Assembly (NCBI GenBank): GCA_035939775.1
Contig: DASZFO010000089.1
Coordinates: forward strand, 1-54,958
Length of the DNA stretch: 54,958 bases
Direction of reading: 5' to 3'
Source: Pirellulales bacterium
GTDB taxonomy: Bacteria > Planctomycetota > Planctomycetia > Pirellulales > DATAWG01
A program made the position numbers and the translations under genes. Position 1 is the stretch's first letter, and every line of letters starts with the position of its first letter. Under the pieces are notes generated by a model, which searched no databases, had not been told where the DNA came from, and saw nothing but the letters and a program-made list of their open reading frames with translations. Positions 1 through 54,958 of the stretch are shown here, piece by piece.

Positions 1-29
1 GTTGACCCACCACGGAAGTGACGGACTCG

Positions 30-1448
30 TCAGGTGGGCATGGCGGCCGCGCGGGTGCTCGTGGCGATTGGATCCGACCGCCGCATGGTTTCGATCTGGA
101 ATGCGAACCAGCCAAACGAGACGACTGCGGCCACCAGCGCAAGTGCGTCCATGTCTTTCTTCAAGAGCGTGTCGTAAAGGCCGTGCAATGTCATTGCAAT
201 CGAGATCGTCAAGACAAGCTCGAAGAGCATACTATACCACTTGTCTGCTGCATCAATGCTCTGCTGCCGGTTGAACATCGTTATGCCGACGGAACCGGCC
301 CAGATCGAGTGCAATGCCACGCACGACAGAAATCGGACAGCGTAAATCGACGCGGGAGAAACGCCGTTGTACGTGTTGCCGGAATACATGATCCCTTCGG
401 CAATTCCGAAGCCCATTCCCGATGCCATCCCCCATAGACAAATGCTCCGCCAGTTGTTGGCTGGAGCGCGTCTTTCAGTCGCGAAGTGCTTGATGCGAAA
501 GAATAACGGCAAGCACTTGCAAAGCTCCTCGCAAAGACCGACTCCCATCGTATAGCCGAAGAACGACAACAAAAAACCGTTGCGGGGATCGTCGGCGCAC
601 TGATACGAGAAGCCGATGAACTTGATAATGTAGAAGATGACCGCGCGAAGGCCGAAACCAATGTAGATTTGTCCGGCCGTTGACTTTGCCGCGAGCTGCA
701 CGCCCAGTAGCAGCAAGACTCCGACGGTCGCCGTCAGCAATCCGATTCCAAGGAGCGGCAGGCGCTGGACCATGGCCGTGGGAAATGCCGTTGCGACGAT
801 CGCGAAAAAAATGCCAGCAGCGAGAATTCCGAAAAGCCAATGGAGCTTGCTATCGCGCGGAAGAAACGCGTCGCGAAGTCGGTGCTCCGGTAGAACGTCA
901 AATATGTCTGCTTTCTCCGGAAGCGACTTGAGTTGCGGAATGATCTCGGGATGCTCTTTGACGGTTGCAATTAACTCCTCCTCGACCGAAACCCGCGATT
1001 GAAACGTCGAAATCGCCAGCGGAACGAGGGCCAGGAGGAGGACGATGTAGAGATAGTCGCGAACGCCACGAGACTGCCCTCCCGACTTGAGCGAAGGTGC
1101 CAGCTTGCCGGTTCCCCCATGAGGCCGCGAGCTACCGGGGAACGCCGCGCGAGCTGCCGGGGCAGACGGACTCGGCGGCGCAAGCGAGGGTTTGCTTCGA
1201 GTCTCCGTGCCGCTCGGCTTCACCGGGCTTGACACCACCGGAACGTCGCCGGCTCCTGGAGCGCCAGATCGATTTGACGGTGCCGTCGAGACGCTGGCTA
1301 GGGCCGACGGGGTTGAAGATGGCGGTAGCCTCGTGACCAAAGGAATTGCAAGGATCCCACCGCATCCCGGGCAACGCCCCTTTTTCCCCGCCGCCGAGTC
1401 AGGTGCCTTAAGCGACTTGCCGCAGGTGCAAACTACCTCAATGCTCAT
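30..1448 (-). CDS. PrsW-family intramembrane protease with N-terminal zinc ribbon
   Basis: A 472-residue membrane protein. Residues 7-29 form a small zinc ribbon (CxC at 7/9, CPGC at 26-29), followed by a Pro/Ser/Ala-rich linker to about residue 128 and then several hydrophobic segments. The PrsW family signature is visible: EELCK at 307-311, a conserved Glu in GFGIAEGIMYS (351), and a His at 380 (ALHSIWAG). PrsW proteins are glutamic-type intramembrane proteases that in Bacillus cleave an anti-sigma factor at site 1. Here that role is only an analogy, although two ECF/anti-sigma loci lie in this window. The zinc-ribbon header is not part of classical PrsW and resembles the one on the MoxR ATPase at 46-47.6 kb. 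The start is an ATG, and the TGA stop lies close to the window edge. Confidence 0.87.
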   Translation of the reverse strand: MSIEVVCTCGKSLKAPDSAAGKKGRCPGCGGILAIPLVTRLPPSSTPSALASVSTAPSNRSGAPGAGDVPVVSSPVKPSGTETRSKPSLAPPSPSAPAARAAFPGSSRPHGGTGKLAPSLKSGGQSRGVRDYLYIVLLLALVPLAISTFQSRVSVEEELIATVKEHPEIIPQLKSLPEKADIFDVLPEHRLRDAFLPRDSKLHWLFGILAAGIFFAIVATAFPTAMVQRLPLLGIGLLTATVGVLLLLGVQLAAKSTAGQIYIGFGLRAVIFYIIKFIGFSYQCADDPRNGFLLSFFGYTMGVGLCEELCKCLPLFFRIKHFATERRAPANNWRSICLWGMASGMGFGIAEGIMYSGNTYNGVSPASIYAVRFLSCVALHSIWAGSVGITMFNRQQSIDAADKWYSMLFELVLTISIAMTLHGLYDTLLKKDMDALALVAAVVSFGWFAFQIETMRRSDPIATSTRAAAMPT

Positions 1449-1609
1449 GGGTCGGTTATAGCTTGCGAATGAGGGTTTCGCAATTTATTTCGTCGCGGAG
1501 GAAGAAATATGGTCGAGAAAGAAAACGGTTTGGGAGTCATAGGATTGACGCGCGGAGTGACGAGCACACTTGCTGGCACGCGACCCCCGCGCCACCCGGC
1601 CTCTCGCCT

Positions 1610-3148
1610 CTAGCCTTTTGCTTCCGGCCCCTGAATCCCATACAGCGGACCGAACTTGCCGTACAGATGCTCCATCAAAGGCTCGTGTGAGAGGGGGCGG
1701 CCGGTGACGCGCTCGATTAGTTCCGGGGCGGTGTAGCGGGAGCCGTGTTCGTGGATTTGCCGCTGCAGCCATTCGCGGAGCGGCGCGAATTCGCCGCGGG
1801 CAAACTGCTTGTGCAGGCCGCCGAGGTCTCGATCGGCTTTGGCGAAGAACTGCGCGGCGTAGAGATTGCCGAGCGAGTACGTCGGGAAGTAGCCGACCAG
1901 GCCGGCGCTCCAGTGGATGTCTTGCAGAACGCCTTCCGAATCGGTCGGCGGCGTGATCCCAAGATAATGCCGGTATTTCTCGTTCCACGCCACGGGCAAT
2001 TCGGCCACTCGCAATTGATCGTCCAACAGCGCTTGCTCCAGCTCGAAGCGGATCAGGATGTGCAAGTTGTAAGTGGCCTCGTCCGCTTCGACGCGGATCA
2101 GCGACGGCCGCACGTCGTTAATCGCGAAGTAGAATTCGTCGAGCGAAACTTTGCCGAGCGCCGCGGGAAAAGCGCCTTGCGCTTGCGGATAGAAATAATC
2201 CCAGAATGCCCGGCTGCGGCCGACGAGGTTCTCCCACATCCGCGATTGCGATTCGTGAATCCCCAGCGAAACGGCGTCTCCCGGCGGCAGCCCGAAATGT
2301 TCCGCGGGCAGGCCTTGATCGTAGATGCCGTGCCCCGCTTCGTGCAGGATTCCAAAAAACGCGCCGGGGAAATGATGCTCGTCGTAGCGCGTCGTGATCC
2401 GGCAATCATGAGGGCCCAGCCCGGTGCAGAACGGATGGGCCGTCACGTCGAGCCGCCCGCGATTGAATTCGAAGCCGACTCGCGCCGCCGCTTCCGATCC
2501 GAATCGCTCTTGGGCGTCGCGCGGATAATGCCGGGTGAGAATGTCGACATCCGGCCGATGGCTGCTCGCGGCAATCGCCGCCACCAATGGTACCAGCCGC
2601 TCGCGGAGCGCCGCCAAGACCTTCGCGACTTGCGAGGTCAACGCCCCCGGCTCGAAGTCGTCCAGCAGAGCGTCGTACGGTCGCTCGGGATAACCGAGCG
2701 CCGCGGCCTGCTCGCGCTTGAGCCGAAAGGTCTTTTCCAAGAGGGGCTGAAACGATTTGAAATCGTTATTGGCCCGGGCCGGCACCCAAGCCTGCTGCCC
2801 GAGCACGGAGGTCCGGGTCAGCTCTTCGACGAGCGCCTGCGGCAACTTGACGCGCTTATCGTATTGCCGCTTCAACTCGCGGATCGTCGCTCCTGAGACG
2901 CTATGTTTGTCGGCGGCCAAAGGACTGTCGAGCAATTGAGCCAGCCAATCGCCGACGCGCGGATCGGTCCGCCGCTCGTGAATCATTCCGGCGAGGAGCG
3001 TCATTTGCTCGGCCCGATAGGGACCGGCTGCGTCCGGCATCATCGTCCGCTCGTCCCAACTGAGCAGCGATTCCACCGCGGTCAAGATGGCGGCTTCGCG
3101 CGAGTGCCGCACGAGTTGATCGTAGATTGCGTCGTTCGAGTTCACCAT
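1610..3148 (-). CDS. M32 family carboxypeptidase (carboxypeptidase Taq-like)
   Basis: A 512-residue zinc metallocarboxypeptidase, about the usual length for M32. The HExxH zinc site reads HEAGH at about residues 269-273, followed by GIYDQGL. The family's second conserved block, HESQSRMWENLVGRS, starts near residue 298 and supplies the third metal-ligand Glu. Such enzymes remove C-terminal residues from peptides in the cytoplasm. I chose the ATG giving MVNSND; the frame stays open nine codons further to a TTG that has no ribosome binding site. The gene stands alone between PrsW and a small lipoprotein. The 161-bp gap downstream contains a short pyrimidine-rich segment of the kind often repeated in planctomycete intergenic DNA. 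Confidence 0.93.
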   Translation of the reverse strand: MVNSNDAIYDQLVRHSREAAILTAVESLLSWDERTMMPDAAGPYRAEQMTLLAGMIHERRTDPRVGDWLAQLLDSPLAADKHSVSGATIRELKRQYDKRVKLPQALVEELTRTSVLGQQAWVPARANNDFKSFQPLLEKTFRLKREQAAALGYPERPYDALLDDFEPGALTSQVAKVLAALRERLVPLVAAIAASSHRPDVDILTRHYPRDAQERFGSEAAARVGFEFNRGRLDVTAHPFCTGLGPHDCRITTRYDEHHFPGAFFGILHEAGHGIYDQGLPAEHFGLPPGDAVSLGIHESQSRMWENLVGRSRAFWDYFYPQAQGAFPAALGKVSLDEFYFAINDVRPSLIRVEADEATYNLHILIRFELEQALLDDQLRVAELPVAWNEKYRHYLGITPPTDSEGVLQDIHWSAGLVGYFPTYSLGNLYAAQFFAKADRDLGGLHKQFARGEFAPLREWLQRQIHEHGSRYTAPELIERVTGRPLSHEPLMEHLYGKFGPLYGIQGPEAKG

Positions 3149-3193
3149 ATCGCGAGCGTAATCGCGATGCGGCAAAACCGCAAGCGGGCAGCG

Positions 3194-3541
3194 CTAGTGC
3201 ACGCCGAGATCGTGCTCGATCTCCTGCGACTTGGTGCTCACACCGTCGTAGTTTCCGTCGCCATGGCTGGGCCGGAGATTCTGATTGTTCTTGGCGAATT
3301 CGTCGTTGAAACCCTCTCCCATGATCGTGGCCCGCTGCGACTCGGTGCAACCGCCGATGAGCAACCCCACGGCACAAACCAAAATCGAGAGCCAGCCGGG
3401 CTTTGGGCGCGCGTTAGAGCCAATCCGAGAACCGCCTGCGGAGAGGGGGACAGTCCCCTTTTGTTCCGACGACCATCGAAGCGATGGTGCCCGCACAAAA
3501 GGGGACAGTCCCCGGCGGTTCTCGGATAGGCTCTTAAACAT
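3194..3541 (-). CDS. Small lipoprotein with a repeat element between start codon and signal sequence
   Basis: About 115 residues. The C-terminal half looks genuine: a hydrophobic stretch (GWLSILVCAVGLLIGGC) ending in a lipobox Cys, then a polar tail with ESQRATIMGEGFNDEF. The N-terminal half is the translation of the palindromic repeat at 3415-3536 (EQKGTVPLSAGGSRI). No ATG lies between the repeat and the signal sequence, so translation must start at the ATG at 3541, just outside the repeat, or at a TTG/GTG inside the signal sequence. The repeat may therefore have been inserted between start codon and signal sequence without breaking the frame. No Shine-Dalgarno is seen at the chosen start. 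Function is unknown. The reality of the gene is moderately supported by the lipobox only. Confidence 0.5.
   Translation of the reverse strand: MFKSLSENRRGLSPFVRAPSLRWSSEQKGTVPLSAGGSRIGSNARPKPGWLSILVCAVGLLIGGCTESQRATIMGEGFNDEFAKNNQNLRPSHGDGNYDGVSTKSQEIEHDLGVH
3415..3536. repeat. Palindromic repeat, copy A of three (about 120 bp)
   Basis: The two ends are inverted copies (AGAGCCAATCCGAGAACCGC and the complement of GCGGTTCTCGGATAGGCTCT). Just inside them lie opposed copies of GGGGACAGTCCCCTTTTGT, itself partly palindromic. A loop of about 35 bp contains CCATCG and CGATGG. Copies B (7616-7734) and C (26975-27093) share the ends and the GGGGACAG cores and differ mainly in the loop. Size and symmetry suit a RAYT-mobilised BIME or a MITE. 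No flanking duplication is visible. Confidence 0.9.
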
Positions 3542-3671
3542 CGGAAATGGCAACGAGAGATGGTCGGGAATGAAGATTCGAGAATTGGGCCAAGACTGTC
3601 GCAAATCGTTCGTTCTGTGTCCAGGCCAGTTGCCGAAAATGATCGCTTCGACCAGGATGGATGAATAATCT

Positions 3672-3723
3672 GGCTCATCCGGGGGCTAACGCCGCCCGGC
3701 TCATCATGTGGCTAATGCCGCTC
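3672..3723. repeat. 26-bp direct repeat, two units plus a partial third
   Basis: Two adjacent 26-bp units both follow the pattern GGCTCATC-n-GGCTAA-y-GCCG, and a fragment of a third (GGTCATGCGAG) follows. The array lies immediately before the PIG-L deacetylase start at 3743. The units are imperfect, with no spacer, so this is not CRISPR. Function is unknown. Confidence 0.55.
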
Positions 3724-3742
3724 TGGTCATGCGAGTAATCCC

Positions 3743-4432
3743 ATGCTTGACGTGCTGGTTGTCGCCCCGCATCCGGACGACGCGGAGCTTGGCGCCGCGG
3801 GGGCGATTCTGCGGTTGAAAGCTCACGGCCGCCGGGTCGGCGTCCTCGATCTCACCAACGGCGAGCCGACGCCGTTCGGCACGCCCGAAATCCGGGCCCG
3901 CGAGACGGCCGCCGCGAGCGCCGTGCTGGGGCTCGATTGGCGCGAAAATCTGGGGCTGCCCAACCGCAGCCTCGAGCACACGCTCGCGGCCCGGCATCGT
4001 TTGGCAGCCGTGTTTCGCCGCGAGAAGCCACGGTGGATCTTCGCACCGTATTGGGTCGATTCCCATCCCGATCACGTCGCGGCAACGGAACTCATCGAGG
4101 CGGCCCGCTTTTGGTCGAAGCTCACGAAGACCGATATTCCGGGCGAGCCGCATTTTCCCGAACGCATCTTCTACTATTTCTGCGTTCATCTGCGGCTGGC
4201 AGTTCCGCCCGCGTTCGTGCTCGACATCAGCCCCTTTTGGGAGCAAAAGCGGCGGGCGATCGAATGCTATGAAAGCCAGTTCATTGAGGGCCGTCCGCAA
4301 ACACCGCCGACCTTCATCGATCGGCAACGCGATCAGGCGGCCTATTGGGGTTGGTCGATCGGCGCCAGCTACGGCGAGCCATTCGCCAGCCGCGAGCCGC
4401 TCGGCGTGAGCGGGATGGCGGAGTTCGTGTAG
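3743..4432 (+). CDS. PIG-L/LmbE family deacetylase, BshB1-like
   Basis: A 229-residue zinc-dependent N-deacetylase. The PIG-L signature APHPDD sits at residues 8-13 and the second metal-binding motif SHPDHVA at about 110-116. Length and layout match the bacillithiol deacetylase BshB1, which removes acetyl from GlcNAc-malate, and FPERIFYYF and the C-terminal ESQFIEGR also suit that subgroup. No bshA or bshC is visible in the window, so the bacillithiol role is inference; other GlcNAc-conjugate substrates are possible. The ATG start is preceded by the short direct repeats at 3672-3723 and not by a clear Shine-Dalgarno. It is convergent with the next gene, with only about 20 bp between stops. 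Confidence 0.88.
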   Translation: MLDVLVVAPHPDDAELGAAGAILRLKAHGRRVGVLDLTNGEPTPFGTPEIRARETAAASAVLGLDWRENLGLPNRSLEHTLAARHRLAAVFRREKPRWIFAPYWVDSHPDHVAATELIEAARFWSKLTKTDIPGEPHFPERIFYYFCVHLRLAVPPAFVLDISPFWEQKRRAIECYESQFIEGRPQTPPTFIDRQRDQAAYWGWSIGASYGEPFASREPLGVSGMAEFV

Positions 4433-4451
4433 AGGCAACTCAATCAGCGAA

Positions 4452-5105
4452 TCATCGCCCCGGCGGGCCCGGCATCGTGATCCCGCGCTGGGCGGCACGG
4501 GACTGCATCAGTTCCCGGTAGATAGTCATTTGGGCTCGTGAATCTGCCGGGATGGAAGACAACATCTGATTGTGGAAATTCTTCCACTGGTTCGGCCCGC
4601 CCTGCGGCCCGGGAAATCCGCGCGGCGGACCGCCATTACCGGGACCGCCAGCCTTGCTCATCTGCTCGAACTGCTTTCTCATCTCCTGCATGCGATCGAT
4701 GTCTTTGTCGATTTCGGCCATCAGCTTATCGGGCGGCAAGGCGAGAGTATCCTTAATATGTTGGTTTTGCATTCCTCCCATTCGAGGGCGACGTTCTTCC
4801 CACAACTTCTTTTGCATCTCAGGGGGCAACTCCTGCATCTTTTTCATCGCCTCGCCCATGAGCGCGAATCGGTCCTTATCGGCGAGCTTGGGATCGCTCA
4901 TCTTCTCGCCGAGCGCCCGCAGTTCCGCCAGCCGAGGATCGGAATCGAAAACACCGAAGGCCCAGGCCATGCCGACTCCGATGAGCAGCACGAGCGTGAC
5001 CAACAAAGCCCAACGCCCTTTGGTCATCCGTTTCTTCTTCGGCAGATCGTATTTTGCGACGGTCGCGACGCGTCGGTTTGGCAACGTTCGGCTAGGAGAA
5101 ATCAT
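4452..5105 (-). CDS. Single-pass membrane protein with Gly/Pro-rich tail, unknown function
   Basis: 217 residues. A basic N-terminus precedes one transmembrane helix (ALLVTLVLLIGVGMAWAFGVF, about residues 33-53). Then follow a helical, Met/Lys/Glu-rich region (residues 60-150) and a Gly/Pro-rich segment. Nothing identifies a catalytic function. It is the last gene of a minus-strand series that begins with an ECF sigma factor at 8657. The start is supported by GGAGG 12 nt upstream, and the ATG overlaps (ATGA) a TGA that ends an open stretch in the frame of the upstream Gly/Arg-rich gene. A shorter start at MTKGRW is possible. Confidence 0.7.
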   Translation of the reverse strand: MISPSRTLPNRRVATVAKYDLPKKKRMTKGRWALLVTLVLLIGVGMAWAFGVFDSDPRLAELRALGEKMSDPKLADKDRFALMGEAMKKMQELPPEMQKKLWEERRPRMGGMQNQHIKDTLALPPDKLMAEIDKDIDRMQEMRKQFEQMSKAGGPGNGGPPRGFPGPQGGPNQWKNFHNQMLSSIPADSRAQMTIYRELMQSRAAQRGITMPGPPGR

Positions 5106-5317
5106 GGCTCGTCAGCGCCTCCATTGAAATAAACGGGATCGGTCAACGCGTCGAGGTACATGCTATCCGCCACAAAACGCACCAACATCTTATCGCATCC
5201 GTCCGTCGAATTGTAGTCCAGGCCCAACAATAGTTTAGCGCGGAGCCTTCGGCGACGGAAACTGAGCGATCTGCCGTCGCCGTTGGCTCCGGGTTAAACG
5301 AGGCAATTGGCCGACGA

Positions 5318-6511
5318 TCAGCCGCGATCCCAAGCCGCGTCCGGAGCGCGAGCGAACTCGGGGCCACGGTCGAAACCTCTACCACCGCGAGGCCCGTCCC
5401 GTTCGTCATCGTCGCCGAAGTCTCTTGGACCGGGGAAGCCGCGGAAGCCATCGGGACCTGGACCGCGGAAGCCGCCCCCCTCCGGGCCGAAGCCGCGCCG
5501 TTGCGGGCCGTCGGGGCCGCGCCCGCCGCCGGGTCCCCTCGGGCCGCCGAAGTCGGGTCGGCGACCGAGTCCAAAGCCGTGCGGCGGGCCAGGAGGACCA
5601 TCATGTCGCGGCCCGTCATCGAAACCGCGCGGACCTTGAAAACCGGCAAAACGAAAGCCGGGACCGAAGCTGCGCGGTTCATACGGTGGGCCATCTCGAC
5701 CCGGGCCGCCAAAGCCGCCCCGCGCCCACTCGGGACCGCCAGAGCCAGGTCCGCGACCGTCAGGAGGGCCGAATTCGTGTCGACCTCGGCCGCCAGGACC
5801 GCGCGGGCCGGAAAAGCCCTCGGGACCAAAGCCGCCGGGAATGCCCGCGAAATGTCCGACCTCGGGTCCCCCGCCAAACCCACTCCCGCCGGCGAAACCA
5901 GCGGGGCCGCCGAAGCCGCGATCCAGATCGCGACGACCTCCACGACGCGGCCCGCGGGCAAAGTGCATCAGACCATCAGGGCCGCGGGGACCAAAGCCGC
6001 CGGGACCGAATCCACGTTGCGGACCGCGACGACCAACCGGACCGTCCCAACGCATATCGGGAGGGCCTTGCCAACTTCCCATTGCGTTCGGCCCAGGAAC
6101 ATCGGCCGGACCGACTCCTCGGCGCGGCGCGCGGTCGCGCCCTCCCGGCCAATCGGCACCGTCTCGCGGAGGACGACCAATCGGTCCGCGCTCGCGACCA
6201 TCGTCGCGCATCCGCGCAGGTGCGCCGCTGCGGGCGCCGGCTCGATCCCGTGGCCCGTTCAAGCGACCGTCTGGATCATCCCAATCGGCTGCGGGACGAA
6301 CGCGACTGTGGCTTGCATCTGGGCTATCCCAATCGGCAAAGCTGTAGGCACCGTCGGCGAATCCGTTGGAACTTCTTGCCGCCTCGCGTCCGCCCGGCGG
6401 CGCGTTGTCACCAGGACCGGCCGGTTCATCAGCCCGGAGCGCGGTCGACGTCAACATTGGCGCCGTCAGGATCACCGCGGTCCCCAGAAGCACGCTCGTC
6501 AGTTTGGTCAT
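5318..6511 (-). CDS. Exported Gly/Arg/Pro/Asp-rich low-complexity protein
   Basis: 397 residues. A signal peptide (LLGTAVILTAPMLTSTALRA) is followed by an almost entirely disordered chain rich in G, R, P, D and F, with recurring GPRGFG, GFGGP and DGPRG motifs. The minus frame is chosen, although several long plus-strand frames overlap it, because it has a clean signal peptide and the Shine-Dalgarno AAGAGG eight bases before its ATG. It sits in the sigma factor series between two other low-complexity exported proteins, so envelope or matrix association is plausible but unproven. The strong G/C bias makes all frames look open, so boundaries are less certain than usual. After its TGA, the same frame reopens from 5294 to 5102. 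Confidence 0.72.
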   Translation of the reverse strand: MTKLTSVLLGTAVILTAPMLTSTALRADEPAGPGDNAPPGGREAARSSNGFADGAYSFADWDSPDASHSRVRPAADWDDPDGRLNGPRDRAGARSGAPARMRDDGRERGPIGRPPRDGADWPGGRDRAPRRGVGPADVPGPNAMGSWQGPPDMRWDGPVGRRGPQRGFGPGGFGPRGPDGLMHFARGPRRGGRRDLDRGFGGPAGFAGGSGFGGGPEVGHFAGIPGGFGPEGFSGPRGPGGRGRHEFGPPDGRGPGSGGPEWARGGFGGPGRDGPPYEPRSFGPGFRFAGFQGPRGFDDGPRHDGPPGPPHGFGLGRRPDFGGPRGPGGGRGPDGPQRRGFGPEGGGFRGPGPDGFRGFPGPRDFGDDDERDGPRGGRGFDRGPEFARAPDAAWDRG

Positions 6512-6647
6512 GGCATCCTCTTAGGTTTGAAGGCCGGTGAAACAACTGGTCCTAGTTGTTTCCGAAAACGCAGGAGTGCCCCGCCTCGTTCGCTCGACTC
6601 TACCGAACTAAACTCCCGACCGTCCGAGTTTATTGCAGCCATTCGCG

Positions 6648-7298
6648 TCAAAACGAGGTGTCGTCTTGACCGAGCAGCTCGGAGACACGCCGATCTACGA
6701 TCTGCTGCTTGCCCTGATTGCGCTTGTCGATCGAGTCGCGGATGCGCTTGATCTCGTCCTCGAGCCGTTTTAGTTCGAGCGTCCGGCGCTCCTGGCGGGC
6801 TTCGAACTGTTTGGTCACCACCTCATCGAGTTTTTTCTTGATCTCGTCGCGTTGGTCCTTGGATGCCTGGCTAAATTGCTCCGCCAGTTCGTGGCTCTGC
6901 CCGTCGAGGCTGAAATCGAGTTGCATCAGCTTTTCCATTTCAGGATCGCTGGGGCCCATGGGACCCATTCCGCCCATCATGCCTCTCATTCCCGGCGCAC
7001 CTGGCATTCCTTGCGGCCCATATCGGCCGGATCGAGGAGAGACCGGCGGCGAAGCCGGACCTCGGCCTTGTGCGTACGGATTATTTTCCGCGCGCGGGGA
7101 CGCGGACGGATCGGCCGGCACGAAAGGCCCGCGATCACCGCCGCGCGGCGGCTGGAATTGCGGCGCAGGCTGATCCTCCGCGACAAAGTTCTTCTCCGGA
7201 TTCGCTGGTGGCGGGTCTGCCGCGCAAACCAAATTCAGGGCATAAATACTTGACGCTGCCCCGAGCAGTCCAATCAACATCCAATTGCGAATTTTCAT
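6648..7298 (-). CDS. Exported Pro/Gly-rich protein with C-terminal coiled coil
   Basis: 216 residues. A signal peptide (MLIGLLGAASSIYALNLVCAA) leads into a Pro/Gly/Met-rich region (residues 30-118, with MRGMMGGMGPMG). The rest is a charged helical coiled coil (residues 120-205: KKKLDEVVTKQFEARQERRT). The helical part recalls the periplasmic Spy/CpxP-like sensors often found beside ECF sigma factors, but no family motif is certain. The Shine-Dalgarno GGGAG lies about nine bases before the ATG. It is the first gene after the anti-sigma-like gene (70-bp gap) and is probably co-transcribed with it. Confidence 0.72.
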   Translation of the reverse strand: MKIRNWMLIGLLGAASSIYALNLVCAADPPPANPEKNFVAEDQPAPQFQPPRGGDRGPFVPADPSASPRAENNPYAQGRGPASPPVSPRSGRYGPQGMPGAPGMRGMMGGMGPMGPSDPEMEKLMQLDFSLDGQSHELAEQFSQASKDQRDEIKKKLDEVVTKQFEARQERRTLELKRLEDEIKRIRDSIDKRNQGKQQIVDRRVSELLGQDDTSF

Positions 7299-7368
7299 AT
7301 CGTTTGCTCCCGAAGAAAGGATTCTTGACTACTTGCTCTGCGCACGAGGCCGACGGGCCAAGGCGCGC

Positions 7369-8127
7369 TCAAAGACGCCCTTGCTGAACTTCGTTCTCCA
7401 GTTTATCGAGTCCGCTACGAATCACGCTCACGCTGTTCGACTGACCATACCAATCGTGCTGCGCCAGAGTCGTGGCTTGGCCGACTGCCGTGATCTCGTC
7501 GTCCACCGTGTCTCCCCACGCCAATCGATCGACCGTCGAGTTCGTTTGTCGATCGGCTTGATTCGACGTGGCCGTCTCTCGGTTCGCCGACAAACCACGA
7601 TCGGCGGGCGACTTCGAGCTTATCCGAGAACCGCCAGCGGAGAGGGGGACAGTCCCCTTTTGTTCCCGACCATCTGGCGATGGTGCCCGCTCCACAAAAG
7701 GGGACTGTCCCCGGCGGTTATCGGATAGGCTCTTCGATAGACCATTGTCGCGAGCCATCTGCAGTGAGTTTGGCTGAACGGCGCCCGAACCGTCGAGTGA
7801 GCGCACTACAACGGTTGCTCCGGCGGCAACCAGGATTGCCATCGCGACCGAAACAGCAATCCAACGGGACCATGTGGCCCGATTCCGCTGCGGCGCCGCG
7901 CCGCAAATCTCGAGACGCTTCTCGGCTCGCGCCGCCGCTACTTGTGCCACCCTCACTCTGTTAACGAACCCATCGCCGGAAGCCTGTTCCTCTTCAATCA
8001 GTTTGCAAAGCCCCAGCCAGCCGTGGCGGAGCGACGCCGTCTCGGCATCCAAGTCGGCCGGCGCTTCATCCGGCGGCGCGGTCGCTCGCTCGAGCATCGT
8101 GTGCAGTTTTGTTGGTTCGAGCTTCAC
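7369..8127 (-). CDS. Putative membrane anti-sigma factor carrying an in-frame repeat element
   Basis: 252 residues from a GTG that overlaps the sigma factor stop (GTGA), with GAGGGGG just upstream. An upstream ATG would overlap the sigma gene by about 80 bp and is less likely. The cytoplasmic part (residues 1-88) is helical and has no HxxxCxxC zinc motif. One transmembrane helix follows (WIAVSVAMAILVAAGATVVV, about 89-108), and then an outside domain. Residues about 132-171 are the translation of repeat copy B (EQKGTVPLSAGGSRI). The anti-sigma role is inferred from position, overlap and topology. The repeat appears to be an in-frame insertion in the extracytoplasmic part. Confidence 0.75.
   Translation of the reverse strand: MKLEPTKLHTMLERATAPPDEAPADLDAETASLRHGWLGLCKLIEEEQASGDGFVNRVRVAQVAAARAEKRLEICGAAPQRNRATWSRWIAVSVAMAILVAAGATVVVRSLDGSGAVQPNSLQMARDNGLSKSLSDNRRGQSPFVERAPSPDGREQKGTVPLSAGGSRISSKSPADRGLSANRETATSNQADRQTNSTVDRLAWGDTVDDEITAVGQATTLAQHDWYGQSNSVSVIRSGLDKLENEVQQGRL
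7616..7734. repeat. Palindromic repeat, copy B, inside the anti-sigma-like gene
   Basis: Same architecture as copy A: terminal inverted TATCCGAGAACCGCC / GGCGGTTATCGGATA, opposed GGGGACAGTCCCC-like cores flanking TTTTGT / ACAAAA, and a short CCATCTGG loop. It contributes about 40 codons to the gene at 7369-8127. The frame used gives the peptide EQKGTVPLSAGGSRI, identical to that of copy A. Confidence 0.92.
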
Positions 8128-8657
8128 GGTTCTTCCCCCTCGAATTGTTTTCGCAACGATTGCAGCCCGCGGTGACAATGGCTGAGCGCCGTGTTCAATG
8201 GACAACCGAGCGTTTCGGCGATTTCATTGAAAGTGAGCTGTCCGAAGTAGCGCAGCAGCAAGGCCCGGCGCTGGATCGGCGTCAGTTGATCGAGTGCTGC
8301 ATCAAGTCGCCGCGTGGCTTCTAAACTGGCTGCCTTGGCGCTCGGGTCGCTGGCCGCGGTCGCCGGCTCGCCGATCTCCCAGATTTCATCCCCCAGTTGA
8401 AATTCCGGTCGAGTGCGGCGAAAGCGATCGCAGGCCACTCGGTCGGCAATCTGAAGCAGATAGGCGCGGGCCGATCCGCGCTCCTCGTACCGCTCGTGCC
8501 CCTGCCAAGCCCGACAAAAAACTTCTTGCACCAAATCATCGATCCCCTCGAGCCGCCCGACAATCCCGCGCAAATACCCGCGCACGGCCCCGCCATGCTC
8601 GTGGACCCACGCGGCGACGCGGTCGGACTCGACTGATTCTTGCACCATCGTTTCCAT
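8124..8657 (-). CDS. ECF-type RNA polymerase sigma factor
   Basis: 177 residues with the two-domain ECF layout. Region 2 contains GIDDLVQEVFCRAWQGH and RAYLLQIADRVACDRFRR. A variable linker follows. Region 4 has LDQLTPIQRRALLLRYF and the helix-turn-helix LTFNEIAETLGCPLNTALSH. Its stop overlaps the GTG of the anti-sigma-like gene, a typical coupling. It heads a minus-strand series of five genes ending at 4452, whose other members are exported or membrane low-complexity proteins, so an envelope regulon is likely. Promoter elements cannot be assigned by eye. The ATG at 8657 is used; a second in-frame ATG lies three codons on. Confidence 0.93.
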   Translation of the reverse strand: METMVQESVESDRVAAWVHEHGGAVRGYLRGIVGRLEGIDDLVQEVFCRAWQGHERYEERGSARAYLLQIADRVACDRFRRTRPEFQLGDEIWEIGEPATAASDPSAKAASLEATRRLDAALDQLTPIQRRALLLRYFGQLTFNEIAETLGCPLNTALSHCHRGLQSLRKQFEGEEP

Positions 8658-8788
8658 CGTTATAGGGTAAACGCCGGAACCGCGGCGTTTATTGCGGGTT
8701 TGATCCGTTACGCCGGGATTCCGGCTTGCTGCATCGTCGGACTTTGCAATAATTGGCGTCCTTCAGCGATAACTATCTTGTGAGAACG

Positions 8789-9667
8789 ATGCACTGCAAG
8801 AATCCGGGTCGAACCGACCGTCGCCTGCTAGCCGCGGCTGCCTTGGCAGCGCTGGCCGGCCCGCTCATGCTGGCGCCGCTGGCAGCGTTCGCTCAAGCAG
8901 CGTTCGCTCAAGCAGCGGTCGCTCAAGCAGTGATCGCTCAAGCAGCGATCGCTCGGAATGGTCAGCGATTTGAGATTGGAACCGGTCAACCGCCGGCACC
9001 TTTGGCGTTGAACGGAGATTCGGCCGGCACGGCGCTCGGCGGCTTGACCCCGGGTTATTATCGGCGGCATTTTCAGCGCGGCGCGGACTCGTTGGACTAC
9101 TCGCTGGACCATTCGCTGGACTACCGTATCCGGCGCATTTCGCGCGATTTGGACCGGCTCGATCGTGATCCTGACTTCCCGACGTTGGCGCGTCCGCTCG
9201 TTCCTCCCAGCGGCGAGGCCCACTCCATGGCGAGTGATCTCGTGCCGCTGCCGTTCCGAGTCATGAGCCTTCTGAGCATCGCGTTGGCCGCGGGAGGGTT
9301 GGCCATTGTCCTCTGCAATCGTCCTGAGTTAAACGGGATCCGCGGAAAGAACGACAGTCGTGACGCGCGGCGAACTTTGGTCCGGTGTGTGGTCGTGCTG
9401 CTCGTTCTCAACGCCGCCGATCTGGGGTTCACGTCGTTCTTGGTGCCGTCCGGCGCGTTCATCGAACTCAACCCGCTGGCCGACATGCTGACGAACTCAT
9501 TGCCGATGCTCATTGCCGCCAAGTCAGCCGTGATCGGCGCATGCGCAGTCTTATTCTTGGCCTTCTGGCGCCACCAAATCGCCCAACTCGCTTCGTGGGG
9601 CGCGGCCGCCACCTATGTGCTCTTGGCGATGTGGTGGGTGATGTATTTCCACGCCGCGACAAGCTGA
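8789..9667 (+). CDS. Exported/membrane protein with DUF5658-like C-terminus and a repeat-expanded signal region
   Basis: 292 residues from the ATG at 8789; the frame is open from a TTG at 8753. A signal-like hydrophobic stretch is followed by five copies of an AFAQA-type pentapeptide, then a short SLDY/SLDH repeat and a charged region. Hydrophobic segments follow at about residues 150-175. The last 100 residues contain LNAADLGFTSFLVPSGAFIELNPLADML and two or three further helices, matching the DUF5658 pattern. Function is unknown. Its promoter region would be shared with the divergently transcribed sigma factor at 8657. Confidence 0.75.
   Translation: MHCKNPGRTDRRLLAAAALAALAGPLMLAPLAAFAQAAFAQAAVAQAVIAQAAIARNGQRFEIGTGQPPAPLALNGDSAGTALGGLTPGYYRRHFQRGADSLDYSLDHSLDYRIRRISRDLDRLDRDPDFPTLARPLVPPSGEAHSMASDLVPLPFRVMSLLSIALAAGGLAIVLCNRPELNGIRGKNDSRDARRTLVRCVVVLLVLNAADLGFTSFLVPSGAFIELNPLADMLTNSLPMLIAAKSAVIGACAVLFLAFWRHQIAQLASWGAAATYVLLAMWWVMYFHAATS
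8882..8956. repeat. 15-bp tandem repeat, five units, in a coding signal region
   Basis: Five consecutive 15-bp units of the form GCAGCGTTCGCTCAA, the last ones drifting to GCAGTGATCGCTCAA and GCAGCGATCGCTCGG. They encode repeated AFAQA/AVAQA pentapeptides at the end of the signal sequence of the gene at 8789. A second, 12-bp tandem array (three units, encoding SLDY/SLDH) lies at 9089-9124. Both keep the frame and could vary in copy number by slippage. Confidence 0.9.
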
Positions 9668-9747
9668 GCGCTGAAGCGCGATGAATTCAGCGCGGAAAGC
9701 AGGACCAAGAAAAAAGAATCCGCGCAGCCGCACCGGGCAAATCGCGT

Positions 9748-10995
9748 CTATCGCGCGGTTCTTGCCAGGCTCGGCGCGGCGACGGAGTGGACCGGCTCGC
9801 GCTCGTCGGCGACGGCTTGCAGCACGGTCGCCAGCCGCTCGAGTTCGTGCTCGGGCATCTGCGTGTAGAACGGCAGATAAACGATCCGCGGGAGAATGCT
9901 CTCGGCCATCGCCGCGCGCTGAGCAGGGCGATCGGCTGGGGGCTCGACCACGCACATGCTGTGGGCCGACGATCCGTCGAAGCCCGCTTCGCGCATCGCC
10001 GCGATCAACCGCGCGGAGTCATCGGCCAGTACGGGCAACACCCAGTAAGTGTGTTCATCCGAGGCATGCCCAGGCGAGACAAAACTTCCGTCCAACAGCG
10101 CAAGCAAGCGCTCGCCATACTGAGCGCGGTGGGCGATCCGCGCGGGATCGAATTGCGCGATCCGCCGCCGAACGAGCGCCAACAGCGGCGCCGACGGCTG
10201 CCGACGGATGCGGCGGAAGAAATCCGGTCCGGCGAATCCACGCACCGCTCCATTGACAAGTTGGTCGGGATCGCGCCCCATGGCGCGCCACGAGTGAAAC
10301 ACCGTGGCATACATCGGCCGCGTCGAGAGGAACTTCATTCCCGCGTACTTCAGCACGCGGCGAAGGTAGGCCCAGCGGCTCTGCCGCGGCTGCTCGGCCA
10401 ACAGCCGTCGCATCGCGGCGACGACTTGCGGATTGCGCACGCGAAGTAGCCCGCCGCCGAGCGAGGTGGCCGTCTTGATTGGCCCGAAGCTGAACATCGA
10501 GACGTCGGCCTCCGGATGGCCGGTGAAATCGCGCCCCACGAAGGCCTGGGCGCAATCTTCGACCAACAGCAGGCCGCGCTGCTGGGCAAATTCGGCGATC
10601 GCCTCGAGCGGCTGTCGCGTGCCGAACAAGTGGGCCACCAGCAGCGCTCGCGTCCTCGGCGTGACGGCTCGCTTTAGCGAGTCCATTTCGATTGCCAAGT
10701 GATCCGGATCGATATCGACCGGCACCGGCACCAACCCATGGTCTTCAATGATCCGCAGCATGTCGGGGATCGTGATGGCCGAGACCAGCACCTCGCTGCC
10801 GCGCGGCAACGACACGGCTGACAGCCAGAGATCAAACCCGCTACGGACCGAAAGGCAAGCAATGCTCTCCTGGTGGCAGTCCCAAAGCCGCTCCAGCCGC
10901 GCGGCCAGCACCGCGCGTGGTCGCGGCACGAGGCAATTGGCCAGCGCATACGTCAGATCGAGCCAATGGATGTCAAGTCGCTTTCGAACCCACAT
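9748..10995 (-). CDS. DegT/DnrJ/EryC1/StrS family PLP-dependent aminotransferase
   Basis: 415 residues. The fold-type I sugar aminotransferase pattern is clear: a substrate loop SAITIPDMLRIIEDHGLVPV, VAHLFGTRQPLEAIAEFA, the Asp that contacts the PLP pyridine (LLLVEDCAQAFVG), and the PLP Lys in SFGPIKTATSLGGG. Members transaminate keto-sugars during synthesis of surface polysaccharides or secondary metabolites. No sugar-nucleotide or glycosyltransferase genes are near, so the substrate is unknown. The C-terminal region after about residue 215 is rather divergent. It begins with an ATG and is a single-gene unit, divergent from the lipoprotein at 11257. Confidence 0.9.
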   Translation of the reverse strand: MWVRKRLDIHWLDLTYALANCLVPRPRAVLAARLERLWDCHQESIACLSVRSGFDLWLSAVSLPRGSEVLVSAITIPDMLRIIEDHGLVPVPVDIDPDHLAIEMDSLKRAVTPRTRALLVAHLFGTRQPLEAIAEFAQQRGLLLVEDCAQAFVGRDFTGHPEADVSMFSFGPIKTATSLGGGLLRVRNPQVVAAMRRLLAEQPRQSRWAYLRRVLKYAGMKFLSTRPMYATVFHSWRAMGRDPDQLVNGAVRGFAGPDFFRRIRRQPSAPLLALVRRRIAQFDPARIAHRAQYGERLLALLDGSFVSPGHASDEHTYWVLPVLADDSARLIAAMREAGFDGSSAHSMCVVEPPADRPAQRAAMAESILPRIVYLPFYTQMPEHELERLATVLQAVADEREPVHSVAAPSLARTAR

Positions 10996-11256
10996 CGCCG
11001 TCTCCCGCGATCACTGCGCCGAAAGTCACGATGGCCGCCCGCTTCGCCATTCTCCGCTACTAGCCGGATTCATGCAAGCATCCGAGGAATGAATCGACTC
11101 GCTGCAAAGTCAACCAGCATTTATTCGCTTAGGCGCCAAAAAAATTGGAGCGGCCCGATTGAGTTTACCGATAATGCGGACGCTGCTGGATGCCAGTTTG
11201 CGCGGCTACCGGCGGGAAAAGGGGGGAATCCTTTTCCGAAACGATATGGCCTCTTC

Positions 11257-12447
11257 ATGATGCGCCTGGCGATCGCCTGTGGCGTCGTGATTTTGGTGAC
11301 CGGCTGCGGGCTATTGCCTGAGGTCGCGCATCAGCCCACGATCCACAATCCGTTCCCCCAGCTTACCAAAATCGCCGTCGCGCCGTTTGTCAATCTCAGC
11401 GCCGAGCCGACGGTTGACGGTCGACAATTCGGCATCGCGTATTTCGGCGAGTTGCAGGCGATCCAGGGTTTCGAGGTGGTACCGATCGGCGTTGTCGAAG
11501 CCGCGATCCGCGAGAACCATATCTCATTGAACACGCCGGCCGACGTACGCCGCTTAGCCCAATTGCTCGAAGTCGATGCGGTGGTTCTCGGCGCCGTGAC
11601 CGACTATTCGCCGTACTATCCACCGCGGTGCGGATTGCAGGTCGAATGGTACGCGGCTAACCCCTGCTTTCACCCCATCCCGCCCGGTTATGGGCTTCCC
11701 TGGGGAACACCCGCCGAGGAAGACATTCCCGAGCCGCTCGTGATGGAAACCGAGATGTCGCTCGCCCGCGAGCAATTGAAGACCCAAACGCCCGACTATA
11801 AGACCTCGAAAGATGCTCCAGTGGCGGCTCCCGCGGAGCGCGCTAGGCCAGCGCGGCGGGCTGATGGAGTGTTGCTAGCGGGGGGCGAATCGGCGGGCGC
11901 GCGGCAGTCGGCCGATGGCGCTCAAGCCCGCGCCGACGGCAAAGCAAGCGCACCCGTAAATCCCAACCCGACTGGTCCCGACGCAACTTCCGTTTCCGCA
12001 AGCCGAACGCGCGCCGCCGGGGAAACCATTGTGCCGGGAGATCATGGCATGGGATCAATGCTCGTGCCGCCGGTGGCTCGAAGCGTTCTTGTGGGCGGCC
12101 CGGAAATCGGCCTTTCCGGCTTGCCGCCCGATTGGCCCGATCCTCGGGGGCTGGTGCCGCCGCCGCCGTCGCGCCGTCGCCCCGGCTGCTTTCCGACCAG
12201 TGAGCCGGTGCTGCGGCACACGAAGATGTACAGCGGCACCGATCCAGACTTCACCGCGGCGCTGTCAAACTATTCCACCTTCCGCGACGATGCCCGATTT
12301 GGCGGATGGTCCGGCTACCTGCAGCGGAGCGAAGACTTCATCCGCTTCTGCTGTCACAAGCACATCGCCGAAATGCTCACGGCACGCGGCGGCGCAGGCA
12401 CAACGCGAGTATTGTGGCGCTGGCCCGACAGCCGATATACACCGTGA
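11257..12447 (+). CDS. Lipoprotein with CsgG/LpoB-like N-terminal domain
   Basis: 396 residues. The signal sequence AIACGVVILVTGCG has its lipobox Cys near residue 16. Residues 30-130 (TKIAVAPFVNLS, IQGFEVVPIGVVEAAIRE, LLEVDAVVLGAVTDYSPYYPP) resemble the alpha/beta domain of CsgG, LpoB and related envelope lipoproteins. A low-complexity Ala/Arg/Gly-rich linker follows (about residues 185-275), then a C-terminal segment with LRHTKMYSGTDPDFTAALSNY. The frame is open upstream to 10873 but opposite the aminotransferase; the tandem ATGs at 11257/11260 fit the signal peptide. The 261-bp gap before it shows no gene. The role in the envelope is unspecified. Confidence 0.78.
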   Translation: MMRLAIACGVVILVTGCGLLPEVAHQPTIHNPFPQLTKIAVAPFVNLSAEPTVDGRQFGIAYFGELQAIQGFEVVPIGVVEAAIRENHISLNTPADVRRLAQLLEVDAVVLGAVTDYSPYYPPRCGLQVEWYAANPCFHPIPPGYGLPWGTPAEEDIPEPLVMETEMSLAREQLKTQTPDYKTSKDAPVAAPAERARPARRADGVLLAGGESAGARQSADGAQARADGKASAPVNPNPTGPDATSVSASRTRAAGETIVPGDHGMGSMLVPPVARSVLVGGPEIGLSGLPPDWPDPRGLVPPPPSRRRPGCFPTSEPVLRHTKMYSGTDPDFTAALSNYSTFRDDARFGGWSGYLQRSEDFIRFCCHKHIAEMLTARGGAGTTRVLWRWPDSRYTP

Positions 12448-12460
12448 GGATGCACCGGAT

Positions 12461-12525
12461 GGAATGAAGCAGCACGAATGAAAAATGAAGATCGGATCGA
12501 CCTCTTCTTTTTCGTGCTTCGTTCC
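12461..12525. repeat. Intergenic inverted repeat (GGAATGAAG-type hairpin)
   Basis: The left arm GGAATGAAGCAGCACGAATG plus A/G-rich bases pairs imperfectly with the right arm TTTTTCGTGCTTCGTTCC. It follows the lipoprotein stop by 13 bp, so it could also act as a transcription terminator, but there is no U-tract after the stem. Confidence 0.6.
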
Positions 12526-12568
12526 GCCTTGACAAACCACCGCCGCCGGGGAAGGAGCTTCACAGGCC

Positions 12569-12808
12569 GTGTCAGACGACATCAATGTATTGGCCTTGGT
12601 CAAAGGGGCGGAGCGCTATGTGTTCCTCTATGACGACGCGAGCCGCGCGGAAACGCTCCGCGCGCTGGGCCGCTACGCCTCGAACCCCGAGCTGAGCTTC
12701 ACCTGGTACGACGCGGCGGTGCTAAGCCAAAAAATCCGCCAAGGCCTCCCGGAGCAGAAGCACTTCCCCGAGCGCCGCTTTAACCTCCCGCTCACGAGCG
12801 AAGACTAG
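12569..12808 (+). CDS. Small protein of unknown function (79 aa)
   Basis: 79 residues from a GTG start, with AAGGAG about 12 bases upstream. It has a compact soluble composition: MSDDINVLALVKGAERYVFL, then ETLRALGRYASNPELSFTWYDAAVLSQKIR. No transmembrane segment or known motif is visible. Small proteins of this type recur in planctomycetes, but I cannot assign a family. It precedes the tyrosine recombinase by 120 bp, separated by a GTAC-rich inverted repeat. Confidence 0.7.
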   Translation: MSDDINVLALVKGAERYVFLYDDASRAETLRALGRYASNPELSFTWYDAAVLSQKIRQGLPEQKHFPERRFNLPLTSED

Positions 12809-12926
12809 AAGTACCAAGTACATAGTACGAAGTACAAAAACTGGTAGCGGAAGCCTCGGCGCTGGCGCTCTTGATCCGTCGCGCCGCACGAATCTTCTTT
12901 CGTACTCTGTACTTCGTACTTGCACT
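12808..12926. repeat. Inverted repeat built of AGTAC units upstream of xerC-like gene
   Basis: The left arm has four AGTAC units (AAGTACCAAGTACATAGTAC, then GAAGTAC) and the right arm their complement (TTTCGTACTCTGTACTTCGT, then ACTT). A GC-rich loop of about 55 bp separates them. The right arm ends directly at the recombinase ATG (12928), so it overlaps the region where the promoter and ribosome binding site must lie. Confidence 0.7.
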
Positions 12927-12927
12927 T

Positions 12928-13827
12928 ATGCAGACCTCGATTGCCCGATTTCTGCAATACCTCTCCGTCGAGCGCAACGCTTCCGATCTGACGATCAAGA
13001 GCTATCGCGAGGATCTCTCGCACCTGATCGAGTATCTTTCGCAGTCGCACGGTTCGGTTCCGAAGCCCGCGACGATCAGCACGGCCGACCTGCGCGGCTA
13101 CGTCTCGGGGATGCACGAGGCGGGCTACGCCAAGACTACGGTCTCGCGACGATTGGCGTCGCTGAGAAGCTTCTTTCGTTTCGGCCAGCGCGAAGGATGG
13201 GCCGATACAAACCCCGCCAAGCCGCTCCGCAATCCGCGCAAGCCGCGGTCGCTCCCTCATTTTCTCTCGACGGACGATCTTGGCCGACTGCTTGAAGCGC
13301 CTCCTGCCAGCGACCGGCAAGGGATCCGCGATCGGGCCATCCTCGAGACGCTCTATTCAGCAGGGCTCCGCGTGAGCGAGCTGGTGGGGCTGAACGACGA
13401 CGACGTCGATCACGCCGCCTGCGTGCTGCGCGTGCGCGGCAAAGGAAAACGCGAACGATTGGCGCCGATCGGCTCGTTTGCCATGAAAGCAATGAAGCGC
13501 TATCTGGCCGTGAGGCGGTTGGCCGCGGCGCTCGCGCGGAATCCGGCGCGGCCGCTGTTCGCGAATCGTTTCGGTCGCCGACTCACGACGAGGAGCGTCG
13601 GCCGAATGCTCGAAAAGTATCTGCGTGCTACAGGGCTCGACCGCCGCACGACGCCGCACACGCTTCGCCATAGCTTCGCGACGCATCTACTGGACCGCGG
13701 AGCCGACATCCGCAGCGTCCAAGAGTTGCTCGGGCACAAGAGTCTGGTCACGACGCAGATCTACACGCACGTGAGCACCGCCGGGCTGCGTGCCGCGTAT
13801 GAACGAGCGCACCCACGGGCGAAGTGA
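12928..13827 (+). CDS. xerC: Tyrosine recombinase, XerC/XerD type
   Basis: 299 residues, the usual Xer length. The N-terminal SAM-like core-binding domain (residues 1-85: [36 protein letters not shown]) precedes the catalytic domain. All catalytic residues are visible: Arg in [13 protein letters not shown], Lys in [13 protein letters not shown], HxxR in [14 protein letters not shown], His in [11 protein letters not shown], and the Tyr nucleophile in IYTHVS. Xer enzymes resolve chromosome dimers at dif. A phage or integron integrase is less likely given the length and the [15 protein letters not shown] block. XerC versus XerD cannot be settled from one copy, so the symbol is tentative. The ATG at 12928 was chosen because upstream codons translate the inverted repeat. 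Confidence 0.9.
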
Positions 13828-13882
13828 GCATGGCCGACGCGGACAGTAGCCGCGGCCGACGCGGCCAGCGTCGGTACCGTTA

Positions 13883-14018
13883 CTAGTGGAGTATCAATGC
13901 TGAATTGACGGGTGCCATGGCCACTGCCCTGAGTGGCCATGCCTCGTTGCGGCTCATACCCACGCCGAGCCGTGGGCATGGCACCCTACGTGTCAAAATA
14001 GCTTTGAAGCTCCACTAG
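13883..14018. repeat. 136-bp palindromic element with CTAGTGGAG ends
   Basis: Perfect 9-bp ends (CTAGTGGAG / CTCCACTAG) continue as imperfect inverted repeats through TTGAC / GTCAA and GGGTGCCATGGCC / GGGCATGGCACCC. The core is itself paired (GGCCACTGCCC, then GGCCATGCC). It lies between the ends of the recombinase and DUF1573 genes and supplies the TAG stop of the DUF1573 gene. It looks like a MITE or a large BIME. Confidence 0.82.
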
Positions 14019-15292
14019 ATTCCGCTCTTCGTGCTAGTGGACGAAGCGCGGAAGGGGTTGCCGCGGCTCGGAATTGCTGGCGATGCCGTGGCCGGCTGGA
14101 CGCTTGGAGATGACGGCTTCTGGTCGGCGCCGGCCTTTTCGCTAACCGGTTTGTCGTTGCCCGTTTTGTCTGCAGTTGCTTTGTTGCCAGTAGCGGGCTT
14201 ATCGGCCGCGGTCTTGTCCGCCGCCGTGTCGGTCTTATTGGGGGCGACGTCCGCCGGATGCTCCACGCCCTTCACTTCCGCTTGCGCGACGACTTCGACC
14301 ACAAAGCTCTTGCCCAGATCGGTCTCGATCCGAATCTTCTTGGCGATCTTTCCCGCTTTGTCTGGGGCGGTGAAAGTAACCAGAATAAATTGCACGGCGC
14401 CGGCCGCCGTGGGCACTTTGAACGTGAAGGCGTCGTCGTCGCAGTGCACGGCCGTCACCATGAATGGCCGCCGGCCGCGAACGACGATCGGTTTGGTCGC
14501 CGTCTTTCCAACCTCGACGAGTCCCAGGGCCAGAGATTGAGGGCTGGCGCTCAATTCGGCCTTCACCAACCCCTCGACCTCCACCGGGAACTGTGTAATC
14601 CGCGGGTCGTTCGTCACCAAAACGAGTTGATCCTTCAAGTAGCCTGGCGGGGCATCTTTCTTCAAATGCACGACGAGGTCGTAGGAGACTTTGTCGTAGG
14701 ACCTCGAACCGTCCTTCACCTCGACTTCGTAGTTCGAGTTGACGCTCCGCACGTCGAGAATCTTCCAGTCGCTCGAGCCGTAATGGTTGACGGTGACTCG
14801 TCGCTCGACCTCCTGCCCTTGGTCGATCGTGCCCAGTTCAACCTGCTCCGGCTGGAGCTGCAACTCGCCGCGAATGTCTCCGAAGACTACAAATTGCACG
14901 GTCGCGTAAAACGGTTTGTCGAATGTCACCGTGATTGTGGCCTGATGGTTGCCGGTGAAACTGCGAGTATTGAATTTGGCGACGATCTCGCTCTTTTCGT
15001 AGGTCTTCAGATCGGATTTTGTAACTTCCGGCGTCGTGCAGCCGCAACTCGACGACACCCCCGCCACGTGAACGGTTTCCTGGTACGGGTTTGCAAACTG
15101 GAATCGGTACTCGACTTTCGCGTCACGGGCGACGGTGCCGAAATCGTGGCTCGACTCTGTAAACATCTTGCGGGCCCAATCCTCGGCCATGCCGGCCGAC
15201 GAACCGAGCAACACGAGCAACAGCGCGCTTAGCAAATGACGTTGCACGGACCCCAATCTCCAAACGGCGTGAAATCTAGCGCATGAAAGCAT
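14015..15292 (-). CDS. DUF1573 exported protein
   Basis: 425 residues from the ATG at 15292. A signal peptide (HLLSALLLVLLGSSAGMA) precedes the DUF1573 domain: HDFGTVARDAKVEYRFQFAN, then SSCGCTTPEVTKSDL with the characteristic SxCGCT. Two further Ig-like beta-sandwich units follow (about residues 140-230 and 235-335). The last 80 residues are a Lys/Thr/Ala/Asp-rich disordered tail. DUF1573 proteins are exported and common in Planctomycetota and Bacteroidota; their biochemical role is not established. The stop codon is the first triplet of the palindromic element at 13883-14018, so the original C-terminus may have been altered. Confidence 0.88.
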   Translation of the reverse strand: MLSCARFHAVWRLGSVQRHLLSALLLVLLGSSAGMAEDWARKMFTESSHDFGTVARDAKVEYRFQFANPYQETVHVAGVSSSCGCTTPEVTKSDLKTYEKSEIVAKFNTRSFTGNHQATITVTFDKPFYATVQFVVFGDIRGELQLQPEQVELGTIDQGQEVERRVTVNHYGSSDWKILDVRSVNSNYEVEVKDGSRSYDKVSYDLVVHLKKDAPPGYLKDQLVLVTNDPRITQFPVEVEGLVKAELSASPQSLALGLVEVGKTATKPIVVRGRRPFMVTAVHCDDDAFTFKVPTAAGAVQFILVTFTAPDKAGKIAKKIRIETDLGKSFVVEVVAQAEVKGVEHPADVAPNKTDTAADKTAADKPATGNKATADKTGNDKPVSEKAGADQKPSSPSVQPATASPAIPSRGNPFRASSTSTKSGI

Positions 15293-15674
15293 CAATGTGG
15301 ATGGTCACTCGTCGGGCGCGGAATCGAACACCGGCTGGCAAGCTGCGCAAGTCACGTGGTTGCGCAAATCTATGCGTCATCAGCCGATATGTCAACTTCG
15401 GCCACCTGCCGGGATGCCGACCAGTCTTTTGCGATAATTCGGACCGCCTAATCGGCAATCCGAAATCTTTTTTCCAGGCTTACCATAGCTGTTGGTATCC
15501 GCGGAGTGCGCAAAAACCGCATATCCAGCATCACTTGCGAATCAAGCTGTCGGCGGAAGTCGGGAGAACGTTCACGGTAGCAACTGTGTGGCGTGTAACA
15601 TTATTATCGGATAGGATGACTCAAATGAGCGGGCCATTCGGCAACTGGCTAGCGTCCAATGGAGGGCAAGTCCA
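15293..15674. other. Divergent intergenic region, no gene seen
   Basis: 382 bp between the divergent DUF1573 and thioredoxin/NHL genes, so it should carry both promoters. I see no convincing ORF, tRNA or repeat. An AT-richer patch (GTAACATTATTATCGGATAG, about 15596-15615) and GGAGGG 11-12 bases before the ATG at 15675 are the only notable signals. Confidence 0.5.
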
Positions 15675-18125
15675 ATGGTAGCTTCAGTTTTTGGGCGGCT
15701 TGGGCGAAGGCGGATTAATGGCTTCCGGATCGTCGTGCCGCTGTTGATCGGTTGTCTGATCGGCTGTGGCGGTGAACCGATCCCACAGAGGGCGGCAGCA
15801 CAACAAATCGCCGCGGTGCCCCCCGGCAACATTGGGGATGCCGGCTCTGCCACCGCGCCCGATCCGGCCGGCGATTCAGTAAAGGATCGATCGCGTGCGG
15901 CCGACATCGACGGTCGGCGCCCATCGGCAAAGGGCTCAGCCGAGTCGCTCCGGTCGGAAGAAGAAGAGCAGGCCGTCCTTGACCAGCTCTTTGCCCAGCG
16001 GAAATTCCGCGCTCCCTCGCTCGATGCGGGCGCCGCCTGGATCAACACGGCCGGCCCGATCGATTTGAAAGACCTCCACGGCAAGTTCGTGCTGCTCGAC
16101 TTTTGGACTTTCTGCTGCATCAACTGCATGCACGTCCTTCCCGAATTGAAGCAGCTAGAAAGGGACTATCCCAACAATCTCGTCGTGATCGGCGTTCATT
16201 CGGCCAAGTTCGAGGCCGAGCAGGATTCCAAGAATATCACCGAGGCCGTGCTCCGTTATGAGATCGAGCATCCCGTGGTGAACGATCCACACCAGGCCAT
16301 TTGGGAAAGCTACGAAGTCCAAAGTTGGCCGACCATCGTGCTGATTGATCCGGAAGGCTACGTGCTCTTCAAGAACGCTGGCGAGACGAAGGCCGAAGTA
16401 CTCGAGAATGTGATGAGGAAACTGATTCCCTACTATCGCCAGAAGGGGCTGCTGAGCGAAACGCCGCTGCGCTTCGATCTCGAGCGCTACCGCGCGGCGC
16501 AGACGCCGCTCCGTTTCCCCGGCAAGATCGTGGCCGATGAAGCTGGCGACCGGCTCTTCATCTCCGACAGCAACCATAATCGGATCGTCGTAACCCATCT
16601 CGACGGCACGCTGCTCGATGTAATCGGCGCCGGCGACGTAGGCAAGACCGAAGGCGACTACAAGACGGCCCGCTTCAACCGGCCGCAAGGGATGGCGCTG
16701 GCGGACGACCTGCTATACGTCGCCGATACGGAGAATCATTTACTGCGCAAGGTCGATCTCAAGCTCAAGCAGGTGGTCACGATTGCCGGCACGGGGCGGC
16801 AGGGGGAGAACGGTTGGCCCGGCTGGCATCAGAGCGAACGATCGCCGTTCGATATTGGAGAGGAGACGAAGCCGCCGCTGCGGTTTGTCGGCCCGCCGCG
16901 CGCGACCGCGCTCAGCAGTCCGTGGGATTTGGCGATCCGCAGAAGGGAAAACGGCCGGGCCACGCCACCCGTTGTGAAGTCATCGGAGAAAAAGGGGATT
17001 GCTCCCGTCTCCACAGGCCGTTCTCCGGCAGTCGCTGGCGATCTGTTCATCGCGATGGCTGGCACACACCAAATCTGGAAAATGCCGCTCGACGAAGCCG
17101 AGATCGGTCCGTTTGCAGGCAACAGCCGTGAAGACATCGTCGATGGCCCGCTCTTGCCGCGGCAGCCGTATGCGGCGGGCTTTGCGTCGTTCGCGCAGCC
17201 GAGTGGACTGGCGCTTGACGGCAATCGGCTTTACGTCGCCGACAGCGAAGCCAGCTCGATCCGCAACGTGCCGCTGGGGATCGGCGAGGTCCGCACGGTC
17301 GTCGGCACCGCCGCCTTGAGCCACTCGCGGTTGTTCACCTTCGGCGATGTCGATGGCGAGGCGGGCAAAGTGAGGTTGCAGCACCCGTTGGGCATCGCTT
17401 TTCACGACGGCAAGGTCTACTTGGCCGACACCTACAACAACAAGATCAAGGCGATCGACGTTTCTCGCCGCGTCTGCAAGTCGCTCGTCGGCAGCGGCGA
17501 AGCCGGGCACGATGACTCAACCAACGCCGGCGGCGCGGGCGCCACCTTCAGCGAACCCTCCGGCCTCTGCTATGCCGCGGGAAAGCTGTACGTGGCCGAT
17601 ACGAACAACCACCTGATCCGGACCGTCGATCTTGAACACGACTTCCGGGTCGCAACGTTGCAAATCCCCGGCCTCTCGGCGCCCGAGCCGCGAAATACTC
17701 CCACTGCGAGCAAGCCGAGTTTCAACGGGGCCGAACAGGTGCAATTGCCCGAAGCGATGGTCAAGCCAGCCGACGGAGCGATCCGCCTGGCCATCAAGTT
17801 CACCTTGCCGGCGGGCTACAAGATGAACCCGCTCGCCCCGCTGCGTTATTATCTTGAGGTTGACGGGGCGACCGGCCCCATCGATCGCAACTCGCTCGGC
17901 AAGCTCGAGCAGCTCGACCATCCGACGACCGAGTTCGAGATCAAGGTGCCAATCCAACAATCCAACGGCCGCGACACGCTCCGGCTCTCGATGAACTATT
18001 ACTACTGCCAAGAGCGCGCCCAAGGCCTCTGCAAGGTCGGGGCGGTTGAATGGACGATCCCGATCGCGGTTTCCAGCGTCGCCGCCGCGCCTTCGATCGA
18101 AGTGCCGCTGGAGGTCACTAAATAG
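15675..18125 (+). CDS. Thioredoxin-like / NHL-repeat lipoprotein
   Basis: 816 residues. A lipoprotein signal (VVPLLIGCLIGCG) is followed by a disordered linker. A thioredoxin-like domain spans about residues 110-260, with the redox motif CINC in FWTFCCINCMHVLPEL. NHL beta-propeller repeats then run from about residue 280 to 665 (LFISDSNHNRIVV, LYVADTENHLLRKVDL, LYVADTNNHLIRTVDLE). The C-terminal 120 residues (FTLPAGYKMNPLAPLRYYLE, MNYYYCQERAQGLCKVG) resemble the DsbD N-terminal-like domain. The architecture is that of NHL-containing thiol-disulfide proteins, anchored outside the cytoplasm. A stretch near residues 422-455 (RRRENGRATPPVVKSSEKKG) interrupts an NHL blade and looks inserted. Monocistronic. 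Confidence 0.88.
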   Translation: MVASVFGRLGRRRINGFRIVVPLLIGCLIGCGGEPIPQRAAAQQIAAVPPGNIGDAGSATAPDPAGDSVKDRSRAADIDGRRPSAKGSAESLRSEEEEQAVLDQLFAQRKFRAPSLDAGAAWINTAGPIDLKDLHGKFVLLDFWTFCCINCMHVLPELKQLERDYPNNLVVIGVHSAKFEAEQDSKNITEAVLRYEIEHPVVNDPHQAIWESYEVQSWPTIVLIDPEGYVLFKNAGETKAEVLENVMRKLIPYYRQKGLLSETPLRFDLERYRAAQTPLRFPGKIVADEAGDRLFISDSNHNRIVVTHLDGTLLDVIGAGDVGKTEGDYKTARFNRPQGMALADDLLYVADTENHLLRKVDLKLKQVVTIAGTGRQGENGWPGWHQSERSPFDIGEETKPPLRFVGPPRATALSSPWDLAIRRRENGRATPPVVKSSEKKGIAPVSTGRSPAVAGDLFIAMAGTHQIWKMPLDEAEIGPFAGNSREDIVDGPLLPRQPYAAGFASFAQPSGLALDGNRLYVADSEASSIRNVPLGIGEVRTVVGTAALSHSRLFTFGDVDGEAGKVRLQHPLGIAFHDGKVYLADTYNNKIKAIDVSRRVCKSLVGSGEAGHDDSTNAGGAGATFSEPSGLCYAAGKLYVADTNNHLIRTVDLEHDFRVATLQIPGLSAPEPRNTPTASKPSFNGAEQVQLPEAMVKPADGAIRLAIKFTLPAGYKMNPLAPLRYYLEVDGATGPIDRNSLGKLEQLDHPTTEFEIKVPIQQSNGRDTLRLSMNYYYCQERAQGLCKVGAVEWTIPIAVSSVAAAPSIEVPLEVTK

Positions 18126-18234
18126 TTGCAGGCGCCGCTCCGTTACCAAGTGTCGCGATGACTTGCCATTCGAGGCTCAACCGATCAGAATTGATTAATA
18201 TTCCGACACGAAACTCCTGCACGTAATTCGACGA

Positions 18235-18462
18235 ATGGCGACCGAAGAGATAACAATCCGCGTTGACCCCCAAGCGGCCCGTGCTTACCGAGAAGCATCG
18301 GTGGATGAGCGGCGCAAGCTCGATCTTCTCCTCAGCTTGCGCCTCCACGATGCGATGCAGCCCAACGGATCTCTGCAAGAGCTTATGCGCGACATCAGCC
18401 GCCAAGCGCAGCAACGCGGCCTAACGCCTGAAATCTTGGACTCAATGCTCCATGAGTCCTGA
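18235..18462 (+). CDS. Antitoxin-like small protein next to a truncated PIN toxin
   Basis: 75 residues, helical and charged (YREASVDERRKLDLLLSLRL, LQELMRDISRQAQQRGLTPEI). Its stop overlaps the start of a PIN-domain fragment (11-bp overlap), the typical layout of a type II toxin-antitoxin pair in which the antitoxin comes first. The antitoxin call rests on size and context; there is no obvious DNA-binding motif. With its partner truncated, it may be an orphan. Confidence 0.65.
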   Translation: MATEEITIRVDPQAARAYREASVDERRKLDLLLSLRLHDAMQPNGSLQELMRDISRQAQQRGLTPEILDSMLHES

Positions 18463-18541
18463 GTTCCGATTTGTCTTCGACACCAGCAACACGGTGTCTG
18501 CCTTGCTGTTCGAGCACTCCGTGCCAGGTAAGGCGTGGTAA
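18452..18541 (+). pseudogene. Truncated PIN-domain toxin (N-terminal 29 residues)
   Basis: The frame starts inside the end of the antitoxin gene and encodes FRFVFDTSNTVSALLFEHSV, then PGKAW and a TAA stop. This matches the first strand of PIN-family toxins (normally VFDTNVLVSALL, with the catalytic Asp). The remaining roughly 100 residues are missing, and the next gene starts three bases after the TAA. It is therefore a decayed toxin, with the deletion probably joining it to the serine hydrolase gene. No further PIN motifs are seen in any frame nearby. Confidence 0.7.
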
Positions 18542-18543
18542 CC

Positions 18544-19902
18544 ATGTGCGCTAATTCGCAAAGCCGACGCCAATTCTTCGGGGCTGCCGCTGGAGTTGGA
18601 GTTTGCGCGATCGGCGTACAAGCCCGCGCGCAGGACGATATTTCCGCCGGTCCGCCAAAGTCGCCCGGCGAAGCGCTGCCGATGACGGGCATTGGCCCGC
18701 CGCAACTGGCCGCGTACGACAAGTTGATGCTGTCGTTCATGCGCGAGCACAAGCCACCGGGGGCGGCGCTGGCGGTCACCAAGGCGGGGCGGCTGGTCTA
18801 CGCCCGTGGGTTTGGCTATGCCGATCGGCAACGGCGCGAGCCGGTCGAGCCGACTTCGCTGTTCCGGATCGCCAGCTTGAGCAAGTCGCTCACCTCCGCG
18901 GCCGTCTTTCAGTTGGCGGAGAAAGGGCGGCTCAAGCTGGATGCGAAGGTGTTTAGCCTGCTGCGGATCGCGCCGTATCTCGCGCCAGGCGCGAAGATCG
19001 ATCCCCGGCTGCGCGAGGTGACCGTGCTCGATTGCCTGCACCACGCCGGCGGCTGGGACCGCGACAAGGGCTTCGACCCGATGGCCGCCGAAGCCGCCGA
19101 GCAAATCGCCAAGGCCCTCAAGATCGGCCTGCCGATTCGTCCCGAGCATATCATCCGCTACACGTTCGGCCGCAGGTTGGATTTCGATCCGGGCAAGTCG
19201 TTCGCGTACTCGAATTTCGGCTACTGCGTACTGGGGCGCGTGATCGAAGAGGCTTCGGGACAGAGGTACGGCCAATATGTTCAGAAGGAGATTCTCGCGC
19301 CGCTCGGCATCCGTCGCATGAAGCTGGGGAAAAATCTTTTGGTCGATCGCGCACCCGGCGAAGTGCGATATTACGACAGCGGCAATCGCACGGGCCGAGC
19401 CATTTCGGGGCCAAGGATCGGCCAGCAGGCGCCCTTGCCCTATGGCGTCGAGTGTATCGAGACAATGGACGCCAACGGCGGCTGGATCGCGTCGGCCGTC
19501 GATCTGGTGCGATTTACTTCGTCACTCGACGATCCGCGCCAGTGCCGGGTGCTAAGCGAAAAGAGCATTCGGGAGATCATGGCGCGGCCAGCCGGGGTGC
19601 TCGGCTACGCGGCCAACGGCAAACCGAAGCCCGATTTTTACGGCTGCGGCTGGGAAGTCCGCCCGGTGAACGTCGAGCGCGGCAAGTGGACCAAGTGGCA
19701 CACCGGAGGGCTGGCCGGCAGTTCGACCCTGATGGTCTGCCGCAACGATGACATCGATTGGGTCGCTCTGTTCAACTCCGACGGCACGCGCGACGGCAAA
19801 GCGTTTGCCGATTTGATAGACCCCCTATTGCACGGTCCAGCCGATCAAATCAAGAATTGGCCGGAAGGTGATTTATTCGACAAGCTGCTGACCGGCCGTT
19901 GA
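18544..19902 (+). CDS. Tat-exported serine hydrolase, beta-lactamase/CubicO family
   Basis: 452 residues. The N-terminus has a twin-arginine signal (SRRQFFGAAAGVGVCAIGVQ, then ARA). The class C beta-lactamase/DD-peptidase motifs are present: SxxK in RIASLSKSLTSA, YxN in FAYSNFGYCVLG, and HTGG in KWHTGGLAGSS. Such proteins are esterases or peptidases of varied substrate, and resistance activity cannot be inferred. Its start lies three bases after the truncated toxin stop, so it has probably lost its own upstream region or is read through from the antitoxin promoter. Confidence 0.9.
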   Translation: MCANSQSRRQFFGAAAGVGVCAIGVQARAQDDISAGPPKSPGEALPMTGIGPPQLAAYDKLMLSFMREHKPPGAALAVTKAGRLVYARGFGYADRQRREPVEPTSLFRIASLSKSLTSAAVFQLAEKGRLKLDAKVFSLLRIAPYLAPGAKIDPRLREVTVLDCLHHAGGWDRDKGFDPMAAEAAEQIAKALKIGLPIRPEHIIRYTFGRRLDFDPGKSFAYSNFGYCVLGRVIEEASGQRYGQYVQKEILAPLGIRRMKLGKNLLVDRAPGEVRYYDSGNRTGRAISGPRIGQQAPLPYGVECIETMDANGGWIASAVDLVRFTSSLDDPRQCRVLSEKSIREIMARPAGVLGYAANGKPKPDFYGCGWEVRPVNVERGKWTKWHTGGLAGSSTLMVCRNDDIDWVALFNSDGTRDGKAFADLIDPLLHGPADQIKNWPEGDLFDKLLTGR

Positions 19903-20291
19903 TGCAACCTGATCGCGTTCCACATTTCCAATCGTTGCGGACGTCGACCGTCAGATTCGAGAAATCCCTATCGGACACGCTGTTATTCGCGCGTACACGG
20001 TCGCGATTCACCGTCCCTGACAGGGCAAACGTCACGATCTTATTGTCGCCGACGATCTCCCGCTGGTGCGCATTGAGCCGGCCGACGGAGTCAGCTTCTC
20101 CGCTCGTAATTGGCGGAACAGATATCGGAGCTATTGCATTGGTATCTCGCCGGATCATTGCCAAGCGCTCTTCTAGCGGCGTATCATGGAACCTTGCCGC
20201 CGCCGATTGCGATCGAGCTAGCTTGCTCGCGGGATTCGTGGAACAGATCGGATTGCGGCCGGAAGAGAGCAATACGCACAAAGGATAGCGC
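19903..20291. other. Intergenic region, no confident gene
   Basis: 389 bp between the serine hydrolase and the second ECF sigma gene. Short open frames exist (for example 19899-20288 plus) but have no recognisable motif, signal or ribosome binding site, and they overlap the flanking genes. The sigma gene promoter is expected here; AAGGA lies about eight bases before its GTG start. Confidence 0.45.
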
Positions 20292-20849
20292 GTGTCGGAC
20301 GACCATCGGCTACTCGAGTCGGCCCAACAAGGGGACCGGGCCGCGTTTGAAGCGATCATCAAGCGCCACCAGGGGTCCGTGTATGGCTACCTGCGTTCGC
20401 GGTTGCTCGAGCCATCCGACGCCGAGGACCTGTGCCAAGAGGTGTTTCTCCGCTGCTACACCGCGCAGGCCCGTTTCGATAGTCCCGTGATGGTGCGGCC
20501 GTGGTTGATCGGAATCGCTCGTAATCTGCTTCGCGAGCGAGTGCGACGGATGAAGCGGCGGCGCGAGGTGGCCTGGACGGAACTCTGCTTGGAACTGGAG
20601 TTGTTGATCCCGGCGGACGACGATGAGCACGATTCGGCCGTGCGGCACTTGCCCGACTGTTTGGATTCCTTGGGTCCGACCGCCCGCGAGGCGCTCGATC
20701 TGCACTATCGGGGATGCTTGCGGCTGACGGCCATCGGCGACAAGCTGCACCGCACCGAGGGAGCGGTGAAGTTGTTGCTGTTCCGGGCCCGGCAGGCCCT
20801 GCGACTTTGTCTTGACGGAAAACTGCGAAGCGGGTCCCATGACGGATAA
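20292..20849 (+). CDS. ECF-type RNA polymerase sigma factor
   Basis: 185 residues from a GTG. Region 2: RAAFEAIIKRHQGSVYGYLR, DAEDLCQEVFLRCYT, VRPWLIGIARNLLRERVRR. Region 4: LDSLGPTAREALDLHY and the helix-turn-helix LRLTAIGDKLHRTEGAVKLL. It overlaps the following giant membrane gene by 11 bp, implying translational coupling and a sigma/anti-sigma pair. It is the first gene of a co-directional block that runs to 40.1 kb, so it may control the toroid and VWA/MoxR genes as well; that is inference from gene order. Confidence 0.93.
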   Translation: MSDDHRLLESAQQGDRAAFEAIIKRHQGSVYGYLRSRLLEPSDAEDLCQEVFLRCYTAQARFDSPVMVRPWLIGIARNLLRERVRRMKRRREVAWTELCLELELLIPADDDEHDSAVRHLPDCLDSLGPTAREALDLHYRGCLRLTAIGDKLHRTEGAVKLLLFRARQALRLCLDGKLRSGSHDG

Positions 20850-23800
20850 AGAAATCATTTCGCTCGTCGAATCGAAGCTCCCCCAGGAATTGTCGCTGGA
20901 GGAAATCGACCTGATCCGCCGCCGGATGCGGGCCTCGCCGGCGGTCCGGCGGGCGCTCGCGGCGCAGTTGGAGCTGGATCAATACCTGGCGGGGCTGATC
21001 GGCAAGATCGATCTTTCGCCCGACGCCGTCTTCTCGTCCGCCGGCCGCGCGAGCCGCTTCGGCAGGCCGAGCATTCTAAGCTGGCTCGGCTGGACGGCGT
21101 GTTTGTTGATGATGGGTTTCGTGGTTTCGATCCTGGTCTACGCGTTTGTCATTCGGCCGAATGGTGACGTCGCGACGCCCAAAGTAGCGGAAAATGGAAC
21201 TGGCGCGGTGAACGCGGCCGCTGTAATCCAATCTGGGGATACGCACCGTGGCGGCAGCGATTCGGCCGCGGCCAACGTGAACGACGCGACTGCAACGGCA
21301 GCTTCAAACGGCGATGAGAAAAGACCCGCCGCCAATCCACCCGGCAACGGGCCAAGGCTGCCAGTCAATCCGGCCGCCATCGTCGGCGGAGGCAAACGCG
21401 ACGGGGCGCGGATCGAGATCGCCGCTGCCGCCGTTTCGCGAATGGACCGCCTCGAACTCGACACGACGGAATATGGGCAGAAAATCGGCGGCGTCCTGAC
21501 TGGCAGCGAGCATGGCTGGGCGGAATTCGATTTCAATGTGCCGATCGCGGGCAAATATCGGCTGGAGTTGTGCTATGCGGCCGCCGAATCCCGGCCGCTG
21601 AAGGTTTCGCTCAACGGAGCCGTGGTCAAGGAGCGAGCCGCCACGGAAGTGACGGGCAACTGGTTTCCAGATGGACAGCGCTGGTTTCGCGAGGGGATCT
21701 TCCCCTTGCGGCAAGGGAAGAACACCCTGCGGATGGAAGCCGAGGGACTCTTTCCGCACCTGAGCCGATTGGCATTCGTGCAAGTGGTTGGCGAAGTGAA
21801 TTTCACCGGGCCCGTGGCTCCGAGTCACGATCCCTGGCTGGCGAAGGAGAGCCTTGGCGCCGCGCCGCGGCCGATGGAAGAAATCGCCGTCGATCCATTC
21901 GACGCTCCAGGCTCCTCTCCCTCTCTGGACGAGATGCGGCGCTGGTTTACGCCGGTCGAGAACGGCCGCGTCGACATGCGCGATTTCTACGGCGGGCGAA
22001 TCCCGTTGATCGAGGGACGGCTGCGGCTGAATGCGCCGCTCACGGAAGATTCGGTGTTGAGGCTGTCGGTCTACGAAGCTCAAGGGCTGTCGCTGAATTT
22101 CTGGCGCGGCAAACGGGGGCTGGCTCTTCGCAGCTACGATAACAAGGGAGCGTCGGTTGCCTACGCCACGTCCGGGCCAGTCCGGAACCGTCCCATCCGC
22201 GTTTTGGCCGCCACGGACGACGACCGGAATTGGCGCACGAACCCGCCGCTCTGGCCGCTGCGGATGGACATTCGCTTCCACTCCGGGTTGATGGTCGTCA
22301 GTCGCGGCGATGTCGAACTCTTGCGGGCGCCTTATGACGGCCTTCCCGGTGAAGTGATCTTCGAGGGGCATGCGGTAGTGCAGGGACTGGCGCTGGTTCG
22401 TACCACGAGCGACTTGCCTGCCGAGCCGGCCGATCGGCCTATCGTGGCGGACTTTGCGCGCCCCGCCGATTTGAAATGGGAAAGCCATGTGCCCAACGGG
22501 ATGACGGCCAACAAGCTGGACGACGGCAGCGTGGAACTCAAGTCTCGGCAGTCGCAGCAGCCAGGCTGGCTTGCCTTTCCCTTGCCCGAAGATGGTCTCG
22601 GCCTGCACGAGCTGGTCGTCGAAGTGGACGACGTGACGCCGGGGAGCAATGTCGGTCTCGGGTCGCTTCAAAACGATCCGAAGCCGAAGGCCAGCGTCGG
22701 CTTTTTTCGCGACAACAACTCCGGCGGGCTCTCGTTCCGCTGGAACAATTTTGGCAACGCGGCGATGGACTTTGGCGTCGATTACCACGGCGGCGCGGGC
22801 GCAGCCAACGCGGCCGGACATTTTTGGCTGAAGTTCATCGGCGGCTGCGGGCTGAAGTGCTACACGAGCATCGATGGGCACCATTGGGCGCGGATGCTTC
22901 AGCCTCTGGATTCGCCCTCCTATCCGCTGACGCATCTCATGCTCTGGTCGCCGCAGGGCGGGCAGCCGCGCGGGATTCGTTTGCGGCGAGTGACGCTGCG
23001 GAAGCTGGAAGCGGTTGAATCGCTGGCCCCGCCCGCCGAAATCATGGCCCGAGCGCAGGCGCTCCCGATTCCCGATTTCGCTCATTGGGAAGCCGAGGTG
23101 GTCAAACAGAGGCCGGCCGGCATCGGCGCGAGTGATTGGCGGCGGGCTTGCGCTTTCAAGACGCTTGCCGCGGGCGGTTCGGTATGGGCGATTCGGCCGG
23201 TGGTCGATTTGTTGGCCGACGAGGCGGTCGCATTGCCGGGGTCAGCCGAAGTGCAATTGAAGCGACTCGATGAACTGGCCCTGCTCACAAATGTTTGGGG
23301 AGACGGCCGCGCGGCGGGCGATTTCATGCATCGCTATGAGCAGATCGGCGCTCGTATGCATCGCGAGGGAAATCTCCATCCGTGGTCCACATTGGCCCCG
23401 TCGATCGTTCGTAGTCCGCTCTGGTGCCCGCAACAGTATTCGATCGGCCTCGCGCAGTTGGCCCGAACGGAGCTGCTCGAGACCGTTTACTCGGAGAATT
23501 CAAACGACGTGGCGCGTCTGTTGGCACACCTGCGGCTTTGGAACGTGCAAGACCCATTGCTGGCGTGGGCGAGCGATTGGGCGACGACGCATGGCGAGAA
23601 CGAGCCGCCAATCGATCGCAACGCGCCGCACGTCGACCGCCGGCACCCATTCATCGAGGAATTGAACAAGGAGGGCTTTAATCTGCTCGGCGATTTCGAG
23701 GCGGCCATGGCCAGCAAGTCCTATCGCGACGCCTGCCAGATCATCACCTCGGCCGATGTGTCGGATTCGCTCGGCCTGTGGCCCGGCTCGCGCGATCCGC

Positions 23801-25662
23801 AGTTGCTCGTCTCGGTCAACGGCGCCATCGACCTGGCCATCTCGCACGAACCGCAATTGCGGCAAACGATGATCCGCGACTTTGGACCGGTCGGCATGTT
23901 GCAGGTTCGTCAGGCGATGAACGAAGGGGATGTCGCGGCCATTGCAATGGCCACTTCTCGCTACCGCGGCACCGATGCCGCTGCACAAGCGTATCTCTGG
24001 CTGGGCGATCGAGCGATGTCCACCGGCGAATTCGCCCGCGCTCGCGAAGCCTACGGCCGCGCTCGGAAGATTGCCAGCCCGCAGATCGCCGAACTCCTGG
24101 CGCCGCGCGATCGCCTGGCGGCTGCGATGATGGGCGACGATTCGGGCCAGCCGGCAATCGAGCCGGTCAAGCTCGGCGACGTACAGCTCTCCGCATCGGA
24201 TTTCGAGAAGCTAGCGGCCGAGATGCGGAAGACCCACGCCTCGGCGGCGCTTGCCTCGGCGGCGCCGGGAGCGGCACAAGCGCCGCTGGCTCCCGCTCCC
24301 AGCGGTTTTGCACTGCGCGAAATTGGCCGCGTCGACGGCGAACTCGGCGAGAATCCCGGCGACTTCGGCGGCATGGCACCCATTCGCGATCAGAACACGC
24401 AGTTCTTCCCTGGGCAACGGGATCGAAAGCGGTTTATCGTCGGCGACACGGCATCCGCGCCGATCACGCGCGGAATCGACTGGGCCGCGCGGCAATTGGC
24501 TTATGTCGTCGATGGCCGCATGGCCTATGTCAGCAATCGCTTCCAAGTGGCGGCGTTTGATCTCGACGACGGGAAGCGCATTTGGGCAAGCGGGGTCGGC
24601 GGCGAGCATGCCCGCACGCACGATTGGACGCTGACATCGATGCGGCCGGTCGTCGTCGGCGATCGGCTGTTCGCGCGGCGGCTGGTCAAAACGGGTCCCG
24701 AATTGGCGGCACTCGAAAAGGGAGATGGCCACGTCGTCTGGCGCACTCGCACGGGCTTGCTCGTCGTCTCCGATCCGCTTTGGGTTGAGCACGGCTTGGT
24801 CGCACTCACTCTCTCGCATTCCGATCAGCAAAGCATTCTCTATCTCTCCACATTCGATCAGGCCAATGGCGTCGTCGTCGCCCAGGAGCGATTGGCGACG
24901 CTCCGCGAAACCTGGTGGCAGCATCGGACCTGCCAATTGTCGGCAGTGAAGGACGGGCTCGTGGCGGTGTTCGGCGGCACGGTGCTCTCGTGCGACTACG
25001 CGGGCAAACTGCGGTGGGTGCGCCGGCAAGAATGGATCTCTCCGCAAGACGATCACGATTGGGCGCGGCAGGTTCAAGCCCCGCCGGTCGTTTGGCACGA
25101 TCGGCTGTTCGTCACGCAGCCGGGCGTGGCCGCGGTCGAGTGCGTGGATATCGATAGCGGCGAACTGTACTGGCGCAAAGTGTTCGCCGGATTGATGCGG
25201 TTGAGCGGCATCGTTGACGATCGCCTCGTCGTCGAGACTCAAAACGGTTTGGTTGCGCTCGCGCCCGGTAAGGGGGATGTGCTTTGGTATCACGACGTGG
25301 GAGACTTGCTCGAGGGGCAGCTTTGCGGCGGGCCGGGGAAGTTGCTCTATACCCGCCGCGAACGAGCCGAAGACAACGGCGGAATACTCCGTCCCGTACT
25401 CGTCTGGCTCGATCCTGCGACCGGCGTCGAGCGGGCCAGCTTCCCGTTGGATTCGCTAAAGCACGATCATCCGATGTTCGGGCCGTTCATTGCGGGGGGC
25501 GGCAAATTGTTTGCCTTTGCCGCCGGCGGCGAGAGCGAGCCCGTGCGAGTGCTATACGAGTTGACACCGAACGGCAAGGTGACGGAGGCGCGGGCCGCGC
25601 CCCCGACCGTCAACTTGGGCAAAAATCGATTGAATGCCACGGTTTTTGCCGCAAGGCAATGA
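20839..25662 (+). CDS. Giant transmembrane anti-sigma/sensor-like protein with C-terminal PQQ-like propeller
   Basis: 1607 residues. Residues 1-75 are a small helical cytoplasmic domain (EIISLVESKLPQELSLEEID, ASPAVRRALAAQLELDQYLA) without a zinc-binding motif. One transmembrane helix lies at about 79-104. Outside, residues 190-320 look like a carbohydrate-binding beta-sandwich (WAEFDFNVPIAGKYRLELCY). Residues about 530-730 look concanavalin/LamG-like (SFRWNNFGNAAMDFGVDYHG). Residues about 740-1100 are helical, with a TPR-like unit (AYLWLGDRAMSTGEFARARE). Residues about 1210-1600 form a PQQ-type propeller (AAFDLDDGKRIWASG, ALEKGDGHVVWRTRTG). Planctomycete DUF1583-type domains may cover the middle. 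The overlap with the sigma gene and the topology suggest signal reception at the surface. Confidence 0.8.
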   Translation: MTDKEIISLVESKLPQELSLEEIDLIRRRMRASPAVRRALAAQLELDQYLAGLIGKIDLSPDAVFSSAGRASRFGRPSILSWLGWTACLLMMGFVVSILVYAFVIRPNGDVATPKVAENGTGAVNAAAVIQSGDTHRGGSDSAAANVNDATATAASNGDEKRPAANPPGNGPRLPVNPAAIVGGGKRDGARIEIAAAAVSRMDRLELDTTEYGQKIGGVLTGSEHGWAEFDFNVPIAGKYRLELCYAAAESRPLKVSLNGAVVKERAATEVTGNWFPDGQRWFREGIFPLRQGKNTLRMEAEGLFPHLSRLAFVQVVGEVNFTGPVAPSHDPWLAKESLGAAPRPMEEIAVDPFDAPGSSPSLDEMRRWFTPVENGRVDMRDFYGGRIPLIEGRLRLNAPLTEDSVLRLSVYEAQGLSLNFWRGKRGLALRSYDNKGASVAYATSGPVRNRPIRVLAATDDDRNWRTNPPLWPLRMDIRFHSGLMVVSRGDVELLRAPYDGLPGEVIFEGHAVVQGLALVRTTSDLPAEPADRPIVADFARPADLKWESHVPNGMTANKLDDGSVELKSRQSQQPGWLAFPLPEDGLGLHELVVEVDDVTPGSNVGLGSLQNDPKPKASVGFFRDNNSGGLSFRWNNFGNAAMDFGVDYHGGAGAANAAGHFWLKFIGGCGLKCYTSIDGHHWARMLQPLDSPSYPLTHLMLWSPQGGQPRGIRLRRVTLRKLEAVESLAPPAEIMARAQALPIPDFAHWEAEVVKQRPAGIGASDWRRACAFKTLAAGGSVWAIRPVVDLLADEAVALPGSAEVQLKRLDELALLTNVWGDGRAAGDFMHRYEQIGARMHREGNLHPWSTLAPSIVRSPLWCPQQYSIGLAQLARTELLETVYSENSNDVARLLAHLRLWNVQDPLLAWASDWATTHGENEPPIDRNAPHVDRRHPFIEELNKEGFNLLGDFEAAMASKSYRDACQIITSADVSDSLGLWPGSRDPQLLVSVNGAIDLAISHEPQLRQTMIRDFGPVGMLQVRQAMNEGDVAAIAMATSRYRGTDAAAQAYLWLGDRAMSTGEFARAREAYGRARKIASPQIAELLAPRDRLAAAMMGDDSGQPAIEPVKLGDVQLSASDFEKLAAEMRKTHASAALASAAPGAAQAPLAPAPSGFALREIGRVDGELGENPGDFGGMAPIRDQNTQFFPGQRDRKRFIVGDTASAPITRGIDWAARQLAYVVDGRMAYVSNRFQVAAFDLDDGKRIWASGVGGEHARTHDWTLTSMRPVVVGDRLFARRLVKTGPELAALEKGDGHVVWRTRTGLLVVSDPLWVEHGLVALTLSHSDQQSILYLSTFDQANGVVVAQERLATLRETWWQHRTCQLSAVKDGLVAVFGGTVLSCDYAGKLRWVRRQEWISPQDDHDWARQVQAPPVVWHDRLFVTQPGVAAVECVDIDSGELYWRKVFAGLMRLSGIVDDRLVVETQNGLVALAPGKGDVLWYHDVGDLLEGQLCGGPGKLLYTRRERAEDNGGILRPVLVWLDPATGVERASFPLDSLKHDHPMFGPFIAGGGKLFAFAAGGESEPVRVLYELTPNGKVTEARAAPPTVNLGKNRLNATVFAARQ

Positions 25663-25833
25663 GTGCTGTCGTGGCCGCCGCCATCATCGGCTGCATCTAT
25701 CGGCGACGCGGCCAGATTCGGCGTTGTCGCGCTGCGCGACACAGTTTTTTGCAAAAACACCGTAACCTGACCGCGCCAATTGTCATAATAGAATAGCCGC
25801 CCGCCCTCCGCCCTGTCTGGCAATCTCCCTTTT

Positions 25834-26973
25834 ATGAGACTGAACATCCCCCGCTGCGCGGTCTTGCTCGCGGCTTTCTTGATCGGCCGCTCGGCGCCGG
25901 CGGAGGGAGATTGGGAAATCACTCCGCAAAGCGAGGCGGCCCTCGAACGCGGCCTGGCCTGGCTTGCGCAGAACCAAGGGCCGGAGGGCAATTGGGAGTC
26001 GAACGATTTGGGCTTGGTGAGCATGGGGGCACTGGCGTTTCTTTCAGACGGCCATTCGCCGGGCCGCGGCAAGTACGGGCAGAACGTCGAACGGGCGCTC
26101 AACTACGTGCTCACGCACGCCAAACCGTCCGGTCTCTTGAACATGGCCGACGGCCATCGCGATATGTACAACCACGGCCTCTCGACCTTCGTCCTGGGCC
26201 AGGCCTATGGCATGACCAACGACGCGCGGATCGGCGGCGTGCTCGAGCGGGCCCTCAAGCTGATCGCCAACACGCAGTGCCAGGACGGCGGCTGGGACTA
26301 TCAGGCCAGCGTTCAGCCGAACGGCCATGATCTCAGCCTTGCCGTGATGCAGGCCAAAGCCCTGCGCAGCGCGGTCGATAGCGGCTTTGAAGTGCCTCCG
26401 GAAGTGATCAAGCTGGCCATTAAAGGCGTGCGCGAGCACTACAGCTCCCGCGCCGGCAATCAGGCCAGCGAAGCCGATCAACAGCGCGAGCCGGGGCAGT
26501 TCACTTACGGAATCGGCTGGAACAACGGCGGGACGGTCGCCATGGCGGCGGCGGGCGTCGTCTGCCTGCAGGAATTCGGCCAATACGAAGATTGGCGGAT
26601 TGCCAAAAGCATGGAGTTCATCGGGGCCGCGGTCAAGCAACTCAATCCGAATCCGAATCGCGACGGTCGCCCCGGTCTCGACGGCGGCGCCTACGGAATC
26701 TACTACGTTGCGCAAGCGATGTATCAGGTCGGCGGATCGCACTGGCGCGAAGGATATCCGATCTTGCGCGATCATTTGATCGCCTGTCAGGTTCGCGCTC
26801 CCGGCGACGTGCGTCAAGACGGCTGTTGGCACGATACGAAGTTCCTCGGCGGCCCTCCGGGCGATCTCTACGCCACCGCCGTTTGTTGCTTCGCGTTGGC
26901 GATTCCGAATCGGTATCTGCCAATCCTTCAGGAAGGCAGAATCAAGCAATACCAGATGAAGACGAAGGAATGA
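25834..26973 (+). CDS. Exported prenyltransferase/squalene-oxidase-repeat (alpha-toroid) protein
   Basis: 379 residues with a signal peptide (AVLLAAFLIGRSAPA). Several QW-like or prenyltransferase repeats follow: GLAWLAQNQGPEGNWES, LKLIANTQCQDGGWDYQ, and late GLDGGAYGIYYVAQAMYQ. These form alpha/alpha toroids as in terpene cyclases and alpha-2-macroglobulin TED domains. The DxDD acid motif of squalene-hopene cyclase is not seen, so cyclase activity is unlikely; such exported toroids are frequent in Planctomycetota with unknown role. It lies between the sigma/sensor pair and the VWA genes on the same strand, with gaps of 171 and 145 bp; the second gap holds repeat copy C. Confidence 0.82.
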   Translation: MRLNIPRCAVLLAAFLIGRSAPAEGDWEITPQSEAALERGLAWLAQNQGPEGNWESNDLGLVSMGALAFLSDGHSPGRGKYGQNVERALNYVLTHAKPSGLLNMADGHRDMYNHGLSTFVLGQAYGMTNDARIGGVLERALKLIANTQCQDGGWDYQASVQPNGHDLSLAVMQAKALRSAVDSGFEVPPEVIKLAIKGVREHYSSRAGNQASEADQQREPGQFTYGIGWNNGGTVAMAAAGVVCLQEFGQYEDWRIAKSMEFIGAAVKQLNPNPNRDGRPGLDGGAYGIYYVAQAMYQVGGSHWREGYPILRDHLIACQVRAPGDVRQDGCWHDTKFLGGPPGDLYATAVCCFALAIPNRYLPILQEGRIKQYQMKTKE

Positions 26974-26974
26974 C

Positions 26975-27093
26975 AGACTATCCGAGAACCGCCTGAGGAG
27001 AGGGGGACAGTCCCGTTTTGTTCCCGACCATCGCGGCGATGGTGCCCACTCCACAAAAGGGGACAATCCCCGGCGGTTCTCGGATTGGCTCTA
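26975..27093. repeat. Palindromic repeat, copy C
   Basis: Same ends (ACTATCCGAGAACCGCC / GGCGGTTCTCGGATTGGCTC) and opposed GGGGACAGTCCC-type cores as copies A and B, with a CCATCGCGGCGATGG loop. It fills the gap between the toroid and BatA-VWA genes and could form a strong hairpin in a transcript spanning both. Confidence 0.92.
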
Positions 27094-27118
27094 AACTGCT
27101 GACTTCGACCCTGCTTTG

Positions 27119-29689
27119 ATGCCCAACTTCCTTCCCGGATTCGGATCTTCGATGTTTGCGCTAGCCGGGGCGATTGCCGCCGCCGGTCCGATCGTGATCC
27201 ATTTGTTGAACCGGCGCCGGTTCCGCGTGATTTCCTGGGCGGCAATGGATTTCTTGAAGGAAGCGGTCAAGCGAAATCGTCGCATCTTGAAGCTGCGCGA
27301 TATCTTGCTACTGATCCTCCGCACGGCCGCGGTGCTGTTCTTCGGGCTGGCGCTGGCTCGCCCCTATTTCGCCACGTCCGGCCAGAGTCAAATCGGTTCG
27401 GGGCAGCCGTTGCACGCGATCCTGTTGGTCGATAACAGCATGAGCATGGCCTATCGTCAGGCGGGGCAAACGCTATTGGACGACGCCAAGGCGAAGGGGC
27501 GCGAACTGATCGAGGCCTTGCCGGACGGCAGCCGTGTCTCCGTGCTGCCGCTCTGCGGCGGAGGCGCCTTCGGCCGCGACGCCTATCGCACAAAGAAGGA
27601 TGCCAAGGATGCTCTCGACAAAACCGAGGTGACAGATCGGTCGGCGACGGCCGCTCGGGCCATCGACCTGGCAAAAGAAGCGATGCAGCAAGCGCCTGAC
27701 GTGCCCGATGCCGCCAAGCGAATCATCCTGCTCAGCGACCAGCAGGTCGAGAACTGGAAAGGAGAGCCGCTCGGGCCGCATCTCAAAGGATTGCCCGAGT
27801 TGCAAGTGGTCGATCTTTCGGCCCGCGACGCGGAAAACACGTCGGTCTCGGAATTCCGCCTGCTGGACGGGCTGGCCGACGTGTCCGCTCCCGCCCATTT
27901 CGTCGCCAAGGTGACGCATCAGGGGCGCTCGCCGCGGCTGCACGTGCAGGCGACGCTTTCGATCGATGGGGCGGCCGTGCAGTCGAAGGTGATCGACAGT
28001 CTGAATCCAAATCAAACGGCCGAGCTAACCTTCGAGCATCAATTCGCAGATCCGCCGGAGCCCGGCCAGATTCGCTGGGCTTCAGCAAAGGTTTCGATTC
28101 CATCCGATCGACTCGACATCGACGATGCCCGTTATCTCGTCGTGCCGGTCGTGGCTGCGCTGCCCGTCATCTTTGTCGATCAATATGGCGAGACGGAAGA
28201 CCCGAAACTCAATCGGCTCGGCGAGACGCGTCACCTCCGCAGCCTGCTGGCGCCGCAGAACGTTCGCGGTGAAACGCAATTGCACCTGGTCCGTGTCGTC
28301 CATCGAAAACTCGAGCAGTTGGACGCCAATGAGTTGCGCGAGGCGCGGCTCGTGGTGATCGCGGGGATCGCCAAGCCCGAAACGGAGGCGGTCAAGCTGC
28401 TCCGCGATTACGTGCGGCAAGGGGGGCAGTTGGTGATCGCGGCGGGCGCCGAATTCGATCCGGCCGCTTGGACCGATCAAGCCTGGCTCGACGGCGCCGG
28501 TATACTGCCGCTGCCGCTTCAGCCGCAGCCTTTCGGCCACGTGCCGGAAGAGGCGACCAGCGATTTCAAGGTGTTCTCGCTCAAGGTCGCTCCGGCCGAC
28601 GTGCCGAACAACGCCTATTTGCAGCTTCCCGACACCGAACCGCAAGACATCGCCGATTCGCTCCGCGAGCCGACCTTTTTCAAAGCGGTGACGCCGATCG
28701 ACGACAACGCGACCATCGACAAGCTCGTGGCCGCGGAAACCAAACGGATCGAGCACGAGCGCGAGCTGCTGGCCGAAGTCAACTCGCAAATTCAGGGCCT
28801 CTCCGAAAAGGAGCTGCGTGGCCGGCTCGATGCGAATGATCGAACGGCGCTTGAGCGCGCCCAGCGACGGCGCGACGCGATCGTGCCGAGCTGGCTATTG
28901 TTCGATTCGGGCCGCGATCGCGAGGGGGCCGAGATGTCGCCTCACGATCTGGCCGCTCGCGGCAAGCCCAAGGTGCTGTTGCGCTACGACAATCAGATTC
29001 CGTTTCTCGTCGAGCGCCAGATCGACCGCGGCCGCGTGCTGTTTTTCACGAGCGGATTCCTCTCCGCTTGGAACGACCTGCCGAGCAAGAACGCCGTTTG
29101 GCTGATCGATCGCGTGCTGCGGTCGCGAATCGAGTACACGCTGCCCCAGCGGAACGTCGATACGGCGTCGAAGCCGATCGTGGCGCCGATCAGCGCCGCG
29201 GAGCGAAACGAGCCGTTTTATCTGGTCCGACCGGACGGCAAGCAGCAGCTTCTCGAAGTCGAACGGACGGGGCGCGAGGAATTCGGCGTCGCGGTGAGTG
29301 ATTTCAGCAAGCGCGGACTCTATCGAGTCGCCATTCGCAAACCGGAAGGCGCTGCCGCCACGATCGGTAAACCGAACGAGTCGCCGGCCAAGCAGCCGGC
29401 AGATGAAAAACCACGCGAAGAGCTGATCGCCGCCAATGGCTCGGCAGACGAATCGAAGTTGGCGTCGATCGACGAAACGGGCCTGGCCGCCAAGATGAAG
29501 GCCGATGGCCAGTCGGAGGCGCCGCACTATCGGTGGGTGCCGCGCGGCGAGCCGATCAGCTTGAGCGGCGCGGAGATTTGGGGCCAAGACACTTGGTGGT
29601 GGCTGATCCTATTTGCGCTGTGCTGCTTGTTTGCCGAGCTGGCGATTCTGATTTGGCCGGCGTTCACATTCGACCGGGACAAAGCGTGA
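27119..29689 (+). CDS. BatA/VWA-domain membrane protein
   Basis: 856 residues from the ATG at 27119. The N-terminal BatA signature (PIVIHLLNRRRFRVISWAAM, then a basic stretch and DILLLILRTAAVLFFGLALA) gives two transmembrane helices. A von Willebrand A domain starts near residue 98 with an intact MIDAS, DNSMS (Asp105, Ser107, Ser109), and LLSDQQ later. Large beta-rich and mixed domains follow (about 260-800), then a C-terminal helix (WWWLILFALCCLFAELAILI). BatA-type proteins work with MoxR ATPases, and moxR is five genes downstream. Its stop overlaps the next start by one base (TGATG), so the two are co-translated. Confidence 0.87.
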   Translation: MPNFLPGFGSSMFALAGAIAAAGPIVIHLLNRRRFRVISWAAMDFLKEAVKRNRRILKLRDILLLILRTAAVLFFGLALARPYFATSGQSQIGSGQPLHAILLVDNSMSMAYRQAGQTLLDDAKAKGRELIEALPDGSRVSVLPLCGGGAFGRDAYRTKKDAKDALDKTEVTDRSATAARAIDLAKEAMQQAPDVPDAAKRIILLSDQQVENWKGEPLGPHLKGLPELQVVDLSARDAENTSVSEFRLLDGLADVSAPAHFVAKVTHQGRSPRLHVQATLSIDGAAVQSKVIDSLNPNQTAELTFEHQFADPPEPGQIRWASAKVSIPSDRLDIDDARYLVVPVVAALPVIFVDQYGETEDPKLNRLGETRHLRSLLAPQNVRGETQLHLVRVVHRKLEQLDANELREARLVVIAGIAKPETEAVKLLRDYVRQGGQLVIAAGAEFDPAAWTDQAWLDGAGILPLPLQPQPFGHVPEEATSDFKVFSLKVAPADVPNNAYLQLPDTEPQDIADSLREPTFFKAVTPIDDNATIDKLVAAETKRIEHERELLAEVNSQIQGLSEKELRGRLDANDRTALERAQRRRDAIVPSWLLFDSGRDREGAEMSPHDLAARGKPKVLLRYDNQIPFLVERQIDRGRVLFFTSGFLSAWNDLPSKNAVWLIDRVLRSRIEYTLPQRNVDTASKPIVAPISAAERNEPFYLVRPDGKQQLLEVERTGREEFGVAVSDFSKRGLYRVAIRKPEGAAATIGKPNESPAKQPADEKPREELIAANGSADESKLASIDETGLAAKMKADGQSEAPHYRWVPRGEPISLSGAEIWGQDTWWWLILFALCCLFAELAILIWPAFTFDRDKA

Positions 29690-32229
29690 TGATCACGCAC
29701 TTCATCGGCTGGTTGATGGGGGTCGAGAACCTCCAGTCCATCGACGCCGCACGGGTGTCGCTGGCCGCTCCCTGGGCGCAGAACGGACCGGCCTGGGCGC
29801 TTTTCGGCTGCGCGGCGTTGGCTGCGTTGGCGATCGTCTTCTATTCCCGTTACCAGCCGAGCACTCGCAAGAAAACGCTAACCATGCTCGCCGCGAGCCG
29901 CGCGGTCCTGTTGTCGCTGCTGCTTCTGATCCTCGCTGAGCCGGTCCTGAAGATGGAATTTACCAGCCGGCCTCGGCCGCTGCTCTACATGCTCTTCGAT
30001 GGCACCGAGAGCATGGAGATTCAAGACGAGATGTCCGACGCCGAACGGGCTCGTCTGGCGGTGGCCGTCGGATTGAACGTTGCTGGCGGATCGAATCCAT
30101 CGGACATGCCGGAAAAAAGCGACGCCGCGAAAGGCGCGGCGCTGCCAATCTCTCCGACCGCGCGGCTCTCGCGCATCGAATATGTAAAAGCCCTCGTCAC
30201 GAACGAACACGACAACCTTCTCAGCCGACTGGAAAGCCGGTTCCAAGTGCAGGTTTTCATTCTCGACCGTCCGGATGGCGTTCGCGAACTCAAGCTGGCC
30301 GAACCGCCCCGGCGCGCCATCGACCCCAAGCTGCTGGTCGAGCAACTTACCACGAAGGGCCAACTCACGGCGATTGGCGCCGCGTTCGACGATTTGGCCG
30401 AGCGCCACGCTACGAGCAATCTGGCGGGCGTCGTGATGTTCAGCGATTTCGGCAACAATACGGGTCCCGCCCCGGCTGGAACGACGACCTCGCCCGTGAA
30501 AAGGCTCGGGGTGCCAGTCTATGCCGTTGGCATTGGCCCGCAGGTGGCCGTCGATCTGGCCACGGAGATCGAAATGCCGCGACAGCTAAAGAAGGCCGAG
30601 CGGCAGGAGATCAAGGTCGTGCTGCGGCAAAGCGGCCTGGATGGTCGGAAAGCGAAAATCACGGTCACCGCTCATCGCAAGGCCGGCACGAGCGATAACG
30701 AGGGCGAAGTGCTGCAAATCGGCCAGCGCGAAGTGCAGCTCGCCGGCCCAACGGTCGAGCAGCGGTTCGACTATGTCCCGCAACAGACCGGCCAGTTCGA
30801 CTTCGCCGCCGACGTGGAGCACTTGGAAGGTGAGGTGGTCGATCAGGGCAATCATGCCCATCGCGAGGCGAACGTGATCGACGATTTTCTCCGCTTGATG
30901 TACGTCGAATACGAGCCGACCTGGGAATGGCGGTTCATCAAAGAGGTATTCCATCGCGATCCGCTCGTGGGGATGAACGGTTTCCGCACATTCCTGCGAT
31001 CGTCCGACCCCAAAGTGCGCACGACCAACCCGCTGTTTCTGCCGTCGCTCACGCCGAAGCGGAGCGATTTTTTGGCCAACGACGTCATCTTCCTCGGCGA
31101 TATGCCCGCCACGGCGCTCAGCGAGCGGTTTTGCGATCTGGCGAGCGAATTCGTCACGCAATTCGGTGGCGGACTCGTGATCATCGCCGGGCCGCGATTT
31201 GGACCGGGGCAGCTCGAGGGCACCAAGCTGGCGAACATCCTTCCGGTCGTCGTCGATTCGAATGCCCGTTTGCGCGACGATCGCCCGTTCCAGATGCGGC
31301 TCACGCTCGACGCACTGAACTACAAATTCATGCAATTGGACGACGGGGTTCGGACGGGCGACGACAACCGGGACAAATGGGATAATCGGGCATGGGACAA
31401 TATGGGAATGTTGCCCTGGTATCAGCCCGTGAAATGGAAACATCCGCTGGCGACGGTGCTGGCCGAGCACCCGACCGACATGACGGCCGACGGGCGTTCG
31501 CATCAGCCGTTGATTGCCGTCCGCGAATTCCCCAGCGGCGGCAAGGTCGTCTACATCGGCTTCAACGAAACATGGAGGTTGCGGCGGAAATATGGCGAAC
31601 AATACTATCGGCAGTTTTGGGGTCAGATGATCCAGCACATTGGGCTGAGCAACCACATTGGGCTCGACAAGCGGTTCGTCGTCTCGACCGACAAGCTGCA
31701 ATATAAGCCGGACGACCGCGTGCGGCTGACCGTTCAGGCCTACGATGCCAATTTCGAGCCGCTTACCGTCGATAAATTGCCGGAGAAGAATCTTGCGGCC
31801 GAGGTGCTTGTCCCCAGCCGTTCCGAGGGCGCGCCGGTCGAGTCGCAAACGCTGAATATATCGCAGTTGACCAAAGGGATCTTCGAGATCGAGTTTCCGG
31901 TGCTCACGAGCGGCGGTTACCGCGTTCGCGTGAAGGATCCGATCACTGGCACGCCGAGGGAAGTGACATTCCGCGTGGTCAACCTATCGCCCGAGCGGCA
32001 AACGGCCGTCCGCAACGTTCAGGTTCAAGAGCAGATCGCCGCCGAGAGCCAAGGCAGGACCTACGATCTCGAAACCGCATCACGTATTCCCGATGAGATC
32101 AATCTCAAGACAATTCGCGAGACCTCGACGAAGGTTTTCGCGCTTTGGAGCACATGGCTCTGCTTCGGCGTCGTCGTGTTCCTTATGCTCAGCGAATGGT
32201 TGGCCCGCAAACTGATCAACTTACCGTGA
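29689..32229 (+). CDS. Membrane protein with VWA-like and GATase1-like domains
   Basis: 846 residues. Two N-terminal helices (about 36-52 and 68-85) are followed by a VWA-like domain whose metal motif is a DxTxS variant (FDGTESM, Asp104), with VVMFSDFGNNTG later. Residues about 430-640 (FLANDVIFLGDMPATALSER, GGGLVIIAGPRFGPG) resemble the class I glutamine-amidotransferase-like domain seen in such planctomycete proteins, with no obvious catalytic Cys. A last helix (WSTWLCFGVVVFLMLSEWLA) ends the protein. The start overlaps the previous stop, and its own stop overlaps the next GTG (GTGA). It is a probable partner of BatA-VWA in one membrane complex. Confidence 0.83.
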   Translation: MITHFIGWLMGVENLQSIDAARVSLAAPWAQNGPAWALFGCAALAALAIVFYSRYQPSTRKKTLTMLAASRAVLLSLLLLILAEPVLKMEFTSRPRPLLYMLFDGTESMEIQDEMSDAERARLAVAVGLNVAGGSNPSDMPEKSDAAKGAALPISPTARLSRIEYVKALVTNEHDNLLSRLESRFQVQVFILDRPDGVRELKLAEPPRRAIDPKLLVEQLTTKGQLTAIGAAFDDLAERHATSNLAGVVMFSDFGNNTGPAPAGTTTSPVKRLGVPVYAVGIGPQVAVDLATEIEMPRQLKKAERQEIKVVLRQSGLDGRKAKITVTAHRKAGTSDNEGEVLQIGQREVQLAGPTVEQRFDYVPQQTGQFDFAADVEHLEGEVVDQGNHAHREANVIDDFLRLMYVEYEPTWEWRFIKEVFHRDPLVGMNGFRTFLRSSDPKVRTTNPLFLPSLTPKRSDFLANDVIFLGDMPATALSERFCDLASEFVTQFGGGLVIIAGPRFGPGQLEGTKLANILPVVVDSNARLRDDRPFQMRLTLDALNYKFMQLDDGVRTGDDNRDKWDNRAWDNMGMLPWYQPVKWKHPLATVLAEHPTDMTADGRSHQPLIAVREFPSGGKVVYIGFNETWRLRRKYGEQYYRQFWGQMIQHIGLSNHIGLDKRFVVSTDKLQYKPDDRVRLTVQAYDANFEPLTVDKLPEKNLAAEVLVPSRSEGAPVESQTLNISQLTKGIFEIEFPVLTSGGYRVRVKDPITGTPREVTFRVVNLSPERQTAVRNVQVQEQIAAESQGRTYDLETASRIPDEINLKTIRETSTKVFALWSTWLCFGVVVFLMLSEWLARKLINLP

Positions 32230-33935
32230 ACCGCATGTCCCGACTTTCGCCACTTCGCCACCAGCTTTCCTGGCTTCGCCGCCGCCGGCATTCCGTTCGG
32301 CTCGCGGCAGCCTGGTTTGCGATCGCCTTGGCGGTGCTCTGCGGTCTGGGGGCGATGTTTCTGCTGGATTGGCAACTTTCGATGAATCGTGCGCAGAGAA
32401 TCGTGGCGCTGGCGATTGGAGCCCGCGCGGTGATCTGGGCCTACCGGCGCTTTGCGCGGCCGCTGTTGGCGGTAAACGAGACCGATCTCGACATGGCCTT
32501 GATGGTCGAGCGGCAGCAAGGCATCGACAGCGATCTCGTGGCCGCAATTCAGTTCGAATCGCCGGAAGCTGCGCGGTGGGGATCGGTGGCTCTGGAACGG
32601 GCGGTGATTGATTATGTGGCCTCATTCAGCAGTGGAACCAATGTGCTCGAGGGCATTCCGACCGAGCACATTTACCGACGCGGGCTGGCGCTGGCTGCGA
32701 CGGTGGCTCTCTTCTGCATGGCGGTCGCATTGTTTCCACAATATGCCGCGACGTTCTTCGCACGGCTAGCAATGAGCAATGCGCACTATCCCACCCGCAC
32801 GGTGATCGACGAGGTTCATGTGAACGGCGCGGCCGTGACGCCCGACGTTCGCGTCGTCCGGGCCGGCTACGGCGAGCCGATCAACTTCGCGGTGCGCATT
32901 TCCGGCGAGATGCCCGGCGACTTGAAGCGGGTCGATCTTCGTTCGGCCGCCGGCGGCGTCGCGCAGCCCGTCGAACTGACGGAGGCCGCGAAACTGCCCG
33001 GCGGCGCGATGGTTTTCAAAGGACAATTGCCGCAGCTTGTCGACTCGCTCGAGTTTGAAGTCCATCTTGGCGACGCCTGGACGGAGGCGACGCGGCTCGA
33101 AGCGATCCCGCTTCCGGTAGTCGAGTTGATGCTCACGGCCACGCCCCCGGCTTATGCTCGCTCCGCGGCGCTGGCCGAGCCAGAGCAGACCGCCGGCTCG
33201 CATCAGCTTTCGGTTCTGGAAGGCTCGCGCGCCGATCTGGAAATCACTTGCGAGAATAAGCCGCTTTCGGCCGCGATGCTCACGATGGACAAGAAAGATT
33301 TCCCGCTCGAGAAAACGGCCGCCGACGGCCGCCGCTGGACGCTCGCCGGAAAAGAATCGCCTCTTTCGCGGATCGACTCTCCGACGAGGTTCGAGATTCA
33401 GGTGACCGACGCCGACGGGCTGCGCTTGCCGCGGCCCGTCGAGGGCTATATTCGCATCAAACCCGATCGCCCGCCGACGGTCAACGCGTCGGTCGACGTG
33501 CAATATTTCTTACCCAACACGGGCCTTCCGGAAATCAACTATTCCGCCAACGACGACTACGGCATCTCGCGGATCCAACTTTATGTAGAGGTGATTCATC
33601 CGGGCGGGACGTCGGAAAGTCCCGCCGAGCCGATCGCGATTTCAAAGGAAAATCTCGCCAAGCCGTTGCTCAAACCGAATCTTCCGCTGGCCGGCGCCTA
33701 TCGCTTGCCGCTCGATCAATTCAAACTGGCCAAAGGGGATCAGGTGAAGCTGACCCTTGAAGCCACCGACTTTCGCGGCGATCAACCAGGGAAATCGACG
33801 AAGAGCGACCCCGTGGTCCTTCAAATCACCGACGAGGGAGGCATCATGGCCGCCTTGAGCGAGACCGATCGCCATGCCTACGAGCAAATGAATACCTTGA
33901 TTCAGCGCCAATCGCAAACGGGAGGGCTCAAGTGA
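32226..33935 (+). CDS. DUF4175-like membrane protein
   Basis: 569 residues from a GTG that overlaps the preceding stop; an ATG three codons on is an alternative. Two N-terminal helices (about 26-46, 54-72) and a third near 150-168 (GLALAATVALFCMAVALFPQ) precede an extracytoplasmic region with Ig-like segments (YPTRTVIDEVHVNGAAVTPD, LPEINYSANDDYGISRIQLY). This layout, followed by a huge coiled-coil protein, resembles DUF4175 proteins split in two. The stop overlaps the next GTG. Role unknown, but the strict coupling places it in the same complex or pathway as the VWA proteins. Confidence 0.78.
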   Translation: MNRMSRLSPLRHQLSWLRRRRHSVRLAAAWFAIALAVLCGLGAMFLLDWQLSMNRAQRIVALAIGARAVIWAYRRFARPLLAVNETDLDMALMVERQQGIDSDLVAAIQFESPEAARWGSVALERAVIDYVASFSSGTNVLEGIPTEHIYRRGLALAATVALFCMAVALFPQYAATFFARLAMSNAHYPTRTVIDEVHVNGAAVTPDVRVVRAGYGEPINFAVRISGEMPGDLKRVDLRSAAGGVAQPVELTEAAKLPGGAMVFKGQLPQLVDSLEFEVHLGDAWTEATRLEAIPLPVVELMLTATPPAYARSAALAEPEQTAGSHQLSVLEGSRADLEITCENKPLSAAMLTMDKKDFPLEKTAADGRRWTLAGKESPLSRIDSPTRFEIQVTDADGLRLPRPVEGYIRIKPDRPPTVNASVDVQYFLPNTGLPEINYSANDDYGISRIQLYVEVIHPGGTSESPAEPIAISKENLAKPLLKPNLPLAGAYRLPLDQFKLAKGDQVKLTLEATDFRGDQPGKSTKSDPVVLQITDEGGIMAALSETDRHAYEQMNTLIQRQSQTGGLK

Positions 33936-36900
33936 ATCGGACTATTGGCTCAGCGGCCGTCGTTTGTCTGTTGACTGCGATTGGCGCAAGCGCCGCATTT
34001 GCCGCCGACGGCCCTCTTAGCGCCGACGCCCTGCGCGCGAAGCAGGAAGCCCAGCAGAGCGCCCGCGATATGGCTCGCGAGCTGGTCTCGGGCATACTCG
34101 AGGTGCAAATAAAGCAGCTCGAACAGAATGGCCTGCAAAAGCTTGATCTCTATCGGGACATCCAGTTGATGCGGAAGCACATCGACGGGCTGGTCGAGGC
34201 GGAAATGCGCGACGTCGTGGGAATCCTGATTCAGGCTCAGAAGGCCGATCCTGCCGCTCGCGCCGAGCAATTCACGAAAGCTCGCGCCAAGATTCGCGAG
34301 ATCGTCACGCGCTTGGCTGTCGAACGGCAGAATCTGGCCCGGCGGTTGCGCGTCGCCGAGCTGACGGCGCAGGTCAAGATGCTGATCGAGCGGCAGACGG
34401 CCGTGAAACGCGTCACCGAATCGCTGACCGATCAACCGAGGCAGCGTCAAGCGGAACTCACGCTCGACACGATCCAGAACCAGAACGACGTGAAGGGGCT
34501 ATTCATACAGTTGGTCAATGCGTTGGCCGATGTCGCCACGTGGGGCGGACAGGTCGGCGCCGGCGCGGCCGACGGATTGCGGATTCTCAAAGCGGGCCAG
34601 GCCGGTGAGGAAGTTGACAACGCCGGGCGGGGGCTCGATTCCGCCAGGTTCGGCGAGGCGGTCAAGAGTCAGCAATCGGTCATCAATACGCTCGAGGTAC
34701 TTTTGGAAAAGCTCGAGGGAATTCAAGGGCTGCTCAATTCATCGAACGAAGAAGCGCTGGCCTTGGTCCGGGATTTATTGAAGCGGCAGGAAGAGATCCG
34801 CAAAGAGACGAAGCAGACTGATCTTAAGGATCGATCGGCCGAGAAGCTGGTCGATCGCGAGGCTCAGATTCGCAAGGACCTTTCCCGCCTGGGCACGGCG
34901 CTCGAGCGGCTTCCCGCGGCCGTCCCGGCGCTCGAGCAGGCGAAGGCCGCCGCGTTTGCGGCGACGGGCGAGTTGTTCGACGCCAAGAAACCTGAGGCCC
35001 TCGATCAGGAAACCCGGGCGATCGGGAATCTGGCCGAATTGCAGCGCAAGCTCGAACAGGCCTCCGAGCAAGATTCCAACGATAAGAGCGCCGCCGAATT
35101 GGCGCAACAAGTGAAGAATCTGGAACTGGCCCAGAAGCAGATCGCCGAAGCAAAACAGGCAGCGCGGAAGGCGGCCGACGCCGTCGAGAGCAATCCGGCC
35201 GAATCGTCGAAAAGTGATCAGGCGGCCGCCGATACCCTGGCGAGAGCTGCCGAACCGAGTCCATTGCCGGCGGCGGTGAAGTCGCGGCTCGGCGAAGCTC
35301 AGGCGGCGGCGCAAGACGCCGCGAAAGCGGAGGCCGGCGATCAACCGGCCGATGCGGAGCGGTCCGCCCAAGATGTCGCTCAAGAGGGAATCGAGCGCGC
35401 CGCCGCCGAAATCGCCGCCGCGCTCGGCGACACGAAGCTCAATGAGAAGGCCGTCTCTGCCGGTGAATTGGCCCGGGCCGCGGAAGCTCTCGAACGCGCG
35501 GCGGCGAGCGAGCGCGAACTGTCCAAGACCGCAGATGAAGCCGCGAGCGACGACGGACTCTCCGCCGCCGACGCGCAGAGGCTCGCGCAAGATCAAGTCG
35601 AAGTGAAGAAGGTCGCGGAGAAGATCGCTGAGGGTGTGAAGGACCGTGCGCCCCATGCGGCAAACACTCTGGCCGAAGCCAAGCAACCGATCAACGACGC
35701 CGGGCACGATCTCGTTGCCGCCGAAGGGAAACCCGGCGAGGCGAACAAGCCGGAGAGCCTGGACGCATCGCAAAAGGGCGCCGCGGCCGCGAACAAACTT
35801 GCCGCCGCCGCCGCCGAGATTCGAAAGGAAGTCGCCAGCGAAGCCAACGAGCTAGCCAAGATTGCTAACGACCAATTGAAACCGGTCGCCGACACGCGCA
35901 ACAAAGTCGAAAAGGCAGAAGCCAAACAATTGGAATCAGTCGGCTCGGCACTCGAAAGGCTCAATCAGGCCGAGCAAAAGACGGCCGATGCTGCCGCCCA
36001 TGAGCAGCGTGCCGAGGGGCACTCACAAGCTGCCGCCGCGCAAGAGATAGCCCAACAGATTGCCAAGGCGGTCGAGCAGCAGAATACTGCCGATCGGGCC
36101 GCGAACGATCTGTCGCAAGGAAAAACCGATTCGTCGTTCGAGGCGGCGACTTCCGAGCAGAAAGTGGGCGAGATGGCCAGCGACATCGCCAGGCAAACCG
36201 CCGATGCGCCGCTTCAGGAAGTCCTGGACAAAGCCCAGCGGGCAGCATCCGAGGCCGCAAAGAACACCGTGGCTGGCAGCCCCCGAGCCGCGGACGCGGC
36301 CCGTCAGCAAGCCGGCCAGGCACTGGACGAGGCACAAAAACTCGCTCGGGACGAAGCCAAGAAATCCGCCGACGCTCCCGCTGGCGCCCCGGATCTACCT
36401 GCTGAAAAGGCCGCGGCCGAAGCCGCGGCCGAAGCTGAGAAGCTCGCCGCTGAAGTGGCGCCTGACGCGGCGAAGTTGCTCGCTGATGCTGCCCGCGAGG
36501 CCCGCAACGCGGAGCGAGCGCTTGGCGAGGGAAACAAGCCGGCCGCCGGACAAGCTCAAGCCGTCGTCGATCACAAGCTCCAAGACGCCGCCAGTGAAAT
36601 CGCCCAAGCAAAGCAAACCGTTGCTCGGCAAGAGGCGCGGCAGCTCGCCACCCAGGGAGGCGAACTCGGCCATTTGGCGAAAGACACGGCTCCGATTGAT
36701 CCCGACGCCGCCGCCGCGCTGAAGGATGCGCAAAAGGCCGCCGGGCAAGCTGAAAAAGCAGATGTTGGCGACCGTCCCGCCGACGACGCTGCACGATCAG
36801 CGGCAAGTCAGACCGAAGTCGGAAGGGGCCTCGACCGCGCCGATGCCAGTTTGGCCGCTCGGCAGCAGCGACTGGAAAATGCCAAGGAATTGGCCAACCA

Positions 36901-37927
36901 GATCGCCGCCGACGCCGCTCAGCAGCAACAGGCCCGTGATCAGATCGCCGGCGCAGCCGCCGAATTGAATGAGGCCACGCAGCAGGCGGCGACGCAAGCC
37001 GCCAATGCCGGCGAGCATCCCGCGCGGAATTCCGGCCAGGGGCAAACTGGCCACCCGCTGCCGTCGCCCGCCCAACAGGCGGCGGCGCGGGATTTACAGA
37101 ACGCCGAGCGCCGTTTCGCCAACGCGCAGCGCAAGATCGGCGAAAACGCCGAGCAGGTCTCCGGTCAGGCGGAAGTGGCCAACAAGCCGATCCGCGAAGG
37201 CCTAGAAGCGGCGTCGCAACTCTCCGACCAAGGTCAGTCGCCAGTGGCGGGCGGTCAACAGTCCGGCCAGGCCCAGGAATCGGGTCAAGGACAAGATCAT
37301 GGCAATGGCCAAGAGCCCGCTTCGGGACAAGAACCTGGTCAGGGGCAGGAACCGGGCCAGGGAAGTGAACCGGTTCAAGGGGAAGCTGGCGGCCCAGGCG
37401 AGCGTCGCGGTCAAGCTGGGCGCCGTAGATTAGATTCGCTCGGCACAGGGCTCGTTCCCAGTTCCCCCGACGCGACCTCCCAGCGAATTGCCGGCGCGAA
37501 GGCCAATGCTCAAGCCGCACAAGCAACGCAGCAGGGTCAAGAATCCGGGCAAGGCAACAGGCAGGGGCAGGCCGACGAACCCGGGCAAGGCCAAGGTCAA
37601 GCCCGTTCGCCAGCCGCGCGTCTTGGCAATGCCTCGGCGGCAAGTTCCGGCCAGGCGGGTTCGCGATCCGGTCAGAAGACCGACAACCAAAATCAGCCTC
37701 ATGCCGCCTCGCAGGTTCAACCCCAGATGGCTTCGCAAGGAGACAGCTGCACGGCCGACGACAAGGCCCACGACACCGACGACGCCAAACGCCAATTCAA
37801 GGATGACCCTTGGTTCGCCAAGTTGCCCCCCGAAGCGCGCAACGCACTCAGGGCTAAATCGCATCAGCCGGCGCCACGAGTTTACGAAGATCGTTTGAAA
37901 AAATATTTCGAGAACATTGAGAAATGA
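33932..37927 (+). CDS. Giant exported Ala-rich coiled-coil protein with Gly/Gln repeat region
   Basis: 1331 residues from a GTG overlapping the upstream stop. A signal peptide (AVVCLLTAIGASAAFA) is followed by a helical region to about residue 310. Then come about 800 residues dominated by Ala, Glu, Lys and Gln with coiled-coil character (AQKQIAEAKQAARKAADAVE). A flexible segment near 1095-1260 is built on GQ motifs (GQEPGQGQEPGQGSEPVQGE). The short C-terminus is charged (FKDDPWFAKLPPEARNALRA). No enzyme motif is seen. Extremely Ala-rich composition makes the opposite strand look open too, but signal peptide and coupling favour this frame. It may be a periplasmic strut for the preceding membrane proteins; that is inference. 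Confidence 0.82.
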   Translation: MNRTIGSAAVVCLLTAIGASAAFAADGPLSADALRAKQEAQQSARDMARELVSGILEVQIKQLEQNGLQKLDLYRDIQLMRKHIDGLVEAEMRDVVGILIQAQKADPAARAEQFTKARAKIREIVTRLAVERQNLARRLRVAELTAQVKMLIERQTAVKRVTESLTDQPRQRQAELTLDTIQNQNDVKGLFIQLVNALADVATWGGQVGAGAADGLRILKAGQAGEEVDNAGRGLDSARFGEAVKSQQSVINTLEVLLEKLEGIQGLLNSSNEEALALVRDLLKRQEEIRKETKQTDLKDRSAEKLVDREAQIRKDLSRLGTALERLPAAVPALEQAKAAAFAATGELFDAKKPEALDQETRAIGNLAELQRKLEQASEQDSNDKSAAELAQQVKNLELAQKQIAEAKQAARKAADAVESNPAESSKSDQAAADTLARAAEPSPLPAAVKSRLGEAQAAAQDAAKAEAGDQPADAERSAQDVAQEGIERAAAEIAAALGDTKLNEKAVSAGELARAAEALERAAASERELSKTADEAASDDGLSAADAQRLAQDQVEVKKVAEKIAEGVKDRAPHAANTLAEAKQPINDAGHDLVAAEGKPGEANKPESLDASQKGAAAANKLAAAAAEIRKEVASEANELAKIANDQLKPVADTRNKVEKAEAKQLESVGSALERLNQAEQKTADAAAHEQRAEGHSQAAAAQEIAQQIAKAVEQQNTADRAANDLSQGKTDSSFEAATSEQKVGEMASDIARQTADAPLQEVLDKAQRAASEAAKNTVAGSPRAADAARQQAGQALDEAQKLARDEAKKSADAPAGAPDLPAEKAAAEAAAEAEKLAAEVAPDAAKLLADAAREARNAERALGEGNKPAAGQAQAVVDHKLQDAASEIAQAKQTVARQEARQLATQGGELGHLAKDTAPIDPDAAAALKDAQKAAGQAEKADVGDRPADDAARSAASQTEVGRGLDRADASLAARQQRLENAKELANQIAADAAQQQQARDQIAGAAAELNEATQQAATQAANAGEHPARNSGQGQTGHPLPSPAQQAAARDLQNAERRFANAQRKIGENAEQVSGQAEVANKPIREGLEAASQLSDQGQSPVAGGQQSGQAQESGQGQDHGNGQEPASGQEPGQGQEPGQGSEPVQGEAGGPGERRGQAGRRRLDSLGTGLVPSSPDATSQRIAGAKANAQAAQATQQGQESGQGNRQGQADEPGQGQGQARSPAARLGNASAASSGQAGSRSGQKTDNQNQPHAASQVQPQMASQGDSCTADDKAHDTDDAKRQFKDDPWFAKLPPEARNALRAKSHQPAPRVYEDRLKKYFENIEK

Positions 37928-37930
37928 AAC

Positions 37931-38028
37931 GGGGCTTGGGACTCGGGGCTGGGGACTGGCGACGCGCAAGCGGCATCGAGTGCCCGTTCTTAATTTCCGA
38001 ACCCCGAACCCCGACTCCCGAACCCCTA
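37931..38028. repeat. Hairpin element upstream of moxR (GGGGCTGGGGACTGG type)
   Basis: The G-rich left arm (GGGGCTTGGGACTCGGGGCT, then GGGGACTGG) pairs with the C-rich right arm (GAACCCCGAACCCCGACTCC, then CGAACCCCT). The loop starts with GACGCGCAAGCGG. The same loop motif with different arms occurs downstream of moxR (39092-39187). It separates the giant coiled-coil gene from moxR. Confidence 0.8.
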
Positions 38029-38042
38029 GCTTGGAGTTACTG

Positions 38043-39083
38043 ATGTCGACCGCGCCCGCAGTTTCCCCTTCCGCCGATGATGTCGCCGCCGTGCAGCGTT
38101 GCGAACAGGCTTACCGCCGCCTTCGCGATGAGCTGGCCAAAGTGATCGTCGGGCAAGACGAAGTGATCGAGCAGGTGCTCGTGGCGATCTTCGCCCGCGG
38201 TCACGCGCTGCTCGAAGGCGTGCCCGGCCTGGCCAAGACCCTCTTGGTCAGTTCGCTCGCGCAATCGCTGCACCTCACCTTCAAGCGAATTCAATTCACG
38301 CCCGACTTGATGCCCAGCGACGTGACCGGCACGGAGGTGATCCAAGAGAATCTTGAAACCGGCGCTCGGCAATACAAATTCCTCCCCGGCCCGGTGTTCG
38401 CCAATCTGTTGTTGGCCGACGAAATCAACCGCACGCCTCCCAAGACGCAGGCCGCCATGCTCGAAGCGATGCAAGAGCGGCAAGTTTCCGCCGGCGGGCA
38501 GGTCCACAAGCTGCCCAATCCGTTCTTTGTGCTTGCCACGCAGAATCCGCTCGAGCAGGAAGGGACCTATCCGCTCCCTGAGGCGCAATTGGATCGCTTT
38601 CTGCTCTTTGTCAAAGTGAACTACCCCAGCGGCGCCGAGGAATGGGAGGTCGCCCGCCGCGTGACGACCGGCGAAATGGGCGAGATCGCCCCGATCATGT
38701 CCGGCAATGACATCATCGAGATTCAAAGGCTGGTGACGCGCGTGCCGGTGAGCGATCAGGTGCTTGGGTATGCTTGGGCGCTGGTGCGCGCGTCGCGGCC
38801 GAACACGGCCGAGGCCACCGATTTCGTCAATAGGTGGGTGAATTGGGGCGCCGGTCCGCGCGGCGTGCTGACGTTGGTGACGTGCGCCAAAGCGCGGGCA
38901 ATCCTCTGTGGCCGCTATCACGCCACGGTAGGCGACGTACAGGCGATCGCCAAGCCGGCCCTGCGGCATCGCATCGCGAGCAACTACGCCGCCCAGGCCT
39001 CGAACGTCGGCAGCGAACAACTCATCGAAATGCTCATGGAGGCGGTCCCCGCGGATCGCAAATACGAAAAACCGGCGGCGTAG
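38043..39083 (+). CDS. MoxR-family AAA+ ATPase (cluster 1)
   Basis: 346 residues. Walker A GVPGLAKT (59-66), Walker B LLLADEIN (123-130), sensor 1 in FVLATQNPLEQEGTYPLPEA and the arginine-rich LDRFLLF segment are all typical of MoxR. MoxR ATPases act as chaperones that load or assemble VWA-domain partners, and here DUF58, BatA-VWA and the VWA-like protein surround it. The ATG at 38043 is chosen because the upstream open frame is the translation of the hairpin element. It is flanked on both sides by hairpins with a common loop sequence, so its transcript may be processed or separately controlled. Confidence 0.93.
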   Translation: MSTAPAVSPSADDVAAVQRCEQAYRRLRDELAKVIVGQDEVIEQVLVAIFARGHALLEGVPGLAKTLLVSSLAQSLHLTFKRIQFTPDLMPSDVTGTEVIQENLETGARQYKFLPGPVFANLLLADEINRTPPKTQAAMLEAMQERQVSAGGQVHKLPNPFFVLATQNPLEQEGTYPLPEAQLDRFLLFVKVNYPSGAEEWEVARRVTTGEMGEIAPIMSGNDIIEIQRLVTRVPVSDQVLGYAWALVRASRPNTAEATDFVNRWVNWGAGPRGVLTLVTCAKARAILCGRYHATVGDVQAIAKPALRHRIASNYAAQASNVGSEQLIEMLMEAVPADRKYEKPAA

Positions 39084-39091
39084 CCGCCAGG

Positions 39092-39187
39092 TGCGAGGGG
39101 TGAGGGACGAGAGGTGAGGGACGCGCAAGCGGAACTCGCGGCTCTTTGTCCGTTTCCCTCGCCCCTCACCCCTCGTCCCTCATCCCT
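39092..39187. repeat. Hairpin element downstream of moxR (GAGGGGTGAGGGA type)
   Basis: The left arm (GCGAGGGGTGAGGGACGAGA, then GGTGAGGGA) is complementary to the right arm (CCCTCGCCCCTCACCCCTCG, then TCCCTCATCCC). The loop begins with GACGCGCAAGCGG, the same 13 bases as in the element upstream of moxR. It ends three bases before the DUF58 start codon and would sequester its ribosome binding region. Confidence 0.82.
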
Positions 39188-39190
39188 GAC

Positions 39191-40099
39191 ATGGCACGCA
39201 GTATTCTCTCCCGCTATCTCGATCCCGACGTTTTGAGCCGGATGGCCGAGCGGCATATCGAGCCGCGCGGGTTGGTGATGGGCAATTTGGCGGGAGCGCA
39301 TAAGTCGCCGCTGGCCGGGTTTGCCGTGGAATTCGCCGGCCACCGCGAATATGTGCCGGGCGATGATCCGAAGCATATCGACTGGCGAGTCTATTTCAAG
39401 CGCGACAAGTATTTCATCAAGCAATACGAGATGGAAACGAATTTCGTTTGCCATCTGGTGATCGATTGCAGCGCGTCGATGCGCTACGGCGAGGACCGCG
39501 AGCAAAAGCTGTTGTATGCGGCTCAGATGGCCACGACGCTCGGCTACTCGATCATTCGCCAGAGCGATAAGGTGTCGCTCGCCACGTTCGACGATCGGCT
39601 GCGCGGCGTCATTCCGCCGAGCAATTCGATGGCGCAAGTCGTGCGGATGACGGAACATCTCGACGCGATCAAACCGGTCGAAAAGACCCGTCTGCCCGAG
39701 TGCCTCACGGAACTCGTGGGGCGGATGAAGCGCCGCGAGATCGTGATGGTCTTCAGCGATTTCTTCACCGATCTCGACGCTCTCGAAGCGACCTTGCAAC
39801 GGATGCGCTATAGCCGCCACGAGGTTGTGCTGTTCCAGATCATGCACCACGACGAGCTGACATTCGAGTTCAGCGGCATGATCAAATTCCTCGGCCTGGA
39901 AGTGCCCGGCGAGTTGTTGGCCCAGCCCGACGACTTGCGCCGCGGATACTTGAAGGCGGTCGAGCGATTCAACGATCGCTTCGAGCAAGTCTGCCAGCGC
40001 AACGCCGTCGAGCGAATCCTTGTGGACACCAGCCGCAACATGGGCGAAGTGTTCGTCGACTATCTGAACAAACGGAGCTTGTTGAATCGAGGCCGGTGA
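39191..40099 (+). CDS. DUF58 (VWA-like) protein, cluster 1
   Basis: 302 residues, soluble, with no transmembrane helix. The DUF58 signature is REYVPGDDPKHIDWRVYFKR (about 52-71). The VWA-like part has an intact MIDAS-type motif DCSAS (92-96) and VMVFSDFFTDLDALE. It lacks the N-terminal membrane anchor present in the DUF58 of the second cluster, and is the short soluble type. It follows moxR, as usual for MoxR partners. The ATG at 39191 follows the hairpin directly; upstream codons in the same frame only translate the hairpin arm. Confidence 0.92.
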   Translation: MARSILSRYLDPDVLSRMAERHIEPRGLVMGNLAGAHKSPLAGFAVEFAGHREYVPGDDPKHIDWRVYFKRDKYFIKQYEMETNFVCHLVIDCSASMRYGEDREQKLLYAAQMATTLGYSIIRQSDKVSLATFDDRLRGVIPPSNSMAQVVRMTEHLDAIKPVEKTRLPECLTELVGRMKRREIVMVFSDFFTDLDALEATLQRMRYSRHEVVLFQIMHHDELTFEFSGMIKFLGLEVPGELLAQPDDLRRGYLKAVERFNDRFEQVCQRNAVERILVDTSRNMGEVFVDYLNKRSLLNRGR

Positions 40100-40114
40100 A
40101 CGTGCAAGAATCGT

Positions 40115-40212
40115 TGGAGTTCAGGCTTCAGCCTGTGAAGTGTCTTTCGCTCAATTGACGGCCCGCACGCTAAAGCGTGAACTCCAACTGTTGGAGTTCA
40201 CGCTTTAGCGTG
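40115..40212. repeat. REP sequences upstream of the RAYT gene (three copies, one inverted pair)
   Basis: Each unit is GTTGGAGTTC followed by a short hairpin. The first (40115-40138) has CAGGCTTCAGCCTG. The inverted pair (40166-40188 and 40190-40212) has CACGCTAAAGCGTG and CACGCTTTAGCGTG, head to head. A GGAG foot plus hairpin is the known form of RAYT-mobilised REPs. The change from ACGCT/AGCGT to AGGCT/AGCCT keeps the pairing. A bare hairpin CACGCTTCAGCGTG also occurs at 40449-40462. The stretch 40213-40448 shows no gene. Confidence 0.88.
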
Positions 40213-40483
40213 TTGCATGACGGAATACGAAAACCGGACGGGTCCGACAGAAAACAGTTTGCAATTGCAGATGGCGTGAGCTACCATCGGCGACATGGCG
40301 GCGTGCCGCTCCTGCGTAAAACGATAACCGTTTCTCCTTTTGCCCTTTTTCCCTTTGCGTTGCGAAAGCGGCGGATGTTGCCAAAAGACTAGCCCGCCGC
40401 TGGGCTTTGCTCGGCGCGCGCGATAAAAATTGACATCTGCACTTCCAGCACGCTTCAGCGTGCTTCGCAATGAGGTCGTCTTG

Positions 40484-41116
40484 ATGCGCTACCCGACCAT
40501 TGAGCGCCAGATGTATCGCTGGCGGCGAATGACGCCAGTCCAGCGCGAGCAGGCGTTGGCTTGCCGCAAACAGCAGCGACTCCCGCTGCATAGCCCGCCC
40601 CATTATGCAAGCGACACAAGCTTCTATCTGATCACGGCGGCATGCTACGAGCATCGCGCAGTCATCGGCCACAGCAGCGAGCGCATGGCGGATTTCGAGG
40701 CGTCGTTGCTCGAGGTCGTGCGGCAAAAATGCCAGGCCGTCCATGCTTGGACCATCTTGCCAAACCATTACCACGCGCTCGTCCAAGCCTTGGACGTTGA
40801 AGCACTGTTGTCGGCATTGGGACGGCTGCACGGACGAACTTCCTTCGAATGAAACGGCGAGGAACAGCGCCGCGGTCGAAAAGTGTGGTGCAATGCGGCT
40901 GAAACGGCGATGAAATCGGAGCGGCACTTCTGGGCATCCTTGCTCTACGTCTTGCATAACCCAGTCAAACACGGTTACGTCGAACAATGGCAGGACTGGC
41001 CATTCTGCAGTGCCGCCGCGTGGCTCGAAGAAACCGGACGCGAAAAGGCCGAACGAATGTGGCGCCAGTTTCCGATCGACGGTTTTGGAGAAAAGTGGGA
41101 TCCGCCAGAGTTGTAA
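40484..41116 (+). pseudogene. REP-associated tyrosine transposase (RAYT), interrupted by in-frame TGA
   Basis: The frame from ATG 40484 encodes PHYASDTSFYLITAACYEHR and the HUH motif in AWTILPNHYHALVQ, then reaches a TGA at 40850-40852. The same frame continues without shift through NGEEQRRGRKVWCNAAE to LYVLHNPVKHGYVEQWQDWP, which carries the catalytic Tyr region and the NPVKHG block, and ends at 41116. The total is about 210 residues, normal for a Y1/HUH REP transposase. The stop replaces what is expected to be Trp (FE-stop-NGEE, TGG to TGA). REP hairpins lie on both sides. It is probably an inactivated transposase that once mobilised these REPs. Confidence 0.88.
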
Positions 41117-41126
41117 GGCTGGGCAG

Positions 41127-41172
41127 CACGCTGAAGCGTGAACTCCAACGGTTGGAGTTCAGCCTTTACGCC
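41127..41172. repeat. Inverted REP pair downstream of the RAYT gene, right copy interrupted by the MITE
   Basis: Left copy (41127-41149): CACGCTGAAGCGTG then GAACTCCAAC. Right copy, inverted (from 41151): GTTGGAGTTCAGCCTTTACG, a degenerate hairpin broken at 41170 by the insertion of the 226-bp element; the sequence resumes at 41397. The arrangement mirrors the pair at 40166-40212, so the transposase gene is bracketed by BIME-like pairs. Confidence 0.82.
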
Positions 41173-41396
41173 AGCCCTTTGTACTAGCACTTTTTCAACA
41201 TATTGGGGATTATGGAGAACGCAGTCGTATAAATGTCACGGTAAATTCGGTAATCAGCGCCGTTTCACGCTCCGCCCATGTTCAATCGATGCGATTCAAA
41301 TCGTGCGATTGCTGAACTCCAAGACGTTTCAAACTTGCTGAATCCTCGGAAACGTCTGGGATTCACGGTGTTTTGGATGCTAGTACAAAGGGCTGG
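41171..41396. mobile_element. 226-bp MITE-like non-autonomous element with 8-bp target duplication
   Basis: Perfect 19-bp terminal inverted repeats (CCAGCCCTTTGTACTAGCA at 41171-41189 and its complement at 41378-41396) are flanked by identical 8-bp direct repeats CCTTTACG (41163-41170 and 41397-41404). No ORF of note lies inside. An internal inverted pair AGACGTTT / AAACGTCT and low GC relative to the neighbours are visible. Precise removal restores GTTGGAGTTCAGCCTTTACG continuing to CTACTG, a REP-like sequence. The source transposase is not in the window. An 8-bp duplication is compatible with several IS families. Confidence 0.88.
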
Positions 41397-41426
41397 CCTT
41401 TACGCTACTGTCCACGAGCTGACGCA

Positions 41427-41708
41427 ATGCTAATAGACATCGTCGACGCTCGGCCGTTGGACGAGTATCGTGTTCATCTCCGATTTGAAGATGGTGTCGA
41501 GGGGACCATCGATCTTGCGAAACTGGTCCGCTTCGAGAGTGTGTTCGCACCGCTTCACGAAAAAGCGTTTTTCAATCAAGTCCATGTGAACTCGGAATTG
41601 GGCACCATCGAATGGCCGAACGGCGCCGACTTGGATCCCGATGTCTTGTACGCGGAAATCACGGGAATCCCAATCTCGGCCGAGCGCCGTAAATCATCTG
41701 GTTACTGA
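41427..41708 (+). CDS. DUF2442 protein
   Basis: 93 residues: IVDARPLDEYRVHLRFEDGV, EGTIDLAKLVRFESVFAPLH, then IEWPNGADLDPDVLYAEITG. This matches the DUF2442 pattern. Such genes are often paired with DUF4160 genes in toxin-antitoxin-like modules, but the partner is absent here: upstream lies the MITE and transposase island, which could have displaced it. No clear Shine-Dalgarno is seen. It is convergent with putA, with 28 bp between stops. Confidence 0.82.
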   Translation: MLIDIVDARPLDEYRVHLRFEDGVEGTIDLAKLVRFESVFAPLHEKAFFNQVHVNSELGTIEWPNGADLDPDVLYAEITGIPISAERRKSSGY

Positions 41709-41736
41709 AACGGGAAACTGGAAAAACACTGTGTAA

Positions 41737-44700
41737 TCATGGGTCTTCCGGCGGAGCAAATCCTCGCCGCAGCGTGTTCTCCGTGATCGTGCGTTCGACG
41801 ACGAATTGCAGCAGGTAGTCCGGGCCGCCCGCTTTGTCACCGATTCCTGACAGCTTGAAGCCGCCGAAGGGTTGGCGATGCACAAGAGCGCCGGTGATCG
41901 GGCGGTTGAGATAGAGATTCCCGACGAGCATTTCGCGGCTGGCTCGCTCGAGATGGGCCGGGCTGCGCGAGAAGATGCCACCCGTGAGCGCGTAGTCCAC
42001 GCCGTTGGCGATCGCGAGGGCTTCATCGAGATCGGCCGCGCGAATCACGGCGAGCACTGGGCCGAAGATTTCTTCTTGCGCGATGCGCGCCGCCGGCGTT
42101 ACTTCCGTGAAAATGTGCGGGCCGATGAAGTAGCCCTTATCGACGAGCGAGCCGACATCTACGGCTAGCGCCTCGCGAGCTTCTTGCCGGCCGATCTCGA
42201 TATAGCGCCGGACGCGATCGAACGCCTCGGCATCGATGACCGGGCCGACGTGGGCCGATGGATCCTCGGCCGGGCCGACCTTCAGACTGCGCGTGGCTTC
42301 GATCAGCCGAGGGAGGAATTGATCATAAACCGCGTCGAGCACGATCGCCCGCGAGCAGGCCGAGCACTTTTGCCCTTGATAGCCGAAGGCGCTTTTCACG
42401 ACGCCAGCGACGGCTTCGTCCAGATCGGCGTCGTCATCGACGATGATGGCGTTCTTGCCTCCCATCTCGACGATCACACGCTTGACTTGCTTGATCCCGG
42501 ACGCGGAGACTTCCGCGGCGCGGCGATTGATCGCCAGGCCGACATTCCGCGAGCCGGTGAAGGCGATCAGAGCGACGTCGGGATGCTCGACCAATGCCGC
42601 CCCGGCGACTTCTCCTTGCCCCGGTAGATAGTTGACGACCCCGGCAGGCAGTTTCACTTCCTCGAAGATCTCCATGAGCTTGGCGGCGATTACAGCGGAT
42701 TGCTCGGCCGGTTTCATCACGACCGTATTGCCGGTCGCGAGCGCCGCGACGGTCATCCCCGTTAGAATCGCCAATGGAAAGTTCCACGGGGCAATGACGC
42801 CGGCCACTCCGCGCGGCAAGTACTCCGTGCGATTCTCTTCCCCCAGCAGATTGACCTCGTGCGGGGCGTCGAGCGCAATCGCCCCTTGGGCGTAGTACTC
42901 GCAATAGTCGATCGCCTCGCACACGTCGCCGTCGGCCTCGCGCCATTGCTTGCCGCATTCGAAGACTTCCCAAGCGGCCAGCTCGAAGCGCCGCCCGCGC
43001 ATCGCTTCGGCCGCTGCGAGCAGGAAATCCGCCCGGCCGCGCGCGCCGAGGCGCCACCAGGCCGGCATCGCCCGCTTTGCCGCCGCCACGGCGTCGCCGA
43101 TATGCCGCGCCTCTGCCGCCGCCGCGTAACCGACAGTCTGCGCATGATCGGACGGATTCTTCGACGCCAGCCGTGCCGTGGTTTCGACCGGCCGCCCATC
43201 GATCCAGAGCGGGTAATTCTGGCCGAACTGCGAGCGAACCGTGCCGAGCGCATCGCGCATTTTGCGACGATTCACCTCGGCGGCGAAATCTGCCAATGGC
43301 TCGTTCCGAAACGTTGCTGGGGCCGATCCACCGTGCCGAACCGATTCACCAATAGACATCGTTACCTCCTTCAATTCCCCGTCGCCGCTAGCTCGCGGCC
43401 GTTGGACATCCGCCGCTGGCGGCGCCAGTAACTCTTCCGCGGCCAGATGCTCGGCAAAACTTGCCCTCAGAAACGATTCGTTGGATGTGTTTTCAAGCAG
43501 CCTTCGAACAAGATACGCCATGCCGGGAATCAGCTCGCCGTAGGGCATGTAGATTCGCATCCGCTGGCCGAGATCGACGATCGCCTGCTTTTCCGGATCG
43601 GCCATGCCGTAGAGCATTTGAATTTCGTAGGAATTGGCAGGCAGGTCGAGGAGTTTCGCGACCGCGATGCCATGCGAAAGCGATCGAAGATTGTGGCTGC
43701 CGAGCGCCGGCCGTAGCAATCGTCGATTCTGAAATACGAATCGAGTCTGCCGCTCAAAACATGCGTCGGTCTCCCATTTGTGCTGGAAGACAGGGATCGG
43801 CCAGCCGTTGGATTGAGCGCGTACGGTCTCATAATCCCAGTATGCCCCCTTCACGAGACGGACCCAGATCGGAGTGCCGCGCAATTGCGTCCACTCAGCC
43901 AATCCCGCCAGGTCGCTTCCCGCATCGCGCAAATAGCATTGGATGACGATGCCGACGTGCGGCCAATCGCGGAACTCCTCGTCGGCCAGCACCGTCTGAA
44001 AGATATGCAGGGTCAGGTCCTTCGCCTCGAACGACTCCATGTCGATATGCACGTGAGCATTGTGACGGCGGGCCGTGCGGAGCAGAGTGCGCAGCCGCTG
44101 GGCCACGCGCGAGGTCGTTCCATCGCGATCGGCCGGATCGAACTGGCTATCGAGCGCGGAGAGTTTGACCGAGACGTTCACCCGCGGAAGCGGCCCGCGA
44201 TCATCGCGATCGATGCGGCTGATCTCGGGCCAGGAATTTACGGTCGGGGCGGTCCCTTCGATGAGTTGGAGATACGCAAAAAGATACCGCTCGGCCTCGA
44301 CCTCGCTCGTCACGGCTTCGCCGAGGATGTCGAGCGTGAAGGCCCGCTTTTTCTGTCGTTCGGCGTGAGCGGCGGCCAGCACTTCGGCCGTGTTGGAGCC
44401 GGCGATGAATCGGCGGGCGTTGGCGGTCGCCCCACGGCGGGCCGCCGCTGCCAGCGCTCGTCCGGCCGGTGGAATGGTCCTGGCCACGTCCAACCCGATC
44501 CGTGCCGCGGCTGGTAGCCGCCCGCGAACTGGTCCCAAATACTCTTGCAAATGCTCGGTCACACTAGCGGTCGCGCCGAGCATCGGCAGGACGTCGACGA
44601 AGCGAAACATTTGGGTCTTGACGGACTCATCGCGCATGGCCCAAGCCATGATCCGATCGTCCCACCAGGCGCGCTGGAGAAACGTCGAGCGCCGTGTGTC

Positions 44701-44799
44701 CAAATGCGCGAACAACCACCGCCCGACCTCTTGCGTCGTCCGCTCGATGGTCGCCAGATCGGCGGGGCTGAAGTCGTCGGTGAGAATCGGATCGGGCAC
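41737..44799 (-). CDS. putA: Bifunctional proline dehydrogenase / glutamate-semialdehyde dehydrogenase
   Basis: 1020 residues. The N-terminal FAD-dependent proline dehydrogenase barrel (about 90-460) shows VNVSVKLSALDSQFDPADR, HVHIDMESFEAKDLTL, RLVKGAYWDYETV and YEIQMLYGMADPEKQAI. A short linker leads to the NAD-dependent aldehyde dehydrogenase domain (about 510-1005), with PWNFPLAI, the general-base Glu in EMGGKNAIIVDDDADLDEAV, and the catalytic Cys in GYQGQKCSACSRAIV. Together they convert proline to glutamate. There is no N-terminal ribbon-helix-helix, so it is not an autorepressor. The start is a GTG; no ATG alternative lies close. It follows the DUF58 gene of cluster 2 by 132 bp. Confidence 0.95.
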   Translation of the reverse strand: MPDPILTDDFSPADLATIERTTQEVGRWLFAHLDTRRSTFLQRAWWDDRIMAWAMRDESVKTQMFRFVDVLPMLGATASVTEHLQEYLGPVRGRLPAAARIGLDVARTIPPAGRALAAAARRGATANARRFIAGSNTAEVLAAAHAERQKKRAFTLDILGEAVTSEVEAERYLFAYLQLIEGTAPTVNSWPEISRIDRDDRGPLPRVNVSVKLSALDSQFDPADRDGTTSRVAQRLRTLLRTARRHNAHVHIDMESFEAKDLTLHIFQTVLADEEFRDWPHVGIVIQCYLRDAGSDLAGLAEWTQLRGTPIWVRLVKGAYWDYETVRAQSNGWPIPVFQHKWETDACFERQTRFVFQNRRLLRPALGSHNLRSLSHGIAVAKLLDLPANSYEIQMLYGMADPEKQAIVDLGQRMRIYMPYGELIPGMAYLVRRLLENTSNESFLRASFAEHLAAEELLAPPAADVQRPRASGDGELKEVTMSIGESVRHGGSAPATFRNEPLADFAAEVNRRKMRDALGTVRSQFGQNYPLWIDGRPVETTARLASKNPSDHAQTVGYAAAAEARHIGDAVAAAKRAMPAWWRLGARGRADFLLAAAEAMRGRRFELAAWEVFECGKQWREADGDVCEAIDYCEYYAQGAIALDAPHEVNLLGEENRTEYLPRGVAGVIAPWNFPLAILTGMTVAALATGNTVVMKPAEQSAVIAAKLMEIFEEVKLPAGVVNYLPGQGEVAGAALVEHPDVALIAFTGSRNVGLAINRRAAEVSASGIKQVKRVIVEMGGKNAIIVDDDADLDEAVAGVVKSAFGYQGQKCSACSRAIVLDAVYDQFLPRLIEATRSLKVGPAEDPSAHVGPVIDAEAFDRVRRYIEIGRQEAREALAVDVGSLVDKGYFIGPHIFTEVTPAARIAQEEIFGPVLAVIRAADLDEALAIANGVDYALTGGIFSRSPAHLERASREMLVGNLYLNRPITGALVHRQPFGGFKLSGIGDKAGGPDYLLQFVVERTITENTLRRGFAPPEDP

Positions 44800-44931
44800 G
44801 TCTTGGGGCGGTGTTTCCGAACTGCGGCAGTTGTTGAGCGCGTTAGCGCCTCAATTCTATTCATTCGGCTGCGAAAAGAAGAATAGGCAAACTCGCGGCA
44901 CGCCGCGGCATGCTATCCGCAACAGTCGTTC

Positions 44932-46310
44932 TTACAACAAATGCCGCGCCTTGATGTTCAGATAACTATTCACCAGCGGCGCCGTGAGTTCTTCGGGAAA
45001 GACGTCGAGCGAGAGCACTCCTTTGCTCGAGAGATCGGTGAGCACTTGATGCCGCCAGATGAGGATCTCGGCGGCGGCGGCGGCGCGATAGAGGGCTTTG
45101 TCGCGCGGTTCGGGTGCGTCGGCGGCCTCGAAAAGCTGCCGGTCGCGAAGCAGCACGCCTAGCGGCAGGTGCCGGCCTACGAGCGACGTGAGGTAGCGCT
45201 CGACCTGATTGGCATTCACCTCGTCGATCAGGTTGGTGATCAGCACGACGAGCGCTCGCTTGCGGCAGCGCGAAGCGAGATACAAGAAGGCCTCATCATA
45301 ACGCGATTCGACCATTTGCGGAAAGCGATCGAACGACGCGTGTAGTAGCCGATTCATCTGGTTCATGCCTCCCGTCGGCGGCACGAAGCCGTGGATTTGA
45401 TCGGAAAAACAGACCAGCCCAACCGAATCTCCCTGCTTGAGCGCGACGTAGCTCAGCATCAACATGGCATTGAGCGAATGGTCGAGCAGGCTCAAGCCGG
45501 CGGCCTCGTTGGCCATCATCCGGCCGCAGTCCACCAGAAACAGCAGCCGCTGGCTTTGATTGGCCTGAAAATCCTTGACTGTAAGCTTGCTGCGGCGAGC
45601 CGTGCTACGCCAGTCGATGTGCTTGTAGTTATCGTCGCGAGTGAAATCGCGGAGTCGTTCGAATTCGTTGTCCTGGCCGATCCTACGCGTCCGGCGAACC
45701 CCAACGAGGCTCAACCGGTTCGTGCGAGCCAGCACACCGTATTCGCTCAACTGCTTCATGTCGGGGTATACGTTCAATTCGTTTTCGATTGGATAATCGA
45801 GGTATCGCTGCCAAAGGCCGAAGCTGCTGCGAACTCGCAAATGAATTGCCGAAAGCGTGAACGCGCCGCGCCGCGCCGCCTGGATCGCATAGCGGAGCGT
45901 CGAGCGGCTCCGCGGCGCCAATCGAACGAGCAACTCTCGTGGCTCCGCGACCAAAGGCGCCGGCACACCGTCACGGACCCAGATTGCGTGCGTCCGCCGC
46001 GAGCGATTCGTGACCGTCAACTGTACCGGTTGCGGTTTCTTGAGCGACGCCACCCGCAGCATCTGCCGCTCCGCAAGGAAGTCGCTCGACCGCGGCAGCG
46101 TCAAAAGATCGATGACCGCCGCGGCAACGATTGCCACATCGATCGCCACCAGCGCGATGAACAGCGCACCCGACGTCATCAATCCAAGCGACAACAGCCC
46201 CGGCACGGTAAGCATCAGCACCAGCGGCTGGTGAGGATAGACCTTGCTGAGACGAGCCAACAGCACGAGCAGCGCCGCCACGATCGCAAACGAGATGAGA
46301 ACGAGCGCGC

Positions 46311-46314
<4 letters not shown>
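44932..46314 (-). CDS. DUF58 protein with membrane anchor (cluster 2)
   Basis: 460 residues from a GTG that overlaps the moxR stop (GTGA). Upstream codons in the same frame are antisense-like Gly/Arg-rich and were rejected. Hydrophobic segments at about 4-20 and 31-70 anchor it. The DUF58 motif is DFTRDDNYKHIDWRSTARR. The VWA-like MIDAS is degenerate, LVDCGRMM instead of DxSxS, although LVVLITNLIDEV follows as expected. DUF58 proteins are partners of MoxR. This is the long membrane type, unlike the short soluble DUF58 at 39191. Confidence 0.91.
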
Positions 46315-47612
<1,298 letters not shown>

Positions 47613-47653
47613 GAAAATCTCTGATGGTTGCTGGCTTTGTCACTATGCACCGG

Positions 47654-49003
47654 TTATTTGCCACTCTTCATGTGCCGCTTGGCAGCCACGACCATGCCGG
47701 GCTCGCCGCGCACGTGCTCTTGGTAGTATTGCCAACGAGTCTTGGCATAGGAAGAGTCGCGCGTCAATTCCCAGTTCTCCGCCAGAGCGGCGACGTGGCG
47801 GGCGAAATCGGACGTCGGTGCGGGGGGAGGGTCGCGCGGCGGGCCAAAAATGGGCCACCGCGAGAAGCAAAACAGCAGCATCACGATTCCCCACTGAATC
47901 AAGATTACGCCGAGCGGCCAAACGCCCAGGACGTCGGTCATGCCGGCGGTTTCCTGATTATTTCGGCCGCCCGAATTACGAATCCGCGTCGGTTCGTCGG
48001 CCTCCATGAACACCACCCTCTTCGATTGCCCGACTTTGTCGATCAGTTTCGCAGCCAGCTTGCGATGCTCCTTGTTCACGAGCTGCAAGTTCACCAGAAA
48101 CGATCCGTTGGCCACGACGATCAATTGACTCGTGGGCGCGAACAGCGGAATCCCCTGATAGTTCGGCGATTGAAACGCGCGACGGAAGGCAAGGATGTCG
48201 TCGGCATTTTGCGGGGAAGTCGACTTATCGGCGGCGTTCAGGGGGGCGGTCAACAGGATTTCCGCGTCGTCGTCGGTCTCGATCCGGCTGTTCAGCTCGA
48301 TCTCGACCTTAGCGCCATCCACGCCGTAGCTCCAGGGACCGCCGAGCTTCCGCACATCGCGGTGCTTGGCCGTCGAATCGACGCTGAACCAGATGCACGC
48401 AGCATCCTCGGACATCGCGCGGCGGCGGGCGTTGAACTCCTGCGTAGCCTCCGCCAGCCGACGGTCCACCTCCGCTTGCAATTTGGGCGCGACCTGCGGC
48501 CAGATCTTCCGCCAATAGATCGGGGCGGCGTCGAAATCGCGGCCGATGTAAATCAGCGTTCTTCCCTCCTTCTGCTCGAGCCATTGCTGGAACCAATCGA
48601 TCATTGGACCGTCGGGCGGGTTGAAATCGTCAGGAGCGTAGACGATCACGTCGGCCGAGTCCTTCAGGGATGGAGTCAAATCGGTCCCGGTGCGGACCGT
48701 GTGCCCCGCCTTGGCGAACATATCCGCCAGCACGCCATAGCCGTTGATACTTGATGCAAACCGCGTTTCGCTCCGCTGACCATATTGAGTCTGGAGATCG
48801 TCGTTAGGCGTTTTGCTGCATCCGCCGACCGCGATGCCTACCGCGATTGCGCATGCAATGATGTCACCCACCCGCGAACGCGCGGCGTTTCGTCTCCCCT
48901 CTTCCCTTGCGGGAGAGGGGCCGGGGGTGAGGGGTAAAGCGGCGCCGCCGAGGTTGCAACGACTGGAACAACCACTGAGCGCCAAGTGGCGCGTACTTCT
49001 CAT
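47654..49003 (-). CDS. DUF4350 lipoprotein-like protein with embedded repeat
   Basis: 449 residues. The start ATG overlaps the stop of the DUF4129 gene (ATGA). A lipobox Cys sits at about residue 62 (IACAIAVGIAVGGC), unusually far from the start because residues about 23-37 (LPLTPGPSPAREEGR) translate an intergenic-type hairpin repeat. The DUF4350 region follows: FASSINGYGVLADMFAKAGH, SADVIVYAPDDFNPPDG, GRTLIYIGRDFDAAPIYWRK. A C-terminal helix (GVILIQWGIVMLLFCFSRW) comes after the repeat-free core. DUF4350 is a standard member of MoxR/DUF58/DUF4129 operons. Function is unknown. Confidence 0.87.
   Translation of the reverse strand: MRSTRHLALSGCSSRCNLGGAALPLTPGPSPAREEGRRNAARSRVGDIIACAIAVGIAVGGCSKTPNDDLQTQYGQRSETRFASSINGYGVLADMFAKAGHTVRTGTDLTPSLKDSADVIVYAPDDFNPPDGPMIDWFQQWLEQKEGRTLIYIGRDFDAAPIYWRKIWPQVAPKLQAEVDRRLAEATQEFNARRRAMSEDAACIWFSVDSTAKHRDVRKLGGPWSYGVDGAKVEIELNSRIETDDDAEILLTAPLNAADKSTSPQNADDILAFRRAFQSPNYQGIPLFAPTSQLIVVANGSFLVNLQLVNKEHRKLAAKLIDKVGQSKRVVFMEADEPTRIRNSGGRNNQETAGMTDVLGVWPLGVILIQWGIVMLLFCFSRWPIFGPPRDPPPAPTSDFARHVAALAENWELTRDSSYAKTRWQYYQEHVRGEPGMVVAAKRHMKSGK
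48894..48936. repeat. CCCTCTTCCCTTGCGGGAGAGGGG hairpin-type repeat inside DUF4350 gene
   Basis: CCCCTCTTCCC-TTGC-GGGAGAGGGG forms a stem-loop and is followed by CCGGGGGTGAGGGG. This is the widespread repeat that translates as LTPGPSPAREEG in the minus frame. Here it lies within the start of the DUF4350 gene, between its coupled ATG and its signal sequence. Confidence 0.85.
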
Positions 49004-49881
49004 GTCGCTGCCTGCTCGACGAGCCGATTAAAGCGTTCCACCTGATTCCAGCACGCTTCGAAGCGCTCGCGCGCGAGCTGGTGCTCACCGAAGAACACGT
49101 CTTCGAACGGCACGAGCGATTGGGCCACGATGCCATAGATTTCCGGCCGTCCCGTCAATTCGCGGAGGTATTGTCGATTGGTCTTCCCTTTCGCCAGCCG
49201 GAGCATCTGATTCTGGTCGAGCTTGATCAATTGGTAACTGTAGAGATAGATAACGGCCGCGTTGTAATTGCCCGCCTCGTATTGCCGCCGCGCTTCTTCC
49301 AATAGCCCGCCTTTCGTGGCGCCGATTCGAGTGGGCAAGGTCTCGAGGCGGTCTTCTTCAGTTTCTTCCTCGGCAGCGTCCTGCGAATCGGTTTGCTTGG
49401 CGTTGCGCGCCTCGCGCTCGAGAAACGCTCGAATTAGCATGTATGCGATCCACACCAACACGACGGCGATGGCGATCCAGGCGATCCACATCAGGGCCGG
49501 CGCGCTCACCGAGCCCGGATCGATCGACATCGACGGATCGTTTCCGCTGGACGAGCCGGAGCCCGATCCGTCGCCCGCCGATCCGCCGCCGTCGCCGGGC
49601 TGCCCGCGCGATGTCCATTTCCCATTCGGCAAATCGTCGGACGAATTATCGGAGCCGCGAAGTCTAACCGGCCGCACGTCGTCGCGATTCGAATCGTACC
49701 AGGGAAAACGTCCCGATGGGCCAAGCGCTTCGTGACCGGACTGAACCGCCGTGTCGGGATCGGTGGCGGCAAGTATTTGCCGTGGGCATCCCAGGCAGAT
49801 CGACAACCAAGCGCCGACCGCAAGGGCGACGGACTTTCGCGACGCACGAATCATCAGGGCTCGAGCTTGCATGCCGTTCAC
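49000..49881 (-). CDS. DUF4129 membrane protein
   Basis: 293 residues from a GTG overlapping the upstream stop (GTGA), with GAGGG seven bases before it; the ATG at 49872 is the alternative. A signal-like segment (SVALAVGAWLSICLGCPRQI) is followed by an acidic/Gly/Ser-rich linker (GDGGGSAGDGSGSGSSSG) and a transmembrane helix (APALMWIAWIAIAVVLVWIA). A cytoplasmic DUF4129-type domain follows (EARRQYEAGNYNAAVIYLYS, then MLRLAKGKTNRQYLREL). It is a typical companion of MoxR/DUF58. The stop overlaps the DUF4350 start. Confidence 0.86.
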   Translation of the reverse strand: MNGMQARALMIRASRKSVALAVGAWLSICLGCPRQILAATDPDTAVQSGHEALGPSGRFPWYDSNRDDVRPVRLRGSDNSSDDLPNGKWTSRGQPGDGGGSAGDGSGSGSSSGNDPSMSIDPGSVSAPALMWIAWIAIAVVLVWIAYMLIRAFLEREARNAKQTDSQDAAEEETEEDRLETLPTRIGATKGGLLEEARRQYEAGNYNAAVIYLYSYQLIKLDQNQMLRLAKGKTNRQYLRELTGRPEIYGIVAQSLVPFEDVFFGEHQLARERFEACWNQVERFNRLVEQAAT

Positions 49882-50723
49882 CCGATGGCCCTCGTCAATC
49901 GTGCTGCCTCGGCACGGATTTGCAATTCCACTTCCCAACCCTCGCGGCGAATCCGCAGGTCCAGATAACTCAGATAGCGAGCCACGGCAAAAAAACTGGC
50001 GACGAGCCAAATGGCCGTCGGCACGTAGACAAAATACATCCACTCGCCAAACTCCCAATGGTGGCTGAACAGGCCGCACAGATACCAAATCGCGAAGCTC
50101 AAGCCGGCGGCCATCCCTGCGGCGAACAGCAGCGATACGAGCCAGCGACCAAACTGGCTACCGCGCGACCCGGCGTGAAGGACCTGGCTCCGCTGCCAGG
50201 TGGTGATCCGGCCGTGGCCCTTCGTCAATGGATTTCGCTCCAACAAAATCACCTCGTTGAGATATGGCCAAATCACGGACGGCATCCACCAGAAGATGAT
50301 TCCCCACATGATCGATCCCGGCCCCATGAACAGTGCTGGCAAAAAGATGACGCCGCGAAGCAGGATTTGATAGAAGAACAACTGCGGGAGCGAATCGATC
50401 AGGTCACGGACGATCTGCCGCACGGGCGGATGATCGACGAACAAGGCATGTCCGAAATAGCGCGTCACGGCCGCGCTGGCCACGGGCATCTCCCACACCA
50501 CGAGTACGATCATCATCCCGACGAAGAGAAACCAGTCTCGCTCGCCAAGTCGATCCCATACCTGTCGGAGCAGCAACCAGTTCAGAACCGCCAGCGGCAG
50601 CGCTCCGGCGAGGCTGGTAATAAACCACGGCAGCGCATACGCGCGGACCAGTTGCAGCGATAGATCGAGCACGTCGAGCAGATCGCGCTCGCGGATCGCG
50701 ATGCGGGTATTGTCAAGCTGCAT
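49878..50723 (-). CDS. Polytopic membrane protein of the RDD/SpoIIM/MoxR cluster
   Basis: 281 residues with about five or six hydrophobic helices (PWFITSLAGALPLAVLNWLL, FLFVGMMIVLVVWEMPVASA, LLFAAGMAAGLSFAIWYLC). An amphipathic N-terminus (RIAIRERDLLDVLDLSLQLV) comes first. I recognise no named family; membrane proteins at this position are standard in the conserved cluster. The start ATG overlaps the end of the SpoIIM gene by 11 bp, and its stop overlaps the DUF4129 GTG. Confidence 0.84.
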   Translation of the reverse strand: MQLDNTRIAIRERDLLDVLDLSLQLVRAYALPWFITSLAGALPLAVLNWLLLRQVWDRLGERDWFLFVGMMIVLVVWEMPVASAAVTRYFGHALFVDHPPVRQIVRDLIDSLPQLFFYQILLRGVIFLPALFMGPGSIMWGIIFWWMPSVIWPYLNEVILLERNPLTKGHGRITTWQRSQVLHAGSRGSQFGRWLVSLLFAAGMAAGLSFAIWYLCGLFSHHWEFGEWMYFVYVPTAIWLVASFFAVARYLSYLDLRIRREGWEVELQIRAEAARLTRAIG

Positions 50724-51702
50724 GGGTCGGCCCCGCTTCGCTCACTGGCAGCGGCCGGCTGCCCAAGACGACGACGTAAAACAGAATCGCTGCCGCCGAA
50801 ACGATCGCGACGAGCACCTTGAAAGCGTATGGGATCGCCGAAGGCGAGACAAAGCCTTCGATCGGCGCGGCAAGGAAGAAGAGGGCAACCGCCACGCCCG
50901 CCGACGGCATGGCCTCGCGACCTGCCTGCCGCAATGCTTCCGCGCGGCTCAGGCCCTTGGTGTCGATCATCGAGAACCCAAGCCGCATGCCCGCCGCGCC
51001 GCAAAGCACGACCGCCGACAACTCGAACGGCCCATGCGCGGTCACGAAATCTGAAAAAATGCTCCATTCGCTGACCGTCGACATATAGCCGAAGACCGCT
51101 CCGATTTGCGCCGCGTTAAACACGAGCGCGACGAGGCCGCCAACGCCAAACACCAGGCCGAAGGCAAAACATTCCAAGCCGATGGTACTATTGTGCGAGC
51201 TATAAAAGGCTTGCATGAGCGCGGAGAGCTGTCCGTTCCGTTGATCGAGTGGCTTGGAATACATTTCCTGATACTGGTGCAGATTGCTCTTGCCGACGAG
51301 CGCTTCGGCGTACTCTCGAGACTGTCTGGCGAAGAGCATCGACGCGAGAAACAAGCCCCAGAAGATAATGAACGAGATCCGCAAGAACTTGTCGCGGAAA
51401 AGTCGTTGGGGAACGGTCTGAAATACTTCTTGCCACCATTTGCCGACATTGAACCGGCGGCTGCGATAGAGTTGATTGTGCGCCCGAGCGACTAATTGGT
51501 GCAGATAGAGCACCGTGTTGGCCGGCAATTGGTACGAATCCGCCAACGCTAAATCGGCGCAGGCCGAACGATAGAGCGATGCAAACTGGGCAATGCCCGG
51601 CCCGCCCAGACGTTTTCGCCCGCGGCCTTCCATCTTCACGCACAACAGCTCGAGGGCCCGCCAGCTTGTCCGGCGTTGTTCGAGGAGTTCGACTACTTTC
51701 AT
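50713..51702 (-). CDS. Stage II sporulation protein M (SpoIIM)-like membrane protein
   Basis: 329 residues. A cytoplasmic N-terminal helical domain (ELLEQRRTSWRALELLCVKM, then residues to 115) precedes several transmembrane helices: FWGLFLASMLFARQS, AFGLVFGVGGLVALVFNAAQ, AVALFFLAAPIEGFVSPSAI, VLVAIVSAAAILFYVVVLGS. The HGPFELSAVVLCGAAGMRLG and EGFVSPS motifs are characteristic of SpoIIM/DUF95. In non-sporulating bacteria it is found with RDD and MoxR genes and is unrelated to sporulation. It lies 40 bp after the RDD gene; a G-rich repeat occupies that gap. Confidence 0.9.
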   Translation of the reverse strand: MKVVELLEQRRTSWRALELLCVKMEGRGRKRLGGPGIAQFASLYRSACADLALADSYQLPANTVLYLHQLVARAHNQLYRSRRFNVGKWWQEVFQTVPQRLFRDKFLRISFIIFWGLFLASMLFARQSREYAEALVGKSNLHQYQEMYSKPLDQRNGQLSALMQAFYSSHNSTIGLECFAFGLVFGVGGLVALVFNAAQIGAVFGYMSTVSEWSIFSDFVTAHGPFELSAVVLCGAAGMRLGFSMIDTKGLSRAEALRQAGREAMPSAGVAVALFFLAAPIEGFVSPSAIPYAFKVLVAIVSAAAILFYVVVLGSRPLPVSEAGPTHAA

Positions 51703-51704
51703 AG

Positions 51705-51735
51705 GAAGGGGACTGGGGGCTGGGGACTGACGATT
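51705..51735. repeat. G-rich repeat GGGGACTGGGGGCTGGGGAC
   Basis: It has the same unit (GGGGCTGGGGACTGG) as the left arm of the hairpin at 37931 and the repeat at 52612, here without an obvious opposite arm. It lies between the RDD and SpoIIM genes and just upstream of the SpoIIM ATG on the minus strand. Confidence 0.6.
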
Positions 51736-51741
51736 GGAAAA

Positions 51742-52674
51742 TCACACCATTTGGTCGAGCAGGTTGTGGACATCGGCGGTTCGAGTTTGGCCGGCGGTAA
51801 TGGGGGGTGGGGCAATACGCGGCGGCACGGCGGCTTGGGCCTGTTGCCTTTCGCCGGCTTTGTTGGCGACGAAGATGCGATAGTAGACGGCGCACAGCAG
51901 CAGGTCGTGGCTCGTCTGCCGCGGCAGATTGAATCGCTCGCAGAGTGGTTCGCCTAAATGTCGGGCGATCTCTGCCCGCCGGCCCCAGGCGAAACCGCCG
52001 CGACGCTCGACGTAGACCGAGAGAGCACGAGCTAAGCTCCGGCTTGGTTCGAAGTTGACTGGAATCAAATCGGCCAGGCGAATCGCCTCCGGCTCGGTGA
52101 CCGCGGCCACGCCGTAGAGCCGCGGACTCTCTTCGACGACCACCATCGTGCCGCTTGCCAAATCGCCCAGTCGCTGGAATCTCTTATTGGACGCAGCAAC
52201 AACCAGGCCGAGCTGGTACGTGAACGTCGGCAACGCATCAACGGCCCGCAGCACATTCCGCAGCACGGCTTGCAAAGCGTCGATCGGTTGGCCGTCGTGC
52301 GAAACGACGCGCAGTCCCATCGCCCGTTTCCCCGGGGTTTGACCGTTCCAATATGCCTCGAAAAAACCGCCGTAGAACCAGTCGACAAAAAACCAAATGT
52401 ACGGCATCAAAGCGGCGCCGACCAAGAACCCGATATGCCACGACATCACCGCGAAATATCCAACCACGAGGATCACGCCGGCTCGGATCAGCATGTCGAT
52501 CAAATAGGCCGGCAGCCGGCGGAATGGCCCCGCCACCCGGTATTTGAACGCAATGTTCTCAGGCGTGACGATTTCAATCCGCGAATCGAGTTGGTCTGGC
52601 GGTTTCGACAAGGAAGGGGCTGGGGATTGGGGACCGAGGGAAAACACTATTGGATAAGACAACGACGTGGCCAA
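51742..52674 (-). CDS. RDD family membrane protein
   Basis: Up to 310 residues. The RDD domain has the Arg in VAGPFRRLPAYLIDMLIRAG with the first Asp of the family, the TPGKRAMGLRVVSHDGQPI loop and three helices (AGVILVVGYFAVMSW, FLVGAALMPYIWFFVDW). The C-terminal 120 residues are soluble. No ATG exists in the N-terminal region; starts are TTG 52674, GTG 52647 or TTG 52611. The repeat at 52612-52640 encodes LGPQSPAPS in the first part, so TTG 52611 would leave it untranslated. First gene of the cluster 2 operon, divergent from the C45 gene. Confidence 0.85.
   Translation of the reverse strand: MATSLSYPIVFSLGPQSPAPSLSKPPDQLDSRIEIVTPENIAFKYRVAGPFRRLPAYLIDMLIRAGVILVVGYFAVMSWHIGFLVGAALMPYIWFFVDWFYGGFFEAYWNGQTPGKRAMGLRVVSHDGQPIDALQAVLRNVLRAVDALPTFTYQLGLVVAASNKRFQRLGDLASGTMVVVEESPRLYGVAAVTEPEAIRLADLIPVNFEPSRSLARALSVYVERRGGFAWGRRAEIARHLGEPLCERFNLPRQTSHDLLLCAVYYRIFVANKAGERQQAQAAVPPRIAPPPITAGQTRTADVHNLLDQMV
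52612..52640. repeat. G-rich repeat GGGGCTGGGGATTGGGGACC
   Basis: Another copy of the GGGGCTGGGGACTGG unit, located at the extreme 5' end of the RDD reading frame. Depending on the start codon it is translated (LGPQSPAPSL) or is part of the leader. Confidence 0.6.
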
Positions 52675-52843
52675 TCCTTCGCTGCCACGGATCGCCGCTC
52701 GTCAAATGACGCTTATCGCCATTATTCGTTCCGCCGCGCGCCCCCGCAATGGGAGGCCGTTTTCCGCTCTGGCAAGCTGCGTTGCCGATCGCGTAGAATC
52801 GAACTGCCGTCGGCTAAAACACGTCCATAGAAGGATGAATACC

Positions 52844-54097
52844 ATGAACCCGATGATTATTTTGCGGATTGGTCGAAATCGTGTTGCGGTCGCGGCGATC
52901 ATTGGCCTTTGCTTGCATTTAGCGATCGGCGGAAATGCCGCTTTGGGCCAGACGGTCTCCCGCTGCGGGCAAGGATGGCTCGAAACGATCGACGGTTACC
53001 CGGTGCTGCACCTTAAAGGCACACCTTACGAAATGGGCTTTCAGCACGGCGCGCTGCTGAAGGAGTCGGTCCGCCAGAATATGCACAATATCCTCGATAT
53101 CGAGGGGAATACCGACATCAAGTTCGGCCCGCTCACCGTCAAGCCGCGGCGGTTGATGGACACGATCCCGATCGTCGAGCGCCCCTACGTGCCCGATCGC
53201 TACATTGACGAGATGAGCGGCCTGGCTGCCGGCGCCGATTTGAAACGAGACGACATCGTCGCCGGCAACTTTGTGCCCGAGCTGTTTCATTGCAGCGGGT
53301 TTGCGATCATGAATTCGGCCACGACCGATGGCACTCTATACCACGGCCGCGTGCTCGACTACGCGATCCGCTGGCATCTCCAGGACCACGCCGTGCTGAT
53401 CGTGGCGGAGCCGGAAGGGAGCATTCCCTTCGTGAACGTCAGCTATGCTGGATTCATTGGCTCGGTCACCGGGATGAACGCTCGGCACGTGTCGATCGGC
53501 GAGATGGGAGGAGGCGGCACGGGGCATTGGCGCGGAATGCCGATGGCGTTGTTAGTGCGCGAGGCGCTCGAAAAGTCCGGCGATTTGGACACGGCCATCG
53601 GCGTCTTTCGCGACCATCCGCGGACGTGCCAGTATTTCTACGTGGTGGCTGATGGCAATACGAATCGAGCCGTCGGCATGGAGGCCTCTTGGAACGAATT
53701 CCACACCGTCCAGCCGGGCGAACCCGATCCGCTGCTTCCCAAGCCGGTCAAGGACTGCGTGCTGCTCTCCGCCGGAAGGAGATATGAGGAATTAGTTGAG
53801 CGAGCGAAAGCGGGCCATGGTAAGTTCGACGCGGCGGGCGCTCTGCACCTGATGGATTGCCCGGTGGCCATGAAGTCGAACCTGCACGACGTGCTATTCG
53901 CTCCGGCGAGCACCAAACTTTGGGTCGCCAACGCGTCGGCCGATTGCAAGCCCGCCGCCGAGCAGCCCTATCACGAATTCCAACTCACCGAATTGCTCGC
54001 CCGCAAGCCCAATTCAACAGCAAGGGAGATTCCGCTCGTCACGGCCGTGAAACTGAGCGACGCGAAAAGCCCTGCTCTCCATGCGGTCAGTCCATGA
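52844..54097 (+). CDS. C45-family autoproteolytic acyltransferase/hydrolase
   Basis: 417 residues from the ATG at 52844, with GAAGG about nine bases upstream; the ATG at 52835 has no room for a ribosome binding site. A signal peptide (VAVAAIIGLCLHLAIGGNAA) is followed by an N-terminal segment with GTPYEMGFQHGALLKESV. The Ntn-type nucleophile Cys is in PELFHCSGFAIMN (about Cys150), then GTLYHGRVLDYAIRWHLQDH and GSVTGMNARHVSIGEMGGGG. The family includes acyl-CoA:6-APA acyltransferase-like proteins that self-cleave before the Cys and act on amide bonds. The substrate here is unknown. Its stop overlaps the next ATG (ATGA). Confidence 0.85.
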   Translation: MNPMIILRIGRNRVAVAAIIGLCLHLAIGGNAALGQTVSRCGQGWLETIDGYPVLHLKGTPYEMGFQHGALLKESVRQNMHNILDIEGNTDIKFGPLTVKPRRLMDTIPIVERPYVPDRYIDEMSGLAAGADLKRDDIVAGNFVPELFHCSGFAIMNSATTDGTLYHGRVLDYAIRWHLQDHAVLIVAEPEGSIPFVNVSYAGFIGSVTGMNARHVSIGEMGGGGTGHWRGMPMALLVREALEKSGDLDTAIGVFRDHPRTCQYFYVVADGNTNRAVGMEASWNEFHTVQPGEPDPLLPKPVKDCVLLSAGRRYEELVERAKAGHGKFDAAGALHLMDCPVAMKSNLHDVLFAPASTKLWVANASADCKPAAEQPYHEFQLTELLARKPNSTAREIPLVTAVKLSDAKSPALHAVSP

Positions 54098-54273
54098 TCA
54101 AGGAACATGAGAGAGTTGTCATGACGACCTCCGTGCCCGAAGAATCGCTCGAAGCGGGCGATGTGGGAACCGTCGTTCATGTGTACGAAGGGGGCGAAGC
54201 GATTGAAGTCGAGTTCGTGACCGTCGCTGGTCAAACGACCGCTGTCGCCACCTTAGACGCGGCGCGAGTGTGA
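54094..54273 (+). CDS. DUF4926 small protein
   Basis: 59 residues: MIKEHERVVMTTSVPEESLE, AGDVGTVVHVYEGGEAIEVE, FVTVAGQTTAVATLDAARV. This is the DUF4926 pattern (GDVGTVV and EVEF), a small beta-barrel protein family often linked to toxin-antitoxin loci. Its ATG overlaps the stop of the C45 gene (ATGA), implying co-translation, an unusual partnership. The 196 bp that follow hold no gene. Confidence 0.82.
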   Translation: MIKEHERVVMTTSVPEESLEAGDVGTVVHVYEGGEAIEVEFVTVAGQTTAVATLDAARV

Positions 54274-54469
54274 CCCGTCACCTCGCGCGACATGCCTCAC
54301 GCCCGACAAATCGACTTTGGATAACGGCCCGCTCGGCATCCGTTCTGGCACGCGCCATGGAATCGCGATTGTGAATTTCTGCGGAACCGCCGAAATCTTG
54401 AACGCTCGAGGAATTCGGTAACCCGTCCGCAGCTTTTCTCATAGCTGCATTCTGGTATTATCAACCTAC

Positions 54470-54958
54470 ATGCCGCTCACACTAAACGAAATCCGCTCCC
54501 GCGCCATTTCTTTTTCAAAAGAATGGAGAGGCGAGACGAGTGAGATTGCCGAAAAGCAGTCGTTCTGGAACGAATTCCTGAATGCCTTTGGGATCCATCG
54601 GCGGCGCGTGGCGACGTTCGAGGTGCCGGTCGAGTTGCGCGACGGCAGACACGGTCGAATCGATCTGTTTTGGCGCGGTGTATTATTGGTTGAGCATAAG
54701 TCGCGCGGCGAGGATCTGACGGCCGCGTTCACCCAAGCCGCAAATTACTTCGAGGGTATTGCCGACGAGGATTTGCCGAGATTTGTCATCGTGTCGGATT
54801 TCGCCACGTTGCGGCTCTACGATTTAGAGGGCGAACAACCGATTGAATTTCCGGTGGAATCGCTTCACGCCCACGTCAACGATTTTGGGTTCTTAACCGG
54901 ACATACGGCGCGACCCTTTCAGGAGGCTCCGCAGGTCAACGTCAAAGCGGCCGAATTG
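54470..54958 (+). CDS. MmeI-like type II restriction-modification protein, N-terminal part (cut by window edge)
   Basis: 163 codons remain open at the window end. The N-terminus (MPLTLNEIRSRAISFSKEWR, then EKQSFWNEFLNAFGIHRRRV) and the endonuclease motif match the MmeI family: IDLFWRGVLLVEHKSRG fits D-x9-ExK, the PD-(D/E)xK active site. LPRFVIVSDFATLRLYDLEG follows, as in MmeI-like proteins. Such proteins carry endonuclease, helical spacer, adenine methyltransferase and target recognition domains in about 900-1000 residues. Only the nuclease part is visible here, so intactness cannot be judged. The frame continues unbroken to base 54958. Confidence 0.86.
   Translation, partial: MPLTLNEIRSRAISFSKEWRGETSEIAEKQSFWNEFLNAFGIHRRRVATFEVPVELRDGRHGRIDLFWRGVLLVEHKSRGEDLTAAFTQAANYFEGIADEDLPRFVIVSDFATLRLYDLEGEQPIEFPVESLHAHVNDFGFLTGHTARPFQEAPQVNVKAAEL

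Follow-up and report, generated by a model that had tools for sequence, protein, structure and literature searches.

We found that the stretch of Pirellulales DNA analysed here (54,958 bp, referred to as the window) carries a 226-bp element with perfect terminal inverted repeats, flanked by an exact target-site duplication and located inside a REP monomer, on the axis of the REP hairpin. The element lies between a gene for a REP-associated tyrosine transposase (RAYT) and a DUF2442 gene (Table 1). Inverted ends combined with an exact duplication are the usual trace of a DDE-type transposase, and because both are present we consider the locus to be the product of a transposon-type insertion. Very probably a non-autonomous, MITE-like DNA transposon inserted here once, mobilized in trans by a transposase of the cut-and-paste type with a stagger of 8-10 bp. 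The locus provides a clean case of nested mobile elements in which the order of events can be read.

Table 1. Features of the insertion locus (positions in the window)
Feature	Position	Strand	Basis
MITE-like element, 226 bp	41171-41396	none	genome-wide single copy, ends, frame translation
Left terminal inverted repeat, 19 bp, CCAGCCCTTTGTACTAGCA	41171-41189	+	sequence
Right terminal inverted repeat, 19 bp, perfect reverse complement of the left	41378-41396	-	sequence
Left target-site duplication, CCTTTACG (alternative GCCTTTACGC)	41163-41170 (alternative 41162-41171)		sequence
Right target-site duplication, CCTTTACG (alternative GCCTTTACGC)	41397-41404 (alternative 41396-41405)		sequence
Exact 12-nt REP-head match within the element	41311-41322	-	sequence, shuffles
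REP monomer split by the element: head GTTGGAGTTCA plus left hairpin half	41151-41170	+	right arm continues from 41405
Intact REP monomer in head-to-head orientation to the split monomer	41127-41149	-	REP pattern
Perfect head-to-head REP monomer pair, 5' of the RAYT gene	40166-40212	none	REP pattern
Further REP monomer, 5' of the RAYT gene	40114-40135		REP pattern
RAYT gene, in-frame TGA at 40850-40852	40484-41116	+	profile matches, translation

Ends, boundaries and content of the element

The boundary of the element can be read in two ways. The first gives a 226-bp element with 19-bp ends and an 8-bp duplication, CCTTTACG; the second gives a 224-bp element (41172-41395) with 18-bp ends of the form CAG...CTG and a 10-bp duplication, GCCTTTACGC. 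Judged from the letters, the two readings are equally exact and either would fit. The 19-bp end (short form CCAGCCCTTTGTACTAGC; ends also written CAGCCCTTTKTACTAGC) has two matches in the window at three mismatches or fewer, compared to 0.01 expected. A scan of the window for inverted repeats of at least 12 bp within 1.5 kb that are flanked by a duplication of at least 6 bp recovered the element in three registers, with exact 8-bp and 10-bp duplications, together with one other place at 3456-3503, while 20 shuffled windows gave one structure in total. This other, weaker place consists of a short inverted repeat whose flanks form the 7-bp direct repeat GACAGTC. A previous reading of the sequence alone had proposed a 226-bp insertion at 41163-41404, duplications included, with perfect 19-bp ends and an intact 8-bp duplication on both sides. 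All of this is confirmed to the exact coordinate, with the 10-bp duplication as an equally exact alternative.

The GC content of the element is 46.9% compared to 61.7% for the window. No transposase was found in its six translated frames, each of which contains a stop codon apart from a single short plus-strand frame. We found no match to Rfam families between 40000 and 41800 and no promoter-like or terminator-like sites between 41100 and 41450. An exact match to the 12-nt REP head lies inside the element, a match length reached by one of 5000 dinucleotide shuffles of the element interior. The match may be what is left of a REP that inserted into the element at some time, or chance noticed post hoc.

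Both the size of the element (226 bp, in a class of about 50-600 bp without a transposase gene) and its termini (perfect 19-bp inverted repeats with an exact duplication of 8 or 10 bp) are those of a MITE. MITEs are also present in several copies per genome, whereas this element occupies one place in a draft assembly in which gaps may hold further copies. Because of this single copy we refer to it as a MITE-like orphan and do not assign it to a MITE family. The earlier designation as a MITE thus holds for the shape of the element, while neither further copies nor a parent IS were found.

The interrupted REP hairpin

Across the genome, the REP monomer pattern, TTGGAGTTCANNCTTNANNCT, is matched 88 times at two mismatches or fewer, and the backwards-read control has no match. 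The target of the insertion, GTTGGAGTTCAGCCTTTACGC(T), is therefore a genuine REP monomer of a dispersed family. This family shows the properties that define REP and REPIN sequences, being a dispersed palindrome with a conserved head and inverted pairs; 35 neighbouring pairs are arranged tail to tail in the REPIN form and span 47-91 bp, mostly 51 bp. A search with the head-to-head pair pattern had given two full places, both in the window, plus two with three mismatches, and the resulting view of a rare REP was abandoned once the monomer pattern gave 88 matches.

The hairpin of the family has the form CAGCC-TTTA-GGCTG with its axis in the middle of TTTA. Both the 8-bp and the 10-bp duplication are centred on this axis, as computed and as seen by inspection. 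When the element is excised in silico, the joined flanks read GTTGGAGTTCAGCCTTTACGCTACTG compared to GTTGGAGTTCAGCCTTTAGGCTG for the REP form. The REP-like sequence expected after excision is recovered, as a monomer with an imperfect right arm, and the proposed order of events, with the element entering a REP that was already there, is supported.

We identified 57 exact REP half-sites, every one of them within the list of 88 matches. The right arm follows in all half-sites except the one bearing the element, so that no other half-site is interrupted at the apex of the hairpin. Matches to the REP pattern account for roughly 0.03% of the genome, with a REP axis at roughly one position in 73,000. 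Such positions are rare and a random hit on an axis is therefore unlikely, according to a calculation that is post hoc, ignores any intergenic preference and concerns one insertion only. The REP hairpin may have attracted the insertion.

Copies, relatives and the source of the transposase

The draft genome to which the window belongs (6.39 Mb, 384 contigs, 96% complete) contains no second copy of the 226-bp element. At three mismatches or fewer the 19-bp end has one third match in this genome, inside an open reading frame, compared to four for the reversed control. Searches of the same assembly with the element, with its ends and for ISAs1 revealed no related IS and no helper transposase with such ends; the ISAs1 search returned four matches, all fragments without such ends. 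The sequence-only reading had inferred an active transposase elsewhere in the genome and had named the lack of any other copy of the ends as evidence against itself. No other copy and no full IS with the same ends turned up in the draft, and the active transposase is unsupported, with a 384-contig assembly leaving room for one. Regarding the claim that the movement was recent, the intact ends agree with it, whereas one copy gives no date.

In a set of 57 genomes (own genome included) the element matched itself only, with no match in the 56 other relatives. At one mismatch or fewer, the 18-bp end was found among 396 genomes of the order in our genome and in one of the 395 others, where it always has the form CAGCCCTTTTTACTAGCA with one of 18 bases different. 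As two of the five matches in that genome have a flank in common, they correspond to four sites, which mostly lie close to contig ends. One site, at 2183-2757 of locus L066 (genome G197), forms a structure of 575 bp bounded by the opposed ends CAGGGCTTTTTACTAGCG and CAGCCCTTTTTACTAGCA; related ends are present at the three other sites. The structure has no transposase-sized frame and no matching duplication around it, and no transposase was seen between such ends. The inner sequence beside the ends agrees weakly at best, the best of ten comparisons being reached by 18 of 2000 shuffles.

No similar element was found in plasmids, which yielded nothing, or in phages, which gave six partial matches at E 0.7. 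The exact 19-bp end has one match in genome_contigs, in an Acidobacteria MAG, which we discarded as it lies inside an open reading frame and has no second end. Three scans of viral contigs gave 0, 1 and 6 loci, with opposed ends in none of the six (the single locus included). When 392 genomes of the phylum were scanned with a pattern combining the end with the inner sequence, the element itself was recovered together with a match at two mismatches that we judged to be due to chance.

We also looked for an empty site in relatives. A sister genus (G001) keeps the neighbouring genes, namely PutA and a DUF58 gene that is 87% identical. At its locus (L086, 7220-7367) the entire REP-RAYT segment is lacking, and DUF58 is directly followed by part of the DUF2442 gene. 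The missing stretch starts where DUF58 ends and reaches the middle of the DUF2442 gene, and this is not a clean empty site; a relative without the whole segment neither supports nor refutes the insertion. Ten other relatives keep only PutA.

We infer that a DDE-type transposase performed the insertion and that its helper element is either absent from the assembly or never resided there. Duplications of 8 bp are produced by the IS1595, IS66 and IS256 families, and IS copies often fall into assembly gaps. One tentative but plausible explanation is a helper from one of these families or a similar one, absent from the assembly or since lost. The locus is most simply read as having an 8-bp duplication and 19-bp ends, and the assembly is broken into 384 contigs at 96% completeness, which both suit this explanation, while none of the end matches leads to a transposase. 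It is less likely that the element arose by internal deletion from an ISAs1-type IS formerly resident here, with the ISAs1 fragments as the remains of the helper. Elements of the ISAs1 family have 8-10 bp duplications and CAG ends, and the 10-bp reading with its CAG ends would fit. The four ISAs1 matches in the genome, all of them fragments, and a full ISAs1 element elsewhere in the order that begins with CA and has a 9-bp duplication point the same way. However, the ends of this full element, CACGGCAATCGCATCT, are unlike those of our element, and nothing within five mismatches of the element end was found in the seven ISAs1 loci tested, which speaks against ISAs1 as the helper.

A very different possibility is that no transposon is involved and that the locus is a long REP pair, or REPIN, with its ends formed by the plus-strand monomer at 41152 and the internal head at 41322, the inverted repeat being coincidental. 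The internal 12-nt head is indeed oriented as a REPIN partner would be, a match that one of 5000 shuffles reached. Nevertheless such a pair would span 171 bp compared to the 47-91 bp of the 35 pairs in the genome, and it leaves unexplained the exact 8-10 bp direct repeats at the tips of 19-bp inverted repeats. We regard this possibility as highly improbable, and the duplication argues strongly against it.

In the transposon reading that we favour, a cut-and-paste type transposase would have acted in trans, because the element has no gene of its own, to insert the MITE-like transposon in a single event. Staggered cuts of 8-10 bp would have been made across the apex of a REP hairpin flanking its cognate RAYT gene. 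The element is now an orphan, having neither its own gene nor a copy or helper that we could find.

The RAYT gene and comparison with known systems

The two halves of the RAYT gene each match NF047646 and each fall under the curated whole-protein cut-off. There are six RAYT matches in the genome, two of them above the cut-off. REPs of this family are found near one of the six in the flanks examined, the one in the window, whose flanking REPs are as expected of a cognate pair. The five other RAYT matches have no internal stop and no such REPs nearby; one of these loci has a single REP head at one mismatch. One locus is shortened by a contig end. The probable cognate enzyme of the REP family is thus broken here, unless the stop is a sequencing error. 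With a broken RAYT next to the REPs, the family may have lost the ability to spread by means of its own cognate enzyme.

It is conceivable, but we think improbable, that the transposase belongs to a family recognizing the apex of REP hairpins and that the element struck the hairpin beside the RAYT gene of that same REP family. If true, one mobile element would have landed on the DNA hairpin of another, with the duplications centred on the axis.

Known systems offer partial parallels. As far as the accessible part of the MITEAba12 study describes it (PMC6382973), MITEAba12 is likewise short and gene-free with terminal inverted repeats and a target duplication, and the higher A+T content of our element relative to its host agrees with what is said of bacterial MITEs. 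Unlike our element, which has one copy and no parent found, MITEAba12 has 90 copies over many genomes and co-resident parent IS elements (PMC6382973). Targeting of REPs was described by Tobes and Pareja in 2006 for IS elements of five families, and the portion of that paper available to us names ISRm22, ISRm19, ISPa11, ISPpu9, ISPpu10 and ISPsy8 (PMC1525189). The insertion point of ISRm22 is on the axis of palindromy, with 6-bp duplications. Our element resembles these IS in being inserted inside a REP and resembles ISRm22 in lying on the axis. The published cases differ in being complete IS that are each present in several copies, every one of them in a REP; with one copy, a preference for REPs is not measurable here. 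The insertion is therefore real but ordinary, given that IS insertion into REP hairpins, the axis included, is already published in the same work. Should further copies of the element be found in REP hairpins, the few known REP-targeting elements would be joined by another family. We found no such case in the accessible text of a review of prokaryotic MITEs (PMC10969869), and a keyword search of open papers returned no account of this element or of MITEs in REPs of this lineage.

The REP family itself resembles the REP/REPIN-RAYT systems outlined in the available part of PMC3733652 in its dispersed inverted pairs, its conserved head and its RAYT gene flanked by the same REPs. It differs from them in that the RAYT gene has an in-frame stop and one of the flanking REPs is interrupted. 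The REP monomers near the RAYT gene (40114-40212 and 41127-41170) are arranged head to head, while the dispersed pairs are tail to tail. On the other side of the element, the protein encoded at 41430-41708 belongs to DUF2442 (Pfam) and has a weak match, under the cut-off, to the antitoxin DhiA.
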